The notes beneath the pieces are model-generated. The model saw only the letters and a program-made list of their open reading frames with translations, was not told the origin of the DNA and made no database searches. Shown piece after piece: positions 1 to 64,000 of a stretch of 64,000 bases of DNA; positions within the stretch are counted from its first letter, which is position 1, and the number at the start of each line of letters is the position of its first letter. The position numbers were made by a program, and so were the translations under genes. Source of the stretch: Muricauda sp. SCSIO 64092 (GTDB lineage: Bacteria > Bacteroidota > Bacteroidia > Flavobacteriales > Flavobacteriaceae); NCBI RefSeq assembly GCF_023016285.1, contig NZ_CP095413.1:2418001-2482000 (forward strand), in the 5' to 3' direction.

Positions 1-1557
1 AAATTGAAGCGTTTGGGCTGGACCGTTGAAAGTCCTTCCTTGGTCCTAAATACAGGTTTTGGTACCATGGACGAACTGGTCTATACCTACGACAGTGGCA
101 ACAAGCTCACCAAGGTTTTGGACAATGGGAACGATACCTATGGCTTTACCGACAGCAGTGCGGACAACCAGGACTATTGGTACGATGGCAACGGGAACAT
201 GGTGCGCGACCTCAACAAGGGCATTGGGACGGCCAGTGTGGATGGGATCGGCTACAACCACTTAAACCTACCGGAAGAGGTAAAGTTTGACAACAGCAGT
301 ACTAAAAAGATTATCTATATTTACGATGCCCTGGGAACGAAACTAAAGAAAATGACCAACAACAACGGTTCTTTGACCACGACCGATTATGCGGGCAACT
401 ACGTTTATGAAAACGGGGCGTTGCAATTCTTTAGCCATCCCGAAGGCTATGTAAGCTTAGAGAACAACGGGTATAGATATGTCTACCAGTATAGGGACCA
501 TTTGGGCAACATACGGCTGTCCTATACGGATGATCCGAGTAACCCGGGTACGCCAACGATTATTGAAGAGAACAACTATTACCCCTTTGGATTGGAGCAC
601 CGTGGTTACAACAATGTTGTGAGTGCCAATGCAAACAGTACTGCCGAGAAGTTCAAATACCAAGGTCAGGAACTGGAAGAATCCTTGGGACTGGATTTAT
701 ATGAATTTGAACTGAGGCAATATGACCCTGCAATTGGAAGGTTTACCTCAATTGATCCTGTCACCCACTTTGATTATTCTACTTATTCTGCCTTTGACAA
801 CAATCCTGTATTCTGGGCAGATCCAAGTGGAGCTGATGCTACACAGTTCGTGATGGATTTATTCAACAGATCAGGTAGTGGTGAAACCAAATGGACAAAC
901 AATAATGATGGTACTTTTTCGAGTGATGACGGACAAACAGCAGAAACTCCCAAGCATCAGTTTTATGGTGTAAACATAACAGGTGATGTCATGAATTTGA
1001 GTTTTGACAATGAAAACTTTAATTGGGTTACGGGGTATGGTGAAGATCCCACAGGACTACAAAAAGCTAAGGCCAGCGCATTTTATTCAGCTTTTAAGGG
1101 AATGAGTAAGGTCAAACAATTGAAGCTTTTGAAAAGACTGGGAGTTCCTTTGAAGCTTGCCAAAAAAATTGCAGGACATCCCGTATCGCCTATGGGAGCA
1201 ATTAGTAGCATGACTAAGGCGGAACAAGATGGTCTCAAAGCACTTCCTGTTATCGGGGAAATCGTTGCGATTGCAACTTCAGATTTTGAAAGTGATGGTA
1301 GAGCGATTGACAATATGGTGAAATGGGACAATGTAAGGGATGGTTTTGATAATATGATAAGTACAGAAGTTTTAAATGATGTGATTCTGATTTACTCGAA
1401 TGCGAATTTGTTCAGTGAGACTACAATAAATACAAATGAAACAGAATTATCGGATTCGAGATATCCGCAAAGAGATTATAAATATGTTTATTATGGTACT
1501 CAATATGGTGATACATTGCACATTTTTGGAAGATATGATAACCCTTTAAGAGAATAA
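1..1557 (+). CDS. Rhs/YD-repeat protein, C-terminal part (5' end outside window)
   Basis: The reading frame is open from the first base, so the gene begins upstream. The visible part has degenerate YD-type repeats and then the Rhs-associated core around residues 155-280: a YRDHLGNIRLSY motif, a YYPFGLEH motif, the signature GLDLYEFELRQYDPAIGRF, and the core-ending NNPVFWADPSGAD. Rhs proteins form large shells and usually end in a variable tip that can be a toxin delivered by secretion. The roughly 235 residues after the DPSGAD motif are that variable tip; I do not recognise its fold. The next gene starts 2 bases after the stop, the usual place for a cognate immunity gene. Family call is firm; toxin activity is not shown. 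Confidence 0.9.
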   Translation, partial: KLKRLGWTVESPSLVLNTGFGTMDELVYTYDSGNKLTKVLDNGNDTYGFTDSSADNQDYWYDGNGNMVRDLNKGIGTASVDGIGYNHLNLPEEVKFDNSSTKKIIYIYDALGTKLKKMTNNNGSLTTTDYAGNYVYENGALQFFSHPEGYVSLENNGYRYVYQYRDHLGNIRLSYTDDPSNPGTPTIIEENNYYPFGLEHRGYNNVVSANANSTAEKFKYQGQELEESLGLDLYEFELRQYDPAIGRFTSIDPVTHFDYSTYSAFDNNPVFWADPSGADATQFVMDLFNRSGSGETKWTNNNDGTFSSDDGQTAETPKHQFYGVNITGDVMNLSFDNENFNWVTGYGEDPTGLQKAKASAFYSAFKGMSKVKQLKLLKRLGVPLKLAKKIAGHPVSPMGAISSMTKAEQDGLKALPVIGEIVAIATSDFESDGRAIDNMVKWDNVRDGFDNMISTEVLNDVILIYSNANLFSETTINTNETELSDSRYPQRDYKYVYYGTQYGDTLHIFGRYDNPLRE

Positions 1558-1559
1558 AC

Positions 1560-2276
1560 ATGAAGCTACTAAAAGGAATTGCTTTTATTGCTCTGCTTGC
1601 AATAGGGAGCTGTGATTATCAAAAAGAGGCTTTAAAAGAGGAATATTATCCTAACAAGAATATAAAGCGTAAATACATTCTTAGCAGAGAAGGGCTGGTT
1701 ACAGGTACTGACTCTATATTTCGTATAGATGGGACATTAAGCGAGGTCTCAATATGGAAAGATGGTAGATTGATTGATAGTATTGTGAACTACGATTATG
1801 AAGGTAATATCTCTGCGATAGGGAAAATCCAAGGTGATGAGCTTATTTTTTATCGAAAAAACGGTACAAAAGAAAGCGAGGTCAATTTGTCAGAAGGCTT
1901 GAAAAACGGATTACAGACCTATTACGGAGCAAATGGTCAAGTGGTTGGTTTTAAGGGATTTAAAAATAATATGGAAAATGGCCTTTTAATTCATTTGAAT
2001 GAAAACCACACCCCAAAGTATATTAAACAATTGAATGAAGACGAAGGGAGTCAAATCCTAATGTCACATTATAGTGATGGTTTATTGAAATCCTTTAGGG
2101 TCTATGATAGTTCTGATAATGGTTATAGATTACTGTTTCATCCAAATGGAACCCTTAAACAGATTGGTGAAATTAAAAAAGGTAAGGCAGATGGCTTGAA
2201 ATTCTTTTTTACAGATGAAGGAGAATTAGTTAAGAAGAGCCATTTTAAAAATGGAGATTTGATATCCTCCTTTTAA
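1560..2276 (+). CDS. YwqK/MORN-like repeat lipoprotein, possible Rhs partner
   Basis: A 238-residue protein. It begins with a short hydrophobic signal ending in AIGSC, a lipobox, so it is probably a lipoprotein. The body carries repeated units of the type G-x-x-N-G-x-x-x-x-Y or F with G-L-x-x-F, typical of MORN-like repeats in the family annotated as YwqK antitoxin. It starts 2 bases after the Rhs stop, so the two are almost certainly cotranscribed. Position suggests an immunity or accessory protein for the Rhs tip, but the family name alone does not prove this. Confidence 0.65.
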   Translation: MKLLKGIAFIALLAIGSCDYQKEALKEEYYPNKNIKRKYILSREGLVTGTDSIFRIDGTLSEVSIWKDGRLIDSIVNYDYEGNISAIGKIQGDELIFYRKNGTKESEVNLSEGLKNGLQTYYGANGQVVGFKGFKNNMENGLLIHLNENHTPKYIKQLNEDEGSQILMSHYSDGLLKSFRVYDSSDNGYRLLFHPNGTLKQIGEIKKGKADGLKFFFTDEGELVKKSHFKNGDLISSF

Positions 2277-2290
2277 AAAATCTATAGACA

Positions 2291-2416
2291 ATGGAAGAGA
2301 TAATCAAAACTGTCTTAGAGTTTTTAATCGAATTTTTAAACAGCAACAAAAAGATTGTGATTGTTTTATCCGTGATAATGATTTTAATTTTTATCGCAGT
2401 TTTTTTGTTGAAATGA
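2291..2416 (+). CDS. Small single-pass membrane protein (41 aa)
   Basis: An ATG 14 bases after the previous stop opens a 41-codon frame ending in TGA. The product has an acidic/amphipathic start (MEEIIKTVLEF) and then a run of about 17 hydrophobic residues rich in I, V, L and F, ending in LLK. This is a plausible one-helix membrane peptide cotranscribed with the two genes before it. No family recognised. It is too short to be certain it is translated. Confidence 0.45.
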   Translation: MEEIIKTVLEFLIEFLNSNKKIVIVLSVIMILIFIAVFLLK

Positions 2417-2448
2417 AATAGTAAGTAAAGAGAACTAAGCTTCTAAAA

Positions 2449-2506
2449 CCCCCCCGCTACCGCCAGTCTACCTTTTGGCAGACAGGTCTGCGACTGGTGG
2501 CGGTCA
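2449..2506. repeat. REP-like imperfect palindrome upstream of the RAYT gene
   Basis: Imperfect inverted repeat beginning CCCCCCGCTACCGCCAGTCT and ending GACTGGTGGCGG. A related copy in opposite orientation lies just after the transposase gene (3131-3164), so the two bracket the gene. REP-associated tyrosine transposases are known to be flanked by such palindromes. Confidence 0.7.
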
Positions 2507-2567
2507 TGAGTAAGTAAAACCAACAAAAGGCGCAGTGCCTATATCATAACTTTTGCACCTTTAAAGG

Positions 2568-3128
2568 ATGGGTAGAAACTACAAATTCCATAATGTTACA
2601 GCACCCTACTTTGTATCATTTGCAACGGTATATTGGTTGGATGTTTTTGTGCGACAACAGTATTTTGAGGTTTTGGTGACCAGTGTGGACCATTGCAGAA
2701 AGGAGAAGGGGCTGGAACTGTACGCTTACTGTTTTATGCCAAGCCACATTCATTTTATATTTCGTTCCACAAAAGGAGACCCTGGCGGTCTTCTTCGGGA
2801 TTTTAAAAAGCATACGGCAAAGAACATGGTCAAGGCCATAGCGGAACACCCACGGGAAAGCCGGAAGGAATGGTTGTTATGGATGTTAGAAAAAGCAGGT
2901 AGCAAGGAGGGCAATGTTTCCAAACATCAATTTTGGCAGCACCACAATAAGCCGATCGAGTTATGGAGTACGGCGGTAATCAAACAAAAAATCGATTATA
3001 TCCATGGTAATCCTGTGGAATCCGGATTTGTGCTACACCCAGAAGAATGGAAATACAGTAGCGCCAAGAACTTTTCGGACGACCATACCGTTATGCAAAT
3101 TGACGAGATTGGTTTTCTTGATGGGTAA
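2568..3128 (+). CDS. REP-associated tyrosine transposase (RAYT, IS200-like Y1 family)
   Basis: A 186-residue Y1-transposase-like protein. The HUH metal-binding motif is seen as PSHIHFIF around residue 65, preceded by the typical LYAYCFMPSH segment. The catalytic Tyr is expected in the C-terminal segment YIHGNPVESGFV, where IDYIHGNP is characteristic of the RAYT branch. Members process REP palindromes as single-stranded DNA and are often domesticated single-copy genes. It is bracketed by inverted REP-like palindromes and sits between two Rhs-derived gene fragments, so it may have inserted there. Apparently intact. Confidence 0.88.
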   Translation: MGRNYKFHNVTAPYFVSFATVYWLDVFVRQQYFEVLVTSVDHCRKEKGLELYAYCFMPSHIHFIFRSTKGDPGGLLRDFKKHTAKNMVKAIAEHPRESRKEWLLWMLEKAGSKEGNVSKHQFWQHHNKPIELWSTAVIKQKIDYIHGNPVESGFVLHPEEWKYSSAKNFSDDHTVMQIDEIGFLDG

Positions 3129-3130
3129 TA

Positions 3131-3164
3131 CCACCAGTCACAGACTGGCGGTAGCGGGGGAAAA
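3131..3164. repeat. REP-like palindrome downstream of the RAYT gene
   Basis: The segment CCACCAGTCACAGACTGGCG continuing into GTAGCGGGGG is the reverse complement of the outer part of the palindrome at 2449-2506, giving an inverted pair around the transposase gene. Confidence 0.65.
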
Positions 3165-3331
3165 GCTCAAATGATGCTTTTAAAGCATTTAATAAAGCTA
3201 AAGAAGCTCAATCAACCACAAAGGCTTTAAACAATACTGTAGGTAAAGTTAGTGCAGGTACAGTTGAAGAAACTACTAAAGCTACTACAGGAGTTGTTGA
3301 AGGCGTCGTGGAGGATAAAGTAAAACAATAA
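3164..3331 (+). pseudogene. Orphan Rhs C-terminal tip fragment
   Basis: An open frame without its own start runs directly out of the REP-like palindrome to a TAA. The product is rich in K, A, T, E and V (for example DAFKAFNKAKEAQ, then KATTGVVEGVVEDKVKQ) and resembles the end of an Rhs or polymorphic-toxin tip. The next gene begins at the base after the stop. This fits an orphan Rhs tip-immunity cassette whose 5' part is lost or displaced. The resemblance is by composition and context only. Confidence 0.45.
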
Positions 3332-3667
3332 ATGAGTTTTAAAAACAACAAATCATTTTTATTGCTACTACTAGTTTTAGTAGCTACACTTGCTTATGGC
3401 ATATATTCTAGCATTAATAGTTCAAATGCTATAGAGAAGGAATCTGTAATGTCTAAATGTGTAATAACATCAAAATATAGTGTAATTAGTAGAGGCTATT
3501 ATGTTAATTATGAGTTTTACGTTAATGGGAATAAATACGAAGGAACCCAAAAATTGAAGAAGAAAGATTTAGATATAGTCGAAGGGGACGAATTTGTAGT
3601 TGAATATGCCAAAAGTAATCCCAGTTACAATAAAATATATTTGGATAAAAAAATAACGGATGAATAG
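3332..3667 (+). CDS. Small membrane-anchored hypothetical protein, possible immunity protein
   Basis: A 111-residue protein with one N-terminal membrane segment (FLLLLLVLVATLAYGIY) followed by a soluble domain rich in beta-type residues, including a G-x-x-Y-E-G stretch and GDEFVVEY. The layout resembles small DUF3592-like proteins, but I cannot assign a family. It starts immediately after the stop of the orphan Rhs tip and overlaps the next gene by 8 bases, so it belongs to a compact tip-immunity type cluster. Confidence 0.6.
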   Translation: MSFKNNKSFLLLLLVLVATLAYGIYSSINSSNAIEKESVMSKCVITSKYSVISRGYYVNYEFYVNGNKYEGTQKLKKKDLDIVEGDEFVVEYAKSNPSYNKIYLDKKITDE

Positions 3668-4295
3668 AAGTTTAATTATTGCTGTATGTATCTTAACAAC
3701 CAGTACTTTAATAGGGCAAGAGTTTGAGGGTAAAATAATTTATAAGAATACTTACGAGAGCAATACCAAAGGAGTTAGTGATAATCAACTGAATTCATTA
3801 ATGGGTACCATTCAAGAATATGTTATAAAAGGAGGTAACTATAAATCTTCAGTTAATGGTAGTTTTAATCAATATCAATTGTACCGCTCTGAAGAAAATA
3901 GGATTTATAATAAATTCTCAAATGCAGAAGCTTTATTTTGGAGTGACGCCAGCATAGAAGGGGAAAAAATATTGTCTATAGATGTTAAGGAAGACCAAGA
4001 AACAATACTAGGTGTTTCTTGTGATAAGCTGATAATGAAAACAACCAAAGGAAGCTATATTTATTTTTATAGTAGTAAATACCCTATAAACCCAACATTG
4101 TTTAGGGAGCATATTTTTGGTAACTGGTATGAATTCGTAAAAAGGGCCAAATCAGTTCCGCTTAAAATTATAATGAATACTCTTGAATTTAAGTCTATTA
4201 GCGTTGCTATTAAATTAGAGAGTTTAGAAGTGGATAGCTCCTTTTTTGACATACCAGAATTACCACTAAAACCAATTAGTGAATTAAGAAATTAA
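3660..4295 (+). CDS. Secreted hypothetical protein, GLPGLI/DUF4412-like
   Basis: A 211-residue protein with a signal peptide (hydrophobic segment ending in STLIGQ) and then EFEGKIIYKN, a start typical of small Bacteroidota periplasmic proteins that fold as a beta-sandwich cradle (GLPGLI or DUF4412 type). The middle contains an ILGVSCDKLIMKT segment as in those families. It overlaps the preceding gene by 8 bases and is therefore translationally linked. Function unknown; it could be an accessory of the orphan Rhs cluster. Confidence 0.55.
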   Translation: MNRSLIIAVCILTTSTLIGQEFEGKIIYKNTYESNTKGVSDNQLNSLMGTIQEYVIKGGNYKSSVNGSFNQYQLYRSEENRIYNKFSNAEALFWSDASIEGEKILSIDVKEDQETILGVSCDKLIMKTTKGSYIYFYSSKYPINPTLFREHIFGNWYEFVKRAKSVPLKIIMNTLEFKSISVAIKLESLEVDSSFFDIPELPLKPISELRN

Positions 4296-4300
4296 GATAA

Positions 4301-4520
4301 CCTACCGCTCCGCAGTACCCGCCAAAGTGAACAGGGTTGAACTGCTGCGGCATTATCCCCCTGATGCGCGATCAACGAAGCGCATCGCGTTCCAAATAAA
4401 ATTTAGTTTAAAAAGGAACCAAATCCGTAGCACCCGCCATAGACAGACAGGTTTGTAAGCTGCGGTATGATTGTTTTAAAAGTTTTGATAATAAAGCGAA
4501 GCAGCTAAGCTACTTCGCAG
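4301..4520. repeat. Intergenic palindromic repeat, copy 1
   Basis: This non-coding gap holds a unit beginning CCGCTCCGCAGTACC and closing AACTGCTGCGG (an imperfect palindrome), followed by a second hairpin GATGCGCGATCAACGAAGCGCATC. The same family recurs near 5300, 5840-6130, 11262-11440 and 12060-12260, always in gaps around small orphan genes or ORF6N genes. Confidence 0.7.
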
Positions 4521-4547
4521 CGGCTGAATTTAAATACATGAAAAAAA

Positions 4548-5294
4548 ATGGGAGTGGCAATATTTATTATATGCTTAATTATTTTTTTTATAGGATTATT
4601 CATTAAAAATGAAATGTTACCGATTGATTATACACCCACATCATATGAATCGGAAATGATAGAATATTTCAAAGAAGTGGCTTTAAAATCAGAATTTGAT
4701 GAAAACATCGGTAGAATAATCAAATGGAAGAAACCTATGATTTTATTTGTTTCTAAAGATGACGAATATAAAAAACAAACAGAAGCAATAAAGAAGAGTA
4801 TAAACAAAATTAATGAACTTGTAACGGATGGTTTTAAAATTGAATTGACTGAAGATGTTTCGAATAGCAATGCCATTCTTTTTTTATGCGAAAAACGAAA
4901 AGTTGAGAAATTAGCTCCTGATTTTTATAAATCTTTTACCGATGACATTGACATAGATATATCAGGCTTCGCTTATATTGAATTTAATTGGAGTAATTAC
5001 AATATCAGAAAAGCATTTATTTATGTCGATCCCAAGGAACCAATAGATGTGCAAGAATCTACAGTATTGGAAGAAATAACACAAAGCATAGGATTGCCAA
5101 ATGACCCTGAAAGTCATACCAATAGTATTTTTTACGAGCATAAATCTGAGGAGAACATTAACATCAAAGAATATTCAAAAATGGACTCGGATATTATAAG
5201 ATTATTATATCATCCAAAAATGAAACCTGGGCTAAATAGCCGTCAATGTGAAAAAGTTATAAAGAAGATTTTACAAAAAGAAGCAAAAAAATAG
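4548..5294 (+). CDS. DUF2927-like membrane-anchored protein
   Basis: A 248-residue protein with one N-terminal transmembrane helix, then a soluble domain. Around residues 165-195 it has VLEEITQSIGLPNDP followed by NSIFYE, which matches the core of DUF2927, a family that looks like inactivated or atypical zincin metalloproteases (EE in place of HE). The gene is isolated, with intergenic repeats on both sides, so it is probably another displaced Rhs-associated cargo gene. The family assignment is by motif memory; the activity is unknown. Confidence 0.65.
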   Translation: MGVAIFIICLIIFFIGLFIKNEMLPIDYTPTSYESEMIEYFKEVALKSEFDENIGRIIKWKKPMILFVSKDDEYKKQTEAIKKSINKINELVTDGFKIELTEDVSNSNAILFLCEKRKVEKLAPDFYKSFTDDIDIDISGFAYIEFNWSNYNIRKAFIYVDPKEPIDVQESTVLEEITQSIGLPNDPESHTNSIFYEHKSEENINIKEYSKMDSDIIRLLYHPKMKPGLNSRQCEKVIKKILQKEAKK

Positions 5295-5412
5295 CGTTAT
5301 ACCCGCTCCGAAGTATCCACTAAAGACAGACAGGTTTGTATTGTTACGGAACAATGGTTTCAAAAGTTTTGATATGGATGGAGCAAAGCGGTTGAGCTTC
5401 TTTGCGGCAGGT
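5293..5412. repeat. Intergenic palindromic repeat, copy 2 (shortened)
   Basis: A diverged copy of the 4301 repeat. It starts CCCGCTCCGAAGTATCCACT, then has the GACAGACAGG and TTTCAAAAGTTTTGATA segments shared with other copies, and ends near the next start codon. Confidence 0.6.
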
Positions 5413-5435
5413 AAAACCTACCTATTTATTAAAGT

Positions 5436-5831
5436 ATGAAAATAAACTGGCTCAATGCCCTATTTCTAGCAGGGGTAAGTTTAATGGTAGTTGTTTCTTG
5501 TATTTTAATTCTAGATACATTTGAAAAGAAAGACATTACCGAACGAAATCAAGAGGTTTTTGCTAAAATTATAGAAGCTCCAAGCTCTTGTAAAAACTTG
5601 GGACGAAGACCCCCTTACAGTAAAATAGAATACAACAATCAAATATTCATTAAAAAGACAGGAAATCAGTTTTGTCATCTTGTCTCAAAAAAAGAAAGTG
5701 TTAGGATGCTAACCAATGAAGAGGGGGACAAATTATTGTTTCCCAATGAATACGATTCTACGGAGTTTGTTTATGCCTCACTTTTATTACTTATAGCCGT
5801 TGTAATTACTATAAGAAAGTTTTGGTTATAA
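5436..5831 (+). CDS. Two-helix membrane protein, hypothetical
   Basis: A 131-residue protein with a hydrophobic helix near each end (residues about 7-27 and 108-128) and a soluble loop of about 80 residues between them containing two Cys. The arrangement resembles small DUF3592-like membrane proteins. No family assigned with confidence. It is flanked by the intergenic repeat family and looks like another orphan immunity-type gene. Confidence 0.5.
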   Translation: MKINWLNALFLAGVSLMVVVSCILILDTFEKKDITERNQEVFAKIIEAPSSCKNLGRRPPYSKIEYNNQIFIKKTGNQFCHLVSKKESVRMLTNEEGDKLLFPNEYDSTEFVYASLLLLIAVVITIRKFWL

Positions 5832-5832
5832 G

Positions 5833-6130
5833 ATTTCCGCTCCGAAGTACCCACTAAAGGCGGACAGGGTTGAACTGTTGCCGCATTTCTCCCCTGGTGC
5901 GCAATAACGAAGCGCATCGCGTTCCAAAATGATTTTCCACTTATCGTCCAATCCATCCGCTTATGCAATTTGCCCCGGCTCCCGGACAAGTTTTACCTAT
6001 TTTGGAGCATAACGATAAACCCGCCCCGCGGTATCGGCCAAAGGTGGACAGGGTTGTACGGCTGCGATATAACGGTTTCAAAAGTTTTGATACCAAGGCA
6101 AAGCAGTCAAGCGACTTCGCAGCTAGTAGC
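5833..6130. repeat. Intergenic palindromic repeat, copy 3 (long form)
   Basis: Contains the CCGCTCCGAAGTACCCACTA unit, the hairpin GCGCAATAACGAAGCGCATC, and a longer module from about 5940 that includes TTATCGTCCAATC, CCCCGGCTCCCGGACAAG and TTTACCTATTTTGGAGCATA. The long module is nearly identical to the copies at 11262-11440 and 12060-12260. Confidence 0.75.
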
Positions 6131-6608
6131 GACTGCGGAAAAGGGAAACCTACCCTTAAGGGTATTAAACGTAAGACTATGGAAGAAGCCCAAAATACAC
6201 CAATCCCTGCAACAATTTTCAGACGGAAAATTGATGACAACGGACTTAAGTGAATGTATGGACAGGAGGTTCCGCAAAATAATTGAGAAATTGAAAAATG
6301 AAAAAAACAAAAATGATGTTGACAAAATCCCTTAGTATTTCCCAACCGACTTCAATAAACCCTGTTCCGTAAAAGTTGCTGTCCAATGATAAGAACATGA
6401 ACCTATCAAGCACTATCCCTACCAATACTACGCCGACATTGGTAGCGTAAAACCAGAGGATTTCCCAAACGTATAAAATTCCCTTTGCAAATTGACAGCT
6501 TAGATTTCCTAAACCTGTTACATCGGTGTGACACTTTAAATAATTTGTAAGAATATTCCTATGTTTATACCTTTTAACTTTTTATTAACGTTTAACACTT
6601 ATTTTTTT
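6131..6608. other. Non-coding stretch upstream of the subtilase gene
   Basis: After the repeat I see only short frames, one of which (about 6150-6335) reads through lysine- and asparagine-rich codons with no recognisable start and is probably debris. The final 120 bases are AT-rich and must carry the promoter of the subtilase gene; I could not fix a convincing -33/-7 pair. Confidence 0.4.
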
Positions 6609-7997
6609 ATGAGAAAATTTTTTTTAACAACAATGGTTATTTGTTTCACTATGGTTTCTTGTTCCAGAGATGGGAACGAAGAAATTGTCCCCCTTAATTC
6701 AGAAATACCTACTGATGCAAATTTGGTCAATCCTAATCAACAAGAAAAAACGGCCATTCCAATTCCAGGTCAATACATGGTTACACTTAAGGATGGAACT
6801 TTTGAAACGGTCAACACTTTAAAAGGAAAGATAAATAGCTTATCCAAGCTGGCAAAAGGAGATCAAAAGGCAGCTTATAAAGGAGTATCCGATCTGGTTT
6901 TGCAAACCTTAAAAGACCCTGAAATATTTGATTTTGGAATAGATAACACAAAAATTACAAAGGCATTTAGTTTTGCTTTAAATGGATTTATGGCAAAAGG
7001 ACTGACAGATCAGGAGGCAGCCCTACTTGAAAATGATCCAAGAGTGGATTTTGTAGAACAAGATTATGAAGCTACGAACCTAATTGACTATACAGTTTCA
7101 ACAGCTACCGCCAATACAGCCACGTTGACCCAAAGTACACCTTGGGGTATAACCAGGGTTGGAGGTGCCATAGATGCTTCCAGTAATACCAATGCTGTTT
7201 GGGTAATAGATACGGGTATTGATTTGGATCACCAGGATTTAAATGTGGATACTTCAAGAAGTGTAACTTATGTCACTACGGAAAGTGGTGCAAATGACTT
7301 AGGGGGGCATGGGACCCACTGTGCCGGTACCATTGCTGCCAAAGATAATGGCATAGGGGTCGTGGGTGTTGCTGCCGGCGCCAGTGTTGTTGCCGTGAAA
7401 GTATTGGATAAAGATGGTGGAGCAAGTTCTTTTGGTTGGATAACAAGCGGAATTGATTATGTTACTGCAAATGCCTCAGCCGGTGATGTAGCTAACTTAA
7501 GTTTAGGATTTACAAATGTAAGGGCATGGGATAGGGCTACCAGAAGATTGGCCAATTCAGGTGTAAAAGTGGCCGTGGCTGCAGGTAATGACTATGATGA
7601 TTGTTCAAATCAAAGCCCAGCACGTGTAAACCATAGTAATGTTTATACCGTTTCTTCAATTGCCGATGGAGATTATTGGTCCCGGTTCTCCAACTATGGT
7701 TCTCCTGTGGATTATGCTGCTCCTGGCAGTGATGTCCTGTCTACGACTCCAGATGACAATTATGAATACTATAGTGGTACGTCCATGGCCACTCCTCATG
7801 TTGCAGGTATATTGCTGTTGGGAAATGTGGTTGCTGATGGGGTCCCATCCGGAGCGTATTGGGAAGTAGCCTACTACCCTGAACTAGGGGGTTATTGGTG
7901 GACGGGAGCCTATTCTCCCACTAATATTTATACGTATTCACTTTATAGATATGATGTAGACGGAAATGATGATCCCATAGCTACACATGGTCAATAA
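6609..7997 (+). CDS. Subtilisin-like serine protease (S8), lipoprotein
   Basis: From the ATG at 6609 the product is 462 residues. This start is preferred because it puts the lipoprotein signal at the N-terminus (MRKFFLTTMVICFTMVSC), whereas the upstream ATG would bury it. An I9-type propeptide follows (GQYMVTLKDG to VDFVEQDYEA). The catalytic triad is visible: Asp in VWVIDTGIDLDHQD, His in GGHGTHCAGT, Ser in SGTSMATPHVAG, plus the oxyanion Asn in AAGND. The short tail after the catalytic Ser is unusual in sequence and ends DDPIATHGQ. Probably an extracytoplasmic protease. A terminator follows. Confidence 0.93.
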   Translation: MRKFFLTTMVICFTMVSCSRDGNEEIVPLNSEIPTDANLVNPNQQEKTAIPIPGQYMVTLKDGTFETVNTLKGKINSLSKLAKGDQKAAYKGVSDLVLQTLKDPEIFDFGIDNTKITKAFSFALNGFMAKGLTDQEAALLENDPRVDFVEQDYEATNLIDYTVSTATANTATLTQSTPWGITRVGGAIDASSNTNAVWVIDTGIDLDHQDLNVDTSRSVTYVTTESGANDLGGHGTHCAGTIAAKDNGIGVVGVAAGASVVAVKVLDKDGGASSFGWITSGIDYVTANASAGDVANLSLGFTNVRAWDRATRRLANSGVKVAVAAGNDYDDCSNQSPARVNHSNVYTVSSIADGDYWSRFSNYGSPVDYAAPGSDVLSTTPDDNYEYYSGTSMATPHVAGILLLGNVVADGVPSGAYWEVAYYPELGGYWWTGAYSPTNIYTYSLYRYDVDGNDDPIATHGQ

Positions 7998-8020
7998 TAA
8001 TTGATGATGCCCAAAGTAAA

Positions 8021-8048
8021 GGGCTGTCTGAAAAGGCAGCCTTTTTTC
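8021..8048 (+). terminator. Rho-independent terminator of the subtilase gene
   Basis: An 8-bp stem GGCTGTCT / AGGCAGCC with a GAAA-containing loop, followed by a run of six T. Confidence 0.9.
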
Positions 8049-8111
8049 TTTTTTTCATCTTCGTTTATTCCCCCTCTTGTAGTGCCTTCAGTAATTTGAT
8101 TTAGAAATAGT

Positions 8112-9224
8112 TTATGACTTTCCCTTCCATTTTTCTATGATTTCATGCTCCCTTTTCTCGCTGATTCCAAAAACCAATTCGCTTCCTTCTTCAAGAATGA
8201 ACCTCTTTTCCTTAAAGGAATCGTAACTTGTTTTAACCGTTTCCCGGTAGTCCGTAAATGTTAGGCCGGCCTTTATAGCGTTTTCATTACTGATCTGATG
8301 GAATCCAGGTTCGGGATCGGATGCTACAGGTATCCAAAAGGGTATTTGCATAAAGGGTTCAAGTTTCATTTCAGTTATCAAAAACCCGGCATCCATCCAT
8401 AGGATATTTACTGGACTTTTTAGCGTTTCCTTAGCGCTAACGAGCATCTCTTTATAGCCCATTTCAGTTGCAGGGCCAACCAGATTGAAGTACCCCGTTT
8501 TACTGTGCGCTACACAAGTATTGACAAAACGTCCAATATCTTTGGCATCAATGAATTGGACCGGATCGTTGGCATTCGGGGCTAGAATTTCAGTGCGGTT
8601 CATTATGCGATTTAGGACATAGGTTCCAAAGGGCCCGGAATCCCGATCCCCAACAATGGCACCGGGCCTTAATATGGTAAAGTTATCGGGGAATTCTTCC
8701 TCCACCACCTTTTCGCACAGTACTTTGTTAAGATTATAATTGCCAGGCTCATAGTGGGTCCCTTTTCTTCTTGGGGAAGATTCATCCATTCCAATTTTCA
8801 CATAATTGGCATATACGGCAATGCTTGATATGAAAACATAGTGTGTGGTTCGCTTTTTAAGAATATGGACCGCATCCCTAACAAGTTGCGGATTTTGTGG
8901 CCAAACATCGATGACCACATCCCAATCTTCCTCCAAGTTGCCTAAATTGGAATATCCCGAAATACCTTTTTCACGGTCGCCCTTTATTTTTTTCAAATGC
9001 GGAAATAAATGGGGATTGGTAATACCCCGGTTAAATAGGGTTACCTGGTGTCCTCCCCTGAGAAGCGATTTCACTATGGCTGGACCCAAAAAATTAGTTC
9101 CCCCCAAAACCAGGACCCTAAGGCTGGACATGGATTTGAATCTCGAAAAAACCATGGTAGACGAAAGTGCCGCGATTCCAGAGATTCCCAAATTCCTGAT
9201 AAATTCCCTTCTTTTATTTTTCAT
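8112..9224 (-). CDS. NAD-dependent epimerase/dehydratase with twin-arginine signal
   Basis: With the internal ATG at 9224 the product is 370 residues and begins MKNKRREFIRNLGISG, a twin-arginine (Tat) signal; a start 12 codons upstream is possible but would precede the signal. The mature part opens with a Rossmann motif, VLVLGGTNFLGPAIV. An SSIAVY segment and a later Tyr are in the region where extended SDR enzymes carry Ser/Tyr/Lys. Such Tat-exported SDR proteins in Bacteroidota act on unknown sugars or nucleotides in the periplasm. Transcribed divergently from the LytS-type kinase. Confidence 0.85.
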   Translation of the reverse strand: MKNKRREFIRNLGISGIAALSSTMVFSRFKSMSSLRVLVLGGTNFLGPAIVKSLLRGGHQVTLFNRGITNPHLFPHLKKIKGDREKGISGYSNLGNLEEDWDVVIDVWPQNPQLVRDAVHILKKRTTHYVFISSIAVYANYVKIGMDESSPRRKGTHYEPGNYNLNKVLCEKVVEEEFPDNFTILRPGAIVGDRDSGPFGTYVLNRIMNRTEILAPNANDPVQFIDAKDIGRFVNTCVAHSKTGYFNLVGPATEMGYKEMLVSAKETLKSPVNILWMDAGFLITEMKLEPFMQIPFWIPVASDPEPGFHQISNENAIKAGLTFTDYRETVKTSYDSFKEKRFILEEGSELVFGISEKREHEIIEKWKGKS

Positions 9225-9383
9225 CCCATATTGAATTTTAGTACCCTTTTCTTCTTCCAATGTATCATTTCTGTAAATGGTTTTTGGAGCAGCGGTTTCA
9301 ACATGGGCCTAGGAATCACGGACGCCTTGAAAAAATGCATCTATTTAATTTGTCCCTAATTTGATGTGGCTTGTACCTGTTTT

Positions 9384-10478
9384 ATGGCGTTTCGTACCTT
9401 TCATCGCCAATTTTATCGTTTTAAGTGTAGATTGGATGCTATATTTCAAGTCGTGTACAAAATTTCAGGTCATCTTCTATTCTGGCTTTTATATGTTAGT
9501 TTCACTGTGGCCATCTACTATGTACAGGAACCAAATTTGGGGCTTCATATCGTTTATGAACTGGCTTCGCTGCCTGCGAAACTTATTAGCGTTTACGTAA
9601 CCCTATATTTTATCCTGCCCAACTTCTTACTGAAAAAAAAGTACGTTCAAGCGGCCATACAATTTGGCCTAATACTCCTCATAGGTGTTTTCCTCTTACG
9701 GATGTTCGTTCTAAAAACGGTATATCCATTATACTTCCCGGAAATTGAGAATGCACTGGTACCTGATGATCTGGCGAAGTTGGTCTCCCCATTCCTCGAT
9801 TTGATCATTGTGTCCTCCTTAGCCGTCGTCATCAAATTATTGAAGGATCGGGAACAACAGGAACGAAATCGGTTAAGTCAGGAAAAATCGAATATCCAGA
9901 ATGAACTGCAACTGCTGAAATCCCAACTACATCCCCATTTTCTTTTCAATACATTAAATGGACTGTACGCCCAAATATTGAATAATCCCAATAGCGCTGC
10001 AGAGATGGTGATCAAGCTGTCGGATTTGTTGCGTTATATAATTTATGAGGCAAGAAGTCCAGTGGTCAATGTTGATGATGATTTGGAATGTATTAAAAAC
10101 TATATTGCCCTTGAACAGGTGAGATATGGTACAAAGTTGAAATTAAGTTGGTCCATTACCGGGGCAACGACCAATAAAAAAATTCCGCCATTGCTCCTCT
10201 TGCCCTTTATTGAAAATTCATTTAAACACGGTATTTCAAAAGACTACAAAAAATGTTGGATAAAATGTAAAATCAATTTGTCCAATACTATGCTGGAGAT
10301 GGACTTGAAGAATTCCATGGTTCCCTATCATCAGGAAGAAAGCGGTATGCATGGAATCGGTATTCAAAATGTTGAGCAACGATTAAAATATAATTTTCAG
10401 GAGCGATTTCATCTGACAAAAAAAATGTCGCATGATTGTTACCATATTATGTTGAAAATCCCTATCGTAAAACCATGA
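9384..10478 (+). CDS. LytS/YehU-family sensor histidine kinase
   Basis: About 364 residues from the ATG at 9384; a GTG at 9366 is an alternative. Four hydrophobic segments lie within the first 160 residues, followed by a short coiled coil (REQQERNRLSQEK). The His_kinase domain carries the phosphoacceptor motif SQLHPHFLFNTLNGLY, and the HATPase part shows LLLLPFIENSFKHGI (N box) and MHGIGIQNVEQRL (G box). It would phosphorylate the LytTR regulator encoded next, with which it overlaps by 4 bases (ATGA). A standard Bacteroidota two-component pair. Confidence 0.92.
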   Translation: MAFRTFHRQFYRFKCRLDAIFQVVYKISGHLLFWLLYVSFTVAIYYVQEPNLGLHIVYELASLPAKLISVYVTLYFILPNFLLKKKYVQAAIQFGLILLIGVFLLRMFVLKTVYPLYFPEIENALVPDDLAKLVSPFLDLIIVSSLAVVIKLLKDREQQERNRLSQEKSNIQNELQLLKSQLHPHFLFNTLNGLYAQILNNPNSAAEMVIKLSDLLRYIIYEARSPVVNVDDDLECIKNYIALEQVRYGTKLKLSWSITGATTNKKIPPLLLLPFIENSFKHGISKDYKKCWIKCKINLSNTMLEMDLKNSMVPYHQEESGMHGIGIQNVEQRLKYNFQERFHLTKKMSHDCYHIMLKIPIVKP

Positions 10479-11182
10479 AATGTGTAATTATTGATGATGA
10501 ACCCCTTGCAATTGATGTTTTAACAAGACATATCAAAAGCACCGATGGACTTACCCTGGTAAGGTCCTTTGAAAATGCCTTTGAAGCGCTTTACTATGTA
10601 CAAACACAATCGGTTGACCTTATTTTTTTGGACATACAAATGCCGAGGGTCAACGGGCTGCAATTCATTAAAATCTTGAAATACCCCCCCAAGATTATAA
10701 TTACAACGGCCTATAAAGAATATGCCTTGGAAGCTCTTGAGCATTCTGTGGTGGATTATTTATTGAAACCCATTCCCTATGACCGATTTCTTAACGCGGT
10801 TGGCAAATCCATGGAATCGCCTCCTATTCGTAGGGTTTCTGCGCCTACAAACCAAGTTGCGGAAAACAGGTATTTCTTCTTAAAGGAAGGAAGTATGTAC
10901 GTAAAAATATATGAAGATGACATTTGCTATTTGCACGGCGACAAAAACTATTGCACCATACAACTTAAGGATCATAAAATAAGTGTAAGGGGGAATTTGA
11001 GCTACTACGGGAACCGATTTTCCAGGGATGGTTTTATGAGGGTCCATAGGTCTTATTTTGTTTCCCTGAACCGTATTGATAGATATGATTCGGATTCCCT
11101 TTGGATCAATGGAGATTGTATTCCAATAGGGAGAACGTATAAAAAACCCTTAATGGACTGGCTAACAAAAAGAACGCTGTGA
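10475..11182 (+). CDS. LytTR-family response regulator
   Basis: A 235-residue regulator from the ATG at 10475, which overlaps the kinase stop and starts exactly at the receiver domain (MKCVIIDDEPLAI). The phosphoacceptor Asp is in LIFLDIQMPRVNG, and the conserved Lys is in VVDYLLKPI. The C-terminal half is a LytTR DNA-binding domain (FFLKEGSMYVKIYEDDI, then FMRVHRSYFVSLNRI). Partner of the preceding kinase. Targets not visible here. Confidence 0.93.
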   Translation: MKCVIIDDEPLAIDVLTRHIKSTDGLTLVRSFENAFEALYYVQTQSVDLIFLDIQMPRVNGLQFIKILKYPPKIIITTAYKEYALEALEHSVVDYLLKPIPYDRFLNAVGKSMESPPIRRVSAPTNQVAENRYFFLKEGSMYVKIYEDDICYLHGDKNYCTIQLKDHKISVRGNLSYYGNRFSRDGFMRVHRSYFVSLNRIDRYDSDSLWINGDCIPIGRTYKKPLMDWLTKRTL

Positions 11183-11261
11183 CGGATGTGTCGTTGAAGA
11201 TGTTGGATCAATGATGCCATTGCCACTTTATCAGGTTTGTTGATCAAAGTAGCCCCGGACC
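11183..11261. other. Short gap after the LytTR gene
   Basis: I see no gene, RNA or clear terminator in this gap; the repeat module starts at its end. Confidence 0.4.
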
Positions 11262-11440
11262 GTTTATCGTCCAATCAATCCGCTTGTGCAATTTGCCCCG
11301 GCTCCCGGACAAGTTTTACCTATTTTGGAGCATAACTATAAACCCGCTCCGCAGTATCGACCAAAGGCTGACAGGGGTGTACTCCTGCGGTAGTACCTCC
11401 ACTAGTGCGCGATTAACGAAGCGCATCGCGTTCCAAAATG
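11262..11440. repeat. Intergenic palindromic repeat, copy 4 (long form)
   Basis: Starts TTATCGTCCAATCAATCCGC and continues through CCCCGGCTCCCGGACAAG and TTTACCTATTTTGGAGCATA to the palindrome CCGCTCCGCAGTATCGACC ... GTGTACTCCTGCGG and the hairpin GCGCGATTAACGAAGCGCATCGCG. Nearly identical to the copies at 5940 and 12060. It sits directly before a broken ORF6N gene. Confidence 0.8.
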
Positions 11441-11496
11441 GCAGCAGCGTGGGACCTCCAAGTTTCAACCTAATTTTACAGTTTTATCCCAATCGA

Positions 11497-12018
11497 GTGA
11501 ACGACAAACTAACCATAACAGAAGAAACAATAACCAGTAAAATTTACGTCATCAGGGGTCAAAAGGTCATGATGGACAGGGATTTGGCGGAACTTTACCA
11601 AGTGGAGACCAAACAACTCAAAAGACAGGTCCGAAGGAACATCGATCGATTCCCCGAAGATTTTATGTTTGAACTTGATAAAGAGGAGTTCCAAAGTTGA
11701 AGGAGCCAAATTGGCACCTCAAGTTGGGGCGGCATACGGTATGCGCCGATGGCCTTTACGGAACAGGGAGTGTCAATGTTATCCAGCGTACTCAACAGTC
11801 CAACGGCCATACGGGTCAACATCCAGATCATTAGGGTGTTCACCAAGATACGGGAAATGCTCACCGACAACCTGAACCTGCGCCTTGAAATCGAAGGGAT
11901 AAAGAAGAAGCTGGCCGACCAGACCAAGAACATCGAACTCGTCTTTAGCTATCTGGACGAGCTGATTGAGAGGAAGGAAAATCCCAAACCAAGGAACAAA
12001 ATAGGGTATAAGAAGTAA
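11497..12018 (+). pseudogene. ORF6N-domain protein gene interrupted by an in-frame TGA
   Basis: A GTG at 11497 opens a frame with the ORF6N start ([23 protein letters not shown]). After EEFQS it meets a TGA at 11698-11700 and then continues in the same frame as RSQIGTSSWGGIRYAP to the natural end NKIGYKK. The intact neighbour at 12491 has a sense codon at that point (ALKSQ), so a single change such as TTG to TGA explains the break. ORF6N proteins are phage-derived DNA-binding domains of unclear role. The 3' third is almost identical to the neighbour, pointing to duplication. Confidence 0.85.
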
Positions 12019-12059
12019 TCCTTGGGCCCCCGCTGGTGCGTAATCAGCGCATCGCGTTC

Positions 12060-12260
12060 TCAAAATGGATTTTCCACTTATCGTCCAATCAATCCGCTTA
12101 TGCAATTTACCCCGGCTCCCAGACAAGTTTTACCTATTTTGAAGCATAACGATAAACCCGCTCCGCGTTACCGGCCAAAGGCGGACAGGGTTGTACTGCT
12201 GTGGTATGATTTTTTTAAAAGCTTTGATAACAATAGGACTAAGCTACTTCGCATCAGATG
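12060..12260. repeat. Intergenic palindromic repeat, copy 5 (long form)
   Basis: Between the two ORF6N genes. Begins ATTTTCCACTTATCGTCCAA, repeats the GGCTCCCAGACAAG and TTTACCTATTTTGAAGCATA modules and the CCGCTCCGCGTTACC palindrome, and ends in TTTGATAAC. The rest of the 12019-12490 gap shows no gene. Confidence 0.8.
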
Positions 12261-12490
12261 CGAACTTATTACAGAAATCTGTACAATCAGATTTTTTTTA
12301 TTTGGAGCTCGCATACTCCGATTAGGATTTTTTCAAAAAGGGAAGTATCGTTTTTAAAGAAAGAAAATATCCCTAGAAGCGAAGAAATGACACCTATAAA
12401 ACCCCAGAAATCCATGACACAAATAAATGTACAAAACTTGATATCACAAATTGTGATGTCAAGAAGCAATCTTTGAAAATCAATTAAAAC

Positions 12491-13012
12491 ATGAGCGAAA
12501 AACTGACCATACCAGAAGAAGTTGTAATCAGCAAAATCTACTTCATCAGAGATTTAAAAGTAATGCTGGACAGTGATCTAGCAGAACTTTATGGTGTTGA
12601 AACACGGGTGCTGAACCAACAGGTCAAAAGGAACCAAGCGAGGTTCCCCAATGATTTTATGTTCCAATTGACAGAAATTGAATGGACAGCCTTGAAGTCG
12701 CAAAATGCGACCACAAGTTGGGGAGGAAGGAGAAATCCACCATATGCCTTCACGGAACATGGCGTACTCATGCTATCAAGTGTGTTGAACAGCAAAAGGG
12801 CCATCGCCGTCAACATCCAGGTCATGCGGATATTTACCAAGATACGGGAAATGCTCACCGATAACCTGAACCTGCGCCTTGAAATCGAGAAAATCAAAAA
12901 GAAGCTGAACAACCAGAGCAAAAACATCGAACTTGTCTTTAGCTATCTGGATGAACTGGTCGAGAGGAAGGAAAATCCCAAACCAAGGAACAAAATAGGG
13001 TATAAAAAGTAA
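12491..13012 (+). CDS. ORF6N-domain protein, intact paralogue
   Basis: A 173-residue protein with the ORF6N domain at residues about 8-95 (SKIYFIRDLKVMLDSDLAEL, then NQARFPNDFMFQLT and TSSWGG-like TTSWGG) and a C-terminal coiled coil (LEIEKIKKKLNNQSKNIELV). The domain is related to phage antirepressor-type DNA-binding modules. It lies downstream of a broken paralogue, and the last 150 bases of both genes are nearly identical. Starts with a well-placed ATG after an A-rich stretch. Role unknown. Confidence 0.85.
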   Translation: MSEKLTIPEEVVISKIYFIRDLKVMLDSDLAELYGVETRVLNQQVKRNQARFPNDFMFQLTEIEWTALKSQNATTSWGGRRNPPYAFTEHGVLMLSSVLNSKRAIAVNIQVMRIFTKIREMLTDNLNLRLEIEKIKKKLNNQSKNIELVFSYLDELVERKENPKPRNKIGYKK

Positions 13013-13038
13013 TCCCAGGGGCCTTTCTTTTTCCCCGA

Positions 13039-14835
13039 TCAATCGTTTAGCTTAAGTACGGCCATAAACGCCTGTTGTGGAATTTCCACATTTCCTACCT
13101 GCCGCATCCGTTTCTTTCCTTTCTTTTGTTTTTCCAATAACTTTCGCTTTCGCGAAATATCACCCCCATAACATTTGGCGGTGACATCTTTTCGCAACGC
13201 CTTAATGGTTTCCCGGGAGATAATTTTGGATCCAATGGCCGCTTGGATGGGAATATCAAATTGTTGTCTTGGAATGAGTTCCTTTAACTTTTCGCACATT
13301 TTTTTGCCAATGGTGTGGGCATTGTCAAAGTGCACCAAAGCAGAAAGGGCATCCACGGGCTGCGCGTTGAGAAGGATATCCACACGGACCAGTTTGGAGG
13401 TGCGTAACCCTATGGGCGTATAATCAAAAGAGGCATAGCCTTTGGAAACGGTTTTCAATCGGTCGTAAAAGTCGAATACAATTTCCGCCAAAGGCATATC
13501 AAAGGTGAGTTCCACCCGTTCCGTGGTCAAATAGGTCTGATTGGTAATCTGTCCCCTTTTATCAATACAAAGGGACATGACATTGCCCACAAAATCCGAC
13601 TTGGTAATGATGGTGGCTTTAATATAAGGCTCCTCCACACGATCTAGGGTAGAGGGATCGGGCAGGTCCGAAGGATTGTTCACAATCACGATTTCCTCCG
13701 GATTCTTCTTGGTATACGCATGGTAGCTTACGTTGGGAACCGTGGTAATGACCGTCATATCAAACTCACGTTCTAAGCGTTCCTGGATGATTTCCATATG
13801 CAGCATCCCCAAAAATCCACAACGGAAGCCAAAGCCCAATGCCGCACTGCTTTCTGCGGTAAAGACCAGGGAAGCATCGTTCAGTTGTAGTTTTTCCATG
13901 GAGGAACGTAGCTCCTCAAAGTCTTCGGTATCCACGGGATAAATTCCGGCAAAAACCATGGGCTTCACATCTTCAAATCCGGCAATGGCCGCTTTGGAAG
14001 GATTCTCGGTCAAGGTAATGGTATCCCCAACCTTCACCTCCCGTGCATCCTTGATTCCCGTAATCAAATAGCCCACATCCCCGGTCGATATCCTCGCTTT
14101 TGGCTCTTGGGTGAGTTTTAAGGTCCCTATTTCATCGGCGGAATAGTCCTTTCCCGTAGCCATGAACTTGATTTTTTGCCCTTTTCTCAATTCGCCGTTC
14201 AGGATCCTGAAATAGGTTTCGACTCCTCGAAACGGGTTATAGACGGAATCAAACACCAAAGCCTGCAGTGGTGCATTTGGGTCACCTTCCGGAGCGGGGA
14301 CGCGCTCAATAATGGCCGCCAATATGTCTTCGATACCAATACCGGTTTTGGCACTTGCTGGAATGACCTCATCGGGGGAACATCCCAATAGATCTACAAT
14401 ATCATCGGTGACCTCATCCGGATTGGCGCTGGGCAAATCCACTTTATTGAGGACGGGAATGATTTCCAGATCGTTTTCCAATGCCAAATATAAATTGGAA
14501 ATGGTCTGTGCCTGAATACTTTGGGCGGCATCAACGACCAATAAGGCCCCTTCACAGGCGGCAATGGAACGTGATACTTCGTATGAAAAATCCACATGGC
14601 CCGGAGTGTCGATAAGATTAAGGACATAGTTCTCCCCCTGGTACACATATTCCATTTGGATGGCATGACTTTTTATGGTGATGCCCCGTTCCCTTTCCAG
14701 ATCCATATTGTCCAATAGTTGGTCCTGCCTTTCACGCTCGGTAACCGACCCGGTAAAATCCAACAACCGATCGGCCAGGGTACTCTTACCATGATCGATA
14801 TGGGCAATGATACAGAAGTTTCTAATATGCTTCAT
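13039..14835 (-). CDS. lepA: Elongation factor 4 (LepA), ribosome back-translocating GTPase
   Basis: 598 residues, full family length. The start [20 protein letters not shown] carries the P-loop, followed by the switch II motif DTPGHVDF, then the NKVDLP (NKxD) and SAKTGIGI elements. Domains II-V follow, ending in the LepA-specific C-terminal domain with basic segments ([18 protein letters not shown]). EF4 acts on translating ribosomes in the cytosol and aids recovery under stress. Convergent with the ORF6N gene. Very secure. Confidence 0.98.
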
Positions 14836-14954
14836 TTAGGGAGCAATTTTGGCCGCAAAGATAGTTTATTTAACGGCCTTTTATCATGCGGGCCAACGAT
14901 TCAACACCCACTTTTGGATTATTTCTTAGCTTTGGCATTCAACCCAAACGCTAG

Positions 14955-17393
14955 ATGAGAACCTTGTGGCTTACCCTGATAACGGTTTTTTCCGTTGTCG
15001 GAATTTCCATATCGCAAACTTTTGAGATTTCTGGAAAGGTCATCAATAGTACCAACGAAGTCATTCCCTTTGCCAATATTCTATTGCTCAATTCGGCAGA
15101 CTCCACTTTTGTAAAGGGGACTTCCGCGGATGAGAACGGTTTTTTTAGTTTAAAGGAAGTGGCACCGAATCTATATCTGCTACAGGCAAGTTATGTGGGA
15201 AGGGGATCCAAGCCCCTGGCCCTGGACATTGCGTCCAATGTAAAACTGGGGGCGCTTGTCATACCCCTGGAATCCGAACGTTTGGATGAGGTCGTGGTCA
15301 CGGCCAGAAGACCCACCGTAAAACGTTTGGCAGATCGCGTGGTATTCCAGGTGGAAAATACGGTGGTTTCCCAGGGGAATACCTGGGATATCCTAAGGAA
15401 TACCCCGGGACTTATTGTGAACCGGGATCAACTGAACATCAGGGGGAAAACGGCAAACGTCTATCTCAACGGCCGAAGGGTACAGTTATCCCCGGATGAG
15501 GTCAAGGACTTTTTTGAAGGCCTTACGGGTACTATAGTGCAGGCGGTGGAAATGTATGCCAACCCTCCGGCCAATTTTGATGCCGAGGATGGCGCGGTAA
15601 TCAATATTATCACGAACAAAAACGTGGCCCCTGGATATAAGGGAAGTATTGATGGTAGCGTTACCCAGGCGATTTTTCCAAAGTACAATATAGGAACCAG
15701 CCATTATTTCAAGACCGATAAGCTTAATCTTTTTGCGAATTACAATTATAGCGACAAGAAAAACAATGCGGATTTGGAGAAGGAACTCAATTTTATAGAT
15801 CAGACCAACTCCGTTTTTTCCCGATGGCGGAACGAGGAAAATGAGGTCAAGGAGATACAAAGCCATAGCATTAACCTGAATTTGGACTATGAGATCGATG
15901 CGAAAAACAGCCTAACGCTCACCTCCAATGTGTTGCTTGCCCCAAACCAGGAATGGAGACGTGACCTTTCTTCGGAAATCAGGAATGCGCAAAACCAACT
16001 GGATTCCACCTTTACCACCAATAATATTGGTTTTGAGGAGGAGAACAATATCGCATTCGACCTTTCCTATGTGAGGAAACTGAAAAAACCGGGGGCCAGG
16101 CTAACGGTAAATGGACATTACACCCATTACGAGGACAATTACCAACAGCAGATCAATTCGAATTACTTTGACGATACAGGGGCTTTTTTGCGGGATTTTG
16201 GTTTTCGGACAACTGCAGATCAGAACATCCAGATTTTTACGGGACAAATGGATTATCAAACCCCAATTGGTACCGCTTCATTGGAAGCGGGGACCAAGAT
16301 TTCCGTAGTGGATTCTGAAAGCCGTATCGATTTTTCCGATTTTGACGAAACCAGTGAAACCGTTAATCCTGCGCTATCGGATATTTTTTTATATGACGAA
16401 AAGGTATATGCCGCATATGTAAGTTATGTGCAGAACTGGGAGAAATGGTCCGTTAAATTGGGAGTTCGAGGAGAGCTGACGGATGCCTCCGGCGTATCGG
16501 AAACCTTAAATGAAACCAACACCCAGGATTTCTTTGAACCCTTCCCTTCCGTTTATGTGCTCTATTCCCCCAATGAAAAGCACAGCTTTTCCTTTGATTA
16601 CGGCAGGAAGGTGGAACGCCCCCGATACAATGACCTGAATCCATTTCGGTATTTCTATAATGAGAACGACTTTAAGGAAGGAAACCAGCGCCTGCAACCT
16701 AATTTTTACAATAATTTCAACTTGAACTACACCTTCAATAGCGAATACTTCTTTGATTTTTACTATCGGGACAACGGGAATTACATCAGTGCCCTGGTAT
16801 TTCAGGACAATGACGCGCTAACACTTCGGGAGTTCAAACAAAATGTCATCGGGAGCATCTCCTATGGGCTGGATTTTACCCTTAGCAAAAGCATTGTTGA
16901 CCCCTGGTTTCTGTACGCGTATACGTCAGTATTTTATGAGGAGGAAACTTTTTTGGCCATCGAAAGCGGTAATGTGGAATTCACCAATTCCATTGATGGG
17001 TTTTACATTTATCTAGCGAATTATTTGACCCTTTCCCAGGATGGGACCTGGACCGGAGAAGTCACATTCAGCCACTTTTCCCGATATCTTTTTGGGTCCT
17101 ATGTCCAATCGCCCAGCACCAATCTCACCCTTGGCCTACGAAAAAACCTTTGGGACAATAGAGCTGCGGTTTCCGTTGCCGCGGAGGATTTGCTGGGCCT
17201 TGCCAACCCTACCTATACCTCAAGATATTTAAATCAGGACAACGCTTTCCTGCTGGTTCCCGAAACCCAGTTTGTGCGTATAGGATTTACCTACAACTTC
17301 GGCAATTTTAGACTCGAGCAAAATAGGCGTGAAATTGAAAAGGATGAGCGCGAAAGGCTTGGAAGATCATCTAATCCTTCCACTCAGCAATAA
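14955..17393 (+). CDS. Outer membrane beta-barrel protein, TonB-dependent receptor-like
   Basis: 812 residues. Signal peptide to about residue 22 (ending SIS or ISQ), then a carboxypeptidase-like regulatory domain (FEISGKVINSTNEVIPFANI), a plug domain (VVTARRPTVKRLADRVVF; NTPGLIVNRDQLNIRGK) and a long beta-barrel of the outer membrane beta-barrel family with the final strand QFVRIGFTYNFGNFR. Such proteins are related to TonB-dependent receptors; the substrate is unknown. The 3' end overlaps the convergent PD40 gene by 23 bases. Confidence 0.9.
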   Translation: MRTLWLTLITVFSVVGISISQTFEISGKVINSTNEVIPFANILLLNSADSTFVKGTSADENGFFSLKEVAPNLYLLQASYVGRGSKPLALDIASNVKLGALVIPLESERLDEVVVTARRPTVKRLADRVVFQVENTVVSQGNTWDILRNTPGLIVNRDQLNIRGKTANVYLNGRRVQLSPDEVKDFFEGLTGTIVQAVEMYANPPANFDAEDGAVINIITNKNVAPGYKGSIDGSVTQAIFPKYNIGTSHYFKTDKLNLFANYNYSDKKNNADLEKELNFIDQTNSVFSRWRNEENEVKEIQSHSINLNLDYEIDAKNSLTLTSNVLLAPNQEWRRDLSSEIRNAQNQLDSTFTTNNIGFEEENNIAFDLSYVRKLKKPGARLTVNGHYTHYEDNYQQQINSNYFDDTGAFLRDFGFRTTADQNIQIFTGQMDYQTPIGTASLEAGTKISVVDSESRIDFSDFDETSETVNPALSDIFLYDEKVYAAYVSYVQNWEKWSVKLGVRGELTDASGVSETLNETNTQDFFEPFPSVYVLYSPNEKHSFSFDYGRKVERPRYNDLNPFRYFYNENDFKEGNQRLQPNFYNNFNLNYTFNSEYFFDFYYRDNGNYISALVFQDNDALTLREFKQNVIGSISYGLDFTLSKSIVDPWFLYAYTSVFYEEETFLAIESGNVEFTNSIDGFYIYLANYLTLSQDGTWTGEVTFSHFSRYLFGSYVQSPSTNLTLGLRKNLWDNRAAVSVAAEDLLGLANPTYTSRYLNQDNAFLLVPETQFVRIGFTYNFGNFRLEQNRREIEKDERERLGRSSNPSTQQ

Positions 17394-18477
17394 ACAAATT
17401 CGTGTCCCGTGTTCCCCCATTATTGCGGTTACTGGAAAAGGCCAGGTACTTCCCGTTATTGGAAAAAACAGGGAAAGCGTCAAAGGTTTCCCCATGGGTG
17501 ACCCGCTCTAAATTCTTTCCATCGGTACCGATCAAATACAGGTTGAAGGGAAATCCACGTTCCGCTTCAAAATTGCTGGAAAACAAAATCTTTTCCCCCG
17601 ATGGATGAAAGAAAGGACACCAATTGGCATTGCCCAAAAAGGTCAGTTGCCGTAAATCACTGCCATCCGCATTACAGATAAAAAGCTCCATTTCCGTAGG
17701 CTGTACCAAACCCTGGGCCAATAATTCTTTATATGCTTTCACTTCGGCTTCCGTTTTTGGTCGGGAAGCCCTAAAGATCAACTGGGTACCGTCCGGTGAA
17801 AAGAACGCCCCGCCATCGTATCCCAATGCATCCGTAATCTGTTTTACATTGGAACCATCCAAATCCATGGTATAGAGTTCCAAATCGCCACTTCGGTCCG
17901 AAGTAAATACAATTTTGTCCCCCTTTGGTGAAACTGTGGCCTCGGCATCATATCCCGGCTCATGGGTCAATTGTTTTACGATGGTACCTTCCAAATCGGC
18001 CACAAAAATGTCGAAGGAATCATAGACCGGCCATACGTACTTGCCATTTTTTCGCAAGGGAACCTCAGGACATTCGGCATCGACCAAATGGGTCGATGCG
18101 TATAAAATATGTTTGTTGTCCGGCATAAAATACGAACAGGTGGTACGTCCCATCCCGGTACTCACCATGGGAGGCCTTAAGGAATCAAATACCTGGGTGC
18201 GTTCCATTGTAAATATCTGATCGCAGCCCACGTCCCATTGCCCATAATTGGATTGGAACACCAGCATACGGTTGTCAAAACTCCAATAGGCTTCGGCATT
18301 ATCGCCTCCAAAAGTGACTTGCCGTAGACTTTTAAAGTGCTTCTCTTCCGGGTACACCAAAGGAATACTGTCCGTTTCCATCGTCTCTGAAGCTATTGGT
18401 GGTGCTTTCTTTTTATCCACTTGCTTACAGGAAAATAGTACAGTGATGAGTAGAAGGAACAAGGGAATTCTGTACAT
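17371..18477 (-). CDS. TolB-like PD40-repeat lipoprotein
   Basis: 368 residues with a lipoprotein signal (LLITVLFSCK). The body is a beta-propeller of WD40-like PD40 repeats, seen as EATVSPKGDKIVFTSDRSGD, GAFFSPDGTQLIFRAS and HPSGEKILFSSN. Proteins of this type bind partners in the periplasm or sit next to peptidases. The divergent neighbour is an M28 peptidase whose start is about 30 bases away, so the two promoters must overlap. Confidence 0.85.
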   Translation of the reverse strand: MYRIPLFLLLITVLFSCKQVDKKKAPPIASETMETDSIPLVYPEEKHFKSLRQVTFGGDNAEAYWSFDNRMLVFQSNYGQWDVGCDQIFTMERTQVFDSLRPPMVSTGMGRTTCSYFMPDNKHILYASTHLVDAECPEVPLRKNGKYVWPVYDSFDIFVADLEGTIVKQLTHEPGYDAEATVSPKGDKIVFTSDRSGDLELYTMDLDGSNVKQITDALGYDGGAFFSPDGTQLIFRASRPKTEAEVKAYKELLAQGLVQPTEMELFICNADGSDLRQLTFLGNANWCPFFHPSGEKILFSSNFEAERGFPFNLYLIGTDGKNLERVTHGETFDAFPVFSNNGKYLAFSSNRNNGGTRDTNLFIAEWKD

Positions 18478-18509
18478 AGATGCGTAATTTTGTACTAAAA
18501 TACAGCATC

Positions 18510-19733
18510 ATGAAAAAAATAGTTGGGTTTTGTGTTTTGGTCTTGTTCCTCGTGTGCTGCAAAACGACTGTTGAACAACCCAGCCTAAAGGAAGATGTCG
18601 CTTTTTTGGCTTCGGACGCTTTAAAGGGAAGGGCCACGGGTTCTACGGATGAAATAGAAGCGGCCACGTATTTGGCAAAACGACTGGAATCCATGGGCTA
18701 CGATTCCAAAGGAGGGGCAGGGACCTATTTTCAAACCTTTACCTTTAAAAACAAACGTGACCCACATCAGGAAATCCAATATGTTTCTGCTGGGGACAGT
18801 ACCATAACGGGGACCAATGTTATGGGATTTTGGGATAACAAGGCAGAAAAAACCATTGTCCTGGGCGCGCATTATGACCATTTGGGAATGGGTGGCGAAG
18901 GATCCCTGTACCGGGGAGAACCCGAAATCCATAATGGTGCGGATGACAATGCCAGTGGTGTGGCGGCCATCCTAAAACTTGCCCATCACTTGAAGGACAG
19001 CCTTACGGCAACCAATATTATGGTCCAATTCTATTCCGGGGAGGAGTTGGGGCTTTTGGGATCGAACTATTTCTGCAAAAACCCTACAATCGATTTGGAA
19101 AAGGTCAGCTATATGATCAACCTGGATATGGTGGGGAGGCTTCGCGAGGACAAAACGCTATCCATTAGCGGAGTGGGCACTTCCCCTATTTGGAAACAGA
19201 CCCTTAATGCCAATAACAATGGGTTTAAGCTGGTCTTAAATGAATCCGGTGTGGGCCCCTCCGATCATACTTCGTTTTATTTACAGGATATTCCAGCGCT
19301 CCATTTTTTTACGGGACAACATGAGGACTACCACAGGCCCACCGATGATGCGGATAAATTGAACTATGATGGGATGGAACAGCTTGTGGCGTACCTCACA
19401 TCCGTTTGTATGGATTTGGACAAGGGTTCCAAACTGATGTTCAAAACGACCAAAAATGAAAGTGAGGAAGTCCCTCGATTTAAAGTGGGGCTCGGCGTAA
19501 TTCCCGACTATTTGTTCGATGGAAAGGGAATGCGGATCGATGGAATAAGCGAGGACAAACCCGCTCAAAAGGCCGGACTTCAAAAAGGGGATGTGGTCAT
19601 TCAACTGGGTGATAGCACGGTAACGGATATGATGAGTTATATGCGGGCGCTTTCTTCCTTTGAAAAAGGGGATGCCACCAAAGTAGTTATCGACAGAAAT
19701 GGGGAAAAAATCGAAGTGGAAATTCAATTCTAA
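18510..19733 (+). CDS. M28-family zinc aminopeptidase with C-terminal PDZ domain, lipoprotein
   Basis: 407 residues from the ATG at 18510, which gives a lipoprotein signal MKKIVGFCVLVLFLVCC; the frame is open a few codons further upstream. The M28 domain shows zinc ligands: AHYDHLG, NGADDNASG, GEELGLLGS and NLDMVGR, and a late HEDYHRPTDDAD. Residues about 325-405 form a PDZ domain (GIRIDG-like GMRIDGISEDKPAQKAGLQKGD). Family members remove N-terminal residues from peptides outside the cytoplasm. Complete. Confidence 0.93.
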   Translation: MKKIVGFCVLVLFLVCCKTTVEQPSLKEDVAFLASDALKGRATGSTDEIEAATYLAKRLESMGYDSKGGAGTYFQTFTFKNKRDPHQEIQYVSAGDSTITGTNVMGFWDNKAEKTIVLGAHYDHLGMGGEGSLYRGEPEIHNGADDNASGVAAILKLAHHLKDSLTATNIMVQFYSGEELGLLGSNYFCKNPTIDLEKVSYMINLDMVGRLREDKTLSISGVGTSPIWKQTLNANNNGFKLVLNESGVGPSDHTSFYLQDIPALHFFTGQHEDYHRPTDDADKLNYDGMEQLVAYLTSVCMDLDKGSKLMFKTTKNESEEVPRFKVGLGVIPDYLFDGKGMRIDGISEDKPAQKAGLQKGDVVIQLGDSTVTDMMSYMRALSSFEKGDATKVVIDRNGEKIEVEIQF

Positions 19734-19804
19734 TACGCTAATAACTTCATTTAGAGCGGTATACTTTTTTTGATGTATTTTTGCAACCCAAAAAGAACAA
19801 AGCT

Positions 19805-20797
19805 TTGCCCAAAATAGGAGACATAGAACTACCTGATTTTCCCTTGCTTTTGGCACCCATGGAAGATGTGAGTGACCCTCCTTTTAGGGCACTCTGCAAG
19901 GAAAATGGAGCGGATGTGGTCTACACGGAATTCATTTCTTCCGAAGGGCTCATTCGCGATGCGGCCAAAAGCGTCATAAAACTGGATATTTACGAAAAGG
20001 AACGCCCTGTGGGGATTCAAATCTTTGGTGCGGAACTGGATTCAATGTTGCAGGCCATAGATATTGTTGAGCAATCAAATCCGGATATTATCGATATCAA
20101 TTTTGGTTGTCCGGTAAAAAAGGTGGTTTGCAAAAATGCCGGAGCAGGTATTTTGCGTGATATTCCGTTGATGGTAAAATTGACCGAAGCCATGGTAAAG
20201 CGGACCAAACTTCCAGTAACCGTAAAAACCAGGCTGGGATGGGACAGTGATTCCATCAAGATTGTGGATGTTGCGGAACAACTTCAGGATGTGGGGATTC
20301 AAGCGATTTCCATACACGGAAGGACACGGGTACAGATGTATAAGGGCCATGCTGATTGGAAGCCCATTGCAGCGGTAAAGAACAATCCACGGATGCATAT
20401 CCCCGTCTTTGGCAATGGGGATGTGGATACTCCAGAAGCTGCAGTTAGGATGCGGGATGACTTTGGTCTGGATGGGGCCATGATCGGGCGCGCCAGTATT
20501 GGCAACCCCTGGTTTTTCAATCAGGTAAAGCACTATTTTGAAACCGGGGAACACCTGCCTTCACCCACCATGGAAGCGCGTGTGGAAGCCGCCCGTCGCC
20601 ATTTGCAGATGGCCATTGATTGGAAAGGGGAAAAACTGGGTGTTTTTGAAACCCGCCGTCATTATACCAATTATTTCAAAGGGATTCCGCACTTTAAGGA
20701 ATACCGAATGAAAATGGTTACAAGTGATGATTCGGCTGATGTCTTTGCCGCTTTTGATGAGGTGTTGGAGAAGTTCGGGGACTTTCAATTTGCATAA
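19805..20797 (+). CDS. dusB: tRNA-dihydrouridine synthase (DusB-like)
   Basis: About 330 residues. The frame has no ATG; TTG at 19805 gives a start (LPKIGDIELPDFP) that matches usual Dus N-termini, while TTG at 19781 would add eight residues. The motifs are clear: LLLAPMEDVSDPPFR (FMN binding), INFGCPVKKVVCKNAGAG with the catalytic Cys, VTVKTRLGW, HGRTRVQMYKGHADW and FGNGDVDTPE. It reduces uridines in the D-loop of tRNA using FMN and NADPH. Complete and standard, apart from the non-ATG start. Confidence 0.93.
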   Translation: MPKIGDIELPDFPLLLAPMEDVSDPPFRALCKENGADVVYTEFISSEGLIRDAAKSVIKLDIYEKERPVGIQIFGAELDSMLQAIDIVEQSNPDIIDINFGCPVKKVVCKNAGAGILRDIPLMVKLTEAMVKRTKLPVTVKTRLGWDSDSIKIVDVAEQLQDVGIQAISIHGRTRVQMYKGHADWKPIAAVKNNPRMHIPVFGNGDVDTPEAAVRMRDDFGLDGAMIGRASIGNPWFFNQVKHYFETGEHLPSPTMEARVEAARRHLQMAIDWKGEKLGVFETRRHYTNYFKGIPHFKEYRMKMVTSDDSADVFAAFDEVLEKFGDFQFA

Positions 20798-20800
20798 CAA

Positions 20801-22006
20801 CTAGGCCAATAACTTTTTGGATATTCTACTGCTCGCTATTTTGGAAGAAATAAGCCCCAGCACGACTATGGTCCCCAAAACAATCAAGATGTTTACGAAC
20901 TGATATTCCACGGGATAGGCAAGGGACGGGGTAATGCGCCACCATTTGAACACCAATTGGGAAACCACGATCAACGAGCCCAAAGCAATACCTACCAAGC
21001 CCCCAAAACAGGTTACAAAGACCCCTTGGTAAAAATAAATCTGCCGTAGCTGCTTTATGGTCGTTCCCAAAGCAAAAAGTGTTTTGGAGTTTCCCCGTTT
21101 ATCCAAGATCATCATGATAATGGCGCCTACTACATTGAACAAGGCGATGATCAAAACCAAAGTAAAAATGAGATAGGTGGCCGTATTTTCCGTTTTCAGC
21201 ATTTTGTAGAGGGTGGTGTTCAATTCCTGACGGGACAGTACCAGCGCTTTGTCCCCAAGAACGGTTTTAAGGTGCTCCTTTGCCTTGGAAATGGCAACCC
21301 CTTCCTCCACCTTAAAATTGATACCTGAAATTTGGGTGGAATCCTTTTCCAAAAAAGCCTGAACCATGGGCAAAGGGGCAAATACGTAGGTCTTGTCCAA
21401 ACCATCTTCCACGGCGTACACTCCGCTTACCACCAGGGGCATTTGGTTATAAAAGGATTTTGAACCCAGCACATCGGCCGTAATGGAGCGATTCCCAGGT
21501 TTTAAGGTGATGGCATTCAGGGGCGACATATTGCCCATAGGACCGCCCAGGAGATTGAATATGCCAATACCAATGACGGCCTGATTTTCATCCACTCCCC
21601 AATTGCCAAAATACAGGGTGCTGTCCACCGCCGTAACCTGCCTGTAGTGTTCATCAACACCTTTGATGTAGGCGATACAGTTTTTATCGTCATAACTAAG
21701 GTATACCCGTTCCACTATTTCGTTGGAATAGGAGGCTATTCCTTCCGTGGTTTCCAGGGCATCCTTTTCTTCGGCAGTCAAGGAAAAGAATTTCCCAGTT
21801 ACGGGAACGGCCTTTACATCCGGGTCAAAGGTATTCGTAAACTGGAGGCTAAAGGTCTTGAGTCCCGCAAAAGCGGAAAGGACCAGAAATAAGGCCGCCG
21901 ATCCAATGATAATGACCAAAAAAGTAAAAAAGTTAATGATATTGACCGCATTCTGACTGCTCTTTGAGCGTAGGTACCGCTTGGCGATGTAGGTGGGGAA
22001 GTTCAA
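20801..22006 (-). CDS. FtsX/LolE-like ABC transporter permease
   Basis: 401 residues with an N-terminal membrane helix near residue 30, a large periplasmic domain, and three C-terminal helices in the FtsX domain (ATYLIFTLVLIIALFNVVGA; LGTTIKQLRQIYFYQGVFV). The start MNFPTYIAKRYLRSKSS is typical of LolC/LolE-type permeases in Bacteroidota. It probably works in lipoprotein or macrolide-type export with an ATPase encoded elsewhere. It follows rbfA by 2 bases on the same strand, so the two form an operon. Confidence 0.88.
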   Translation of the reverse strand: MNFPTYIAKRYLRSKSSQNAVNIINFFTFLVIIIGSAALFLVLSAFAGLKTFSLQFTNTFDPDVKAVPVTGKFFSLTAEEKDALETTEGIASYSNEIVERVYLSYDDKNCIAYIKGVDEHYRQVTAVDSTLYFGNWGVDENQAVIGIGIFNLLGGPMGNMSPLNAITLKPGNRSITADVLGSKSFYNQMPLVVSGVYAVEDGLDKTYVFAPLPMVQAFLEKDSTQISGINFKVEEGVAISKAKEHLKTVLGDKALVLSRQELNTTLYKMLKTENTATYLIFTLVLIIALFNVVGAIIMMILDKRGNSKTLFALGTTIKQLRQIYFYQGVFVTCFGGLVGIALGSLIVVSQLVFKWWRITPSLAYPVEYQFVNILIVLGTIVVLGLISSKIASSRISKKLLA

Positions 22007-22008
22007 AA

Positions 22009-22401
22009 TCAGGATTTCTTTCGCTTGTCCAACAAGTCCCTTTTTTCAATGGGATTTTCTTCCCCTTTCAAGGATTCCTCAATTTTTTCGATATAATCCA
22101 ATGAATCATCCAAATAAAAGTGAAGCTCCGGAACCCTTCGCAATTGGTTTTTGGTCCGTTGGGCCAATTCATGTTTGATCAGGGCCTTATTGGAACGAAT
22201 GCCATCCAATAGCGCATTGGCCTCTTTGGGCGGAAAAATGGAAACGTAAATCTTGGCAATGGACAGGTCCGTGGTTATGGAAACCTTGGTCACTGATATC
22301 AATACCCCTTTTAAGCCCCCTTCCGTGGCGGCCCGTTGAAGGACCTCCGCAATATCCTGCTGAATAATGCCCCCAATTTTCTTCTGTCGTTGCGTTTCCA
22401 T
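22009..22401 (-). CDS. rbfA: Ribosome-binding factor A
   Basis: 130 residues; starts METQRQKKIGGIIQQDIAEVL and has the KH-type core with VSITTDLSIAKIYVSIFP and HELAQRTKNQLRRVPELHF YLDDSLDY-type ending, diagnostic for RbfA. It binds the 30S subunit during 16S rRNA maturation. First gene of a two-gene operon with the FtsX-like permease. Confidence 0.96.
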   Translation of the reverse strand: METQRQKKIGGIIQQDIAEVLQRAATEGGLKGVLISVTKVSITTDLSIAKIYVSIFPPKEANALLDGIRSNKALIKHELAQRTKNQLRRVPELHFYLDDSLDYIEKIEESLKGEENPIEKRDLLDKRKKS

Positions 22402-22576
22402 GCTGCAAAATTATTCATTTCATCTGTTCCTTTCTTATTTTCTTTTCGGTCAGATGCAATTCGCCTTTGGAGATTTACTCTAGAAAAATAAATTGTTAGT
22501 GCTCATTTCATGACCAATCTCAGCATTTCTTATTTTTAGTACGAGTAAATTGTGCCCGGATTAACAGTATTTCACC

Positions 22577-22978
22577 ATGGATAAAATTGAACACATCGGT
22601 ATTGCAGTAAAGGATTTAGCGGTTTCCAATACACTTTTTGAAAAGCTATTGGGTGTACCAAGTTATAAAATGGAAGAAGTGGCTTCAGAAGGCGTGAAAA
22701 CCTCATTTTTTAAGTCGGGACCCAATAAAATCGAACTTTTGGAGGCGACCCATGCGGACAGTGCCATTGCAAAGTATTTGGAGAAAAAAGGCGAGGGAAT
22801 CCACCACATTGCCTTTGCCGTTGATGATTTGGAGGCGGAAATAAAGCGATTGGAAGGGGAAGGGTTCGTGGTGTTACCGGGATTTCCCAAGAATGGAGCG
22901 GATAATAAGCGCGTTGCATTTTTACACCCAAAAGGCACCAACGGCGTTTTGACCGAGCTTTGTCAGGATTTGGGGTAA
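22577..22978 (+). CDS. mce: Methylmalonyl-CoA epimerase
   Basis: 133 residues, the usual length. Two glyoxalase-type beta-alpha-beta-beta-beta units; the metal ligands are visible as His in IEHIGIAVKDL, Glu in NKIELLEA, His in GIHHIAFAVDD and Glu in GVLTELCQ. The enzyme interconverts (R)- and (S)-methylmalonyl-CoA in propionate metabolism. Monocistronic; an AT-rich promoter region precedes it. Confidence 0.95.
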   Translation: MDKIEHIGIAVKDLAVSNTLFEKLLGVPSYKMEEVASEGVKTSFFKSGPNKIELLEATHADSAIAKYLEKKGEGIHHIAFAVDDLEAEIKRLEGEGFVVLPGFPKNGADNKRVAFLHPKGTNGVLTELCQDLG

Positions 22979-23138
22979 GGGGGCAGTATGCAGTAGCTGT
23001 GCACAGTCCTATGAGAAGGTACTGATTCGTAATTACGAATTGTCAAAAGCTGGAAGACGGAACATCGCGGAAATTGGGTGAGGACCAAGGAAGCCGACGG
23101 TGGATTCGCTTCGCAACGACAGCATCAATTTTCCGCTT

Positions 23139-25505
23139 TCAATTGGCATCGCCCAACTCCTTAATGCAGCAGGGCTGCTGTTCCGTAAGTTTTATTTCTT
23201 CCGCCCCGTGATGGATGGTAAGGGCCTTGCCTTTTTTTAGCGTATAGGTCACCTTGTCCCTTTGGATCATCACCTCCAGCAGTTTACCACGAACCGTTAA
23301 AGGGAAGCGCACCGCTCGGGTCCGGGGAGGGCTTTTGGGATTAAAGCTGATTTTACCCCCATAATCACGCAAACCGGCCAAACCATATACGATGGCCATC
23401 CATGTGCCGCCCATGGAAGCGATATGGGCCCCGTCCTTCACATTTCCCCCTACATCGGCCAGATCCATCCAGGCGGCATACTTGATTAGCTCCATGGCCC
23501 TATCCAGATACCCCAGTTCAAATGCCAGGATACTGTAGACGCAGGAAGACAATGAGGAGTCTCCCGTAGTTAGGGGATCGTAGTAGTCGAAATTCTTTTT
23601 CTTTTGTTCCTTCGAAAATTCATGGCCCAAAAGAAACATGGCCATGACTACATCGGCCTGTTTAATGACCTGAAAGCGGTAGATGACCAGGGGATGGTAG
23701 TGGAGCAGCAAAGGATAGTTTTCCAAAGGGGTATTTTCAAAATCCCAGACTTCCTTTTTCAGGAATTCATCATCCTGTGGATGAATTCCTTTTTCTTCAT
23801 CGTATGGGATATACATTTTGGCTGCGGCATTTCTCCATTCTTCGATTTCTTCCGGGCCAAGATCGGTATCCTTTGCCAAGCCCTCAAAGCTGTCCGGCGC
23901 CTTTTTCCGAAGCAACTCCAAACTCTCCACGGCGTATCGTAGATTTTCACGGGCCATTATGTTGGTAAAGGCATTGTTGTTTACAATGGCGGTATATTCA
24001 TCTGGCCCCGTTACGCCATGGATATGAAACTGGTCCTTTCCGTTAGTTGAATAGAAGCCCAGATCGGCCCAGAAGCGTGCCGTTTCGATCAGCATCTCGG
24101 CCCCGTATTCAAAAAGAAACTCCTCATCGCCGGTTACCTCAACGTATTTTCTCAAGGCGTACATGATATCCGCATTGATATGATATTGTGCGGTTCCAGC
24201 GGCAAAAAAAGCAGAAGCTTCATCGCCGGTAATGGTTCTCCATGGGAAGAGCGCCCCTTTCTGATTAAGTTCCCTGGCACGTTTGCGCGCTTTATCCAGA
24301 AGGCTGTATCGGAAACGCAGAAGGTTCTTGGCCACTTTTGGCGAGGTATAGATTAAAAAGGGCATCAGGTAAATCTCGGTGTCCCAGAAATAATGACCTT
24401 CATAGGCTTCTCCGGTAAGACCCCTGGCCCCGATTCCGGTGCCTTCCACACGAGCGGACGCCTGAAGGATATGGAATAGATTAAAGCGGAGGCATTGCTG
24501 CGTTCTCCGGTCTCTATACATGGAAACTTCAATATCGCTGTTGGTCCAAAAATTGTCCATAAAGCGCTGCTGGCCCTCGGTCAATTCTTCGAAACCGTCT
24601 TGTGTCACGGAGTCCAGTGTTCGTTCGGTACGCTCGCAAAGTTCAACAACGGGCGCATTTCGGGAACTGTGGTACACCATGTATTTTATCATCCGAAAGG
24701 GCACTCCCTCCTCGGCTTTTAGCGAATAAACGATCTTGGCGGAATCCTCATAACACTCGCTTTTATAGGAATAGGTATTCTCCGTTTGAATCTCATGATC
24801 TACACCACAGGCCAGCGTCATACCACTGGTACGGATCTGATGCCCTAAAAGCACCCTTTGGTCGTTAACCTGACTCACTTGTGGCACAAAAACACTATGG
24901 TCGAATTTGGGGGATTTTCTCGGATCCTCCTTATCCTCCTTAGGATCAAGTTTCTCCGTGGGACAACGTAATTTAGAGGAGATGATGAGTTTGGCCGGTG
25001 CATTCAGCACCGTCACCTCATAGGAAATGGCGGCAACATGCCGGTGTTCCATAGAAACGATTCGGGTAGAGCGGATGGAAACGCGTTTGCCAGAAGCGGT
25101 TTCCCAAAGAACAGTCCGATTCAGGGTGCCGGCTTTCATATCAAGTACCCGTTCATAAGACTTAAGATCTGCGGTAGGAAGGTAAAATGGCTCGTCATCC
25201 ACATAGAGCCTAATTACTTTGCTATCAGTAACATTCAGCATGGTTTGCCCCGTTTTGGCAAATCCATAGGCAGATTCCCCATAACGGATGGGCCATTGTT
25301 CATGAAATCCGTTGATAAAGGTTCCCCGCTGTACCACAGGCGTTCCTTCCTCATGGTTGCCCCGAAAACCAAGATAGCCGTTTGCAATGGCAAAAACGGT
25401 TTCATCCTGGGCCAGATATTGGGGTGAATATTTTTTTTGGATGAACCTCCAATCATCCAAAGGATAAATATGCCTGGGGGGGAGTTTAATATTTTTCGAA
25501 ATCAT
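23139..25505 (-). CDS. Glycoside hydrolase family 65 phosphorylase (maltose phosphorylase type)
   Basis: 788 residues, typical for GH65. Order: N-terminal beta-sandwich (NGYLGFRGNHEEGTP near residue 45), linker, (alpha/alpha)6 barrel with GLTGEAYEGHYFWDTEIYL, and the catalytic Glu in HGVTGPDEYTAIVNNNAFTN, then a C-terminal beta domain. GH65 enzymes phosphorolyse alpha-linked disaccharides such as maltose or trehalose; the exact substrate cannot be told from motifs. No beta-phosphoglucomutase gene is adjacent in this window, so pathway partners are elsewhere. Confidence 0.93.
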   Translation of the reverse strand: MISKNIKLPPRHIYPLDDWRFIQKKYSPQYLAQDETVFAIANGYLGFRGNHEEGTPVVQRGTFINGFHEQWPIRYGESAYGFAKTGQTMLNVTDSKVIRLYVDDEPFYLPTADLKSYERVLDMKAGTLNRTVLWETASGKRVSIRSTRIVSMEHRHVAAISYEVTVLNAPAKLIISSKLRCPTEKLDPKEDKEDPRKSPKFDHSVFVPQVSQVNDQRVLLGHQIRTSGMTLACGVDHEIQTENTYSYKSECYEDSAKIVYSLKAEEGVPFRMIKYMVYHSSRNAPVVELCERTERTLDSVTQDGFEELTEGQQRFMDNFWTNSDIEVSMYRDRRTQQCLRFNLFHILQASARVEGTGIGARGLTGEAYEGHYFWDTEIYLMPFLIYTSPKVAKNLLRFRYSLLDKARKRARELNQKGALFPWRTITGDEASAFFAAGTAQYHINADIMYALRKYVEVTGDEEFLFEYGAEMLIETARFWADLGFYSTNGKDQFHIHGVTGPDEYTAIVNNNAFTNIMARENLRYAVESLELLRKKAPDSFEGLAKDTDLGPEEIEEWRNAAAKMYIPYDEEKGIHPQDDEFLKKEVWDFENTPLENYPLLLHYHPLVIYRFQVIKQADVVMAMFLLGHEFSKEQKKKNFDYYDPLTTGDSSLSSCVYSILAFELGYLDRAMELIKYAAWMDLADVGGNVKDGAHIASMGGTWMAIVYGLAGLRDYGGKISFNPKSPPRTRAVRFPLTVRGKLLEVMIQRDKVTYTLKKGKALTIHHGAEEIKLTEQQPCCIKELGDAN

Positions 25506-25910
25506 CTGGTCTGTTTACACACTGTCCAAAAGCAGGACTCAAATTTTAAGGGTCATCGTATTTCCCAATAGTTCAAATGGCCTTCTAGAAAAAAGTCTAA
25601 TATAATTGAAAGTAAGGTAGCTTGCCAACCCATACTACGTTAATGCAGAATATAACATTAATTTGACATTGGGGTTCTGCCCGGGCAACAGCCAAGAATA
25701 GGACCTATAGTATTGTGGTAGCGGAAAATAAATAGTAGTTTTGCATCCTTCTTCGCCACTATAGCGCATGAAATTTGGCAATAGGGGACCAGAAGAAGGA
25801 AATATTGAAATACGGATAGTTGATTTTGGAGATTTTCCATCATCAATTATCCATTGACAACGGTCCAATACCTGTCCATTTAGCAGATGGTAGGCGGGGC
25901 TCAGTTGGTT
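25506..25910. other. Non-coding gap before the GIY-YIG gene
   Basis: No convincing gene. AT-rich; a short frame of about 70 codons on the minus strand has no family signal and no start context. Confidence 0.5.
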
Positions 25911-25970
25911 ACCTGCCTACCTGGCGCCCGCCTACTGGCCGTAGGCCGGCAGGGTAACGGCAGGCAGGGA
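25911..25970. repeat. GC-rich palindromic repeat
   Basis: A segment running from CCTGCCTACCTGGCGCCCGC to GGTAACGGCAGGCAGG, able to fold into a long imperfect hairpin (CCTGCC ... GGCAGG with an inner GGCC core). It is much more GC-rich than its surroundings and resembles REP-type elements, but is not the same family as the one at 2449. Confidence 0.55.
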
Positions 25971-25993
25971 GTAGCTGACGTTCATTTAATAAA

Positions 25994-26233
25994 ATGGTTT
26001 TTGTTTACGTTCTTAAAAGCGAAATTGACAATAGGCTTTATGTTGGGTTGACCCAAAATGTTGAGAAGAGGCTTAGAGAACATAATAGCGGAAAAACAAG
26101 AAGTACAAAGGGATATCGCCCCTGGCAATTGATTTATGTCGAGGAATATCCCGATCGACCCACTGCGAGAAAACGAGAGAAGTACCTTAAATCGGGGTAC
26201 GGCAAGCAGTGGTTAAAGAATAAACACAACTAG
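25994..26233 (+). CDS. GIY-YIG nuclease superfamily protein
   Basis: 79 residues: VYVLKSEIDNRLYVGLT is the GIY-YIG-like start (the second motif reads LYVGLT), RLREHNSG carries the conserved Arg/His, and PWQLIYVEEYPDRPTARKRE has the catalytic Glu, followed by LKSGYGKQWLK. Single-domain proteins of this UPF0213-like group are common in Flavobacteria, often next to structural RNA genes; their substrate is unknown. Its stop codon overlaps the first base of the tRNA that follows. Confidence 0.88.
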   Translation: MVFVYVLKSEIDNRLYVGLTQNVEKRLREHNSGKTRSTKGYRPWQLIYVEEYPDRPTARKREKYLKSGYGKQWLKNKHN

Positions 26234-26306
26234 GTCCTATAGCTCAGTTGGTTAGAGTAGCTGACTCATAATCAGTTGGTCCCTGGTTCGAGCCCAGGTG
26301 GGACCA
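26233..26306 (+). tRNA. tRNA-Met(CAT) (elongator, or Ile2 if lysidine-modified)
   Basis: Perfect cloverleaf: acceptor GGTCCTA / TGGGACC, D-stem GCTC/GAGT, anticodon arm GCTGA-CTCATAA-TCAGT, T-arm CCTGG-TTCGAGC-CCAGG, discriminator A. Canonical, unlike the divergent tRNAs at 46-49 kb. Its 3' end is repeated downstream several times. Confidence 0.93.
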
Positions 26307-26319
26307 CGACAGTGGTAAG

Positions 26320-26349
26320 AAAGCCTTCACGAAAGTGAGGGCTTTTTTC
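26320..26349 (+). terminator. Terminator after tRNA-Met
   Basis: Stem AAGCCTTCAC / GTGAGGGCTT with a short GAAA loop followed by six T. Confidence 0.85.
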
Positions 26350-26370
26350 ATGGAATGAACCTGGGTGAGA

Positions 26371-26518
26371 AGTTCATGCCGAGCGGAGCCGAGGTAAGCC
26401 CAGGTGGGACCACGAAGTGGTGGAAAAGCTGCAACGATAGTTGTAGCTTTTTTTGTGCAACAAAGACCGGGCGAGAAGTTCATGCCGAGCGGAGCCGAGG
26501 TAAGCCCAGGTGGGACCA
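26371..26518 (+). repeat. Tandem copies of a tRNA-Met 3'-end module (attachment-site-like)
   Basis: The 3' end of the tRNA (CCCAGGTGGGACCAC) recurs at about 26400-26414 and 26503-26518, each time preceded by the same block GAAGTTCATGCCGAGCGGAG CCGAGGTAAG. The first copy is followed by its own terminator (AAAAGCTGCAAC / GTTGTAGCTTTTTTT). Duplicated tRNA 3' ends are the footprint left by elements that integrate into tRNA genes. The rest of 26519-26898 shows no gene. Confidence 0.75.
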
Positions 26519-26898
26519 CTTTAAAAATCCGTAATTCATTGATAAAAAGATGATTGCGGATTTTTTGTTTCTTTGTTGTACGGCAATTGTATTGTAAGTC
26601 TTTTTAAGAGCAATGATTTAAGTTACTTTATTGGAAAAGCTAAAAGTTATTCAGAAAATCTAAATAATTAGGACCCCCCGGGTTGGAATAATTCAATTTC
26701 TTTTTCAGTGGATAAGGTTATTGTAATGTAGGTCCTTTTTCAGAAAACGAAAAGAAAGCAATACCGCCGTTTTGCAATCATGATAGGTTTTATAACTATT
26801 CAACAGAGTTAAAAAAATTGTAAAAGCAATGGTATCTTGACGCATATGGCCTTAGGATAAGTATTATCTTAGTTAAGAAGGAATATTATTCAGACTGA

Positions 26899-27666
26899 AT
26901 GAGCAACAATGTAATTTATGAAGAACGAGCATGTCTATTCCTTGACATTTTAGGTTTTTCTGAGCATGTGAGACAAAGTACCGATAAAAACAACCTTGAA
27001 GTCACTTCAAAAGCAAGAGAAATTTCTGAGCTTTTAAATCTTCTACCGATTAAAATGCGCTCAATTGGGGAGTCCAATAGGAATAGAAGAATTACTCAAT
27101 TTAGTGATTCCATTGTTGTTTCATTTGCACTATCCGACAAAAATGCCTTTGTAGAATTATTGGATGATATCATGAGGATTATAATAAATTTTATCCTTAA
27201 AGGATATTTGGTTAGAGGTGGAATTTCTTACGGAAAATTGTTCCATAATGATAATCTTGTCTTTGGCCCGGCAATGATTACTGCATATGAACTGGAGTCC
27301 AGAATAGCAATATACCCTAGGGTAATATTTGATAAAGAACTGGTTGACACATTGATCCAAAATGGAGATACAGATTTAAAATCATTGCTTCTTAATGATG
27401 TAGAGTCATCTTATTTTTGGAAGGAGGACTTCGATGGTAAGTATTATTTGAATTTTTTCAAAGGCTCTGAGTTTTATATGGATGAACACGAATATTACCG
27501 TACTTTTCTTAGAGAATTAAGAATATTTATTACCAAAGCACTAAAAAATCGCAGCTCACAAACTGTAAGGACCAAGTATGGATGGTTACGTACCAAATAC
27601 AATGAGTTAATAGATAATCTAAAAGAGAAAAGTAGCTATTATGATATACCCAGGAAGATAGCATAG
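26899..27666 (+). CDS. Nucleotide-cyclase-like domain protein, probable defence or signalling gene
   Basis: 255 residues with no recognised name. The pattern LFLDILGFSEHV near the start, ITQFSDSIVVSF around residue 75, GYLVRGGISYGKL around 105 and FGPAMITAYELE with YPRVIFD resembles the class III nucleotide cyclase (cyclase homology) fold, with Asp residues at the two expected metal-binding places. This is a family seen scattered in mobile regions. Whether it makes a cyclic nucleotide is unknown. It lies just inside the tRNA-flanked island, 143 bases before the ATPase operon. Confidence 0.5.
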   Translation: MSNNVIYEERACLFLDILGFSEHVRQSTDKNNLEVTSKAREISELLNLLPIKMRSIGESNRNRRITQFSDSIVVSFALSDKNAFVELLDDIMRIIINFILKGYLVRGGISYGKLFHNDNLVFGPAMITAYELESRIAIYPRVIFDKELVDTLIQNGDTDLKSLLLNDVESSYFWKEDFDGKYYLNFFKGSEFYMDEHEYYRTFLRELRIFITKALKNRSSQTVRTKYGWLRTKYNELIDNLKEKSSYYDIPRKIA

Positions 27667-27809
27667 AAGTATTTTCCTAATTGTTTTCAAAAATTTCCTA
27701 CATTGGGTTTTTTTGTTTCAAACACGGCAATCAACCTAATTAATTTTTTCAAATTTGAAGTCTAGGCGTAAGGCATAGAAGTCATTTTGACATATTTCCA
27801 ACAAGACCA

Positions 27810-29759
27810 ATGAAGCCATTTAATTTTCCTGTAATAAGAAAAGTTATTATCAATGACTTCAGTTTGTATAGCAAAAATAACGTCATAGAACTCGAAATGG
27901 ACAAGCAAGTATTTTGCTTGGCCGGGGCCAACGGTCTTGGGAAATCAACCTTTGTGACCATTCTTAATTATGCTCTTACGGGAATCGTTAGGAATCCGCA
28001 AAGAACGTTTAGTGCTTACAATTCAATTCCTGCTTTTTACTCAAAAAATAAAAACTTCGCCAATAAGTTTTTCGAAGGAAGAATTGATGAATCTTCTAGG
28101 GAATTAGCCAGTGTTGAGGTTCATTTTGAGCTAGGAGATTTTAATTATAAAATAGAGAGAGGATTCTTTGAAGTCGAGGAACTCAGGCTGTTTTCTAGGA
28201 CTAGGAAAAGTAAAGACGAAGAGGAAGGAAGCCAAGTTGATACGCAACATGACCTTAATGAGGCTTATATGAACAATTTGGCGGATGATGCAGGTCTGCA
28301 AGAGTTTTCCCAGTACGTATTTATACAACATTTCGTTTTAACGTTCGATGAGACTCATCAACTTCTTTTTTGGGATAAGGAAATGATGGAAAGAGTATTG
28401 TACCTTTTCTTTGGTGTAAACCCGGAGGATGCAAAACTAGCTGATGAGTTGAGAAAAAAGGTAAAAAAGTATACCTCGGACTCCAGTAATTTGCAGTGGG
28501 ACATTACCCAGGCTACCAAAGAACTGGAAAATCTAATTTCTCTTGCAAACGCCGATGATAACAAAGGTAAAGTTCCTGAGGAAGTTTTAAACGAATATCA
28601 GGCCCTAACCCAAGACTTAAACGAACAAATAGACAACGTTGAAAACAACAGGAAAGAATTAAAACAAGTTCAGCTGGAGGTAGCCGACTATTCTCTTAAT
28701 CTTAACACACTTAAAAGAGATTATGAAGAGTTGTTTAAGCATACGCTAAAACCGAAAAGCAACATTGAATCCGACCCGAAAATAATTGAAATAATCAAAT
28801 CTCTGCAATATGCCATCAACACCACAGGTAATTTTCAATCAATTCTTGATTCTTTAGTTAAGTACATTAAGGAAAATCATAGTTTAAATAATAACAAAAG
28901 TTCGACTGAATTGCAAGAGGTTTTGGACAATCTTAAAGCCTTAGATGTGCAAATAAAGGAGCTAGGTGTTAAATTGAATAATTCAAATATTAGGGAACTA
29001 CGGCTGAAAGAGGAAGGTTTGGTGCTTGAAAAAGCGATTTCTGAAAACAAAAATAAAATCTCGGAGATCGAAAACAAGAACGAGGAGTTTCTAAATAGCC
29101 TTTATAAAAAGAAAGGAGATGACTTGACTGATTTGGTGACTAGATTTCGGAAGCAAATAGAGAATCTTAAGGAAAAGAAACAGGAAGCCATTGACAATAA
29201 AAATACCAAAAGACAGGAATTAAAGGAACTTGAGCGAAGGCTAAAAATACAGTATCAAGGAGCAGAGGAACAATTCATTCCAAAATTTATTGACTATGCT
29301 CAAAGTTTTATTGGCTTAGAACTAAACATTCGATTGCAGACTTATGCCAAGGGAACAACTCTAGATCTTGAGATTAATGATTCTTTTCGAAAAGAGGTAT
29401 TTCAGCTTTCTGAAAGCCAGAGATATTTTCTAGACATAGCCTTAAGAATGGCACTTATTGAACACGCAACGAATAGCTGTTCTCTTACAGTTGATACTCC
29501 TGAAGGATCACTTGATATTGCCTATGAAAGTAAAGCGGGAAAAATGTTTGCGGACTTTTCAAAACGCAGCTATCAACTAATTATGACCGCCAATATCAAC
29601 ACCTCAGAACTTCTTAAAGAAATTGCTAAAGAATGCAAAAGTCAAGGTATGAAATTGGAAAGAATGATTAATTGGACCACGCTTTCAAAAGTTCAGATTG
29701 AACTTGAGTCAAGAATAGAAGAGGCTTATTTGGAAATTGAAACAGCACTTAACGAATAA
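27810..29759 (+). CDS. Rad50/SMC-like AAA ATPase of a four-gene operon
   Basis: 649 residues. N-terminal half-domain with Walker A GANGLGKSTF near residue 40; a coiled coil from about 215 to 490, rich in E, K, L and N; then a C-terminal half with a signature-like LSESQRYFLDIALRMAL and Walker B SLTVDTPEGSLD, and an H-loop-like region QLIMTANINTSEL. The layout is that of RecN/Rad50-type ATPases found in defence systems. The next gene starts at the base of its stop codon, and the following two overlap, so four genes act as a unit. Exact system not recognised. Confidence 0.85.
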   Translation: MKPFNFPVIRKVIINDFSLYSKNNVIELEMDKQVFCLAGANGLGKSTFVTILNYALTGIVRNPQRTFSAYNSIPAFYSKNKNFANKFFEGRIDESSRELASVEVHFELGDFNYKIERGFFEVEELRLFSRTRKSKDEEEGSQVDTQHDLNEAYMNNLADDAGLQEFSQYVFIQHFVLTFDETHQLLFWDKEMMERVLYLFFGVNPEDAKLADELRKKVKKYTSDSSNLQWDITQATKELENLISLANADDNKGKVPEEVLNEYQALTQDLNEQIDNVENNRKELKQVQLEVADYSLNLNTLKRDYEELFKHTLKPKSNIESDPKIIEIIKSLQYAINTTGNFQSILDSLVKYIKENHSLNNNKSSTELQEVLDNLKALDVQIKELGVKLNNSNIRELRLKEEGLVLEKAISENKNKISEIENKNEEFLNSLYKKKGDDLTDLVTRFRKQIENLKEKKQEAIDNKNTKRQELKELERRLKIQYQGAEEQFIPKFIDYAQSFIGLELNIRLQTYAKGTTLDLEINDSFRKEVFQLSESQRYFLDIALRMALIEHATNSCSLTVDTPEGSLDIAYESKAGKMFADFSKRSYQLIMTANINTSELLKEIAKECKSQGMKLERMINWTTLSKVQIELESRIEEAYLEIETALNE

Positions 29760-30373
29760 TGGCACTTTCAGAGGGAACATATGATTGCCTTTATATCGGA
29801 AATAAGCTTCAATCAAAAATTGGAGACTTTTCCGAGGGAGAACTTCAATTATTTGCCTATTTGGCCTGTTTGTTGGCTCTATATGATGGCCAAGATGTTT
29901 CTTCTTGGGGTTACCTATTCATAAAGAATGAAAATGGCAGTCCCTACAGTAATGATGTGTCAAATTCAATGGGTTTTTTGGCAGAGGCCGAATTTCTAAA
30001 TGATTCTGATAAGGATAATTATTACACTATAACCACTGAGGGGGCTTTTTTGTTGGCTCAGCTAGCAAGTCATTCAGGCAATTTGTTCAGAGAAAAGTAT
30101 TTGAAGGCTGCGGTCCTAATGGTCGATTTTTTCCCATATGGGTTATTAACAAAGGCAATTAATGAAGAGCCTATATTACGTTTGTCACGTTCTGTGAATG
30201 CAAGAAGAAACTTGCTCGATTCCGACGGCAGCGGACATGCATTACTATATCAACAATTTAGTATTCTTAAAGAAGCGATAAGTGAAGAAAGCAAAGAGCT
30301 TATAATGCCCGCCTATTTATGGGTTAATTCTCTTGCTTTTTACAAACCTAAGTTGTCTGTTGCTAATGAATAG
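29759..30373 (+). CDS. Hypothetical protein linked to the ATPase
   Basis: 204 residues, start ATG overlapping the last base of the ATPase stop (TAATG). Mostly helical, with a LQLFAYLACLLALYDGQDV segment and a region near residue 75 that could be a winged helix (SMGFLAEAEFLND then YYTITTEGAFLL, a typical wing hairpin). No family recognised. The tight coupling suggests it binds the ATPase, in the way small winged-helix subunits do in condensin-like systems; that is inference. Confidence 0.75.
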   Translation: MALSEGTYDCLYIGNKLQSKIGDFSEGELQLFAYLACLLALYDGQDVSSWGYLFIKNENGSPYSNDVSNSMGFLAEAEFLNDSDKDNYYTITTEGAFLLAQLASHSGNLFREKYLKAAVLMVDFFPYGLLTKAINEEPILRLSRSVNARRNLLDSDGSGHALLYQQFSILKEAISEESKELIMPAYLWVNSLAFYKPKLSVANE

Positions 30374-31418
30374 TCTTGAAGGGTTAAGTAAGTTTTTAAA
30401 GGAAAGCGCTGAAAATGCCTTTGTTCCAATCGTGAAGAGAGATTTTGGAGAAGGCGCCTTACTAGTTCTAGGTGCTATGAATGACAACATAACCCTTATA
30501 TATAAAAACCTTAGACTAAGAGACTTTACTTCGATAACGGTTTTTGCTCCTTTGGTTGAAGATGTAAGACTTTCTGAAATTGCTCCAAGCGTAAATAAGG
30601 CAGCCACAGTTGATATTTTTGCTTCTGTATCCTGCAAGCATTTGGTTATTGAGGTGCTTGAAGGCCAGATATCATATTGCACAGATTGGGTTCCTGACAT
30701 TGAGGAAATAAGAAATAAGGCCATTGTTTATTGTCTTAACAAAGACGGGGAGGTATTTTATGGTAAAACCGAGGTTTCGACTCTTCCAGAATTGATGGAT
30801 ACTGAAAGCTATTTCCAACATCCAACATATAAAGACTTAGAAGAAGCATTTGAGGAATATGAATTGAAAAGAGCTAAAAATTCAAGCGGGCCATTTCTAA
30901 AAAATGCATGGCATGAAGAAAACCGAATCTTCTTTGTCCCGGGGCCAGAAAGCATAATGCGTGATTGTCTACATGATTTCTTAAGTATTCGGCTTAGAGG
31001 GAGTCCCGAAGTAATGCCAGAGCAATATGTGGACAGATCTCGTCCTGTTGACATCAAAGTTACGTGGACGTACAGCTCCCATGTTGCGCTCATCGAAGTC
31101 AAATGGGTGGGAAAGTCTTATGACTCAGTTAAAGATAAACTTACTGCAAAATCTGATACCCACGCAAGAAGTGGAGCTGATCAATTGGTTCAGTATTTAG
31201 ATAACAACAAAGGATTTGCTTTTACTAAAATAGTATCTGGATACTTGGTCGTATTCGATGGCAGAAGATGGAATACAAATAAAAAAACCACAGAGATAAG
31301 TGCTGCCGATGGAGGTTACTACCGAAATAAGCCACTAAAATTTGATCCAGAATACGAAAAAGGAAGAACTGACTTTGAAAAGCCTATAAGGTTTTTTATG
31401 GAACCAATTGTAAAATGA
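30366..31418 (+). CDS. PD-(D/E)XK-type nuclease, probable restriction subunit
   Basis: 350 residues from the ATG at 30366, which overlaps the end of the previous gene by 8 bases; an upstream start would add 11 residues. Around residues 230-255 it has RPVDIKV ... VALIEVKWVGKS, the D...ExK pattern of PD-(D/E)XK nucleases. N-terminal 200 residues are of unknown fold. Located between the ATPase pair and a DNA methyltransferase, so it is a good candidate for the cutting subunit of a restriction-type defence system. Confidence 0.75.
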   Translation: MNSLEGLSKFLKESAENAFVPIVKRDFGEGALLVLGAMNDNITLIYKNLRLRDFTSITVFAPLVEDVRLSEIAPSVNKAATVDIFASVSCKHLVIEVLEGQISYCTDWVPDIEEIRNKAIVYCLNKDGEVFYGKTEVSTLPELMDTESYFQHPTYKDLEEAFEEYELKRAKNSSGPFLKNAWHEENRIFFVPGPESIMRDCLHDFLSIRLRGSPEVMPEQYVDRSRPVDIKVTWTYSSHVALIEVKWVGKSYDSVKDKLTAKSDTHARSGADQLVQYLDNNKGFAFTKIVSGYLVVFDGRRWNTNKKTTEISAADGGYYRNKPLKFDPEYEKGRTDFEKPIRFFMEPIVK

Positions 31419-32671
31419 TAAATAATAACTTTGGACTAAAAAATTTAGGATATTCGAATTTCGAAGCCACCGGTATTTTGCCCCGCCAACGGTGGTATTA
31501 CTACAAAGAGGGGTTTTCTTCGGAATTAGTAGAATTTGCTATTAAACAGCTTGATTTGGGACCTGACAAGCTGATAATTGACCCCTTTAATGGTAGCGGA
31601 ACAACTACATTAACAGCTTCGCTACTTGGAATTGATTCAATTGGGGTTGAGGTTAATCCATTTACATCTTTTTTATCACAGACCAAACTTGTTTCTATTG
31701 ATTCCAAAGCATTGGAGAAGCACTTAGGTCCAGTTAAAATGGGCATAGAAAAAGGCAGGAAGTCAGAACTTGAAGGGTTTTCCACATTTACAAAAACAGA
31801 TAAGCTAGACAAATGGCTTTTCAACACAACAGTTATCAGGGGGTTTGAAGGAGGCTGGACCGAAGCGCAAAAAATAGAAAGCATCCCAATAAGAAGCGTT
31901 TTCCAGCTTGCATTGATAACTGCCGCAATGGAAAACTGTAATGCCAAAAAAGATGGGAAGGGACTCAAATATCGGAGTAGTTGGTCTCAATTGGATTACA
32001 AGCTAGAGAATTTTCAGGAGTCTTTTCAGACCAAAATTGACCATATTAAAGAGGATTTGGACTTAAGTCAAATTATAACCAAAGCAAAAATTGTCAATCA
32101 GGATGTGAGGAGCTATCTATCGGACACCAACAAGAAGAAAAAATTCAATCTTTGTGTAACATCTCCACCATATTTAAACACTTTTGATTACACTGATATC
32201 TATAGACCCGAACTTTTTTTAGGGAAGTTTTTATCGACTAAGCAGGATTTATATAATCTACGCACTCGAACTTTACGCTCTCATATTCACGGAGCTATTT
32301 GGAATAACCCAAAGAGCAATGACTTTGGAGTAATCTACAAAGAAAGTATGGCCCACGTAATTAACAATCCAACTCAATTAATGCATAAAAAGATACCTCT
32401 AATGATTCAGGCATATTTCGAAGATATGAAAGTACTTTTTGAAGAATTAAAGTTGTCGGCCGCATCAGGGTCTCAAATATGGATTATAGTATCAAACTCA
32501 GCTTATGCCAATAAAGAAATTCCCGTGGATTTGATATTGGGAGACATCGGGTCTCAGGTAGGACTTTCCCTTAAAGAAATAGGAGTATTAAGGCATATTC
32601 AAAAAAGAAAAACAAAGCATAGCCCTGATGTAAAGAAACTTCGAGAGAGTGTAATAATATTTAACAAGTAG
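31415..32671 (+). CDS. DNA methyltransferase (amino-MTase, TSPPY type)
   Basis: 418 residues, overlapping the nuclease gene by 4 bases (ATGA). The AdoMet-binding motif I is DPFNGSGTTT near residue 48 and the catalytic motif IV is TSPPYLNTFDYTD near 248. TSPPY is typical of N4-cytosine and some N6-adenine methyltransferases. Motif I precedes motif IV, with about 190 residues between them that may include the target-recognition part. Most likely the protective enzyme of the operon. Confidence 0.88.
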   Translation: MINNNFGLKNLGYSNFEATGILPRQRWYYYKEGFSSELVEFAIKQLDLGPDKLIIDPFNGSGTTTLTASLLGIDSIGVEVNPFTSFLSQTKLVSIDSKALEKHLGPVKMGIEKGRKSELEGFSTFTKTDKLDKWLFNTTVIRGFEGGWTEAQKIESIPIRSVFQLALITAAMENCNAKKDGKGLKYRSSWSQLDYKLENFQESFQTKIDHIKEDLDLSQIITKAKIVNQDVRSYLSDTNKKKKFNLCVTSPPYLNTFDYTDIYRPELFLGKFLSTKQDLYNLRTRTLRSHIHGAIWNNPKSNDFGVIYKESMAHVINNPTQLMHKKIPLMIQAYFEDMKVLFEELKLSAASGSQIWIIVSNSAYANKEIPVDLILGDIGSQVGLSLKEIGVLRHIQKRKTKHSPDVKKLRESVIIFNK

Positions 32672-32701
32672 GTTTTTGCGAATAGCTCTGTGGACTACTT
32701 T

Positions 32702-32836
32702 TCACCATTCGAAGCTCCATTTCATATCGATTGTATTATTAAACCCCATTTGGTCTAAATGTCCAATCTTATGCTTGAGGGAAGCATCAACATTATCGAT
32801 TTCCATATCATTTGAATAATCGCCACTAGATTGTAT
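32702..32836 (-). pseudogene. Protein-like gene remnant
   Basis: A 45-codon frame opposite to the operon, with no start codon, reads like the C-terminus of a real protein (DASLKHKIGHLDQMG, then KWSFEW and stop). Upstream it runs into a TAA. Probably debris left by an earlier insertion at the island edge. Family unknown. Confidence 0.3.
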
Positions 32837-33084
32837 ATAGATTTATATAGTATTAGAACTTCTCAGAATAGGTGCTAAAAGAACTTAGCAAAAGGCGAAA
32901 ATCTACGTAAAAACTGCTAAAACCACCTGAAAATCAATACTTAACATTTTCAGTGTTTTATGTTTATTCTTGGCACAATGCAAATTTTCCAATTATATTC
33001 CTGGACAGGTTTTATACCGTTTTTTGGTTCTATCTTGATGATTCACAAATCACTGAAAATGAGTCAAATAAAAGAATAGTTCAG

Positions 33085-33137
33085 TCCCAGGTGAAACCAC
33101 ATCAAGTAGAAAACCCGCACAACAAGGTGTGGGTTTT
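33085..33137 (+). repeat. tRNA 3'-end relic plus terminator (candidate right boundary of the island)
   Basis: TCCCAGGTGAAACCAC matches the tRNA-Met 3' end (CCCAGGTGGGACCAC) at nearly all positions and is followed by the hairpin AAACCCGCAC / GTGTGGGTTTTT. With the copies at 26.3-26.5 kb it brackets the 26.9-32.7 kb defence genes. The rest of 32837-33232 shows no gene. Confidence 0.55.
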
Positions 33138-33232
33138 TGCATTTCAACAAAAGAAACGGACTCGATGGCATTTCCGAACCAGCGCTATTCCTTTTTGAAA
33201 ACAGTATCTTCGGTAAAATCAAGTAAAGTACT

Positions 33233-33523
33233 ATGCCCAAAGGCAGCAAATCCAAATCCTGGATAGCCATTTTAATTGAAATTGTCGAGGTCTTCTTTAA
33301 AAGTGCACGTCAGGGAAGTCGGGGAAGAACCTGGAACCAGCACGTAGTACCCTATGATAACGGTTGGGCTGTAAAGAGAGCGGGAAATAAACGCATCACC
33401 TCCAAACACCGACGTCAGGATACGGCCATAAGAAAAGCGAAACGTTTGGCTAGAAAGTATAAGGCCGATGTGATTATCCATAGACAGGATGGTACCATTC
33501 GGGATCGAATCAACTATGATTGA
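33233..33523 (+). CDS. DUF2188-domain protein
   Basis: 96 residues. After a basic start, the C-terminal 60 residues match the small DUF2188 fold: HVVPYDNGWAVKRAGN, then TAIRKAKRLARKYKADVIIH and RQDGTIRDRINY. The family is short, common, and of unknown function. Monocistronic. Confidence 0.8.
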   Translation: MPKGSKSKSWIAILIEIVEVFFKSARQGSRGRTWNQHVVPYDNGWAVKRAGNKRITSKHRRQDTAIRKAKRLARKYKADVIIHRQDGTIRDRINYD

Positions 33524-33727
33524 CAAGAAAGGAAGGTAGTTTTGTTTGCCATAGGACATTGATAGAAAGCTATTTGTGATTTTTCGGAATCCAATGCTTT
33601 AGACATCCTATTCAGATAAATAAACGGAATCTATTTTCTTCTTCTTCTAACATTTCGTTATCTTACTCTGTCATTTGAAATGAAGGTATTGGGGTCCCTG
33701 ACCCCTTCAAACTAAATCCACCAACCC

Positions 33728-36700
33728 ATGAAAACCAACATTATCCCATCTTTGATCTTCACGTGCATTGTTACACTTTTAAGCGGTCAAACAACCATCG
33801 CCCAGGCGTCAAAAGAACTCCCCATCGACGCCGGTTTCTACGAAGGGTTGGAGTGGCGGAACATTGGACCGAATAGGGGTGGACGATCCCTGGGATGTGC
33901 CGGAAGTCCGGCCAGGCCAAATGAATACTATTTTGGGGCTACTGGCGGGGGGCTCTGGAAAACGACGGATGGCGGAAATGAATGGAAGCCCGTGACGGAC
34001 GGACAGGTGACCAGTTCTTCCGTAGGTGCGGTGGCGGTGTCCGAATCCAATCCGGATGTCGTTTATATCGGTATGGGGGAGGTACAATTACGTGGAAGCA
34101 TTACCCAGGGAGATGGGGTGTACAAAAGCACGGATACCGGGGAAACATGGACGCATCTTGGCCTAAAGGAAACCCAGGCAGTGGCACGCATCCGCATCCA
34201 CCCTACAAATCCCGACCTGGTCTATGTGGCGGCCCTGGGACATCCTTATGGAGAGAACGAGGAGCGTGGGGTCTTCCGCAGTTCGGATGGAGGCACAACC
34301 TGGGAGAAAGTATTGTATGTGAGCCCTAAGGTGGGAGCGGTAGATTTGATCCTAGACCGCAATAACCCGGAGGTAATCTACGCCACTACATGGGAAGTCT
34401 ACCGAAAGGCTTGGAAAATGTGGGGCGGAGGTGGCGATAGCAAGCTGTGGAAATCCACGGACGGGGGCGACACCTGGACGGATTTGACGGGCAATTCTGG
34501 CATGCCGGAAGGGCCTATCGGAAAGATTGGGGTAACGGTATCCCCGGCAGATTCCAACCGCGTGTGGGCCATTGTGGAGGCCAATGAAGGTGGGGTTTTC
34601 CGTTCGGACGATGCCGGAAAATCCTGGGAACGCACCAATGATGAGCGTAAGCTGCGACAGCGCGCCTTTTACTACTCCCGTATCTATGCCGACCCGGTGG
34701 ATAAGGAAACAGTCTACTGTTTAAACACAGGTTTTTATAAATCCACGGACGGGGGCAAAACTTTTGACATCACGATTAAGGTACCGCATGGGGATAACCA
34801 CGACCTCTGGATTGACCCGAACAATCCCGAGCGGATGATCAACTCCAATGACGGAGGTGGAAATGTGAGTATCAATGGCGGTAAATCCTGGACCTTACAG
34901 GATTTTCCCACTTCGCAGTTCTACCATGTGATGGCGACCAGTGATGTGCCCTACCATGTGGCCGGGGCCCAGCAGGACAACTCAACCTTGGCCATGCCCA
35001 GTGACGGCTGGAGCCATATGCAGGCTCGTGGACCGAACCACGGCTGGTGGTATCCCGTGGGCGGTGGTGAGAGCGGCTGGATTACCCAACACCCGAAACA
35101 CCCGGATATCTTTTATGCCGGTAGCCAGGGGGCATTGTTAACACGCTACGACCGCAGCAACGGACAGATTCGCGATATTCAGGTATATCCGCGTTTCTTC
35201 TCCGGGGAACCTGCCGATGCCCTGCCGGAACGCTGGCAATGGACCTTCCCGATTATGTTTGCAAAACAGGATGCCAGCGTGATGTATACCTGTTCGCAAC
35301 ATGTTTGGAAGACGACGAATGATGGGCAATCCTGGGAGAAGATCAGCCCGGACCTCACTTATGCGGACCCCAGCACCCTTGGCAAGACCGGGGGAGTGAT
35401 TACCATGGATATGAATGGGCCGGAGATTTACGCTACGGTCTTTGCCCTGGCGCCTTCCTGGCACGACATTGGTACGATCTGGGCCGGTTCCGATGATGGG
35501 AAGATGCACATAACGCGCGATGGCGGCGGCACCTGGGAGGACATTACCCCGGAAGGCCTACCGAAGTTTTCGCGTATCAGCATTATTGACGAATCCCGGC
35601 ACCGTCCGGGGACATTGTTCCTGGCAGCCAACCGCTATCAGGTGGACGACCGCCAGCCTTACGTCTTTAAAACACATGACTATGGGAAGACCTGGACGAA
35701 AATCATAAGCGGTATTGAAGACGGACATTTTGCCCGGGCCGTTCGGGAAGACCCGAAGCGGGAAGGCCTCCTGTATTTGGGAACAGAACACGGGGTGTAT
35801 TTCTCCCTGAACGATGGGGCCCTCTGGCAATCCCTGCAAGGCAATTTGCCGGACACGCCCATTCGGGATTTGGTGGTGAAGGACAACGATGTGGTAGTGG
35901 GCTCCCACGGGCGCGGCTTTTGGATCCTGGATGACATTCGTCCGCTACGGCAGTATACTCCGGAAATGAAAGAAAAGGAGGCTGTTTTATTTGAACCGGC
36001 CGATGCAATTCGTGGGGTCTACGATGCAAATGTGCAGTATTACCTGAAGCAGGAACTGGACACCATCACCTTTGAGATCTTGGATGCGGAAGGCAAACTC
36101 ATCGATACGTTTATGGGGAGCAAGCCAGAATATGAGGAAGATCCAGATCTTCCCTGGTGGAAAAAAGGCGGGTCTACCAAGCCGACAACTGCACAGGGGC
36201 TGAATACATTTTCCTGGGATCTGCGTTATAAGGGAGCTACGGATTTTGAAGGGATGATCATCTGGAGTGCGAGGCCCAAGCGGGGCCCAAAAGCCCCATT
36301 GGGCACCTACCAGGTGCGGATGAAAGTGGGAGGAGAAAGCCAAACACATTCGTTTGACGTTTTGATGGATCCCAATTTAAAGGGGATCACCGAAGCCGAT
36401 TTGCAGGAGCAATTCGACCTTTCCCAGCAAATCGTTCAAAAAACCAGTGCCACCAACGAAGCAGTAATCCATATTCGCAAGATACGGGCACATTTGGAGG
36501 CAAATAAGGATGCGCTGAGTACGGCCACTTACCAGAGCACGGCCCAACCCTTTTTGGACAAGCTTGCTGCGATTGAGCAGGAACTTTACCAGGTGAAAAA
36601 CCAATCCAACCAGGACCCCTTGAACTTCCCTATAAAGCTTAATAACCGCCTGGCTTCCCTACGACGCAGTGTCGAGAATGGAGATGCCCGACCTACTGAT

Positions 36701-36847
36701 GGGGCTTACAAGGTATTTAAGGAGCTCTCTGCGGAATTGGACCGGCACCTTGGGGCGTTGGAGCAGATCATCGCCAAGGAGGGAGCGAAGGTCAACCGTG
36801 CTTTGGGAAAAGCCGGGGTAGCAGACTTTTCGGATTTTGGGGAATAG
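33728..36847 (+). CDS. Large secreted beta-propeller protein (sortilin/BNR-repeat type)
   Basis: 1039 residues with a signal peptide (ending TTIAQA). Repeated BNR/Asp-box motifs, e.g. GGLWKTTDGGNEW, GVYKSTDTGETW, GVFRSSDGGTTW, GVFRSDDAGKSW and HVWKTTNDGQSW, indicate two VPS10/sortilin-like propellers through about residue 720, then a beta-sandwich and a helical tail. Members are often annotated as glycosyl hydrolases, but catalysis is unproven. GC content is higher than in its neighbours. Followed at 50 bases by a GH gene on the same strand. Confidence 0.85.
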   Translation: MKTNIIPSLIFTCIVTLLSGQTTIAQASKELPIDAGFYEGLEWRNIGPNRGGRSLGCAGSPARPNEYYFGATGGGLWKTTDGGNEWKPVTDGQVTSSSVGAVAVSESNPDVVYIGMGEVQLRGSITQGDGVYKSTDTGETWTHLGLKETQAVARIRIHPTNPDLVYVAALGHPYGENEERGVFRSSDGGTTWEKVLYVSPKVGAVDLILDRNNPEVIYATTWEVYRKAWKMWGGGGDSKLWKSTDGGDTWTDLTGNSGMPEGPIGKIGVTVSPADSNRVWAIVEANEGGVFRSDDAGKSWERTNDERKLRQRAFYYSRIYADPVDKETVYCLNTGFYKSTDGGKTFDITIKVPHGDNHDLWIDPNNPERMINSNDGGGNVSINGGKSWTLQDFPTSQFYHVMATSDVPYHVAGAQQDNSTLAMPSDGWSHMQARGPNHGWWYPVGGGESGWITQHPKHPDIFYAGSQGALLTRYDRSNGQIRDIQVYPRFFSGEPADALPERWQWTFPIMFAKQDASVMYTCSQHVWKTTNDGQSWEKISPDLTYADPSTLGKTGGVITMDMNGPEIYATVFALAPSWHDIGTIWAGSDDGKMHITRDGGGTWEDITPEGLPKFSRISIIDESRHRPGTLFLAANRYQVDDRQPYVFKTHDYGKTWTKIISGIEDGHFARAVREDPKREGLLYLGTEHGVYFSLNDGALWQSLQGNLPDTPIRDLVVKDNDVVVGSHGRGFWILDDIRPLRQYTPEMKEKEAVLFEPADAIRGVYDANVQYYLKQELDTITFEILDAEGKLIDTFMGSKPEYEEDPDLPWWKKGGSTKPTTAQGLNTFSWDLRYKGATDFEGMIIWSARPKRGPKAPLGTYQVRMKVGGESQTHSFDVLMDPNLKGITEADLQEQFDLSQQIVQKTSATNEAVIHIRKIRAHLEANKDALSTATYQSTAQPFLDKLAAIEQELYQVKNQSNQDPLNFPIKLNNRLASLRRSVENGDARPTDGAYKVFKELSAELDRHLGALEQIIAKEGAKVNRALGKAGVADFSDFGE

Positions 36848-36899
36848 CGGCTTGGGAGGTGAAGCTGAATTGATTCGAGAAAGCAAAATAAGGACAAAT

Positions 36900-38213
36900 A
36901 TGAAAATGGACCACTTTGCATCGCTTTATAAGCCCTTTTTGATGGTATTGATTTTTTTGTTCTCCAACCCTTTGTTTATTATGCAGGACATGAAGGCACA
37001 GACAACCAAATCCGAAATTCGGATGACCGACGATGGCTACCGCCTCTTTTTAAATGGGGAACCCTTTTACGTAAAAGGGGCTGGTGTCGACAACGGGGAT
37101 ATAGAAGCCCTGGCCAGGCATGGCGCAAACGCCCTTAGGACATGGAGCACGGAAAACGGAAAGGAGGTCTTGGACAAAGCCCATGAATTGGGGTTAAAGG
37201 TGATGATGGGGATTTGGGTAGGCCTGGAACGCCATGGCTTTGATTACAACGACAAAAAGGCGGTCAAGATGCAATTGGAGCGTATCCGTAAACGGGTCCT
37301 GGCCCTTAAGGACCATCCGGCACTCATGTTATGGGGCATTGGCAATGAAATGAATTTACAATCCCAAAACCCCAAAGTTTGGGATGCGGTGAATGAAATC
37401 GCCAAAATGATTCATGAAATCGACCCAAACCATGTAACAACGACTCCTTTGGCCGGTATCGATAAGGAACTCGTAAGCCTAGTGACCAAAAAAGCACCGG
37501 AGGTTGATTTTTTGAGTATTCAACTCTATGGTCCCATGGATGTACTTCCCCAGCTCATTCGGGACTCGGGTTATAAGGGACCCCTATTGGTCACCGAATG
37601 GGGTGCCACCGGTTATTGGGAGGTGGAAAAAACAGATTGGGGGGCTCCCTTGGAAAATAATAGCTCTAAAAAGGCAAATCTTTATTTACAGCGCTACCAA
37701 AAATCCATTTTGGGGCTACCAAAACAGGTAATGGGCTCCTTTGTCTTCTTATGGGGCCAGAAACAGGAACGCACTCCTACCTGGTTTGGCATGTTCCTGC
37801 CCAACGGGATGGAAACGGAGTCAGTGGATATGATGCATTATGCCTGGAATGGCGAGTGGCCCAAAAATCGAAGCCCGCAATTGGAAGACTTTACTTTGGA
37901 TGGAAAGAGGGCTCAAAATAGTATTGGATTGACGGCCAATAGATCTTATAAGGCACGGGTAGTTGCAAAAGATCCAGATAAGGATGAATTGACCTATCGG
38001 TGGGAAATTATGCGGGAGAGCCAATCTTCAAAAACCGGTGGGGATGCAGAATACATTCCTGAAAAAATAGACGGGCTATTTGCAGGACCTTTGGCGGATT
38101 TTGCCACTTTTCGTGCTCCGGAAGAAAAAGGGGCCTATAGATTGTTTATCTACGTGGAAGATGATCATGACCATTCGGCACATGCCAATATCCCTTTTTG
38201 GGTAGAAGATTAA
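36900..38213 (+). CDS. Secreted glycoside hydrolase, clan A (GH2/GH5-like TIM barrel)
   Basis: 437 residues from the ATG at 36900 (MKMDHF), which gives a signal peptide; the frame extends upstream into the previous gene and that part is not used. The barrel begins GYRLFLNGEPFYVKGAGVDN. The acid/base Glu is in LMLWGIGNEMNLQ and the nucleophile Glu in LLVTEWGATGYW, the spacing of GH2/GH5 enzymes. A C-terminal beta domain follows (YKARVVAKDPDKDELTYRWE, a PKD/Ig-like module). Substrate unknown. Confidence 0.87.
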   Translation: MKMDHFASLYKPFLMVLIFLFSNPLFIMQDMKAQTTKSEIRMTDDGYRLFLNGEPFYVKGAGVDNGDIEALARHGANALRTWSTENGKEVLDKAHELGLKVMMGIWVGLERHGFDYNDKKAVKMQLERIRKRVLALKDHPALMLWGIGNEMNLQSQNPKVWDAVNEIAKMIHEIDPNHVTTTPLAGIDKELVSLVTKKAPEVDFLSIQLYGPMDVLPQLIRDSGYKGPLLVTEWGATGYWEVEKTDWGAPLENNSSKKANLYLQRYQKSILGLPKQVMGSFVFLWGQKQERTPTWFGMFLPNGMETESVDMMHYAWNGEWPKNRSPQLEDFTLDGKRAQNSIGLTANRSYKARVVAKDPDKDELTYRWEIMRESQSSKTGGDAEYIPEKIDGLFAGPLADFATFRAPEEKGAYRLFIYVEDDHDHSAHANIPFWVED

Positions 38214-38271
38214 CGCTTCTAATTGGTTTTATACGTAAGAAAATACTATCTTAAGGGTTAAAGCTACCGCT

Positions 38272-38856
38272 ATGAAAAATACCACAAAAATTCTGCTTAT
38301 TCTAGGATTAGTACTTCTGGGAAGTTGTGCAACAAACATCAAAACAAAAAAAGCCATAGAAGGTAACTTTAATGAATTCCAAACCTTCGCTTATTTGCCA
38401 AATACAACTTTTGACATCAATGCGTTCAATAGTGATGCCGACAATTCCGTGGAACCCGCTTTAGTTTCATCCCTGAACAACGAAATGATCAAAAAAGGGT
38501 ATTCAATCAATAACAAAAACCCGGACCTATTGCTTTTATTGAGGACAAATAGGGAAATAAACAGTAATGAAAATACGAAGAGCAAATACGAACAGGCCTC
38601 TTCGGGAGGTTCTGCCGGGAGCAGTCCAAACTACTCCGCAACAGGTGCATCAGGGGGCCAGAGGTATCTTTCAAGTGATGAAAGCACAACCAATAATAAG
38701 CCCTATAAAAAGGGAAGTTTAGTCGTTGAAATGTACGATAGCTCAACCAAGGAATTGGTTTGGGTGGGTATCGCAGAAAATATCAAGTCCCACATATCCG
38801 ATCAAACGTTAATGGATCGAATGTTAAAGGAAATTTTTAAGAAATTTCCGGAATAG
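38272..38856 (+). CDS. DUF4136 lipoprotein
   Basis: 194 residues with lipobox (LGLVLLGSC). The order FQTFAYLPN, then SLNNEMIKKGYSINNKNPDLLL and finally GSLVVEMYDSSTKELVWVG, with an AENI segment, matches DUF4136, a Bacteroidota lipoprotein family of unknown role. A low-complexity Ser/Gly insert (residues 103-130) interrupts the domain. Confidence 0.85.
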   Translation: MKNTTKILLILGLVLLGSCATNIKTKKAIEGNFNEFQTFAYLPNTTFDINAFNSDADNSVEPALVSSLNNEMIKKGYSINNKNPDLLLLLRTNREINSNENTKSKYEQASSGGSAGSSPNYSATGASGGQRYLSSDESTTNNKPYKKGSLVVEMYDSSTKELVWVGIAENIKSHISDQTLMDRMLKEIFKKFPE

Positions 38857-38920
38857 TACTTTTTCTTTAATCTTACTGAGACTGGTCAAATGGGGATTTC
38901 TTGTCCCTAAGCCTAGCGAA

Positions 38921-38975
38921 CTGGCGCGGGTGGGACCATGACGGTATTGGAAGATCTCAGCGCGAGCTGGGGACT
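38921..38975 (+). repeat. tRNA 3'-end relic plus terminator
   Basis: GCGGGTGGGACCATGAC resembles the tRNA-Met 3' end, followed by a hairpin (GATCTCAGCG / CGAGCTGGGGAC) and seven T. Same module as at 26.3, 26.4 and 33.1 kb. Confidence 0.5.
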
Positions 38976-39022
38976 TTTTTTGCAACACACTTGGATTCTT
39001 TTGGAAAACCCAAAAAAGCTAT

Positions 39023-39045
39023 ATTTGTGTAAAATGTACGCATAT
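39023..39045. promoter_or_regulatory. NrtR-like operator 1, overlapping the regulator's start codon
   Basis: ATTTGTGTA-N5-TACGCATAT, an imperfect 9-5-9 palindrome. Its last bases are the ATG of the Nudix regulator, so binding would repress its own gene. Confidence 0.7.
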
Positions 39046-39718
39046 GGTAAATACCATTCAACTCACTGTAGACGCTGTGGTGTTCGGCTATGACTCAGGA
39101 AAAATATCGGTATTGTTGGTGAAGCGGAAATTCGAGCCTTTTAAGGACGCATGGGCACTTCCAGGAGGTTTTGTGTTGGAAAACGAGAGCTTGGAACAAG
39201 CGGTAGGGAGAGAGTTGGCGGAAGAAACAGGCGTCAAGATAAATTACTTGGAACAGCTATACACCTTTGGTGAATTGGAGCGGGACCCCAGGGGGCGGGT
39301 GGTCTCAGTGGCCTATTTTGGATTGGTAAAGCCCAATGCCTTTAAATTGAACGCTTCAACAGATGCCGAGGAAGCCAATTGGTTCAATATTGAGAAGTTG
39401 CCGAAATTGGCATTTGACCATAAAAGAATTCTCAAAATTGCAATCGAAAGATTGCGGGGAAAAATTACTTACGAGCCCATTGGGTTTGAACTGCTCGATA
39501 AAAAGTTTCCTTTTTCCGATTTGGAAAAACTGTACACAACCCTTTTGAATCGGGAAATTGATAGAAGAAATTTCAAAAAGAAAATTAATAGCCTGAAAGT
39601 TTTGGACGAGTTGGATGAGAAGGTTTCTGTTGGCCCAGGAAGGCCAGCAAGCCTTTTTAGCTTTAATAAAAAGCGCTATTTCCAGTTGAAAAAAGAGGGC
39701 ATTATCTTCGAAATCTGA
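39044..39718 (+). CDS. NrtR-like Nudix-domain transcriptional regulator
   Basis: 224 residues. N-terminal Nudix-type domain (residues 1-135) with the box partly conserved: GGFVLENESLEQAVGRELAEETGV. C-terminal winged helix (150-224) with FPFSDLEKLYTTLL and GRPASLFSFNKKRYFQL, the pattern of NrtR, which represses NAD-metabolism genes and senses ADP-ribose compounds. A 23-bp palindrome overlaps its start and two more lie before the next operon, where an NAD-kinase-like gene sits. So it probably controls NAD(P)-related genes here. Confidence 0.85.
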   Translation: MVNTIQLTVDAVVFGYDSGKISVLLVKRKFEPFKDAWALPGGFVLENESLEQAVGRELAEETGVKINYLEQLYTFGELERDPRGRVVSVAYFGLVKPNAFKLNASTDAEEANWFNIEKLPKLAFDHKRILKIAIERLRGKITYEPIGFELLDKKFPFSDLEKLYTTLLNREIDRRNFKKKINSLKVLDELDEKVSVGPGRPASLFSFNKKRYFQLKKEGIIFEI

Positions 39719-39743
39719 CATTGATATATTCCATTAAAATATA

Positions 39744-39766
39744 ATTTGTGTAAAAAAAACGCAAAA
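39744..39766. promoter_or_regulatory. NrtR-like operator 2
   Basis: ATTTGTGTA-N5-AACGCAAAA, upstream of the SPFH gene; same motif and spacing as operators 1 and 3. Confidence 0.65.
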
Positions 39767-39796
39767 TATCTTGCGGGGCTTCAAAATACATTTTAT

Positions 39797-39819
39797 ATTT
39801 GCGTAATAAATACACAAAT
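39797..39819. promoter_or_regulatory. NrtR-like operator 3
   Basis: ATTTGCGTA-N5-TACACAAAT, the best palindrome of the three, 22 bases before the SPFH start codon. Confidence 0.72.
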
Positions 39820-39840
39820 TAAATCTAAAACCCTGTCGTT

Positions 39841-40857
39841 ATGTTCGGAATAAACTATATCAAATTCGATTCGATGAATTATGTAATCCATTTCAAAAAT
39901 GGAAAAACAAAAAAAGAAGGTAGGGGGCTCTCTTTCTTTTATTTTGCTCCCAACTCTTCCATAGTTTCAATTCCAATGGAGAGTAAAGACTTTCAGTTCA
40001 TTTTTAAGGAAACTACAAAGGACTATCAAGAAGTATCCATCCAGGGTCAGATTACCTATAAGGTCAAGGATCCAAAGCAATTGGCCGAAGTTCTTGACTT
40101 CACTGTTGATAGCAAAGGATACTATATAAAGGATGATAATGAGAAAATTCAGCAGCGTATCATCAATGAGGCCCAAACCGCAAGTGCCGGAGTTATACAA
40201 AGGTTAAGTCTTAAGGAAGCTTTACGTCAATTGCAGCAAATTGAAACACAGATAATGGAGAGTGTCCAAAACTCCAAAACGGTCCATATGCTTGGCCTTG
40301 AAATTCTAAGTGTGAATGTTTTGGGGGTAACCCCAAACCCTGAAATGGCCAGGGCTTTGGAAGCACAAATGCGGGAATCGCTTCAAAAAGAAGCGGATCA
40401 GGCTATTTATGAGCGGAGAAATTTTGCCGTTGAGCAAGAGCGTATCATAAAAGAAACTGAGCTGAATACGGAAATTGCGGTTGAGGAAAAACAAAAACAA
40501 ATTGCTGAAAAGCAAATGGAAACCGAATTGGTAAAACAAGAAAATGAACAGAAGCTCAAAGAAATGGATATGGCTTCCAATATCTCCTTGGAGGATAGCA
40601 AACAGCAACTTATTGACTTGAGAGTTGAAAACGAAAAGAAAGAAGCAGATGCTAAAGAGTATGTTTTGCATGCCAATCTTCGCCCATATAAGGAATTGGA
40701 CTGGAAGACACTCATGGCCATCAATTCTAAAGGTATCGACCCAAGGAACCACATTGCACTTGCCTTTAGGGAATTGGCTGAGAATGCCGATAAAATTGGC
40801 AACCTCAATATTTCACCCGAATTGCTGGAATCCATTATGGGTACAAAGACAGCCTAA
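39841..40857 (+). CDS. SPFH/band-7 domain protein
   Basis: 338 residues. A band-7 domain of about 190 residues (IPMESKDFQFIFKETTKDYQ; LSLKEALRQLQQIETQIMES; GLEILSVNVLGVTPNPEMAR) followed by a long charged coiled coil (residues 195-270) and a short tail. It lacks an obvious N-terminal membrane helix. Band-7 proteins oligomerise at membranes as scaffolds. Preceded by two NrtR-like operators and followed after 1 base by the NAD-kinase-like gene, so the two are one operon. Confidence 0.85.
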   Translation: MFGINYIKFDSMNYVIHFKNGKTKKEGRGLSFFYFAPNSSIVSIPMESKDFQFIFKETTKDYQEVSIQGQITYKVKDPKQLAEVLDFTVDSKGYYIKDDNEKIQQRIINEAQTASAGVIQRLSLKEALRQLQQIETQIMESVQNSKTVHMLGLEILSVNVLGVTPNPEMARALEAQMRESLQKEADQAIYERRNFAVEQERIIKETELNTEIAVEEKQKQIAEKQMETELVKQENEQKLKEMDMASNISLEDSKQQLIDLRVENEKKEADAKEYVLHANLRPYKELDWKTLMAINSKGIDPRNHIALAFRELAENADKIGNLNISPELLESIMGTKTA

Positions 40858-40858
40858 T

Positions 40859-41782
40859 ATGGAATTGGATAAAATCATTATTGTTAGGGATAAAACTAGG
40901 CTTGAGCAACTCATAGAGCGTTTCAATTCAAAAGCCCAGGCCAAGTTTTATTTGGAGCGTTCAGGGGAGGATTTCGGTTTCTATGAACAAGAGCACAATA
41001 AATTTTATACCTCCCTTGGCCATGTTCAAAAAGCAATTTCCCCTTTGTTCAAGAGCAAAGTCCTTTTTCGCTCTTATTTGCCAACGTATATGTTCGCAGA
41101 AGGAGATGTGATAGTGGTCATTGGTCAAGATGGGCTGGTTGCGAATACGGCCAAATATGTCAAAGGACTTCCTATAGTAGCCGTAAACCCGGATGAGGAA
41201 CGCTACGATGGTATTTTGTTGCCTCATGGTCCACAAACGTTTCTGTCCGCAATCAAAGGTTTTGTCAATGGGACATATGAATCAAAAAAAGTGACTATGG
41301 CAAAAGCTGCTATGAATGACGGTCAGACTTTGTTGGCATTCAATGATTTCTATATTGGTGTAGCATCCCATGTTTCGTCACGATATAACCTTGAGTTCAA
41401 AGGAAAAAAGGAAAGTCAATCCTCCAGTGGAATTTTGGTGTCCACCGGAGCCGGTGCTACGGGTTGGATCAGTTCGGTTTTTAATATGACCAATAACATC
41501 AATCAATACTTTTATAAACAAAAGAGAGCGTTTGATGCTCGTATAAATTGGGAGGATGAAAAACTGTTATTTGTGGTTCGCGAACCCTTTTTGAGCAAAA
41601 TGTCACAGATAGATTTGGGGTATGGGACGATTACGAAAAACCAACGACTAAAAATTGAATCCAAGATGCCCCAAAACGGAGTGATTTTTAGCGATGGAAT
41701 TGAAGCTGACTTTTTGAATTTTAACTCGGGGAATACGCTCAGTATTGGAATAGCCGATGAGAAGGCAAATTTGATTATTTAG
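40859..41782 (+). CDS. NAD-kinase-like protein
   Basis: 307 residues from the ATG at 40859, one base after the SPFH stop. The family is suggested by DVIVVIGQDGLVANTAKYV (in place of the GGDG motif), LPIVAVNPDEERYDGILLP, and the segment SSGILVSTGAGATGWISSVF, matching the NAD-binding loop (STPTGSTAYxxS) of NAD kinases. The loss of the GGDG diglycine is notable and may alter activity. Position under NrtR-like operators fits NAD(P) metabolism. Might generate or bind NADP, or be a non-catalytic relative. Confidence 0.72.
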   Translation: MELDKIIIVRDKTRLEQLIERFNSKAQAKFYLERSGEDFGFYEQEHNKFYTSLGHVQKAISPLFKSKVLFRSYLPTYMFAEGDVIVVIGQDGLVANTAKYVKGLPIVAVNPDEERYDGILLPHGPQTFLSAIKGFVNGTYESKKVTMAKAAMNDGQTLLAFNDFYIGVASHVSSRYNLEFKGKKESQSSSGILVSTGAGATGWISSVFNMTNNINQYFYKQKRAFDARINWEDEKLLFVVREPFLSKMSQIDLGYGTITKNQRLKIESKMPQNGVIFSDGIEADFLNFNSGNTLSIGIADEKANLII

Positions 41783-41849
41783 AACAATAATATTTGTAGG
41801 ACTACAAATAAAGTTGTTATTTTCTTACGAGCTAATAGCTACAAACAGG

Positions 41850-43751
41850 ATGGAAGAAATAAAATTAAATTTCATAAATCTCCTCAATGAAGAGGGAACA
41901 ATTCAATTGTTTAGAACGGAATATAATCAACAAGCCATTGAAGAGGAAGCATTACATGTTTATAGTTTAGTGCCAAAAGATAATGAGGAATATCAAAAAT
42001 TCATTGTATCCTTTGATAATAGAGAAGGCTTTGAAGAATACACTTGCTCAATATGGGAAAATGTTGAGCTTACCAAAAGGTGGTTGTCCACTTTACTTAG
42101 AAATAAACTAGAAACAATTGAGGACGATTCCCTTACCTTCAATATACGCCGTAAAAGATTTGAAACCTCCTTTGATTTCATTCTCAATGAGACGGATTAC
42201 GGTAATCAAGTAATTAATGTTGCCCCATACTACTTAAAAGCAAAAAAACAATTTGGATTTCTAATTGATTTTCGATTTAGAAAAAAACAAGGTTTAGCGT
42301 TTAACAAAGAGGTGCAACGATTAAGCTTGAGCTTAGATAAAAATTATAGAAGTAATAAGAACTATTACGCAGACAAGTATCAAAAGATAAGAGGATTTAT
42401 AGATTATAAACTTAAAGACTTGCTTGTTTTTAGAACAGAAATGGATGAGCTTAAATTCAATAATGATTTAGTAAATCTTACAGCAAATAAGCTGGAAAAA
42501 AAGCAATATGTTTTTGGAAATGGTAAGATTGGTTTTTCTCAGTTTCAAGGGGTCAAAAACTATGGCCCTTATAGAAGCGTTGATTCAGATATAACATATT
42601 TATTCATATTCGAGGATAGTTTTAAATCATTTGCAAACGACATTTATCTCAGTCTGATAGGCAAGACTAACCCTGGGACTTTCCCAGGAATGTCAGAAAT
42701 GTTTGGGCTTCCATTGTCTAAAGAAAACGTCAAAAGGGTTCCCATAAAAGAAATTAGCTTAGATAGTCTAAAGGAGTCAATATCCAAAATTCTTGATTAC
42801 AAAAAAAAGCATATCGAAAAGAGAATAATTGCTATACTCTTGGAAGAAAGTAGTGAAGACAATAATCCCGAAACAGACTCCCCGTATTATTATTTGAAGT
42901 ATAATCTACTCCGAGAGAATGTACCGGTACAAGTTCTAAGCAAAGAACGAGTAGGGTCGCAATATTCCTTAAAATGGTCAACCTCCAATATTGGTTTACA
43001 GATTTTTTCTAAACTCGGAGGAGTTCCTTGGTTAGTCAAACCCAGCAATCACGATTGTTTAATTTTAGGAATTGGGAGCTCTCACAAATACGATGAATCT
43101 ACCGGGAAAATACACAAATATTTGGCGTACTCAATTTGCCTAGATTCATCAGGTATTTATAAAAAACTATCTATTCTTTCAGAGTCTGAAGATGAACAGT
43201 CCTATTTAGAAGAATTGAAAAAGAATTTAATGTCTCTTTTAGAACAAGAATTTACAGAATATAGGAAAGTAGTTTTGCATGTTCCATTTAAGATTAAGCA
43301 AAAGGAAATTGATTCAATGGACGAAGCTCTCAGCCAATTTAAAGACGTGGACTTCAAAGTTATTAAGATAAATACGGACAACAAATTCTTTGGGTTCAGT
43401 CGTCATAATACACAAGTGCCTTATGAAAGCAGTTATATCAAGTTAGCCAAAAATGAATATTTGGTTTGGTTTGAAGGTTTGCAATATGGGAAAGAAATAG
43501 TTTTTCAAAGAATCAGCAACCCAGTTCATATAAAGTTCTTAAACTCAAAGTCAACTTCAAAAGCAGAGGATAAAACCTACCTGCAGGATGTACTCAACCT
43601 ATCTGGTGCAAATTGGAGAGGATTTAATGCCAAATCAATACCGATATCTGTTTATTATTCAAAGATTATAGCAGAATATACCAAAGCCTTCGAAGGTTTT
43701 GACGGTTTTGAAAAGGGAATTTTTTCTACTAATAAACCATGGTTCTTATAA
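41850..43751 (+). CDS. Prokaryotic Argonaute (PIWI-domain) protein, apparently catalytically inactive
   Basis: 633 residues from the ATG at 41850. The C-terminal half is a PIWI domain: DCLILGIGSSHKYDESTGK is at the position of the first catalytic Asp (usually GxDxS/H), but Gly stands there; the RKVVLHVPFK segment lacks the Asp normally after the HRDG-type motif; the end has NWRGFNAKSIPISVYYSKIIAEY as in other pAgos. Loss of catalytic residues is typical of pAgos that act with a partner effector. The next gene, 9 bases on, encodes a SIR2 protein. Guide-directed target sensing that activates the partner is the likely role. Confidence 0.8.
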   Translation: MEEIKLNFINLLNEEGTIQLFRTEYNQQAIEEEALHVYSLVPKDNEEYQKFIVSFDNREGFEEYTCSIWENVELTKRWLSTLLRNKLETIEDDSLTFNIRRKRFETSFDFILNETDYGNQVINVAPYYLKAKKQFGFLIDFRFRKKQGLAFNKEVQRLSLSLDKNYRSNKNYYADKYQKIRGFIDYKLKDLLVFRTEMDELKFNNDLVNLTANKLEKKQYVFGNGKIGFSQFQGVKNYGPYRSVDSDITYLFIFEDSFKSFANDIYLSLIGKTNPGTFPGMSEMFGLPLSKENVKRVPIKEISLDSLKESISKILDYKKKHIEKRIIAILLEESSEDNNPETDSPYYYLKYNLLRENVPVQVLSKERVGSQYSLKWSTSNIGLQIFSKLGGVPWLVKPSNHDCLILGIGSSHKYDESTGKIHKYLAYSICLDSSGIYKKLSILSESEDEQSYLEELKKNLMSLLEQEFTEYRKVVLHVPFKIKQKEIDSMDEALSQFKDVDFKVIKINTDNKFFGFSRHNTQVPYESSYIKLAKNEYLVWFEGLQYGKEIVFQRISNPVHIKFLNSKSTSKAEDKTYLQDVLNLSGANWRGFNAKSIPISVYYSKIIAEYTKAFEGFDGFEKGIFSTNKPWFL

Positions 43752-43760
43752 ACTTTTAAG

Positions 43761-44819
43761 ATGGAAATTGCAGGAGAGAACATACTGTTTTTGCTAGGCG
43801 CGGGCGCAAGCCATGAAGCGGAAATTCCGATTTCATTTCAAATGGTAGATCAAATAGAAATGTTAGTAATAGATGATCCTAAATGGTCCCAATTCAAAGA
43901 ATTGTACTACTATCTAAAAAGTAGCATTCAATATGCTGATGGTATTTTTGGAAATTTCAATGATCCTTTTAATGTTGAGAAGCTACTAATTGTAATTACA
44001 GAAATAGAAAAGAGAGACAAGAATATTATGTATCCATTTATTGGCACATGGAATATGAGATTAATGGATTTAGCAGGAGATAATTTTACCAATCTAACTG
44101 CCTTTAAGGAGCTAATTATTAACAAGCTGAACGAGTGGGTAAGACTAAAAGACTACGGAAAAGCGAATTATTATGAAGGTTTTGCTAGTCTAAAAAATGA
44201 AATAGGAAATCTTTTAAGAGTGTTTACTCTAAATTACGACTTATGTTTTGAAAGGGTAGTTGGTAAAAGTCAAAGTATAGAGTTAGGTTTTGATTCGAGT
44301 ACTAAAGAGTGGCATTATGCCAACTTTGATTCACATGACAGCAAGGACTTTTTCCTATATAAACTACATGGTTCAATTAATTGGTATACAACTGACGAAC
44401 AAATTAGTAAGTTGAAGATTAGTGATGACCCGGTTGAATCTCCAGAATTAATTTTTGGTATTCAGCACAAAATGACATCAATTGATCCATATTTTTTCTT
44501 TTCATCGGAATTCAGAAAACTATGCTTGGAGGCTGAGACTAAGTTAATAATATGCTTAGGTTATAGTTTTTCTGATGATTATATAAATAATATTATTTCA
44601 CAAGCGGTTATTGAGAAGGATGAAGCCAAAATTTTGATTGTAGCTGGTCCAAATGATGACGGCGATAAGTTGGTAAAAAGTGTTTCAAAAAAGTTGAAAA
44701 TCACAAAAGAATCAATTCTTGTTGAACCAATTGGGGCAAAGAAGTTTCTGCTAGAAAAGATGAATAAAGATTATCTTACTCAACACATCCATGATTCTAA
44801 AGATGCACCCTTCCAATAA
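43761..44819 (+). CDS. SIR2-domain effector, Argonaute partner
   Basis: 352 residues, second gene of the Argonaute pair. N-terminal SIR2 fold: ILFLLGAGASHEAEIPIS (NAD-binding GAGxS), VFTLNYDLCFE (the TxNYD element of defence SIR2 proteins), LYKLHGSINW (LHGSxxW with the catalytic His) and LIICLGYSFSDDYIN. The protein has no APAZ domain, so this is not the usual short-pAgo SIR2-APAZ arrangement; it fits the separate-effector type described for long-B Argonautes. Such SIR2 enzymes deplete NAD+ to abort phage infection. Confidence 0.85.
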   Translation: MEIAGENILFLLGAGASHEAEIPISFQMVDQIEMLVIDDPKWSQFKELYYYLKSSIQYADGIFGNFNDPFNVEKLLIVITEIEKRDKNIMYPFIGTWNMRLMDLAGDNFTNLTAFKELIINKLNEWVRLKDYGKANYYEGFASLKNEIGNLLRVFTLNYDLCFERVVGKSQSIELGFDSSTKEWHYANFDSHDSKDFFLYKLHGSINWYTTDEQISKLKISDDPVESPELIFGIQHKMTSIDPYFFFSSEFRKLCLEAETKLIICLGYSFSDDYINNIISQAVIEKDEAKILIVAGPNDDGDKLVKSVSKKLKITKESILVEPIGAKKFLLEKMNKDYLTQHIHDSKDAPFQ

Positions 44820-44853
44820 AAAAATGCGCCAACTTCCATTGACGCATTTCAAC
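44817..44853. terminator. Bidirectional terminator between SIR2 and slipin genes
   Basis: Stem AAATGCG / CGCATTT with A-run on the left and T-rich flank on the right, located between convergent genes. Confidence 0.7.
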
Positions 44854-44854
44854 A

Positions 44855-45955
44855 CTATTTATTGACAGCGAAAATCTCTTTCAATTGTTTGACCATACCC
44901 CCATTTCCGGAGACGGTAATCTCCCCGATTTTATCGGCGATTTTTTCAACATACTCCATCTCCTTCAACTTAAAGAGCATCTCGTTTTCTTCCATCAGCT
45001 TTGCGGTGTTCAACAAACTTCGGGTAGAAGCGGTCTCTTCACGTCGGGTAATGATATTGGCCTGAGCGCGTTTTTGGGCCACCAAAACCTGGTTCATGAT
45101 CTCTTTCATTTCACCGGTCAGGATTACATCACGAATACCACAGCTCAAAACGGTAACACCCAACTGGGCAGCGGTTTCCTTGATATCTGCAAACACGGCT
45201 TCCGCAATGCTTTCCTTACGCTCTAAAAGCTCATCCAAGGTGTAGGTGCCGATGTAGGCAAGCAAGACCAACTGCATTGCGATGTACAATTGCTTTTCAT
45301 AGTCTTTGTTGTCCAATAAGGCCCTTTCGATATCCATAACCTTATACTGGGTATAGCAGTTGATACGAATGGCAGCCTTGTCTTTGGTCAACAGTTCCTG
45401 ACCAGAGATTTCCAATTGCAATTGACGCATATCGGCCCGGGCAATTTTGATGGTGATATCATTTTTCCAAAAGTAGTATGTACCGCTTTCCAGTGTTTTG
45501 ATATACACATCATCCACCAAAAGAACAGCCTTCTCATAAGCCGCAACTTCCAAAGTACGAACATAGGCCCGTAATTGAGGATGACCCAACATTGCCTTGC
45601 TGATATCTTCCGTGATATAGATTTTGCTCAAGTCCGCCTTGACGAACCCATAATCGATCAAACCTTTCCAGAAAGCATATTTGCCCGCAGTAAGGACTTG
45701 TTTCAAATTTCCGTTTTCAGAAACCAAAACCAATTCAGCATCCTTGACTTCAATAACATGCAACATGGCTTCCAAGCTTTGGTCCCGTAGCAAGATTTCC
45801 AATGCTATGGGAGCTATAAAGGCTTCGGTAAGGTCATATACCATAACCTTGGTTTTGAGGCCTACCCAGTGTGTTCCTTGGGGAATCACCTTTTGGTAAT
45901 CTCCTTTTTTGAAGACCAAACCTACTTTTCCTGCATTGATTCGTACTCTTTTCAT
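44855..45955 (-). CDS. Slipin-family SPFH/band-7 protein of the RNA-repair island
   Basis: 366 residues. SPFH domain of the slipin type at about 150-310 (LLTKDKAAIRINCYTQYKVMD and RKESIAEAVFADIKETAAQLGVTVLSCGIRDVILTGEMKEIMNQVL), preceded by about 140 residues of unusual N-terminal repeats with two GxYxFWK motifs. No strong membrane helix. It is the last gene of a leftward unit whose promoter, operator and leader RNA match those of rtcB. Slipins are recurrent neighbours of RtcB in bacterial RNA-repair loci. Its role there is not known; a scaffold for repair at the membrane is a guess. Confidence 0.88.
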   Translation of the reverse strand: MKRVRINAGKVGLVFKKGDYQKVIPQGTHWVGLKTKVMVYDLTEAFIAPIALEILLRDQSLEAMLHVIEVKDAELVLVSENGNLKQVLTAGKYAFWKGLIDYGFVKADLSKIYITEDISKAMLGHPQLRAYVRTLEVAAYEKAVLLVDDVYIKTLESGTYYFWKNDITIKIARADMRQLQLEISGQELLTKDKAAIRINCYTQYKVMDIERALLDNKDYEKQLYIAMQLVLLAYIGTYTLDELLERKESIAEAVFADIKETAAQLGVTVLSCGIRDVILTGEMKEIMNQVLVAQKRAQANIITRREETASTRSLLNTAKLMEENEMLFKLKEMEYVEKIADKIGEITVSGNGGMVKQLKEIFAVNK

Positions 45956-46076
45956 TACTTAAAATTTGTGTCCGCCCCATCATATGACGGACGAACGGGT
46001 TAAACTATGTGCATAGATTCCAATTACTTGCTTTACAAAGGAAACCGTGGTTGTATATCATCCATTCGATACGGAA

Positions 46077-46355
46077 CTATTGGTTTTTGAGCTTAGGTGC
46101 CATTTGTTTTAACGTCATGCTTCCAGATGGGCTGTTGATAGCATAAGCATCAGTTTTCCAAAAGGAGGGATGACCGGCAACAAAATGGCCCTTTACATCA
46201 AAATAGCAATAATTCAAGGTAGTTTCAAGACTGTTGTTTGCTCCACCAGGGAAAAACAACCGATACAGAACTACGGTTTCTTGCCACATACGGAGTGACG
46301 ATCCGGAGGTCTTTTTACAAGTGACCATCTTGTCAAGAATGGATTTAAAATCCAT
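46077..46355 (-). CDS. Small hypothetical protein between tRNA-like RNA and slipin
   Basis: A 92-codon frame, start ATG just after the anticodon arm of a tRNA-like segment and inside a 17-base palindrome (ATGGATTTTAAATCCAT). The product is of normal composition (e.g. LFFPGGANNSLETTLNYCYF and SFWKTDAYAINSPSGSM), which suggests a real protein. No family recognised. In the same transcript as the slipin gene, about 120 bases upstream of it. The start in a palindrome may limit translation. Confidence 0.45.
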   Translation of the reverse strand: MDFKSILDKMVTCKKTSGSSLRMWQETVVLYRLFFPGGANNSLETTLNYCYFDVKGHFVAGHPSFWKTDAYAINSPSGSMTLKQMAPKLKNQ

Positions 46356-46358
46356 ATC

Positions 46359-46436
46359 CCACGTTATGAGCGTGGTGCTCTACCAACTGAGCTACGAGAT
46401 CTAAAAAAAGGTGACCTCGGCAGGAGTCGAACCTGC
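46359..46436 (-). tRNA. tRNA-like C: permuted halves, anticodon CAT
   Basis: Reading the minus strand, a T-arm (GCAGG-TTCGACT-CCTGC) with 3' acceptor strand CGAGGTC-A-CC comes first (46436-46411), then a T-run, then the matching 5' acceptor GATCTCG, TA, a good D-arm and a perfect anticodon arm CCACG-CTCATAA-CGTGG (46401-46359). The acceptor strands pair over all 7 positions (one G-U), but the 3' half precedes the 5' half. No T-arm of normal sequence follows the 5' half. Either a permuted tRNA or the scar of deletions in a tRNA array. Confidence 0.55.
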
Positions 46437-46440
46437 GCGT

Positions 46441-46521
46441 CCATCTGCTGTTCTGACCTAACTGAACTACAATCCCCTTTGGGATTGATGGGATTCGAAC
46501 CCATGACTCACAGAACTGGGG
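46441..46521 (-). tRNA. tRNA-like B: permuted halves
   Basis: On the minus strand a 3' half (TCTGT, variable GAGTC, T-arm ATGGG-TTCGAAT-CCCAT, acceptor CAATCCC, A) is followed after only AAG by a 5' half with acceptor GGGATTG, TA, D-arm GTTC/GAAC and half anticodon stem GCAGA. Acceptor strands pair perfectly, and GCAGA pairs with TCTGT. The anticodon itself cannot be read because the loop is split. Confidence 0.5.
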
Positions 46522-46707
46522 GCTATTTTTTGGAAAACAACCGAAACCATCAAGTCAAGTTGCACATGAAAACCTAATGCCCTTCGGCAAAGCTTCATAC
46601 AATAGTGCCATACAGAGACACCCAACAAGACCTGCTTGATATCTTGCTCCCGTACTTCGATTATGCTCAGCATAAACTCCTACGGGAATCTTTTTCAATG
46701 GACTTCG
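46522..46707 (-). other. Spacer between tRNA-like B and A
   Basis: No cloverleaf elements seen. A 68-codon frame covers part of it but ends by reading through tRNA-like B, so I do not call it. Contains a TACGGGAGC / GATTCCCGTA pairing possibility. Confidence 0.35.
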
Positions 46708-46913
46708 TACCTCTTGCCAGATTCGAACTGGCACTTTCGTCGAAACGAATAGATTGGCTCTAAATGCGCTTCCCTACTTTGAATCTTGTTCATTTCGGTG
46801 CTTCTGCAAATTCTATTTATTGACGGGCACGCCACCAACAACATCATCCAATCACTCTGTGGTTACGATCCAAGGTCTTTTACCACAGCTCTTCCTTTTA
46901 AGCTAAAGAGGTA
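46708..46913 (-). tRNA. tRNA-like A: split by an insertion of about 130 bases
   Basis: On the minus strand a 5' half (acceptor ACCTCTT, TA, D-arm GCTT/GAGC; 46912-46888) and a 3' half (T-arm GCCAG-TTCGAAT-CTGGC, acceptor AAGAGGT, A; 46732-46708) are separated by about 155 bases where a normal tRNA has about 22. The acceptor strands pair perfectly, including one extra T-A pair. The inserted part has a GTGGT/ACCAC stem and a TTCGT-TTCG-ACGAA hairpin. Could be an intron-bearing or disrupted tRNA; anticodon not readable. Confidence 0.5.
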
Positions 46914-46922
46914 TTTGATTAA

Positions 46923-46981
46923 GCCTCGCCAGCTACCCACGTCTGACGAGGCACTACTATGAAGCTGATTCCAAAAGCTTC
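46923..46981 (-). ncRNA. Two-hairpin 5' leader RNA, copy 2 (tRNA-like/slipin unit)
   Basis: Minus strand: hairpin 1 GAAGCT ... AGCTTC (46981-46961), linker ATAGTAGT, hairpin 2 with a 10-bp stem GCCTCGTCAG / CTGGCGAGGC and loop ACGTGGGTAG (46952-46923), then CTT. The same architecture precedes rtcB (53474-53525), with compensatory changes in three stem pairs and a conserved loop. It begins a few bases after the inferred transcription start. Confidence 0.75.
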
Positions 46982-46996
46982 CATTTAATTACATGA

Positions 46997-47039
46997 CAAA
47001 GATTCCAACAGTACTGCGCAGTGATTTTGCGCAGTAAAT
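46997..47039 (-). promoter_or_regulatory. Operator plus -7 box, shared with the rtcB promoter
   Basis: Two CTGCGCAG-type palindromic half-sites (47013-47035) followed after 8 bases by AATCTTTG on the minus strand (47004-46997), the likely -7 element. The rtcB promoter has the same parts at identical spacing. Likely bound by the WYL regulator encoded next to rtcB. Confidence 0.7.
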
Positions 47040-47059
47040 ATTATTTAATAAATGTTGGG

Positions 47060-47545
47060 TTATACCGCCAAGTCTGCACAAGATGAACTTGCAAAAGCAT
47101 TGGGTTTTGCCTTAAAAACAAACCTCATCCCAAGGATATAGCCCATAGCTTCTTTTAATGCCACATTTGATTCAAATTTTGGATCCGTATTGATATCCGC
47201 ATGAACTTCAAGTTCGACATCGTATCTGTCAAGAATATGACAGATGGCATAGGCTGTTTCAACAGACATGGCTACCTCTTTGAGCATTCGTTCTTTAGTG
47301 CTTATTTTAGTAGTTCCCTTCAGATTTTTGATAAACATAAATCCTCCTTTGCCTTCCCTAAGTATAACCACTACAGTTGCATAGGCAACATAAGATTTAT
47401 AGGCTTGCGAATCGGACCCTACACAAATCTTAAGTCGATATCCCGCCTTTTGCTCCCTGACTATGGCCTCCTCGACAAGTGTTGTGATGGACTTGTCAAA
47501 AGCTTTACCACTAAAATTTCTCCATTTGTTGACTGCTATTTTCAT
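47060..47545 (-). CDS. YkuK-family (DUF458) RNase H-fold protein
   Basis: 161 residues. The family is recognised from LKICVGSDSQAYKSYVAYATVVVI (first acidic residue of the RNase H fold), VELEVHADINTDPKFES (second), and FKAKPNAFASSSCADLAV (ending with the final Asp). It starts 29 bases after the last tRNA of the 20-tRNA array on the same strand, so the array transcript most likely carries it. A role as a processing or decay nuclease for array RNAs is plausible. Family members are uncharacterised to my knowledge. Confidence 0.85.
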   Translation of the reverse strand: MKIAVNKWRNFSGKAFDKSITTLVEEAIVREQKAGYRLKICVGSDSQAYKSYVAYATVVVILREGKGGFMFIKNLKGTTKISTKERMLKEVAMSVETAYAICHILDRYDVELEVHADINTDPKFESNVALKEAMGYILGMRFVFKAKPNAFASSSCADLAV

Positions 47546-47574
47546 GATTTCTAATCATTATTCTTTTTTTGTTG

Positions 47575-47647
47575 TGGAACAGACCCGAATCGAACGGATA
47601 CCTCTGGTGCTTCAAACCAACGTGCAGACCTACTACACTACTGTTCC
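47575..47647 (-). tRNA. tRNA-Phe(GAA), array position 20
   Basis: Acceptor GGAACAG/CTGTTCC, D-stem GTGT/GCAC, anticodon arm TTGGT-TTGAAGC-ACCAG, T-arm ATCCG-TTCGATT-CGGGT, discriminator A. Variable loop of 4. Last tRNA of the array, just before the YkuK gene. Confidence 0.88.
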
Positions 47648-47653
47648 ATTTTG

Positions 47654-47726
47654 GGTGTACTCCGGGACTCGAACCCTGTTCTCCCCATTCACAGTGGGGT
47701 GCTTTACCGGATAAGCTAGAGACACC
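47654..47726 (-). tRNA. tRNA-His(GTG), array position 19
   Basis: Extra G at -1 opposite discriminator C, as required for His; anticodon arm CCCCA-CTGTGAA-TGGGG; T-loop TTCGAGT. The acceptor has two mismatches and the T-stem one, so it is divergent. Confidence 0.85.
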
Positions 47727-47732
47727 ATTTTG

Positions 47733-47803
47733 TTAACCTGGAAGGATTCGAACCTTCATCTCTGGAGTCAAAGTCCAGTGTGCTCCCATTGCACCACAGA
47801 TTA
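47733..47803 (-). tRNA. tRNA-Gln(TTG), array position 18
   Basis: Acceptor TAATCTG/CAGGTTA, D-arm with GTGC/GCAC, anticodon arm CTGGA-CTTTGAC-TCCAG, T-arm GAAGG-TTCGAAT-CCTTC, discriminator A. Weak U1-A72 pair is typical of Gln. Confidence 0.9.
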
Positions 47804-47808
47804 ATTTG

Positions 47809-47880
47809 TAGGCCTAATAGGATTTGAACCCATACCACAAGGGTCGAAACCTTGCATGCTATCCATTACACCATAAGCCT
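47809..47880 (-). tRNA. tRNA-Arg(TCG), array position 17
   Basis: Acceptor AGGCTTA/TAGGCCT, D-stem GTGT/GCAT, anticodon arm CAAGG-TTTCGAC-CCTTG, T-arm ATGGG-TTCAAAT-CCTAT, discriminator A. TCG could read the CGN box if U34 is unmodified. Confidence 0.88.
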
Positions 47881-47884
47881 ATGG

Positions 47885-47958
47885 TACTCCACCCAAGATT
47901 CGAACTTGGACTGTATGGATTTTAAGTCCATTGCCTCTTCCATTTGGGCTAGTGGAGC
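47885..47958 (-). tRNA. tRNA-Leu(TAA) with short variable loop, array position 16
   Basis: Acceptor GCTCCAC/GTGGAGT, anticodon arm ATGGA-CTTAAAA-TCCAT, variable loop only ACAGT, T-arm CCAAG-TTCGAAT-CTTGG, discriminator A followed by CCA in the DNA. Bacterial tRNA-Leu normally has a long variable arm; this one does not. Confidence 0.85.
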
Positions 47959-47964
47959 AAAAAG

Positions 47965-48038
47965 TACAGGGAGAGAGATTCGAACTCTCAAATTCCAGAT
48001 TCTAAATCTGGCGCCTATACCAATTCGGCTATCCCTGC
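47965..48038 (-). tRNA. tRNA-Leu(TAG) with short variable loop, array position 15
   Basis: Acceptor GCAGGGA/TCCCTGT, D-stem GCC/GGC, anticodon arm CCAGA-TTTAGAA-TCTGG, variable loop AATTT, T-arm GAGAG-TTCGAAT-CTCTC, discriminator A. Like its neighbour it lacks the long variable arm of bacterial tRNA-Leu. Confidence 0.85.
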
Positions 48039-48043
48039 TTGTG

Positions 48044-48116
48044 TTGAGATGTAAGGAGTCGAATCTGAATCTTTCGCCTTATGAGAGCGATGCTCTACCT
48101 TTTAAGCTACATCTCA
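48044..48116 (-). tRNA. tRNA(CAT), Met or Ile2, array position 14
   Basis: Acceptor TGAGATG/CATCTCA perfect, D-stem GCTT/GAGC, anticodon arm TCGCT-CTCATAA-GGCGA, discriminator A. The T-stem (TCAGA/CCTTA) has two mismatches. CAT may be elongator Met or, with lysidine, Ile for ATA. Confidence 0.8.
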
Positions 48117-48121
48117 ATTTG

Positions 48122-48193
48122 TTGAGGCAATAGGATTCGAACCTATGACCATCACGATGTAAGCGTGATGCTCTTCCACTGAGCTATGCCTCA
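48122..48193 (-). tRNA. tRNA-Val(TAC), array position 13
   Basis: Acceptor TGAGGCA/TGCCTCA, D-stem GCTC/GAGC, anticodon arm TCACG-CTTACAT-CGTGA, T-arm ATAGG-TTCGAAT-CCTAT, discriminator A. All stems intact. Confidence 0.92.
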
Positions 48194-48198
48194 AATAG

Positions 48199-48270
48199 TA
48201 CTCCGTAAGGGAATCGAACCCTTAGTTCCACATAGAAAGTGTGGCGTCTTGACCATTTGACCAACGGAGC
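48199..48270 (-). tRNA. tRNA-Glu(TTC), array position 12
   Basis: Acceptor GCTCCGT/ACGGAGT, D-stem GTC/GAC, anticodon arm CCACA-CTTTCTA-TGTGG, T-arm AAGGG-TTCGATT-CCCTT, discriminator A. Confidence 0.92.
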
Positions 48271-48340
48271 ATATGCCAACCCGCCAGTTGGCCCGTGCGC
48301 TAAAAATGTCTACCAGACATTTTCTAATCGCTTCGTCCTG
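48271..48340 (-). other. Spacer with two hairpins inside the tRNA array
   Basis: The only long gap in the array (70 bases; others are 1-12). Minus strand: an AAAATGTC / GACATTTT stem extended by GCG/CGC (48331-48297) and a GCCAAC / GTTGGC hairpin (48292-48275). Not a cloverleaf. Could be a processing signal, weak terminator or remnant. Confidence 0.5.
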
Positions 48341-48412
48341 TCTAAGGGACAGGATTCGAACCTGCAACCTCCCGCTTCCAAAGCGGGTAAACAGCCATTG
48401 TTATTCCCCTAG
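48341..48412 (-). tRNA. tRNA-Pro(TGG), divergent D-arm, array position 11
   Basis: Acceptor CTAGGGG/CCCTTAG, anticodon arm CCCGC-TTTGGAA-GCGGG, T-arm GCAGG-TTCGAAT-CCTGT, discriminator A. Position 8 is A rather than U, and the D-stem (TAAC/GTTT) is weak. Confidence 0.85.
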
Positions 48413-48418
48413 ATTTTG

Positions 48419-48491
48419 CGGTTCATACGAGAATCGAACTCGTATCTCCCGAGAGACTAGTCGGGAAGGATAGCCATTACCCCAATGAACC
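48419..48491 (-). tRNA. tRNA-Asp(GTC) or tRNA-Thr(AGT), 8-base anticodon loop, array position 10
   Basis: Acceptor GGTTCAT/ATGAACC, D-stem GGGT/ATCC, T-arm ACGAG-TTCGATT-CTCGT. The anticodon stem CCCGA/TCGGG closes a loop of eight, CTAGTCTC. Counting from U33 gives AGT (Thr); shifting by one gives GTC (Asp). Discriminator G favours Asp. Confidence 0.75.
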
Positions 48492-48499
48492 CTATTTTG

Positions 48500-48571
48500 T
48501 ACATCTACTAAGATTTGAACTTAGACTTAGAGATTAGAAGTCTCTTGTGCTATCCGTTACACCATAGATGC
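48500..48571 (-). tRNA. tRNA-Arg(TCT), array position 9
   Basis: Acceptor GCATCTA/TAGATGT, D-stem GTGT/GCAC, anticodon arm AGAGA-CTTCTAA-TCTCT, T-arm CTAAG-TTCAAAT-CTTAG, discriminator A. Confidence 0.9.
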
Positions 48572-48576
48572 TTCTG

Positions 48577-48647
48577 CACGTCCATAAGGATTTGAACCCT
48601 AACCACAAGTTTTGGAGACTCGCATGCTACCATTACACCATGAACGT
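48577..48647 (-). tRNA. tRNA-Trp(CCA), array position 8
   Basis: Acceptor ACGTTCA/TGGACGT, D-stem GTGT/GCAT, anticodon arm CGAGT-CTCCAAA-ACTTG, T-arm TAGGG-TTCAAAT-CCTTA, discriminator G, as expected for bacterial Trp. Confidence 0.9.
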
Positions 48648-48657
48648 GTTTTATAGG

Positions 48658-48729
48658 AGCATCTATCGAGACTCGAACTCGAAACTGAAGATTGGAAGTC
48701 TACTATGTTGCCAATTACACCATAGATGC
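48658..48729 (-). tRNA. tRNA-Gly(TCC), array position 7
   Basis: Acceptor GCATCTA/TAGATGC, D-stem GTGT/ACAT, anticodon arm GTAGA-CTTCCAA-TCTTC (one mismatch), T-arm TCGAG-TTCGAGT-CTCGA, discriminator T, as for bacterial Gly. Confidence 0.9.
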
Positions 48730-48735
48730 CTGTTG

Positions 48736-48818
48736 TGGAAGCAGTAGGACTCGAACCTACATGTTCCGAAGAGACCAGATTTACAGTCTGGCGAGCCAAC
48801 CAATTGCTCAATGCTTCC
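48736..48818 (-). tRNA. tRNA-Tyr(GTA), array position 6
   Basis: Acceptor GGAAGCA/TGCTTCC, D-stem GAGC/GCTC, anticodon arm CCAGA-CTGTAAA-TCTGG, long variable arm TCTCTTCGGAACAT, T-arm GTAGG-TTCGAGT-CCTAC, discriminator A. A normal class II tRNA. Confidence 0.93.
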
Positions 48819-48826
48819 ATAATTTG

Positions 48827-48900
48827 AGACAAGGACAGGATTTGAACCTGCAAAAAACAGATTTGCAATCTGCTGCTTTAATCCATTCAGCCACCTTGTC
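48827..48900 (-). tRNA. tRNA-Cys(GCA), array position 5
   Basis: Acceptor GACAAGG/CCTTGTC, D-stem GCT/AGC, anticodon arm GCAGA-TTGCAAA-TCTGT, T-arm GCAGG-TTCAAAT-CCTGT, discriminator T, the Cys identity base. Confidence 0.92.
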
Positions 48901-48904
48901 TTAG

Positions 48905-48976
48905 CGATATTGGTAGGGCTCGAACCTACAACCTCAGACTTAACAGGTCTTTGCTCTACCATTGAGCTACAATATC
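48905..48976 (-). tRNA. tRNA-Asn(GTT), array position 4
   Basis: Acceptor GATATTG/CAATATC, D-stem GCTC/GAGC, anticodon loop CTGTTAA on stem AAGAC/GTCTG (first pair mismatched), T-arm GTAGG-TTCGAGC-CCTAC, discriminator G, as for Asn. Confidence 0.92.
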
Positions 48977-48981
48977 TTTGG

Positions 48982-49069
48982 CGGAGAGTAAAGGAATCGA
49001 ACCTTTATCACGAGGACCGTGAACTTGCTTAGCAGACAAGCATAACAAACCAATATTTATCTACTCTCC
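48982..49069 (-). tRNA. tRNA-Ser(GCT), array position 3
   Basis: Acceptor GGAGAGT/ACTCTCC, anticodon arm CTTGT-CTGCTAA-GCAAG, long variable arm TTCACGGTCCTCGTGAT, T-arm AAAGG-TTCGATT-CCTTT, discriminator G followed by encoded CCA. The D-arm is A/T-rich and weak. Confidence 0.9.
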
Positions 49070-49074
49070 ATTTG

Positions 49075-49161
49075 CGGAAGGAGTGGGAGTCGAACCCACA
49101 CGAGTCGTTATCTCCGAACACTTTTCAAGAGTGTGGCCACCGCCCATTGGCTTGTCCTTCC
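49075..49161 (-). tRNA. tRNA-Ser(TGA), array position 2
   Basis: Acceptor GGAAGGA/TCCTTCC, anticodon arm ACACT-CTTGAAA-AGTGT, long variable arm of about 18 bases, T-arm GTGGG-TTCGACT-CCCAC, discriminator G. Confidence 0.92.
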
Positions 49162-49167
49162 GTTTTG

Positions 49168-49241
49168 TTGACCCCATGGGAATCGAACCCATGACCTCGA
49201 CCTTAAAAGGGCCTTGCTCTAACCTGCTGAGCTACGAGTCA
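49168..49241 (-). tRNA. tRNA-Lys(TTT), array position 1
   Basis: Acceptor TGACTCG/GGGGTCA (two weak pairs), D-stem GCTC/GAGC, anticodon arm AGGCC-CTTTTAA-GGTCG, T-arm ATGGG-TTCGATT-CCCAT, discriminator A. First tRNA after the attenuator terminator, 23 bases downstream of its T-run. Confidence 0.9.
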
Positions 49242-49264
49242 ATCTTTATTTCAATGAACGACAT

Positions 49265-49292
49265 AAAAAAAGCACCTCTTTTCGAGAGGTGC
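49265..49292 (-). terminator. Intrinsic terminator between the leader peptide and the tRNA array (attenuator)
   Basis: Minus strand: stem GCACCTCT / AGAGGTGC (49292-49285 and 49279-49272) with loop CGAAA, followed by seven T. It lies after a short leader ORF and before the first tRNA, with no other gene to terminate. The segment CCTCTC of the 5' arm can pair instead with GGGAGG inside the leader ORF (49348-49343). Confidence 0.85.
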
Positions 49293-49328
49293 CTTTAACT
49301 ATACTTAGCATATGTTCTGTTATCAGAT

Positions 49329-49457
49329 TTACATATGTATACCCTCCCTTTTTGTTTTATTAATGGATTTCACATCACTATAATACTCGACCATGAGTAT
49401 CGGCGAGCGAAAGCCAAAACACCATTCTGTATTGTGCTGTAAACTATTTTGTCTCAT
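49329..49457 (-). CDS. 42-codon leader peptide containing codons for 19 amino acids (tRNA sensor)
   Basis: ATG at 49457 follows an A-rich stretch (AAAAGAAAAGAAACC), a good Bacteroidota ribosome binding region. The frame ends with TAA at 49329-49331, 36 bases before the terminator stem. The first 30 codons include every amino acid but Ala. The Arg, Leu and Ser boxes are each present twice over, by both isoacceptor types (AGA and CGC; TTA and CTC; AGT and TCG). So 22 of 23 codon boxes occur. Codons 36-39 (AAA AGG GAG GGT) hold the GGGAGG that can disrupt the terminator. I read this as the leader peptide of a classical attenuator that responds to shortage of any charged tRNA. It is too short to be found by ordinary gene callers. 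Confidence 0.75.
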   Translation of the reverse strand: MRQNSLQHNTEWCFGFRSPILMVEYYSDVKSINKTKREGIHM

Positions 49458-49506
49458 GGTTTCTTTTCTTTTATGCCTAATCCTGAATTCGCTGGAAATG
49501 ACGCTG

Positions 49507-49537
49507 CAAATATGAAATCAATTTTTGAATTATCCAA
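49507..49537 (-). promoter_or_regulatory. Promoter of the leader peptide-tRNA array unit
   Basis: Minus strand: TTG (49537-49535), 20 bases, then CATATTTG (49514-49507), close to the Bacteroidota consensus TTG-N19-21-TAnnTTTG. A start near 49500 would leave about 43 bases before the leader ATG. Confidence 0.65.
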
Positions 49538-49720
49538 GATAAATTTAAAATTAATTACTTGATTATCAATTAGTTAAGCTATGTTTGGATAATAGAATCC
49601 CTGTCCGCTTTTCAGCAGATTTTTAACATTCTACAATCGCCTGTCTCTCAATTGTTTTCTGTTTCAATTACCCTGTTTTATGTTTTTTTACTTTTCAAAC
49701 ATGATCTTAAAATAATCCAT

Positions 49721-49750
49721 AAAAAAAGCGCCCGTTGTATTGGACGCTTT
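49721..49750 (-). terminator. Terminator of the rtcB operon
   Basis: Minus strand: AAAGCGTCC / GGGCGCTTT stem with seven T after it, about 175 bases past the last nucleotidyltransferase stop. The 49751-49925 gap has a possible 41-codon frame but no clear gene. Confidence 0.85.
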
Positions 49751-49925
49751 GTATATAGTATCAAGATTTTTTTTAAATCAATGGGTACATCCATTTAAAC
49801 TAGACACATCACGTCCCTTTCGCGAGGATAATTCCAATATCCAGCGATAGCTACACTGGCTAATCAGCGCTCTTGGTTTAATATGTACTCTACCGTTTTT
49901 CATTTCTGGTGCAAATATGCACGAA

Positions 49926-50999
49926 TTAATGTCTTGCTCCCAAATTTTCCAAATAGAACTTTTCTCGAAGAGCGCACAATAGATCATTTATAGCGTTAAT
50001 TTGTGGGCGAATTGGTAAAATGGATTCAACATATTGATTTTCTAAATCTCGTTTCAGATTTTCTGCCCAACCTACCAACTCATCATACTCATATTTTCCA
50101 TGCTTTATGTCCAATAAAAACTCTCGATCCGGGCGTTTGACATGGATTGTGTGTTCTGATGCTATTTCTTTGGCCATATGTAGCAACCTGAAGGTATGCA
50201 TCATATTTTTGGAATCGTAGTTTTTACCATGTGACACGGTTGTTTTATAGCGTTCCTCATTTCGTTTGCCTACCCAATCCCAGTATTCTTTATACTTTTT
50301 ACAGTATGATGAATAACCATCTTTATTGAAAAATAACATTCCAATAGGTGTTTCTTCCTTGGGTATCGAGCTCAATGCAATATCGTTTGCCTTATCACTT
50401 TTTATGATTCCTTTGAATGGGATATTTGGGTTGTGATATAAGTTGTGACAATCCTTTAGATGAGCTATGTTGGATATACCGCAATGTTCTTGTTGGATAT
50501 TATTTTTTTCAAGAAATATGTTCAGGGGCAACGACCTCCCTTGATTGTAGACAAAACAAAAATCCAGAACGGACTTGCGTTCCTTTTCAACTGGATTCAC
50601 AATCTTTTTCTCTAGTCCTCTGGCCTTTTTAATTTGTGCGTAGGCATAGTTGGCAAATGATTTTTCACATTGCTTTGATAAGAAAAGCTGTAATCTTATT
50701 TCGTTGAAAATTTCATGTTTATAAAGAATACACTCTTCTGGAACATTCAGTAATTCCAATATGTTCGGATTGTTCTTTGAGCAAAGCTCAATGAACTTGC
50801 GGAGTTCATAATACACAATATCATTTGATTCGTTGTTTACCTGTCCTATGTAGTCCAAAGAATAAAAGTGTTGCTTGGGAAGAATGAACACACCCCTGAT
50901 ATCCGTGTCGGATGAGGGTGTGTCCAGTCCATAGGCCCTACTTCCGCTGATGCATTCGAAAATAATGCTCCCGGATTTCTTTAGCTCCTCTATGGTCAT
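49926..50999 (-). CDS. RlaP-type nucleotidyltransferase 2 (RNA-repair polymerase-beta family)
   Basis: 357 residues. The nucleotidyltransferase signature is ECISGSRAYGLDTPSSDTDIRG (GS then DxD) at residues 15-36, the pattern of the RNA-repair-associated polymerase-beta family (COG3541/RlaP). A helical C-terminal region follows with a YNQGRSLPLNIFLEKN segment and a DIKHGKYEYDELV motif. Start ATG overlaps the end of the previous gene by 4 bases (ATGA). Last gene of the rtcB operon. Probably adds or restores nucleotides at damaged RNA ends; the substrate is inferred from context. Confidence 0.88.
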   Translation of the reverse strand: MTIEELKKSGSIIFECISGSRAYGLDTPSSDTDIRGVFILPKQHFYSLDYIGQVNNESNDIVYYELRKFIELCSKNNPNILELLNVPEECILYKHEIFNEIRLQLFLSKQCEKSFANYAYAQIKKARGLEKKIVNPVEKERKSVLDFCFVYNQGRSLPLNIFLEKNNIQQEHCGISNIAHLKDCHNLYHNPNIPFKGIIKSDKANDIALSSIPKEETPIGMLFFNKDGYSSYCKKYKEYWDWVGKRNEERYKTTVSHGKNYDSKNMMHTFRLLHMAKEIASEHTIHVKRPDREFLLDIKHGKYEYDELVGWAENLKRDLENQYVESILPIRPQINAINDLLCALREKFYLENLGARH

Positions 51000-51719
51000 G
51001 ATATGGTTTTTAAAAAGAGGTTATTGAATTCTTTAGGATTTGGTTTCCGGTTGATCAAATCATTTTTCACACCTTCATTTTCATTAACCACTTGTTTGAC
51101 CAGCTCAATCAAAACAGGGGCAACAGGTTCGTTACTTTTTTCGATGTGCTTGCTCTTTAAGAGTATTAGATTGTCCAACATCCTATGATATTCTACATCG
51201 ATTAAAGGATATAGTTCCTTAAAAAACACAGGAGGAATCGTATCCTTTTCATACACCCATTTAGCACATAAGGCAGTGCGAATAGCATAAAAGAAACTTT
51301 TCAACGTCATTCTATCTGAACCCAAGGTTTCTTCAAAACCCCTGTTCATACTATGATAATGATAAAATCCGGAAACAGGATTGAAATTGTTTGCGGCCAA
51401 TTCCTTTATCTCGTTGAGAAAGGCAGCATTCGCCCTATAAACAATAGGAGAAAACAACCATCCCAAAAAGGAGGCATTGGATTTTGCTAACAATTTGAGT
51501 GCTTTTCGAACATCCCATCCAGAACCATCCAAATCCTCATCAGTCATAAATTGAATGGAATCTTTTTGCTCCCAAAGATTCAAATACCAATCCTTATTAT
51601 GCTTGTACACAAAACGAATGTCATAATCTGAATCCGGCGAAGCGAAGCCCCAAGCCCTGCTTCCCGATTCTACAGCGAATAGTATCTCTATATTCTTTTC
51701 TCGCTCTATCTCTGAGAGC

Positions 51720-51742
<23 letters not shown>
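50996..51742 (-). CDS. RlaP-type nucleotidyltransferase 1
   Basis: 248 residues. Signature FAVESGSRAWGFASPDSDYDIRF at residues 22-44 with GS and DxD metal-binding residues, then a WDVRKALKLLAKSN segment and a helical domain, as in COG3541 proteins. It overlaps the upstream unknown gene by 23 bases and the second nucleotidyltransferase by 4, so the two paralogues are made together with RtcB. Two paralogues in one operon suggest that different RNA ends or tRNA classes are served. Confidence 0.9.
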
Positions 51743-53525
<1,783 letters not shown>

Positions 53526-53539
53526 TTTATGATTCCATA

Positions 53540-53583
53540 CAAAGATTTAACACTAACTACGCATTCTTTTTGCGCAGATAAAT
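53540..53583 (-). promoter_or_regulatory. rtcB promoter with operator shared with the slipin unit
   Basis: Plus strand ACTACGCATTCTTTTTGCGC with AGATAAAT after it (53557-53583) aligns with the site at 47013-47039 at most positions. On the minus strand AATCTTTG (53547-53540) lies 8 or 9 bases beyond, as at the other site. The divergent WYL gene starts 33 bases to the right, so the site could also control that regulator. Confidence 0.7.
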
Positions 53584-53615
53584 GAAATCATTAATTTTCA
53601 ATAAAAATAGATGGT

Positions 53616-54635
53616 ATGGCCCTCAATAAAAATGCACTGATTCGCTACAAAACCATTGATAAATGCTTGCAGAATGGGTATCGTCAATGGACTCTGAAAG
53701 ATTTAATCGAAGCTTGTTCCGATGCACTATATGAATATGAGGGACGGTCTATCAATGTCAGCAAGCGCACGGTACAGTTGGACATTCAGATGATGCGCAG
53801 TGACAAATTGGGCTACAATGCCCCCATAGAGGTGTATGATAGGAAATACTACCGCTATGCCGATGAGGGCTATTCGATGACGGAGATCCCTTTAAATGAA
53901 AATGACATGAATGTGCTCTCCGAAACAGTGGAAATGTTGAAGCAGTTTAAAGACTTCTCGTTGTTCTCTGAACTAGGAGGTATTATCCAAAGATTGGAAG
54001 ACAAGGTTTATACTGAGAAAACTCGAAGTTCTTCCATCATCCATCTTGATAAGAATGAAAACCTTAAGGGCCTACATTGGCTGGATGAATTGTACCAAGC
54101 TATTCAAAAGAAAGTCGTCCTAAAAGTGGAGTACAAGTCCTTTAAGGCCACTGAAGCGAACCTGATTACGTTTCACCCGTATTTGCTAAAGGAATTCAAC
54201 AATCGGTGGTTTTTAATCGGTATGGGCAATAAAAACCGAGGAGTTGTCAATCTCGCGTTGGACAGAATTGTTGCTGTGGATTATGATTTCTCAACTCCTT
54301 ATGAAGAAAACGATTTTGATGCTGATGCTTTCTATAAAGATGTGGTTGGCGTAACGGTAAGTAGGGTGCGTCCGTCCGTTGTCAAGTTGTGGATTGACAA
54401 ACACAACGCCCCTTATGTATTGACGAAACCTTTACATCATTCACAACGTTTGGTCAAAGAATACGAAGATGGAAGCATTGAAATTACCTTTTTGGTAAAA
54501 CCCAACTTTGAGTTGGAACGTCTGCTCTTGGGTTTTGGAGAATCCATGGAGGTGCTAAAACCCGAAAAATTGAGAAACCGAATTGCTGAGAAGCTGAGGA
54601 ATGCAGTAGGGAAATATAGGATTCCACCCATTTAA
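53616..54635 (+). CDS. WYL-domain transcriptional regulator
   Basis: 339 residues. N-terminal winged-helix domain (residues 5-85; SKRTVQLDIQMMRSDKLGY is the recognition region), then a WYL domain (about 150-230; VVLKVEYKSFKATEANLITF, FHPYLLKEFNNRWFLIG, GVVNLALDRI) and a WCX C-terminal extension (VKLWIDKHNAPYVLTKPL). WYL domains are thought to sense nucleic acids or nucleotides, which would suit an RNA-damage response. Divergent from rtcB; the shared operator lies between them. Confidence 0.92.
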   Translation: MALNKNALIRYKTIDKCLQNGYRQWTLKDLIEACSDALYEYEGRSINVSKRTVQLDIQMMRSDKLGYNAPIEVYDRKYYRYADEGYSMTEIPLNENDMNVLSETVEMLKQFKDFSLFSELGGIIQRLEDKVYTEKTRSSSIIHLDKNENLKGLHWLDELYQAIQKKVVLKVEYKSFKATEANLITFHPYLLKEFNNRWFLIGMGNKNRGVVNLALDRIVAVDYDFSTPYEENDFDADAFYKDVVGVTVSRVRPSVVKLWIDKHNAPYVLTKPLHHSQRLVKEYEDGSIEITFLVKPNFELERLLLGFGESMEVLKPEKLRNRIAEKLRNAVGKYRIPPI

Positions 54636-54723
54636 CTCATCGGGGGCGCCTTTTCACTCATTGTTGATTTTTTGCGTCATGGTTTATATAGAGTTTTGGT
54701 CCAACAACTGAAAATAACTAACC

Positions 54724-57684
54724 ATGAAAAAGATAGCGTCACTTGTTTTCCTGTTCATTTTCGCCCAGGTTTTTGCCCAAGAATCCTTAAAGGTTAAACT
54801 AAACGATTCAAGTCAGTTAAGGCTGTCCGGCTTGAAAATTAACGTCAGTATTGTGGGCAATTTTGCGAAGACGACCTATGATATGAGGTTTTATAATGAA
54901 TTGGACCGCACTCTGGAGGGAGAATTGGTATTTCCGTTGGCAGAAGGGCAAGCGGTTTCGCAATTTGCCATGGATGTCAATGGGAAGCTTCGAGATGCAG
55001 TAATTGTAGAAAAGGAGCTGGCCCGAGTTGCTTTTGAAAACACTGTAAGGCAAACGATTGATCCGGGCCTTCTTGAAAAAACAGAAGGGAACAACTACAA
55101 AGCCAGGGTCTATCCAATATTACCTAAAGAATATAAGCACATTGTATTGACCTTTGAACAAGAACTGGCTGCATTCAATCAACATCACACCTATGAGCTG
55201 CCATTAAGCTTGGATGAGGAACTGGAAAATTTTTCAATACGGTTACAAGCGTTTAATGGAGAATCCTTGCCTAAGATTAAAAGTGCCAACTACAAAAACT
55301 TCGTTTTTAAAGAAGGGAATGGTGTTTTTACCGCTAGTATTGAACTTCGGAATCATAAACCATCTTCTCCAGTTATTGTAGAATTACCAAATTCAAATAA
55401 TGAAGCCAATAGCTTAAGTTATAAAGATTATTTCTACCTCAACAAGAAGCTCAAACCGAATACAAGGTTAAAACAAAAGCCTGGAAAGATTACTTTGCTT
55501 TGGGATACTTCGTATTCTTTGGCAAATAGAAATCTGGACAAAGAACTGTCAATTCTGGACGCCTATTTTGAGTATTTGAGAGCGGTAGAGGTTCACTTTA
55601 TTGCCTTTAGCAATTCCGTGCATCAAAACACTGTTTACAGAATACTGGACGGAAACTGGGAAGAGCTCAAAAAAGTACTTTTGGAGACCAAGTATGACGG
55701 TGGAACGTCTTTGAACCTTTTCAAGTCGTTGTCAAAATCAGATGAAATCTTACTGTTCACGGACGGATTGGCAAATCTTGGGGATTTCCCAACCGCAAAC
55801 AAACAAGTGGTGTATACCATCAATTCCAGTATAGCTGCAAATCATGAATCGCTTAATACAATAGCGACCTCTTCGGGAGGCAATTATGTGAACCTCGTTC
55901 GATTGCCACAAATAGAGGCTTTGAATGCACTTAAGGAAGAGACTTTTCAATTTTTAGGCACCGTTTCCAACAGCGCTATCCATGAAGTATATCCAAGGAC
56001 CAAAACCAATGTTTATGGGGATTTTTCCATTTCAGGGAGATTTTCCGAAGAAACCACAATTGAACTGTTATTTGGGTATCAAGGAAAAGTGACCGAACGC
56101 GTAAAGGCTCCCATAAGAAAAACTTCAGAAAACGAATTGATCAAGAGGCTTTGGGCCAAACAGAAATTGAAGCACCTAAATGCGCATAAAAAAAGCAATA
56201 AGGAACAAATCATCTCGCTTGCCAAGACCCACCATTTAATTACGGATTATACCTCTATGTTAATCTTGGATAGAATTGAGGATTACGTCCGTTATCGTAT
56301 TGAACCACCTCAAGAATTGAGGGCTGAATATAAAGAACGTATTAGGGATTTAAAGTCGGCCGAAGCTGAAAAACAGGAAGATTTAAATGATAGGAAGGAG
56401 TATTTATTTGACGATTATGAGACCCTATTGGATTGGTACAATACAACATATCCAAAGGAAAAAACCAGACCATCCAAAAACGAAACATCAAATACTCAAA
56501 ATACCGGTAGATCTTCAGGGGCCGTTCATACAACAAACAATACTTCTTCATCCACAAGAACGAACATAGCTATAGATTCTACAAGGGGAATGGTCTCAGG
56601 AACGGTTTTGGATTCCAATAATGTTCCACTCCCGGGTGCCAATGTGGTAGTAAAGGGAACCACCAACGGAACAACAACGGATTTTGATGGCAATTTTGTA
56701 ATCCATGCGGAAAAAGAAGATGAACTCGTTATTTCTTACCTAGGATATTCAAGCTCGAATGTGGTAATCGGAGAGTCAAATTCAATTTCAATTTCTTTGG
56801 AAGAGGATACATCCAGTCTTAATGAAGTGGTGGTTGTAGGACACGGTGTTCAAAGAGTACAGCAAATGACCGCTTCCGTGACATCGGTTGCGCAATCCTT
56901 GCAAGGTAGGGCTGCTGGAGTTCAAGTTACCCAGAATTCCGGTGTGCCAGGCGATGGAACAACTGTGACCGTAAGAGGTGCTAATTCGATTTCAGGGGAA
57001 AGCAATGCACTTTATATAGTTGACGGGGTTCCTGCGAATGCCAACGGAATCCAGGAAATCAACCCAGAGGATATTGAAGACATCCAGATGTTAAAAGCCA
57101 TGAACGCTTCCGCATTGTATGGTAGTAGGGGAGCAAATGGGATTATTATTATCACCACAAAAAAAGGTCTGGAATCCAATACGGAAGCCATAGCGGAATT
57201 GGATAGAAAAATTGCGGAGAAAATAGAATTAAAAGCATGGAACCCAAACACTCCTTATATCAAGATTTTGGAAAAGGAACGCACGGTTGAATCAGCATAT
57301 AAAAAATATTTTGAGATTAGAAATGACTATTCCAATAGCCCGTCTTTTTATTTGGACGTATCGGACTTCTTTGACAAAAAGGGGAAATCCAATATCGCAA
57401 TTACAATTCTGACCAATCTTATGGAAATAGAGTTGAACAATCATGAGATCATGAAAGCCTTGGCATACAAGCTAGAATATTTTAAGCAGTATGGATTGGC
57501 ATCCATTGTTTACAAAAAAGTGTTGGAATTGAGACCAGAGGAGCCACAATCGTACCGCGATTTAGCTTTGGCCTATGAGTGTGATGGCAAAATTCAAGAA
57601 AGCTTTGATATACTTCATAAAATATATAGCGGTGAATTGTTGGAGAAAGATGAGGAAGAGCGTTTTATGGTATTGAGCAAATAG
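54724..57684 (+). CDS. VIT-VWA protein with carboxypeptidase-like and TonB-plug domains (5' part of a frameshifted gene)
   Basis: 986 residues. Signal peptide (ends FAQVFAQ); VIT domain (20-150; TLEGELVFPLAEGQAV); VWA domain (about 255-430) with LLWDTSYSLANRN and LFTDGLANLGD; a Ser/Thr/Asn-rich linker; a carboxypeptidase-like domain (622-700; VSGTVLDSNNVPLPGANVVV); a SusC-type plug (704-813; GVQVTQNSGVPGDGT, LYIVDGVPANANG); then TPR-like helices. The frame stops at TAG, but the second frame at 57663-58136 gives the expected end. No beta-barrel follows the plug. Confidence 0.85.
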   Translation: MKKIASLVFLFIFAQVFAQESLKVKLNDSSQLRLSGLKINVSIVGNFAKTTYDMRFYNELDRTLEGELVFPLAEGQAVSQFAMDVNGKLRDAVIVEKELARVAFENTVRQTIDPGLLEKTEGNNYKARVYPILPKEYKHIVLTFEQELAAFNQHHTYELPLSLDEELENFSIRLQAFNGESLPKIKSANYKNFVFKEGNGVFTASIELRNHKPSSPVIVELPNSNNEANSLSYKDYFYLNKKLKPNTRLKQKPGKITLLWDTSYSLANRNLDKELSILDAYFEYLRAVEVHFIAFSNSVHQNTVYRILDGNWEELKKVLLETKYDGGTSLNLFKSLSKSDEILLFTDGLANLGDFPTANKQVVYTINSSIAANHESLNTIATSSGGNYVNLVRLPQIEALNALKEETFQFLGTVSNSAIHEVYPRTKTNVYGDFSISGRFSEETTIELLFGYQGKVTERVKAPIRKTSENELIKRLWAKQKLKHLNAHKKSNKEQIISLAKTHHLITDYTSMLILDRIEDYVRYRIEPPQELRAEYKERIRDLKSAEAEKQEDLNDRKEYLFDDYETLLDWYNTTYPKEKTRPSKNETSNTQNTGRSSGAVHTTNNTSSSTRTNIAIDSTRGMVSGTVLDSNNVPLPGANVVVKGTTNGTTTDFDGNFVIHAEKEDELVISYLGYSSSNVVIGESNSISISLEEDTSSLNEVVVVGHGVQRVQQMTASVTSVAQSLQGRAAGVQVTQNSGVPGDGTTVTVRGANSISGESNALYIVDGVPANANGIQEINPEDIEDIQMLKAMNASALYGSRGANGIIIITTKKGLESNTEAIAELDRKIAEKIELKAWNPNTPYIKILEKERTVESAYKKYFEIRNDYSNSPSFYLDVSDFFDKKGKSNIAITILTNLMEIELNNHEIMKALAYKLEYFKQYGLASIVYKKVLELRPEEPQSYRDLALAYECDGKIQESFDILHKIYSGELLEKDEEERFMVLSK

Positions 57685-58136
57685 CATTTGTGGAGTTGAC
57701 CAGATTGGTTAATACGTGCGGGAAGAAGCTAAAGCTGACCAAGACCAAAAAGGAAAAGTTCAAAGAAATGCCTGTTGATGTTCGGGTTGTCATAGATTGG
57801 AACCACAACGACACCGATATTGATTTATGGGTGGTGGACCCCAATGGTGAAAAAGCATATTACAATAATGCAAAAACCAAGATTGGAGGCCGTATGTCAG
57901 AAGATATGACAGAAGGTTATGGCCCCGAAGTGTTTATGCTTAAAGAGGCGCCCAGAGGGGAGTATAAGATTTTGGTAGATTATTATGCAGACAATGTTCA
58001 AAAAATATTTGGTCCAACAGTTTTAAAAGTTACGATGTTTACCAACTATGGCAGGTCGAACGAAAAGAAGGAAACTATGATTGTAAGACTTGAACAAGAA
58101 GAGGATGTACTGGAGGTTGGGAGTTTTAGATTTTGA
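57663..58136 (+). CDS. DUF2135-domain C-terminus of the VIT-VWA protein (different frame)
   Basis: The stretch reads FYGIEQIAFVELTRLVN in a new frame and then a complete DUF2135/YfaP-like domain: VVIDWNHNDTDIDLWVVDPN, EDMTEGYGPEVFML and GEYKILVDYYADN. It connects without a gap to the previous gene if one T is added to the TTTT run at 57663-57666. A GTG at 57690 could start a separate 148-residue protein, but no ribosome binding site is evident. I favour one gene broken by a frameshift or by a sequencing error in the T run. Confidence 0.75.
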   Translation, partial: FYGIEQIAFVELTRLVNTCGKKLKLTKTKKEKFKEMPVDVRVVIDWNHNDTDIDLWVVDPNGEKAYYNNAKTKIGGRMSEDMTEGYGPEVFMLKEAPRGEYKILVDYYADNVQKIFGPTVLKVTMFTNYGRSNEKKETMIVRLEQEEDVLEVGSFRF

Positions 58137-58310
58137 TTTTAGAAAGGAATGTGACATCAAACGGACGTATGTTGACATGTACCCCTTCAATCAAACCGTG
58201 GTTCTATATGGCAAAAAGGACATTTAAAATCAGACATTATTCTGGTTCCATTTTTGTTAGGTAAGTATTCAGGTTGATTTACAAGTCATTGAAAATAGAT
58301 ACAAAAAAGC
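58137..58310. other. Non-coding gap after the DUF2135 domain
   Basis: AT-rich; no gene or strong hairpin seen before the relic module at 58311. Confidence 0.45.
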
Positions 58311-58374
58311 GCAATCTCAGGTGAGATTACCAAGTGCTAAAAAAGCCCTGGCACAAGCTGAGGGTTTTTTTGTG
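58311..58374 (+). repeat. tRNA 3'-end-like relic plus terminator
   Basis: CTCAGGTGAGATTACCA resembles a T-arm/acceptor end and is followed by the stem AAAGCCCTGGC / GCTGAGGGTTT and seven T. Same type of module as at 26.3-26.5, 33.1 and 38.9 kb, though more diverged. Confidence 0.4.
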
Positions 58375-58452
58375 GACCAAACCTATTTTTCAGTATAATG
58401 TTTGTTGAACTGATTCGGATCATTTTGTAGGTCAACAGGCTAAAATACCTTT

Positions 58453-58612
58453 GAACTCATTTAAACTTTTTGGAATGAGACGAAAATTAGGGATTTTGTG
58501 CCCAGTTGAAGGCTTTTTTGAGTTGCATAGCTGGGCTACGGAAGGAAAAAAAGATGAAAAATGGGTGCAAAAGGAAAATTTTTTAGCCATTTGAAAAAGT
58601 TTAAATGAGTTC
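58453..58612. repeat. MITE-like element with 19-bp perfect inverted repeats
   Basis: GAACTCATTTAAACTTTTT at 58453-58471 and its exact reverse complement at 58594-58612 enclose about 120 non-coding bases. Beyond the perfect part a few more bases match. No transposase inside. It sits 27 bases before the TonB start, so it may supply or alter its promoter. Confidence 0.65.
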
Positions 58613-58639
58613 TTTATGTAAACCGTAAAAGTAAATGCC

Positions 58640-59371
58640 ATGAAACCTAAAAAGTATCCAAAAGCAGACATTGACAGAAACATTGGGTTATACTTTTTGA
58701 TAGGTCTCAATTTAGCGTTGTTCACAACATGGAGGCTTCTCGAAATGAAAACCTATGAAAAGCCACAACAATTTGCTGAAATCGTACAAGTTGTGGAAGA
58801 TTTTGACGAAGAGGTTCCCCAAACCGAACAGGTTAAGGTAGAAGCGCCTCCACCACCGCCCAACGCCCCGGATGTCATCGAAATTGTTGATGATGTGGCC
58901 GACATTGAGGAGACCATTATTGAAACTACGGAAAGCAGTCAGGAGACTTATATTGAAGATGTGGTGGTTCGTGTGGATGACGTAGAGGTTGAGGAAGTTG
59001 AGGAAGAAATATCGGTGCCGTTCGCCGTCATCGAAAAAGCACCCATATTTCCGGGTTGTGAGGGCTTGGAAACCGAAGAGGAAAAAAGGGAATGTTTTAA
59101 CCAAAAAGTACAGGAACATATTCACGACAATTTGGTCTATCCCGCAGTTGCTTTGGAATTGGGCATTAAAGGAAGGGTATTTGTAACCTTTGAAGTGGAT
59201 GCCAACGGAAAAGTGGCAAATATTCGGCAAAGAGGGCCGGATCGTATCCTGGAGGAAGAGGCGGTGCGGATAATTGCCAGTTTGCCGGAAATGACTCCTG
59301 GAAAACAACGGGGAAAAAACGTCAAAGTGGGGTACAGCGTTCCCATAAACTTTGTTTTTAAGGCACAATAA
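58640..59371 (+). CDS. TonB family energy transducer
   Basis: 243 residues. N-terminal anchor helix (GLYFLIGLNLALFTTW), acidic/proline linker with EAPPPPPNAPDV, then the TonB C-terminal domain (VYPAVALELGIKGRVFVTFEV to GYSVPINFVF). A Cys-containing segment APIFPGCEGLETEEEKRECF before the domain is typical of Flavobacteria. It transmits proton-motive force to outer-membrane receptors such as the one at 14955. Complete. Confidence 0.93.
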   Translation: MKPKKYPKADIDRNIGLYFLIGLNLALFTTWRLLEMKTYEKPQQFAEIVQVVEDFDEEVPQTEQVKVEAPPPPPNAPDVIEIVDDVADIEETIIETTESSQETYIEDVVVRVDDVEVEEVEEEISVPFAVIEKAPIFPGCEGLETEEEKRECFNQKVQEHIHDNLVYPAVALELGIKGRVFVTFEVDANGKVANIRQRGPDRILEEEAVRIIASLPEMTPGKQRGKNVKVGYSVPINFVFKAQ

Positions 59372-59512
59372 TTATAGTTTGCCCTGGGCAATCAAATCGT
59401 ATTGACTCGGCAGCTTTCAGGACACTCACTGTAGAACCGTTGGATTTCAAAAGGGCAACTCATATGGACTTTGATCGGTGGAGGCTGGGTCCATCCTTTA
59501 TAGCGCAGTACA
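59372..59512. other. Short gap between TonB and the rubredoxin-domain gene
   Basis: Convergent genes meet here. A minus-strand frame extends past the end of the rubredoxin-domain gene (CPFEIQRFYSECPESC), but it overlaps that gene in another frame and I do not call it. Confidence 0.35.
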
Positions 59513-60961
59513 TCAGGTTCCCATGGCCAATTTAACCATGGAATAGTGTGATTTTTCGCTCCCACATACAGGGCAGGTGTAATCGTCCGGTAACTTTGCA
59601 AAGGTTGTGGCCGGAGATATTCCCGAACGGGCGTCCCCAACTTTGGCATCATAAATGGTCAAACAATTTTGGCATTGCATCACTTCCTGCAATTCTTGTT
59701 CAACCTTCTTATGCGTCTTCTCCGTCCGTTCTTTTCCAGCGTACAATTGTGCAAAGTACTTTTTGCTCAACTCCATTAGGACTTGACTCAACTGTGATTT
59801 GTCCACTTCCTGGGCATAGAGCACATATGCATCGGAATTTGGGTCAAAATTCTTAAAGTGCAATACGTTGAATGTGGGTTTGACCTCGAAATCCTTAATA
59901 ACTTCGGGAATAGGATTCTTTTCAATGATAATTGAGGAAAAATGCGAACGTTTTCCCACATCATTACTAATGCCAAAAGTCAGCCCATAGGTACTAATGT
60001 CATTTTCGTTGAAATGCTTGACCAAATCCCTTTTGAGTTCCAGGGCTGCATCATCATCTACGGGCAGGTGCCAGTTCATTTCGAGCTGTGAGTGCCGTAC
60101 ATTGATTCCTTTTTGGCCGAGGAAACGCTCTAAATCCGGGCGACTTTCCTTTCGGATTCCTTTAACAATGAAGGATTTCCAGGGGGTGATGCATATTTTC
60201 CCAATACTGTTGTCCAAACAAAAACCACAAAAATCCTTCAAAAACCCCAAATCATATCGATTGTTACGCCAATAGAGGCCTAACCAAAACTTATCAAGTC
60301 CCATACGATTCATTCCTTCATAATAAGGGAAGGTCAAAAACGGCACTTCAAGTGGTTTTGATACCGTACGATTGTTCGTTTGCAGGTTTTGGCTAAGTAT
60401 CGAAAACAGCTGATCCACGTTATCGATTGTGGGATAAATGGCCTCAATCACATTTGATACTTGAACAATGTCCCAACTGTAGATCAGAACGGGATAGTAG
60501 GCCCTTTTTTTCCAGTGTGGAAGAAAGATGTTGAGGTACCAATAATCTTCTTGTTCAGAGGCGATAAAATTCAAATTTCCATTGAAAATGGGCACCAGTC
60601 GTTGTTTGGGGTCGGTGATGTTGATTTTGAGTTTGGGGCTAAAATCGAACTGTTCCAGCAGATAGAGGTAGGTTGACCCCTTGAGCCAAAAGGTCATATC
60701 AAAAATATCGGCTGAAACGTATGAGCATACAATATTTTGAAAACTACGGTCAGATACGATATGGGAACTGTACCTTGAATTTTTGTTGAGTGCTGTTTTT
60801 TCAGCTTTGGACAAGGGGAACAGCAAATCTTGCCGGGAACCAAAAAACACCTCTGAAAGTCCGGCCATCTCCAACATGGTGATGCCATCCTTGAGCTCCC
60901 CGGGAGAGGTCACTCCGCCTTTGATCAAAATTCGATGTAGATCGTCATTTTTTACGCTCAT
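59513..60961 (-). CDS. Rubredoxin-domain protein linked to nitrate reductase
   Basis: 482 residues. The C-terminal 55 residues form a rubredoxin: two Cys pairs, CQNCLTIYDAKVGD and PDDYTCPVCGSEKSHYS. The N-terminal 420 residues contain segments like those of nitrite/sulfite reductase ferredoxin-like half domains (GKICITPWKSFIVKGI), but the usual siroheme Cys motifs are not complete. ATG overlaps the nitrate reductase stop by 4 bases, so it works with that enzyme, probably as an electron carrier or coupling protein. Confidence 0.8.
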   Translation of the reverse strand: MSVKNDDLHRILIKGGVTSPGELKDGITMLEMAGLSEVFFGSRQDLLFPLSKAEKTALNKNSRYSSHIVSDRSFQNIVCSYVSADIFDMTFWLKGSTYLYLLEQFDFSPKLKINITDPKQRLVPIFNGNLNFIASEQEDYWYLNIFLPHWKKRAYYPVLIYSWDIVQVSNVIEAIYPTIDNVDQLFSILSQNLQTNNRTVSKPLEVPFLTFPYYEGMNRMGLDKFWLGLYWRNNRYDLGFLKDFCGFCLDNSIGKICITPWKSFIVKGIRKESRPDLERFLGQKGINVRHSQLEMNWHLPVDDDAALELKRDLVKHFNENDISTYGLTFGISNDVGKRSHFSSIIIEKNPIPEVIKDFEVKPTFNVLHFKNFDPNSDAYVLYAQEVDKSQLSQVLMELSKKYFAQLYAGKERTEKTHKKVEQELQEVMQCQNCLTIYDAKVGDARSGISPATTFAKLPDDYTCPVCGSEKSHYSMVKLAMGT

Positions 60962-63900
60962 GCCGCCGTTGTTCTTTGTTGTTCATTTAGGATGGCTTTT
61001 ACTTCCGGCTTACAACTTCCACAGCCCAGCCCGGCACCGGTTTGGGCACAAAGTTCCTTGAAATCCCCACACCCACTGGCAATGGCGTCTTTCAGGTTTC
61101 CCACACCCACTTGGGAGCAGGAGCAGACCAACTTCCCTTTTAAGGGTTCACTGTTTGAACTGCCGCGCAACAATTCTTCCCGCTTATCGGACAGTTCAAT
61201 TTCCTCTTCTATCAATCTTTTGAATTCGGCAAATTCACTTTTGTCCCCCATCAAAATAGCCCCTTTGAGGGTGTCATCCTTTACAATGCATTTTTTGTAA
61301 AAGCGCTTGCTCACATCCATTAGAAGAATCTCTTCGTAGCTGGAATCATCCTTTGGTGTATTGACCATACCAATACTACAAAGATCCAAGTCCTCGAACT
61401 TAAGAATGTTCATGGGAACGGAACCCGAATAGCTATTGCTCAAATCACCCAAAAGATAATTGGCGGCAATATCGGCCTGTTGTTCCGCAGCAGAGGTAAT
61501 ACCGAAAAGCGCGTGCTCAAATTCGGCGATTTCACCCAGGGCAAAAATATTGGAATCGCTTGTTTTAAGATATGGGTCCACCACAACACCCCTTCTTGTT
61601 GCCAGACCGGCTTCTTTGATGATATGGATATTGGGCTTTGTACCAATGGCATAAACAATAGCATTGCAGTTCAAGGTTTTTCCTGTCTTGAGGACCACGT
61701 TTAAAATGTTTTTACCTTCCTTTTCCCCAAATACGGTGCTTACCTCATTGTCAAAGTACAATTGTATTCCCCGATCTACAACATCTTCTGCCAGCAATCT
61801 GCTGGAGATGGGGTCCAATTGCCTTTCCATAAGCCGTGGGGCACGTTGAATGATACTGATGTTTACGTTCTTCTTTTTGAGTGCGGCAGCGAGTTCAAGG
61901 CCCAGAAGGCCGCCCCCTACAATAACCACATGTTGCTCCTGGTTGGGAAGCCCGGTCCCTTTTAAGTAGTTTTTTAGGGCATCCGCATCATTGCGCTCGC
62001 GCATGGTAAAACGACCGGGCAGATCAAGTCGCACATCATTGGGAACAAAGGCACGACTACCGGTGGCGATTATTAATTTGTCATACGAATGTTTTGATCC
62101 CTTGTCATCAATGACAATTTTTTCCCGGGGAAGGATTTTTTGGATGCCATTTTCGCCATGAAGGGTAACGTTAAGGCTTTTCAGCTCCCCCTTCTTCAAT
62201 TTTTGGAGGGCTTCCCAGGGTAAATCCTCATTCACATATTCGGGAAGGAGCACACGGTTGTAAAACGGATATTTTTCTTTGGAGAACACTTGTATTTCAT
62301 CAACCTCGTTCTTTTCCCGAAACGATTGTATAAAACGATAGGAGGCTGCCCCTGCACCAATGACGATGATTTTTTCTTTGGGTTTTTGATATTTTTCGAC
62401 CTGTACCGCGGAGTATTTAAAGTCGGGCTCTTTGGAAATGGGATCGATCAAATCCCCGGTTAGGTTATTGGCCCTGCCGAAATCGTTGTTCAAAATTTTG
62501 CCCCAGTGCATGGGCAAAAAGACCACCCGTTCCCGAATGTCAAAATCGATTTTGACCTTGACGCGAACGGAGCCTCGCCGGCTGTTCACGATTGCAATAT
62601 CATCATTTTTTAAACCGCGTACATAAGCATCCACGCGGTTCATTTGCAGGTAAGGAGCCGGAATGTGGGTCAACAGGCGTTTTACCTTACCCGTTTTGGT
62701 CCGGGTATGCCATTGGTCGCGGACACGACCGGTATTCAAGATCAATGGGTATTCAGGGCCGGTCCTTTCCGATGTATTGATTAAGCGTTTGGGCGCATTG
62801 AAATGCGCCTTTCCATCAGAAGTAAAATAGTTGTTGTCGTTAAAAAGGCGCGGGGTGCCCGGATGTGCTGCATGGGGAACCGGCCATTGAAAACTCCCTT
62901 CTTTTTTCAGCCTTTCGTGCGAAAGGCCCGAGATATCGATATTGGTTCCCTTGGTCATTAAGCAATACTCGTCGTATACCTCACCCACGGAATTATAGTC
63001 AAAACCGGGAAACCCCATTTCTTGGGCAAACCGCCATAATATTTCTGCATCCGGCAATGCCTCCCCGGGTGCATCAATGACCTTGGGCAAATAACTGATG
63101 CGACGCTCGGAATTGGTCATGGTTCCTTCTTTCTCCAACCATCCTGCCGCCGGCAATAACAAATCTGCATATTGGGTGGTCTCGGCATGATGCGAAATAT
63201 CCTGGACGACCACAAAGTTGGCCTTTTCAAGGGCTTTTTCAACTTTTTTGGAGTTTGGCAGACTTACCACAGGATTGGTACAAACGATCCACACGGCTTT
63301 CATTTTACCGGATTCCAAAGCATGGAACATTTCGGTGGCCGTGAGACCGGGTTCTCCATTGATTTCCTTTCCCCCCCAAAAATCCTGAACTTCCCTTCGG
63401 TGCCTTGGATTGCCTAAATCCCTGTGGGCGGCCAATAAACTTGCCATACCCCCCACTTCGCGCCCGCCCATGGCATTTGGTTGTCCAGTCAATGAGAAAG
63501 GGCCCGATCCGGGCTTTCCAATTTGTCCGGTAAGCAATGACAGGTTCAAGAGCGAAACGTTCTTGTCCACTCCAATGACGCTTTGATTCAATCCCATGGT
63601 CCACATACTGATGAACCCGTTGGCGTCTGCAATCATTTTGCCCGCCTTTTTGATCTCATCCGCAGTGATTCCACATTTTTCGGCGGCTTGTCCAATGGTA
63701 AGCTCATAAGCCTTTGATCGGCAGGCCTCAAAATTTGAAGTATGTCGTTTTATAAAAACACGGTCTATTTTCTTTTTATCGATAAGCCAACGGGCCATGG
63801 CATTGAACAAAATGACATCGGTACCGGGAAGTATCTGAAGATGTAGGTCGGCCAGTTCACAGGTCTGTGTCTTACGTGGGTCAACAACAATCAACTTCAC

Positions 63901-64000
63901 GTTTGGATTTTCCTCTTTGTGCTTTTCAATGCGCCTAAAAAGAATGGGGTGGCACCAAGCCGGATTAGCACCGGCGATTAAAAAACAATCGGCCAATTCA
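60958..64000 (-). CDS. Assimilatory nitrate reductase fused to NAD(P)H/FAD reductase and BFD domains (N-terminus outside window)
   Basis: At least 1012 residues, open to the window edge. Order: molybdopterin oxidoreductase domain (residues 1-530; NPAWCHPILFRRIEKHKEEN, GLNQSVIGVDKNVSLLNL, GQPNAMGGREVGG; GRVRDQWHTRTKTGK near 440), then a pyridine-nucleotide-disulfide reductase domain from about 545 (IIVIGAGAASYRFIQSF; VVIVGGGLLGLELAAAL), then a BFD-type [2Fe-2S] domain (VCSCSQVGVGNL; GCGSCKPEVKAIL). It reduces nitrate to nitrite with NAD(P)H in the cytosol. The N-terminal FeS motif is not visible. Confidence 0.92.
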   Translation of the reverse strand, partial: ELADCFLIAGANPAWCHPILFRRIEKHKEENPNVKLIVVDPRKTQTCELADLHLQILPGTDVILFNAMARWLIDKKKIDRVFIKRHTSNFEACRSKAYELTIGQAAEKCGITADEIKKAGKMIADANGFISMWTMGLNQSVIGVDKNVSLLNLSLLTGQIGKPGSGPFSLTGQPNAMGGREVGGMASLLAAHRDLGNPRHRREVQDFWGGKEINGEPGLTATEMFHALESGKMKAVWIVCTNPVVSLPNSKKVEKALEKANFVVVQDISHHAETTQYADLLLPAAGWLEKEGTMTNSERRISYLPKVIDAPGEALPDAEILWRFAQEMGFPGFDYNSVGEVYDEYCLMTKGTNIDISGLSHERLKKEGSFQWPVPHAAHPGTPRLFNDNNYFTSDGKAHFNAPKRLINTSERTGPEYPLILNTGRVRDQWHTRTKTGKVKRLLTHIPAPYLQMNRVDAYVRGLKNDDIAIVNSRRGSVRVKVKIDFDIRERVVFLPMHWGKILNNDFGRANNLTGDLIDPISKEPDFKYSAVQVEKYQKPKEKIIVIGAGAASYRFIQSFREKNEVDEIQVFSKEKYPFYNRVLLPEYVNEDLPWEALQKLKKGELKSLNVTLHGENGIQKILPREKIVIDDKGSKHSYDKLIIATGSRAFVPNDVRLDLPGRFTMRERNDADALKNYLKGTGLPNQEQHVVIVGGGLLGLELAAALKKKNVNISIIQRAPRLMERQLDPISSRLLAEDVVDRGIQLYFDNEVSTVFGEKEGKNILNVVLKTGKTLNCNAIVYAIGTKPNIHIIKEAGLATRRGVVVDPYLKTSDSNIFALGEIAEFEHALFGITSAAEQQADIAANYLLGDLSNSYSGSVPMNILKFEDLDLCSIGMVNTPKDDSSYEEILLMDVSKRFYKKCIVKDDTLKGAILMGDKSEFAEFKRLIEEEIELSDKREELLRGSSNSEPLKGKLVCSCSQVGVGNLKDAIASGCGDFKELCAQTGAGLGCGSCKPEVKAILNEQQRTTAA

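Follow-up and report, generated by a model that had tools for sequence, protein, structure and literature searches.

The 20-tRNA array of Muricauda sp. SCSIO 64092 is preceded by two tandem leader units, A and then B, each made up of a promoter-like box, an ORF and a terminator. We consider it very probable that these leaders are ribosome-mediated transcription attenuators, in which a halt of the ribosome at any hungry codon would form an antiterminator and turn the array on. Furthermore, it is likely that the leaders serve as a codon-by-codon inventory of the spare tRNA set, such that any failed codon would free the whole set, that the codon list and the parts list co-evolve, and that a TPR-like gene, an Rnl2-type RNA ligase and ribosome repair are connected to the same alarm through related leader classes. 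This proposal is based on the anatomy of the units, their recurrence, the complementarity between ORF tails and terminators, the codon breadth of the ORFs and its position, and the match of the leaders to the array, all of them read from the sequence.

Layout of the locus

The window is the whole stretch of 64,000 nucleotides analysed here. Codon coverage is counted in 23 boxes, i.e., the 20 amino acids with Arg, Leu and Ser split. The features of the locus are as follows:

53616..54635, plus strand: WYL-domain regulator, divergent from the rtcB operon (Pfam PF13280, PF25583)
52070..53458, minus strand: RtcB-family RNA ligase (Pfam PF01139)
between the RtcB and RlaP-family genes, minus strand: 117-aa ORF without a Pfam match
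50996..51742, minus strand: first RlaP-family nucleotidyltransferase (Pfam PF10127)
49926..50999, minus strand: second RlaP-family nucleotidyltransferase (Pfam PF10127), ending 22 bp upstream of leader A
49911..49918, minus strand: promoter-like box ATATTTGC of leader A, 7 nt from the ATG, a putative promoter
49778..49903, minus strand: leader A ORF of 41 codons, 19 amino acids and 22 of 23 boxes, with homologues
49811..49816, minus strand: GGACGT, putative antiterminator 5′ strand of leader A; its complement in the terminator is GCGTCC
49721..49749, minus strand: predicted intrinsic terminator of leader A, AAGCGTCCAATACAACGGGCGCTTTTTTT
49500..49540, minus strand: promoter-like region of leader B (TTG ... 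ATATTTGC), a putative promoter
49329..49457, minus strand: leader B ORF of 42 codons, 22 boxes in codons 1-33
49343..49348, minus strand: GGGAGG, putative antiterminator 5′ strand of leader B, codons 37-39
49265..49294, minus strand: predicted intrinsic terminator of leader B
47574..49241, minus strand: array of 20 tRNAs, one gene with an unassigned four-base anticodon (ARAGORN, Rfam)
47060..47545, minus strand: RNase H-like protein, downstream of the array (Pfam PF04308)

The first-pass annotation of this DNA had described the unit of leader B, and its 42-codon ORF (49457-49329), the terminator (49294-49265) and the array of 20 tRNAs (47574-49241) were all found in place, as was the complementarity of GGGAGG (49348-49343) to CCTCTC in the terminator 5′ arm. 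It had overlooked the leader A unit (ORF 49903-49778, terminator 49749-49721). The promoter that it placed upstream of leader B is present as a promoter-like box, which may function as such. Its statement that the array lacks Ala holds, but Ala is not the sole gap, as Ile and Thr tRNAs are missing too.

The window array is a second, diverged tRNA set. When compared with the 22 other tRNA sequences recovered from the genome, 15 of the 20 array tRNAs had a counterpart for the same amino acid, with a best identity of 53-77%. The array accounts for 18 of the 55 tRNA-model matches in the genome (among 150 of 972 candidates scored). No match to the T-box family was obtained with Rfam up to E 1 in 45500-51000; at this cutoff, the same region gave only tRNA, tRNA-Sec, YrlA-like, tmRNA-like and plastid UTR matches, and an assignment of the leaders to the T-box or another known RNA family was discarded.

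Several peculiarities of the array and its surroundings deserve mention. By eye, the array tRNA at 48418-48491, for which ARAGORN gives the four-base anticodon agtc, has an 8-base anticodon loop; it was counted as Asp. A 69-nt element without a tRNA call (48271-48339), located between the Pro and Glu tRNAs, contains two strong hairpins (−23.1 kcal/mol). Array tRNA genes of several relatives (L043:13905-14031, L054:5737-5868, L058:7755-7881, L105:18412-18534 and L114:11040-11166) seem to carry inserts of about 50 nt that split the anticodon arm and, by eye, contain inverted repeats. The RNase H-like gene, also found downstream of the array in L114, is followed on its 3′ side by degenerate tRNA-like and YrlA-like sequences, including truncated ones at 46339-46551; the segment 46710-46915 between this gene and the YrlA-like sequences resembles, by eye, a tRNA with a long insert, and short tRNA-like matches lie downstream of arrays in relatives too. 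Near the RNA repair island, at 41814-44819, a Piwi-domain protein (645 aa) and then a SIR2-like protein (352 aa) form a pair that resembles a short-Argonaute defence pair.

Leader classes in related loci and their candidate antiterminators

Relatives were collected by an RtcB protein search (80 loci kept of 108) and by means of the second RlaP-family protein, which was found in 24 of the 397 genomes of the family, the genome studied included, and around which the surrounding stretches were fetched. L117, L118 and L121 were dropped as lying on the same contigs as L061, L047 and L049. A first ORF listing ranked by the number of amino acids was used for discovery only. The counted leaders were selected on terminator class, gap and complementarity (score of at least 8), not on amino acids; the B leaders L113 and L114 were admitted below this score. 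One B row (L052 12559) and five A rows were removed by eye. Among the latter, L038 11923 and L039 13043 are longer frames that overlie a class D leader, L074 3139 and L093 4071 are the ends of an ordinary protein gene, and the fifth is L052 17361. L039 was shortened to start at an inner ATG, and L043 was added. Retaining the five A rows brings class A to 34 rows (18.2 amino acids, 20.6 boxes).

As a result, a short ORF followed by a predicted intrinsic terminator between it and the controlled genes was found to recur in 30 unique leaders of class A (terminator GCGTCCAA), 21 of class B (GCAYCTY or similar) and 47 of class C (about 25 codons, terminator CCGAAG). Class D, separated from A by ORF length (30 codons), contains 19 unique leaders of about 20 codons. 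The prediction that such an ORF precedes the arrays of homologous loci was borne out, with a class A leader upstream of 19 of the 21 arrays that have at least 10 ARAGORN tRNAs; the other two arrays belong to L074, which has a class C leader only, and L073, cut at the locus edge. Named hosts are Flagellimonas, Winogradskyella, Psychroserpens, Aquimarina, Zobellia and Cellulophaga, along with one Crocinitomicaceae MAG.

A search independent of rtcB, with the class A terminator pattern in the 397 genomes, listed 49 matches in 38 of them, and the reversed pattern gave no match in the same 397 genomes. By reading, 30 loci from this search comprised 17 with an A leader, 4 of D type, 6 ends of one protein gene and 3 with nothing. 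A phage origin was rejected, as none of the 7 viral contigs with the class A terminator pattern carries such a leader.

The leaders are found before other genes as well. In the 6 mapped loci that have a class C leader, it stands upstream of a TPR-like gene, the two checked showing mostly weak TPR matches. L127 has A and B leaders upstream of an Rnl2-type RNA ligase, and just three scattered tRNAs occur farther along. In L049, the genes after a D leader are an unknown ORF, RtcB, a PrfH-like protein with an RF-1 domain and a TPR-like gene (weak TPR match). An RtcB-like gene also follows a class D leader in L166 and L182. Class D leaders (e.g., L049:14134-14231) keep the antiterminator design, yet only about 5 codons would be sensed. 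A further unit of ORF and terminator (AAGTCGCTCTAC..GAGCGGC), with 19 and 18 amino acids in 40 codons, respectively, was noticed at L067:2557-2710 and L069:2625-2780, in loci that also have class C leaders.

The promoter-like box AT[AC]TTTG[CT] lies upstream of 19 of the 21 B leaders, the window included (vs. 1.5% of shuffles), and at most 30 nt from the ATG in 27 of the 30 A leaders, usually at 7 nt (vs. 0.3% of shuffles); this shuffle control is after the fact, because the box was read off the same sequences before counting. The textbook promoter TAnnTTTG was discarded, as it precedes just 4 of the 30 A leaders and 3 of the 21 B leaders.

In an unselected comparison by terminator type, complementarity between the ORF tail and the terminator 5′ arm reached a score of at least 14 in 56 of 65 ORF candidates before GCGTCC terminators, 49 of 52 before CCGAAG and 17 of 28 before GCAYCTY, vs. 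14 of 103 before other terminators. Mean scores in classes A-D were 17.3, 16.0, 17.0 and 16.5 vs. 10.1, 7.1, 10.0 and 7.8 for shuffled tails, values that are partly selected because a score of at least 8 was already required. The pairing is exemplified by GGACG/CGTCC (A), AGACGC/GCGTCT (L114), GGAAGGT/ACCTTCC (B of L058), GCTTCG/CGAAGC (C) and ACTTCG/CGAAGT (L059). In alignments A4 (27 of 29 A sequences) and A3 (28 of 43 C sequences), 95.2% and 89.8% of helix cells were paired, respectively, vs. 18-50% when slid by 1-3 columns. Compensatory changes are few: A4 and A3 each hold one double-change pair, a number reached by 62 and 133 of 500 shuffles. For class B (alignment A2, 21 of 21 sequences), RNAalifold gave no consensus antiterminator, and the core has just 5 bp in 6 of the 21 leaders. 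These data point to an antiterminator that would use the terminator 5′ arm and would thus be mutually exclusive with the terminator.

In folds predicted without the 3′ arm, all 29 A leaders, all 43 C leaders and 15 of the 21 B leaders have the 5′ arm held by upstream sequence at a probability of at least 0.5; the means are 0.74, 0.62 and 0.86 for A, B and C, respectively, vs. 0.43-0.45 for shuffled tails. For window leader A, the energies of the pre-terminator fold and the terminator hairpin are −22.7 and −11.9 kcal/mol; for window leader B, they are −16.9 and −14.6 kcal/mol. GGACGT of leader A lies within a longer, imperfect hairpin that is predicted to form ahead of the 3′ arm.

Folding with the ribosome at different positions, a check along the lines proposed in the first-pass annotation, gave results that depended on the segment. 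For a shorter segment with the ribosome at the stop codon, the terminator prevails, with mean probabilities of 0.93 (A), 0.85 (B) and 0.93 (C). For the whole leader at equilibrium, switching with ribosome position was not seen, as the terminator wins in nearly all states, with a stalled ribosome or none (class means of 0.79-0.94 for A and 0.72-0.92 for B). Window leader A even runs the wrong way, with a terminator probability of 0.53 when free, 0.26 with the ribosome at the stop codon and 0.91 with a stall at codon 12. Because equilibrium folding favours the terminator in nearly all states, the switch would have to be kinetic, the order of folding being decisive.

Codon breadth and the match to the tRNA array

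In accordance with the first-pass annotation, codons 1-30 of window leader B contain 19 amino acids and 22 of the 23 boxes, Ala alone being missing. A fraction of 0.0002 of 5,000 own-nucleotide shuffles was as broad, and none of 11,293 long-ORF windows (40-codon pieces cut from frames of 180 codons or more in the fetched loci) matched the box count; over all 42 codons, the excess is weak (P 0.03 for boxes, 0.10 for amino acids). Leader A reads Ala, its own missing amino acid being Phe. Its breadth is modest both in the first 30 codons (17 amino acids, P 0.19; 20 boxes, P 0.036) and in the whole ORF (boxes, P 0.04). The sensing zone was defined as the codons where a halted ribosome, covering 13 nt downstream, would leave the antiterminator strand free. 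In the window, it comprises codons 1-25 of leader A, with 17 amino acids and 19 boxes, which together with the 22 boxes of the B zone give a union of 23/23. One leader taken alone is suggestive, and it is the comparison across relatives that carries weight.

This comparison, which the first-pass annotation had suggested, showed an excess of codon boxes over shuffled ORFs. In the sensing zone of 15 A leaders less than 60% identical (about 24 codons), 18.73 boxes were found vs. 14.73 in own-nucleotide shuffles (z 10.4), 13.99 in long-ORF windows (z 11.7) and 16.61 when the codons of each ORF were permuted (z 7.0). The corresponding values for B (n = 15) are 17.87 vs. 16.37 (z 3.8), 15.42 (z 6.2) and 17.18 (z 2.6), and the C zone (n = 15) has 12.40 amino acids in 16 codons vs. 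10.78 (z 4.9), the C leader of L074 reaching 16 different residues in 16 codons. Class D shows no breadth excess in its sensing zone; it is a built-in negative control for breadth, and D leaders were ruled out as panel sensors. Four C rows (L124, L078, L086, L062) and one D row (L043) are omitted from the sensing-zone test.

Over the whole ORF, at least 22 of 23 boxes are present in 15 of the 30 A leaders vs. 0.2% of the 11,293 long-ORF windows. Neutral drift simulated from five A leaders to 35-60% identity left 15.5-17.3 boxes. Nine further A leaders from the terminator-pattern search, homologous but not identical to the earlier set, have a mean of 20.0 boxes vs. 14.4 (sd 0.52); in L181, all 23 boxes are found in 26 codons. 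Both boxes of Arg, Leu or Ser, counted where the amino acid occurs at least twice, are present in 133 of 146 chances vs. 108.4 (sd 4.9), and among representatives in 38 of 44 vs. 31.8 (z 2.3) and 36 of 39 vs. 29.2 (z 2.7). At less than 45% identity, the B signal is weak (P 0.04 for amino acids and 0.01 for boxes; P 0.15-0.27 for the placement of amino acids before the tail). Poor leaders also exist, with 14 zone boxes in L035 and 13 in L195, and the union of A and B boxes is 20.7 vs. 18.9 for two random windows (P 0.14, 18 loci).

The match between leaders and array was examined in 15 loci that carry an A leader, a B leader and an array with 6 tRNAs or more; Met, the first residue of every ORF, was not counted. 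Of the 176 amino acids that these arrays supply, 175 are read in the A or B zone. Of 33 amino acids read by neither leader, the array supplies one (Asp in L107), vs. 19.0 expected for random residues and 10.6 when arrays are permuted among loci; none of 4,000 permutations gave a value as low as 1. Shuffled leaders left 19.9 amino acids unread but supplied (sd 3.9, minimum 9 in 300). For eight hand-picked representatives, 0 of 18 unread amino acids are supplied (P 0.003), and in the whole-ORF version 1 of 13 (P 0.0027). The result was stable over footprints of 5-21 nt and the same whether the arrays comprised ARAGORN calls only or hand-read tRNAs as well. All these P values are approximate because the loci are related. 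Taken alone, A leaves 66 amino acids unread in 22 loci, of which 8 are supplied, and B leaves 65 in 17 loci, of which 9 are supplied. Leader log-odds correlate with amino acid frequency in the array (Spearman 0.57 for A and 0.50 for B).

It is which amino acids are omitted, and not their total, that is special, because shuffled leaders leave equally many unread (33.0). The first-pass annotation had proposed a leader that senses all tRNAs. The broad coverage stands, but strictly universal sensing was rejected for the array-matched panel, since 33 amino acids are unread in 15 loci and the A and B union is no fuller than in shuffled leaders. As the omitted amino acids are almost always not supplied by the array, "array-matched" replaces "senses all": the leaders appear to read every tRNA that the array can supply. 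In other words, the control codons would be cognate to what the controlled genes provide, and the leader would list the tRNAs that the array can replace.

Proposed mechanism, rival explanations and known systems

The first-pass reading of leader B as a ribosome-mediated attenuator gains support from the tail-terminator complementarity, which recurs in each leader class, and from breadth located where a halt would matter. In the normal state, the ribosome would reach the stop codon and melt or cover the antiterminator strand; the terminator would then form and keep the array silent. Should a tRNA be lost, e.g., to an anticodon nuclease, the ribosome would halt in codons 1-25 (A) or 1-33 (B), leaving the strand free to pair with the terminator 5′ arm while the 3′ arm is still to be made, such that transcription would continue into the tRNA genes. 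The kinetic nature of the switch, the silence of the array in normal growth and the inducing damage are what we infer. Having a promoter-like region of its own, B would not necessarily be silenced by a gap in A. Located beside RtcB and RlaP proteins, the array may naturally serve as a replacement after tRNA destruction. An attenuator in which regulatory codons are a small fraction responds less to a mild shortage (PMC1183508); for this reason, a mixed leader should ignore starvation and answer severe tRNA loss.

Among the rival explanations, we regard as unlikely a generic role of the leaders, in which they would sense that translation is slowed or blocked (e.g., by ribosome-targeting antibiotics or failed initiation) and the variety of their codons would be incidental. 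Such a sensor would agree with the 5′ arm being held by upstream sequence by default, with no ribosome near and no 3′ arm, and with class D having the same design without codon breadth; moreover, the E. coli toiL uORF answers at least five antibiotic classes according to the abstract of PMC12121999. It is disfavoured because it needs neither breadth, nor its placement, nor the array match, whereas breadth is above the nulls in A, C and, to a lesser degree, B, is located before the antiterminator, and leaves gaps that track the array locus by locus.

We give very little credence to the idea that the ORFs encode small functional or arrest peptides, the amino acid variety reflecting protein function. 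Some purifying selection is discernible in classes A-C, where pN/pS is 0.38-0.70 (0.38-0.62 at 75-99% identity), a range compatible with translation of the ORFs, and class C peptides are rather conserved; nevertheless, twelve diverse, hand-picked A leaders share a mean identity of 28%, the peptides diverging while the arrangement is kept in relatives from other Flavobacteriaceae, and the over-representation of both Arg, Leu and Ser boxes is not required by peptide function. Just as improbable is a scheme in which the divergent WYL protein (53616-54635) senses and the leaders with their terminators merely insulate the array from the rtcB operon. A WYL regulator is indeed divergent from the operon here (Pfam), ORFs with the same sequence start are placed likewise in L032, L042, L055 and L075, and the silent Anabaena tRNA array is controlled by a protein repressor, TrcR (PMC10272220); yet insulation requires no ORF, no antiterminator complement and no array-matched boxes. 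The WYL gene may well be a second layer at the rtcB promoter, added to attenuation by the leaders.

Attenuation is the textbook case of the ribosome as a sensor for one or a few amino acids, and anticodon nucleases destroy tRNAs in phage defence and bacterial competition. If the array-matched attenuator is true, a leader auditing the whole tRNA panel would make attenuation a general alarm for tRNA destruction and would account for the switching-on of silent tRNA arrays beside RtcB systems. The leader-array match offers a computational route to finding such sensors. Within a literature search covering titles and abstract openings, with subscription journals mostly outside it, no leader matched to a tRNA array was described.

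Some features of the proposed mechanism are shared with known systems. The Anabaena trn array is likewise a normally silent extra array switched on by translational stress; it differs in being controlled by the ribbon-helix-helix repressor TrcR, and the available text mentions neither attenuation nor a leader (PMC10272220). The Salmonella rsr-yrlBA-rtcBA operon is also an RtcB operon responding to tRNA damage, but through RtcR, a CARF-domain activator sensing tRNA fragments, with neither attenuation nor a leader mentioned in the portion of PMC7790460 at hand; in our locus, RtcR with a CARF domain was not found beside rtcB, the divergent neighbour being the WYL protein. The gene order of L049 is near the RtcB-PrfH neighbourhood described in PMC6514570, a source that, as far as accessible, mentions no attenuator for these ribosome repair modules. 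The toiL uORF of E. coli topAI-yjhQ is similarly multipurpose, responding to several translation stresses by halts at different positions; unlike the present leaders, it acts on a ribosome-binding site and Rho and senses antibiotics, its abstract being silent on codon breadth (PMC12121999).

The trp, his, leu, thr and ilv attenuators have in common with the leaders described here a short leader ORF, a terminator, an alternative antiterminator and control codons cognate to what the controlled genes supply. The thr and ilv leaders sense two or three amino acids. In known attenuators, the leader codons specify the amino acid made by the operon, as stated in PMC1183508. Unlike in these amino acid operons, the codons of the leaders found here span up to all 23 boxes and match the tRNA gene set, not a biosynthetic product.
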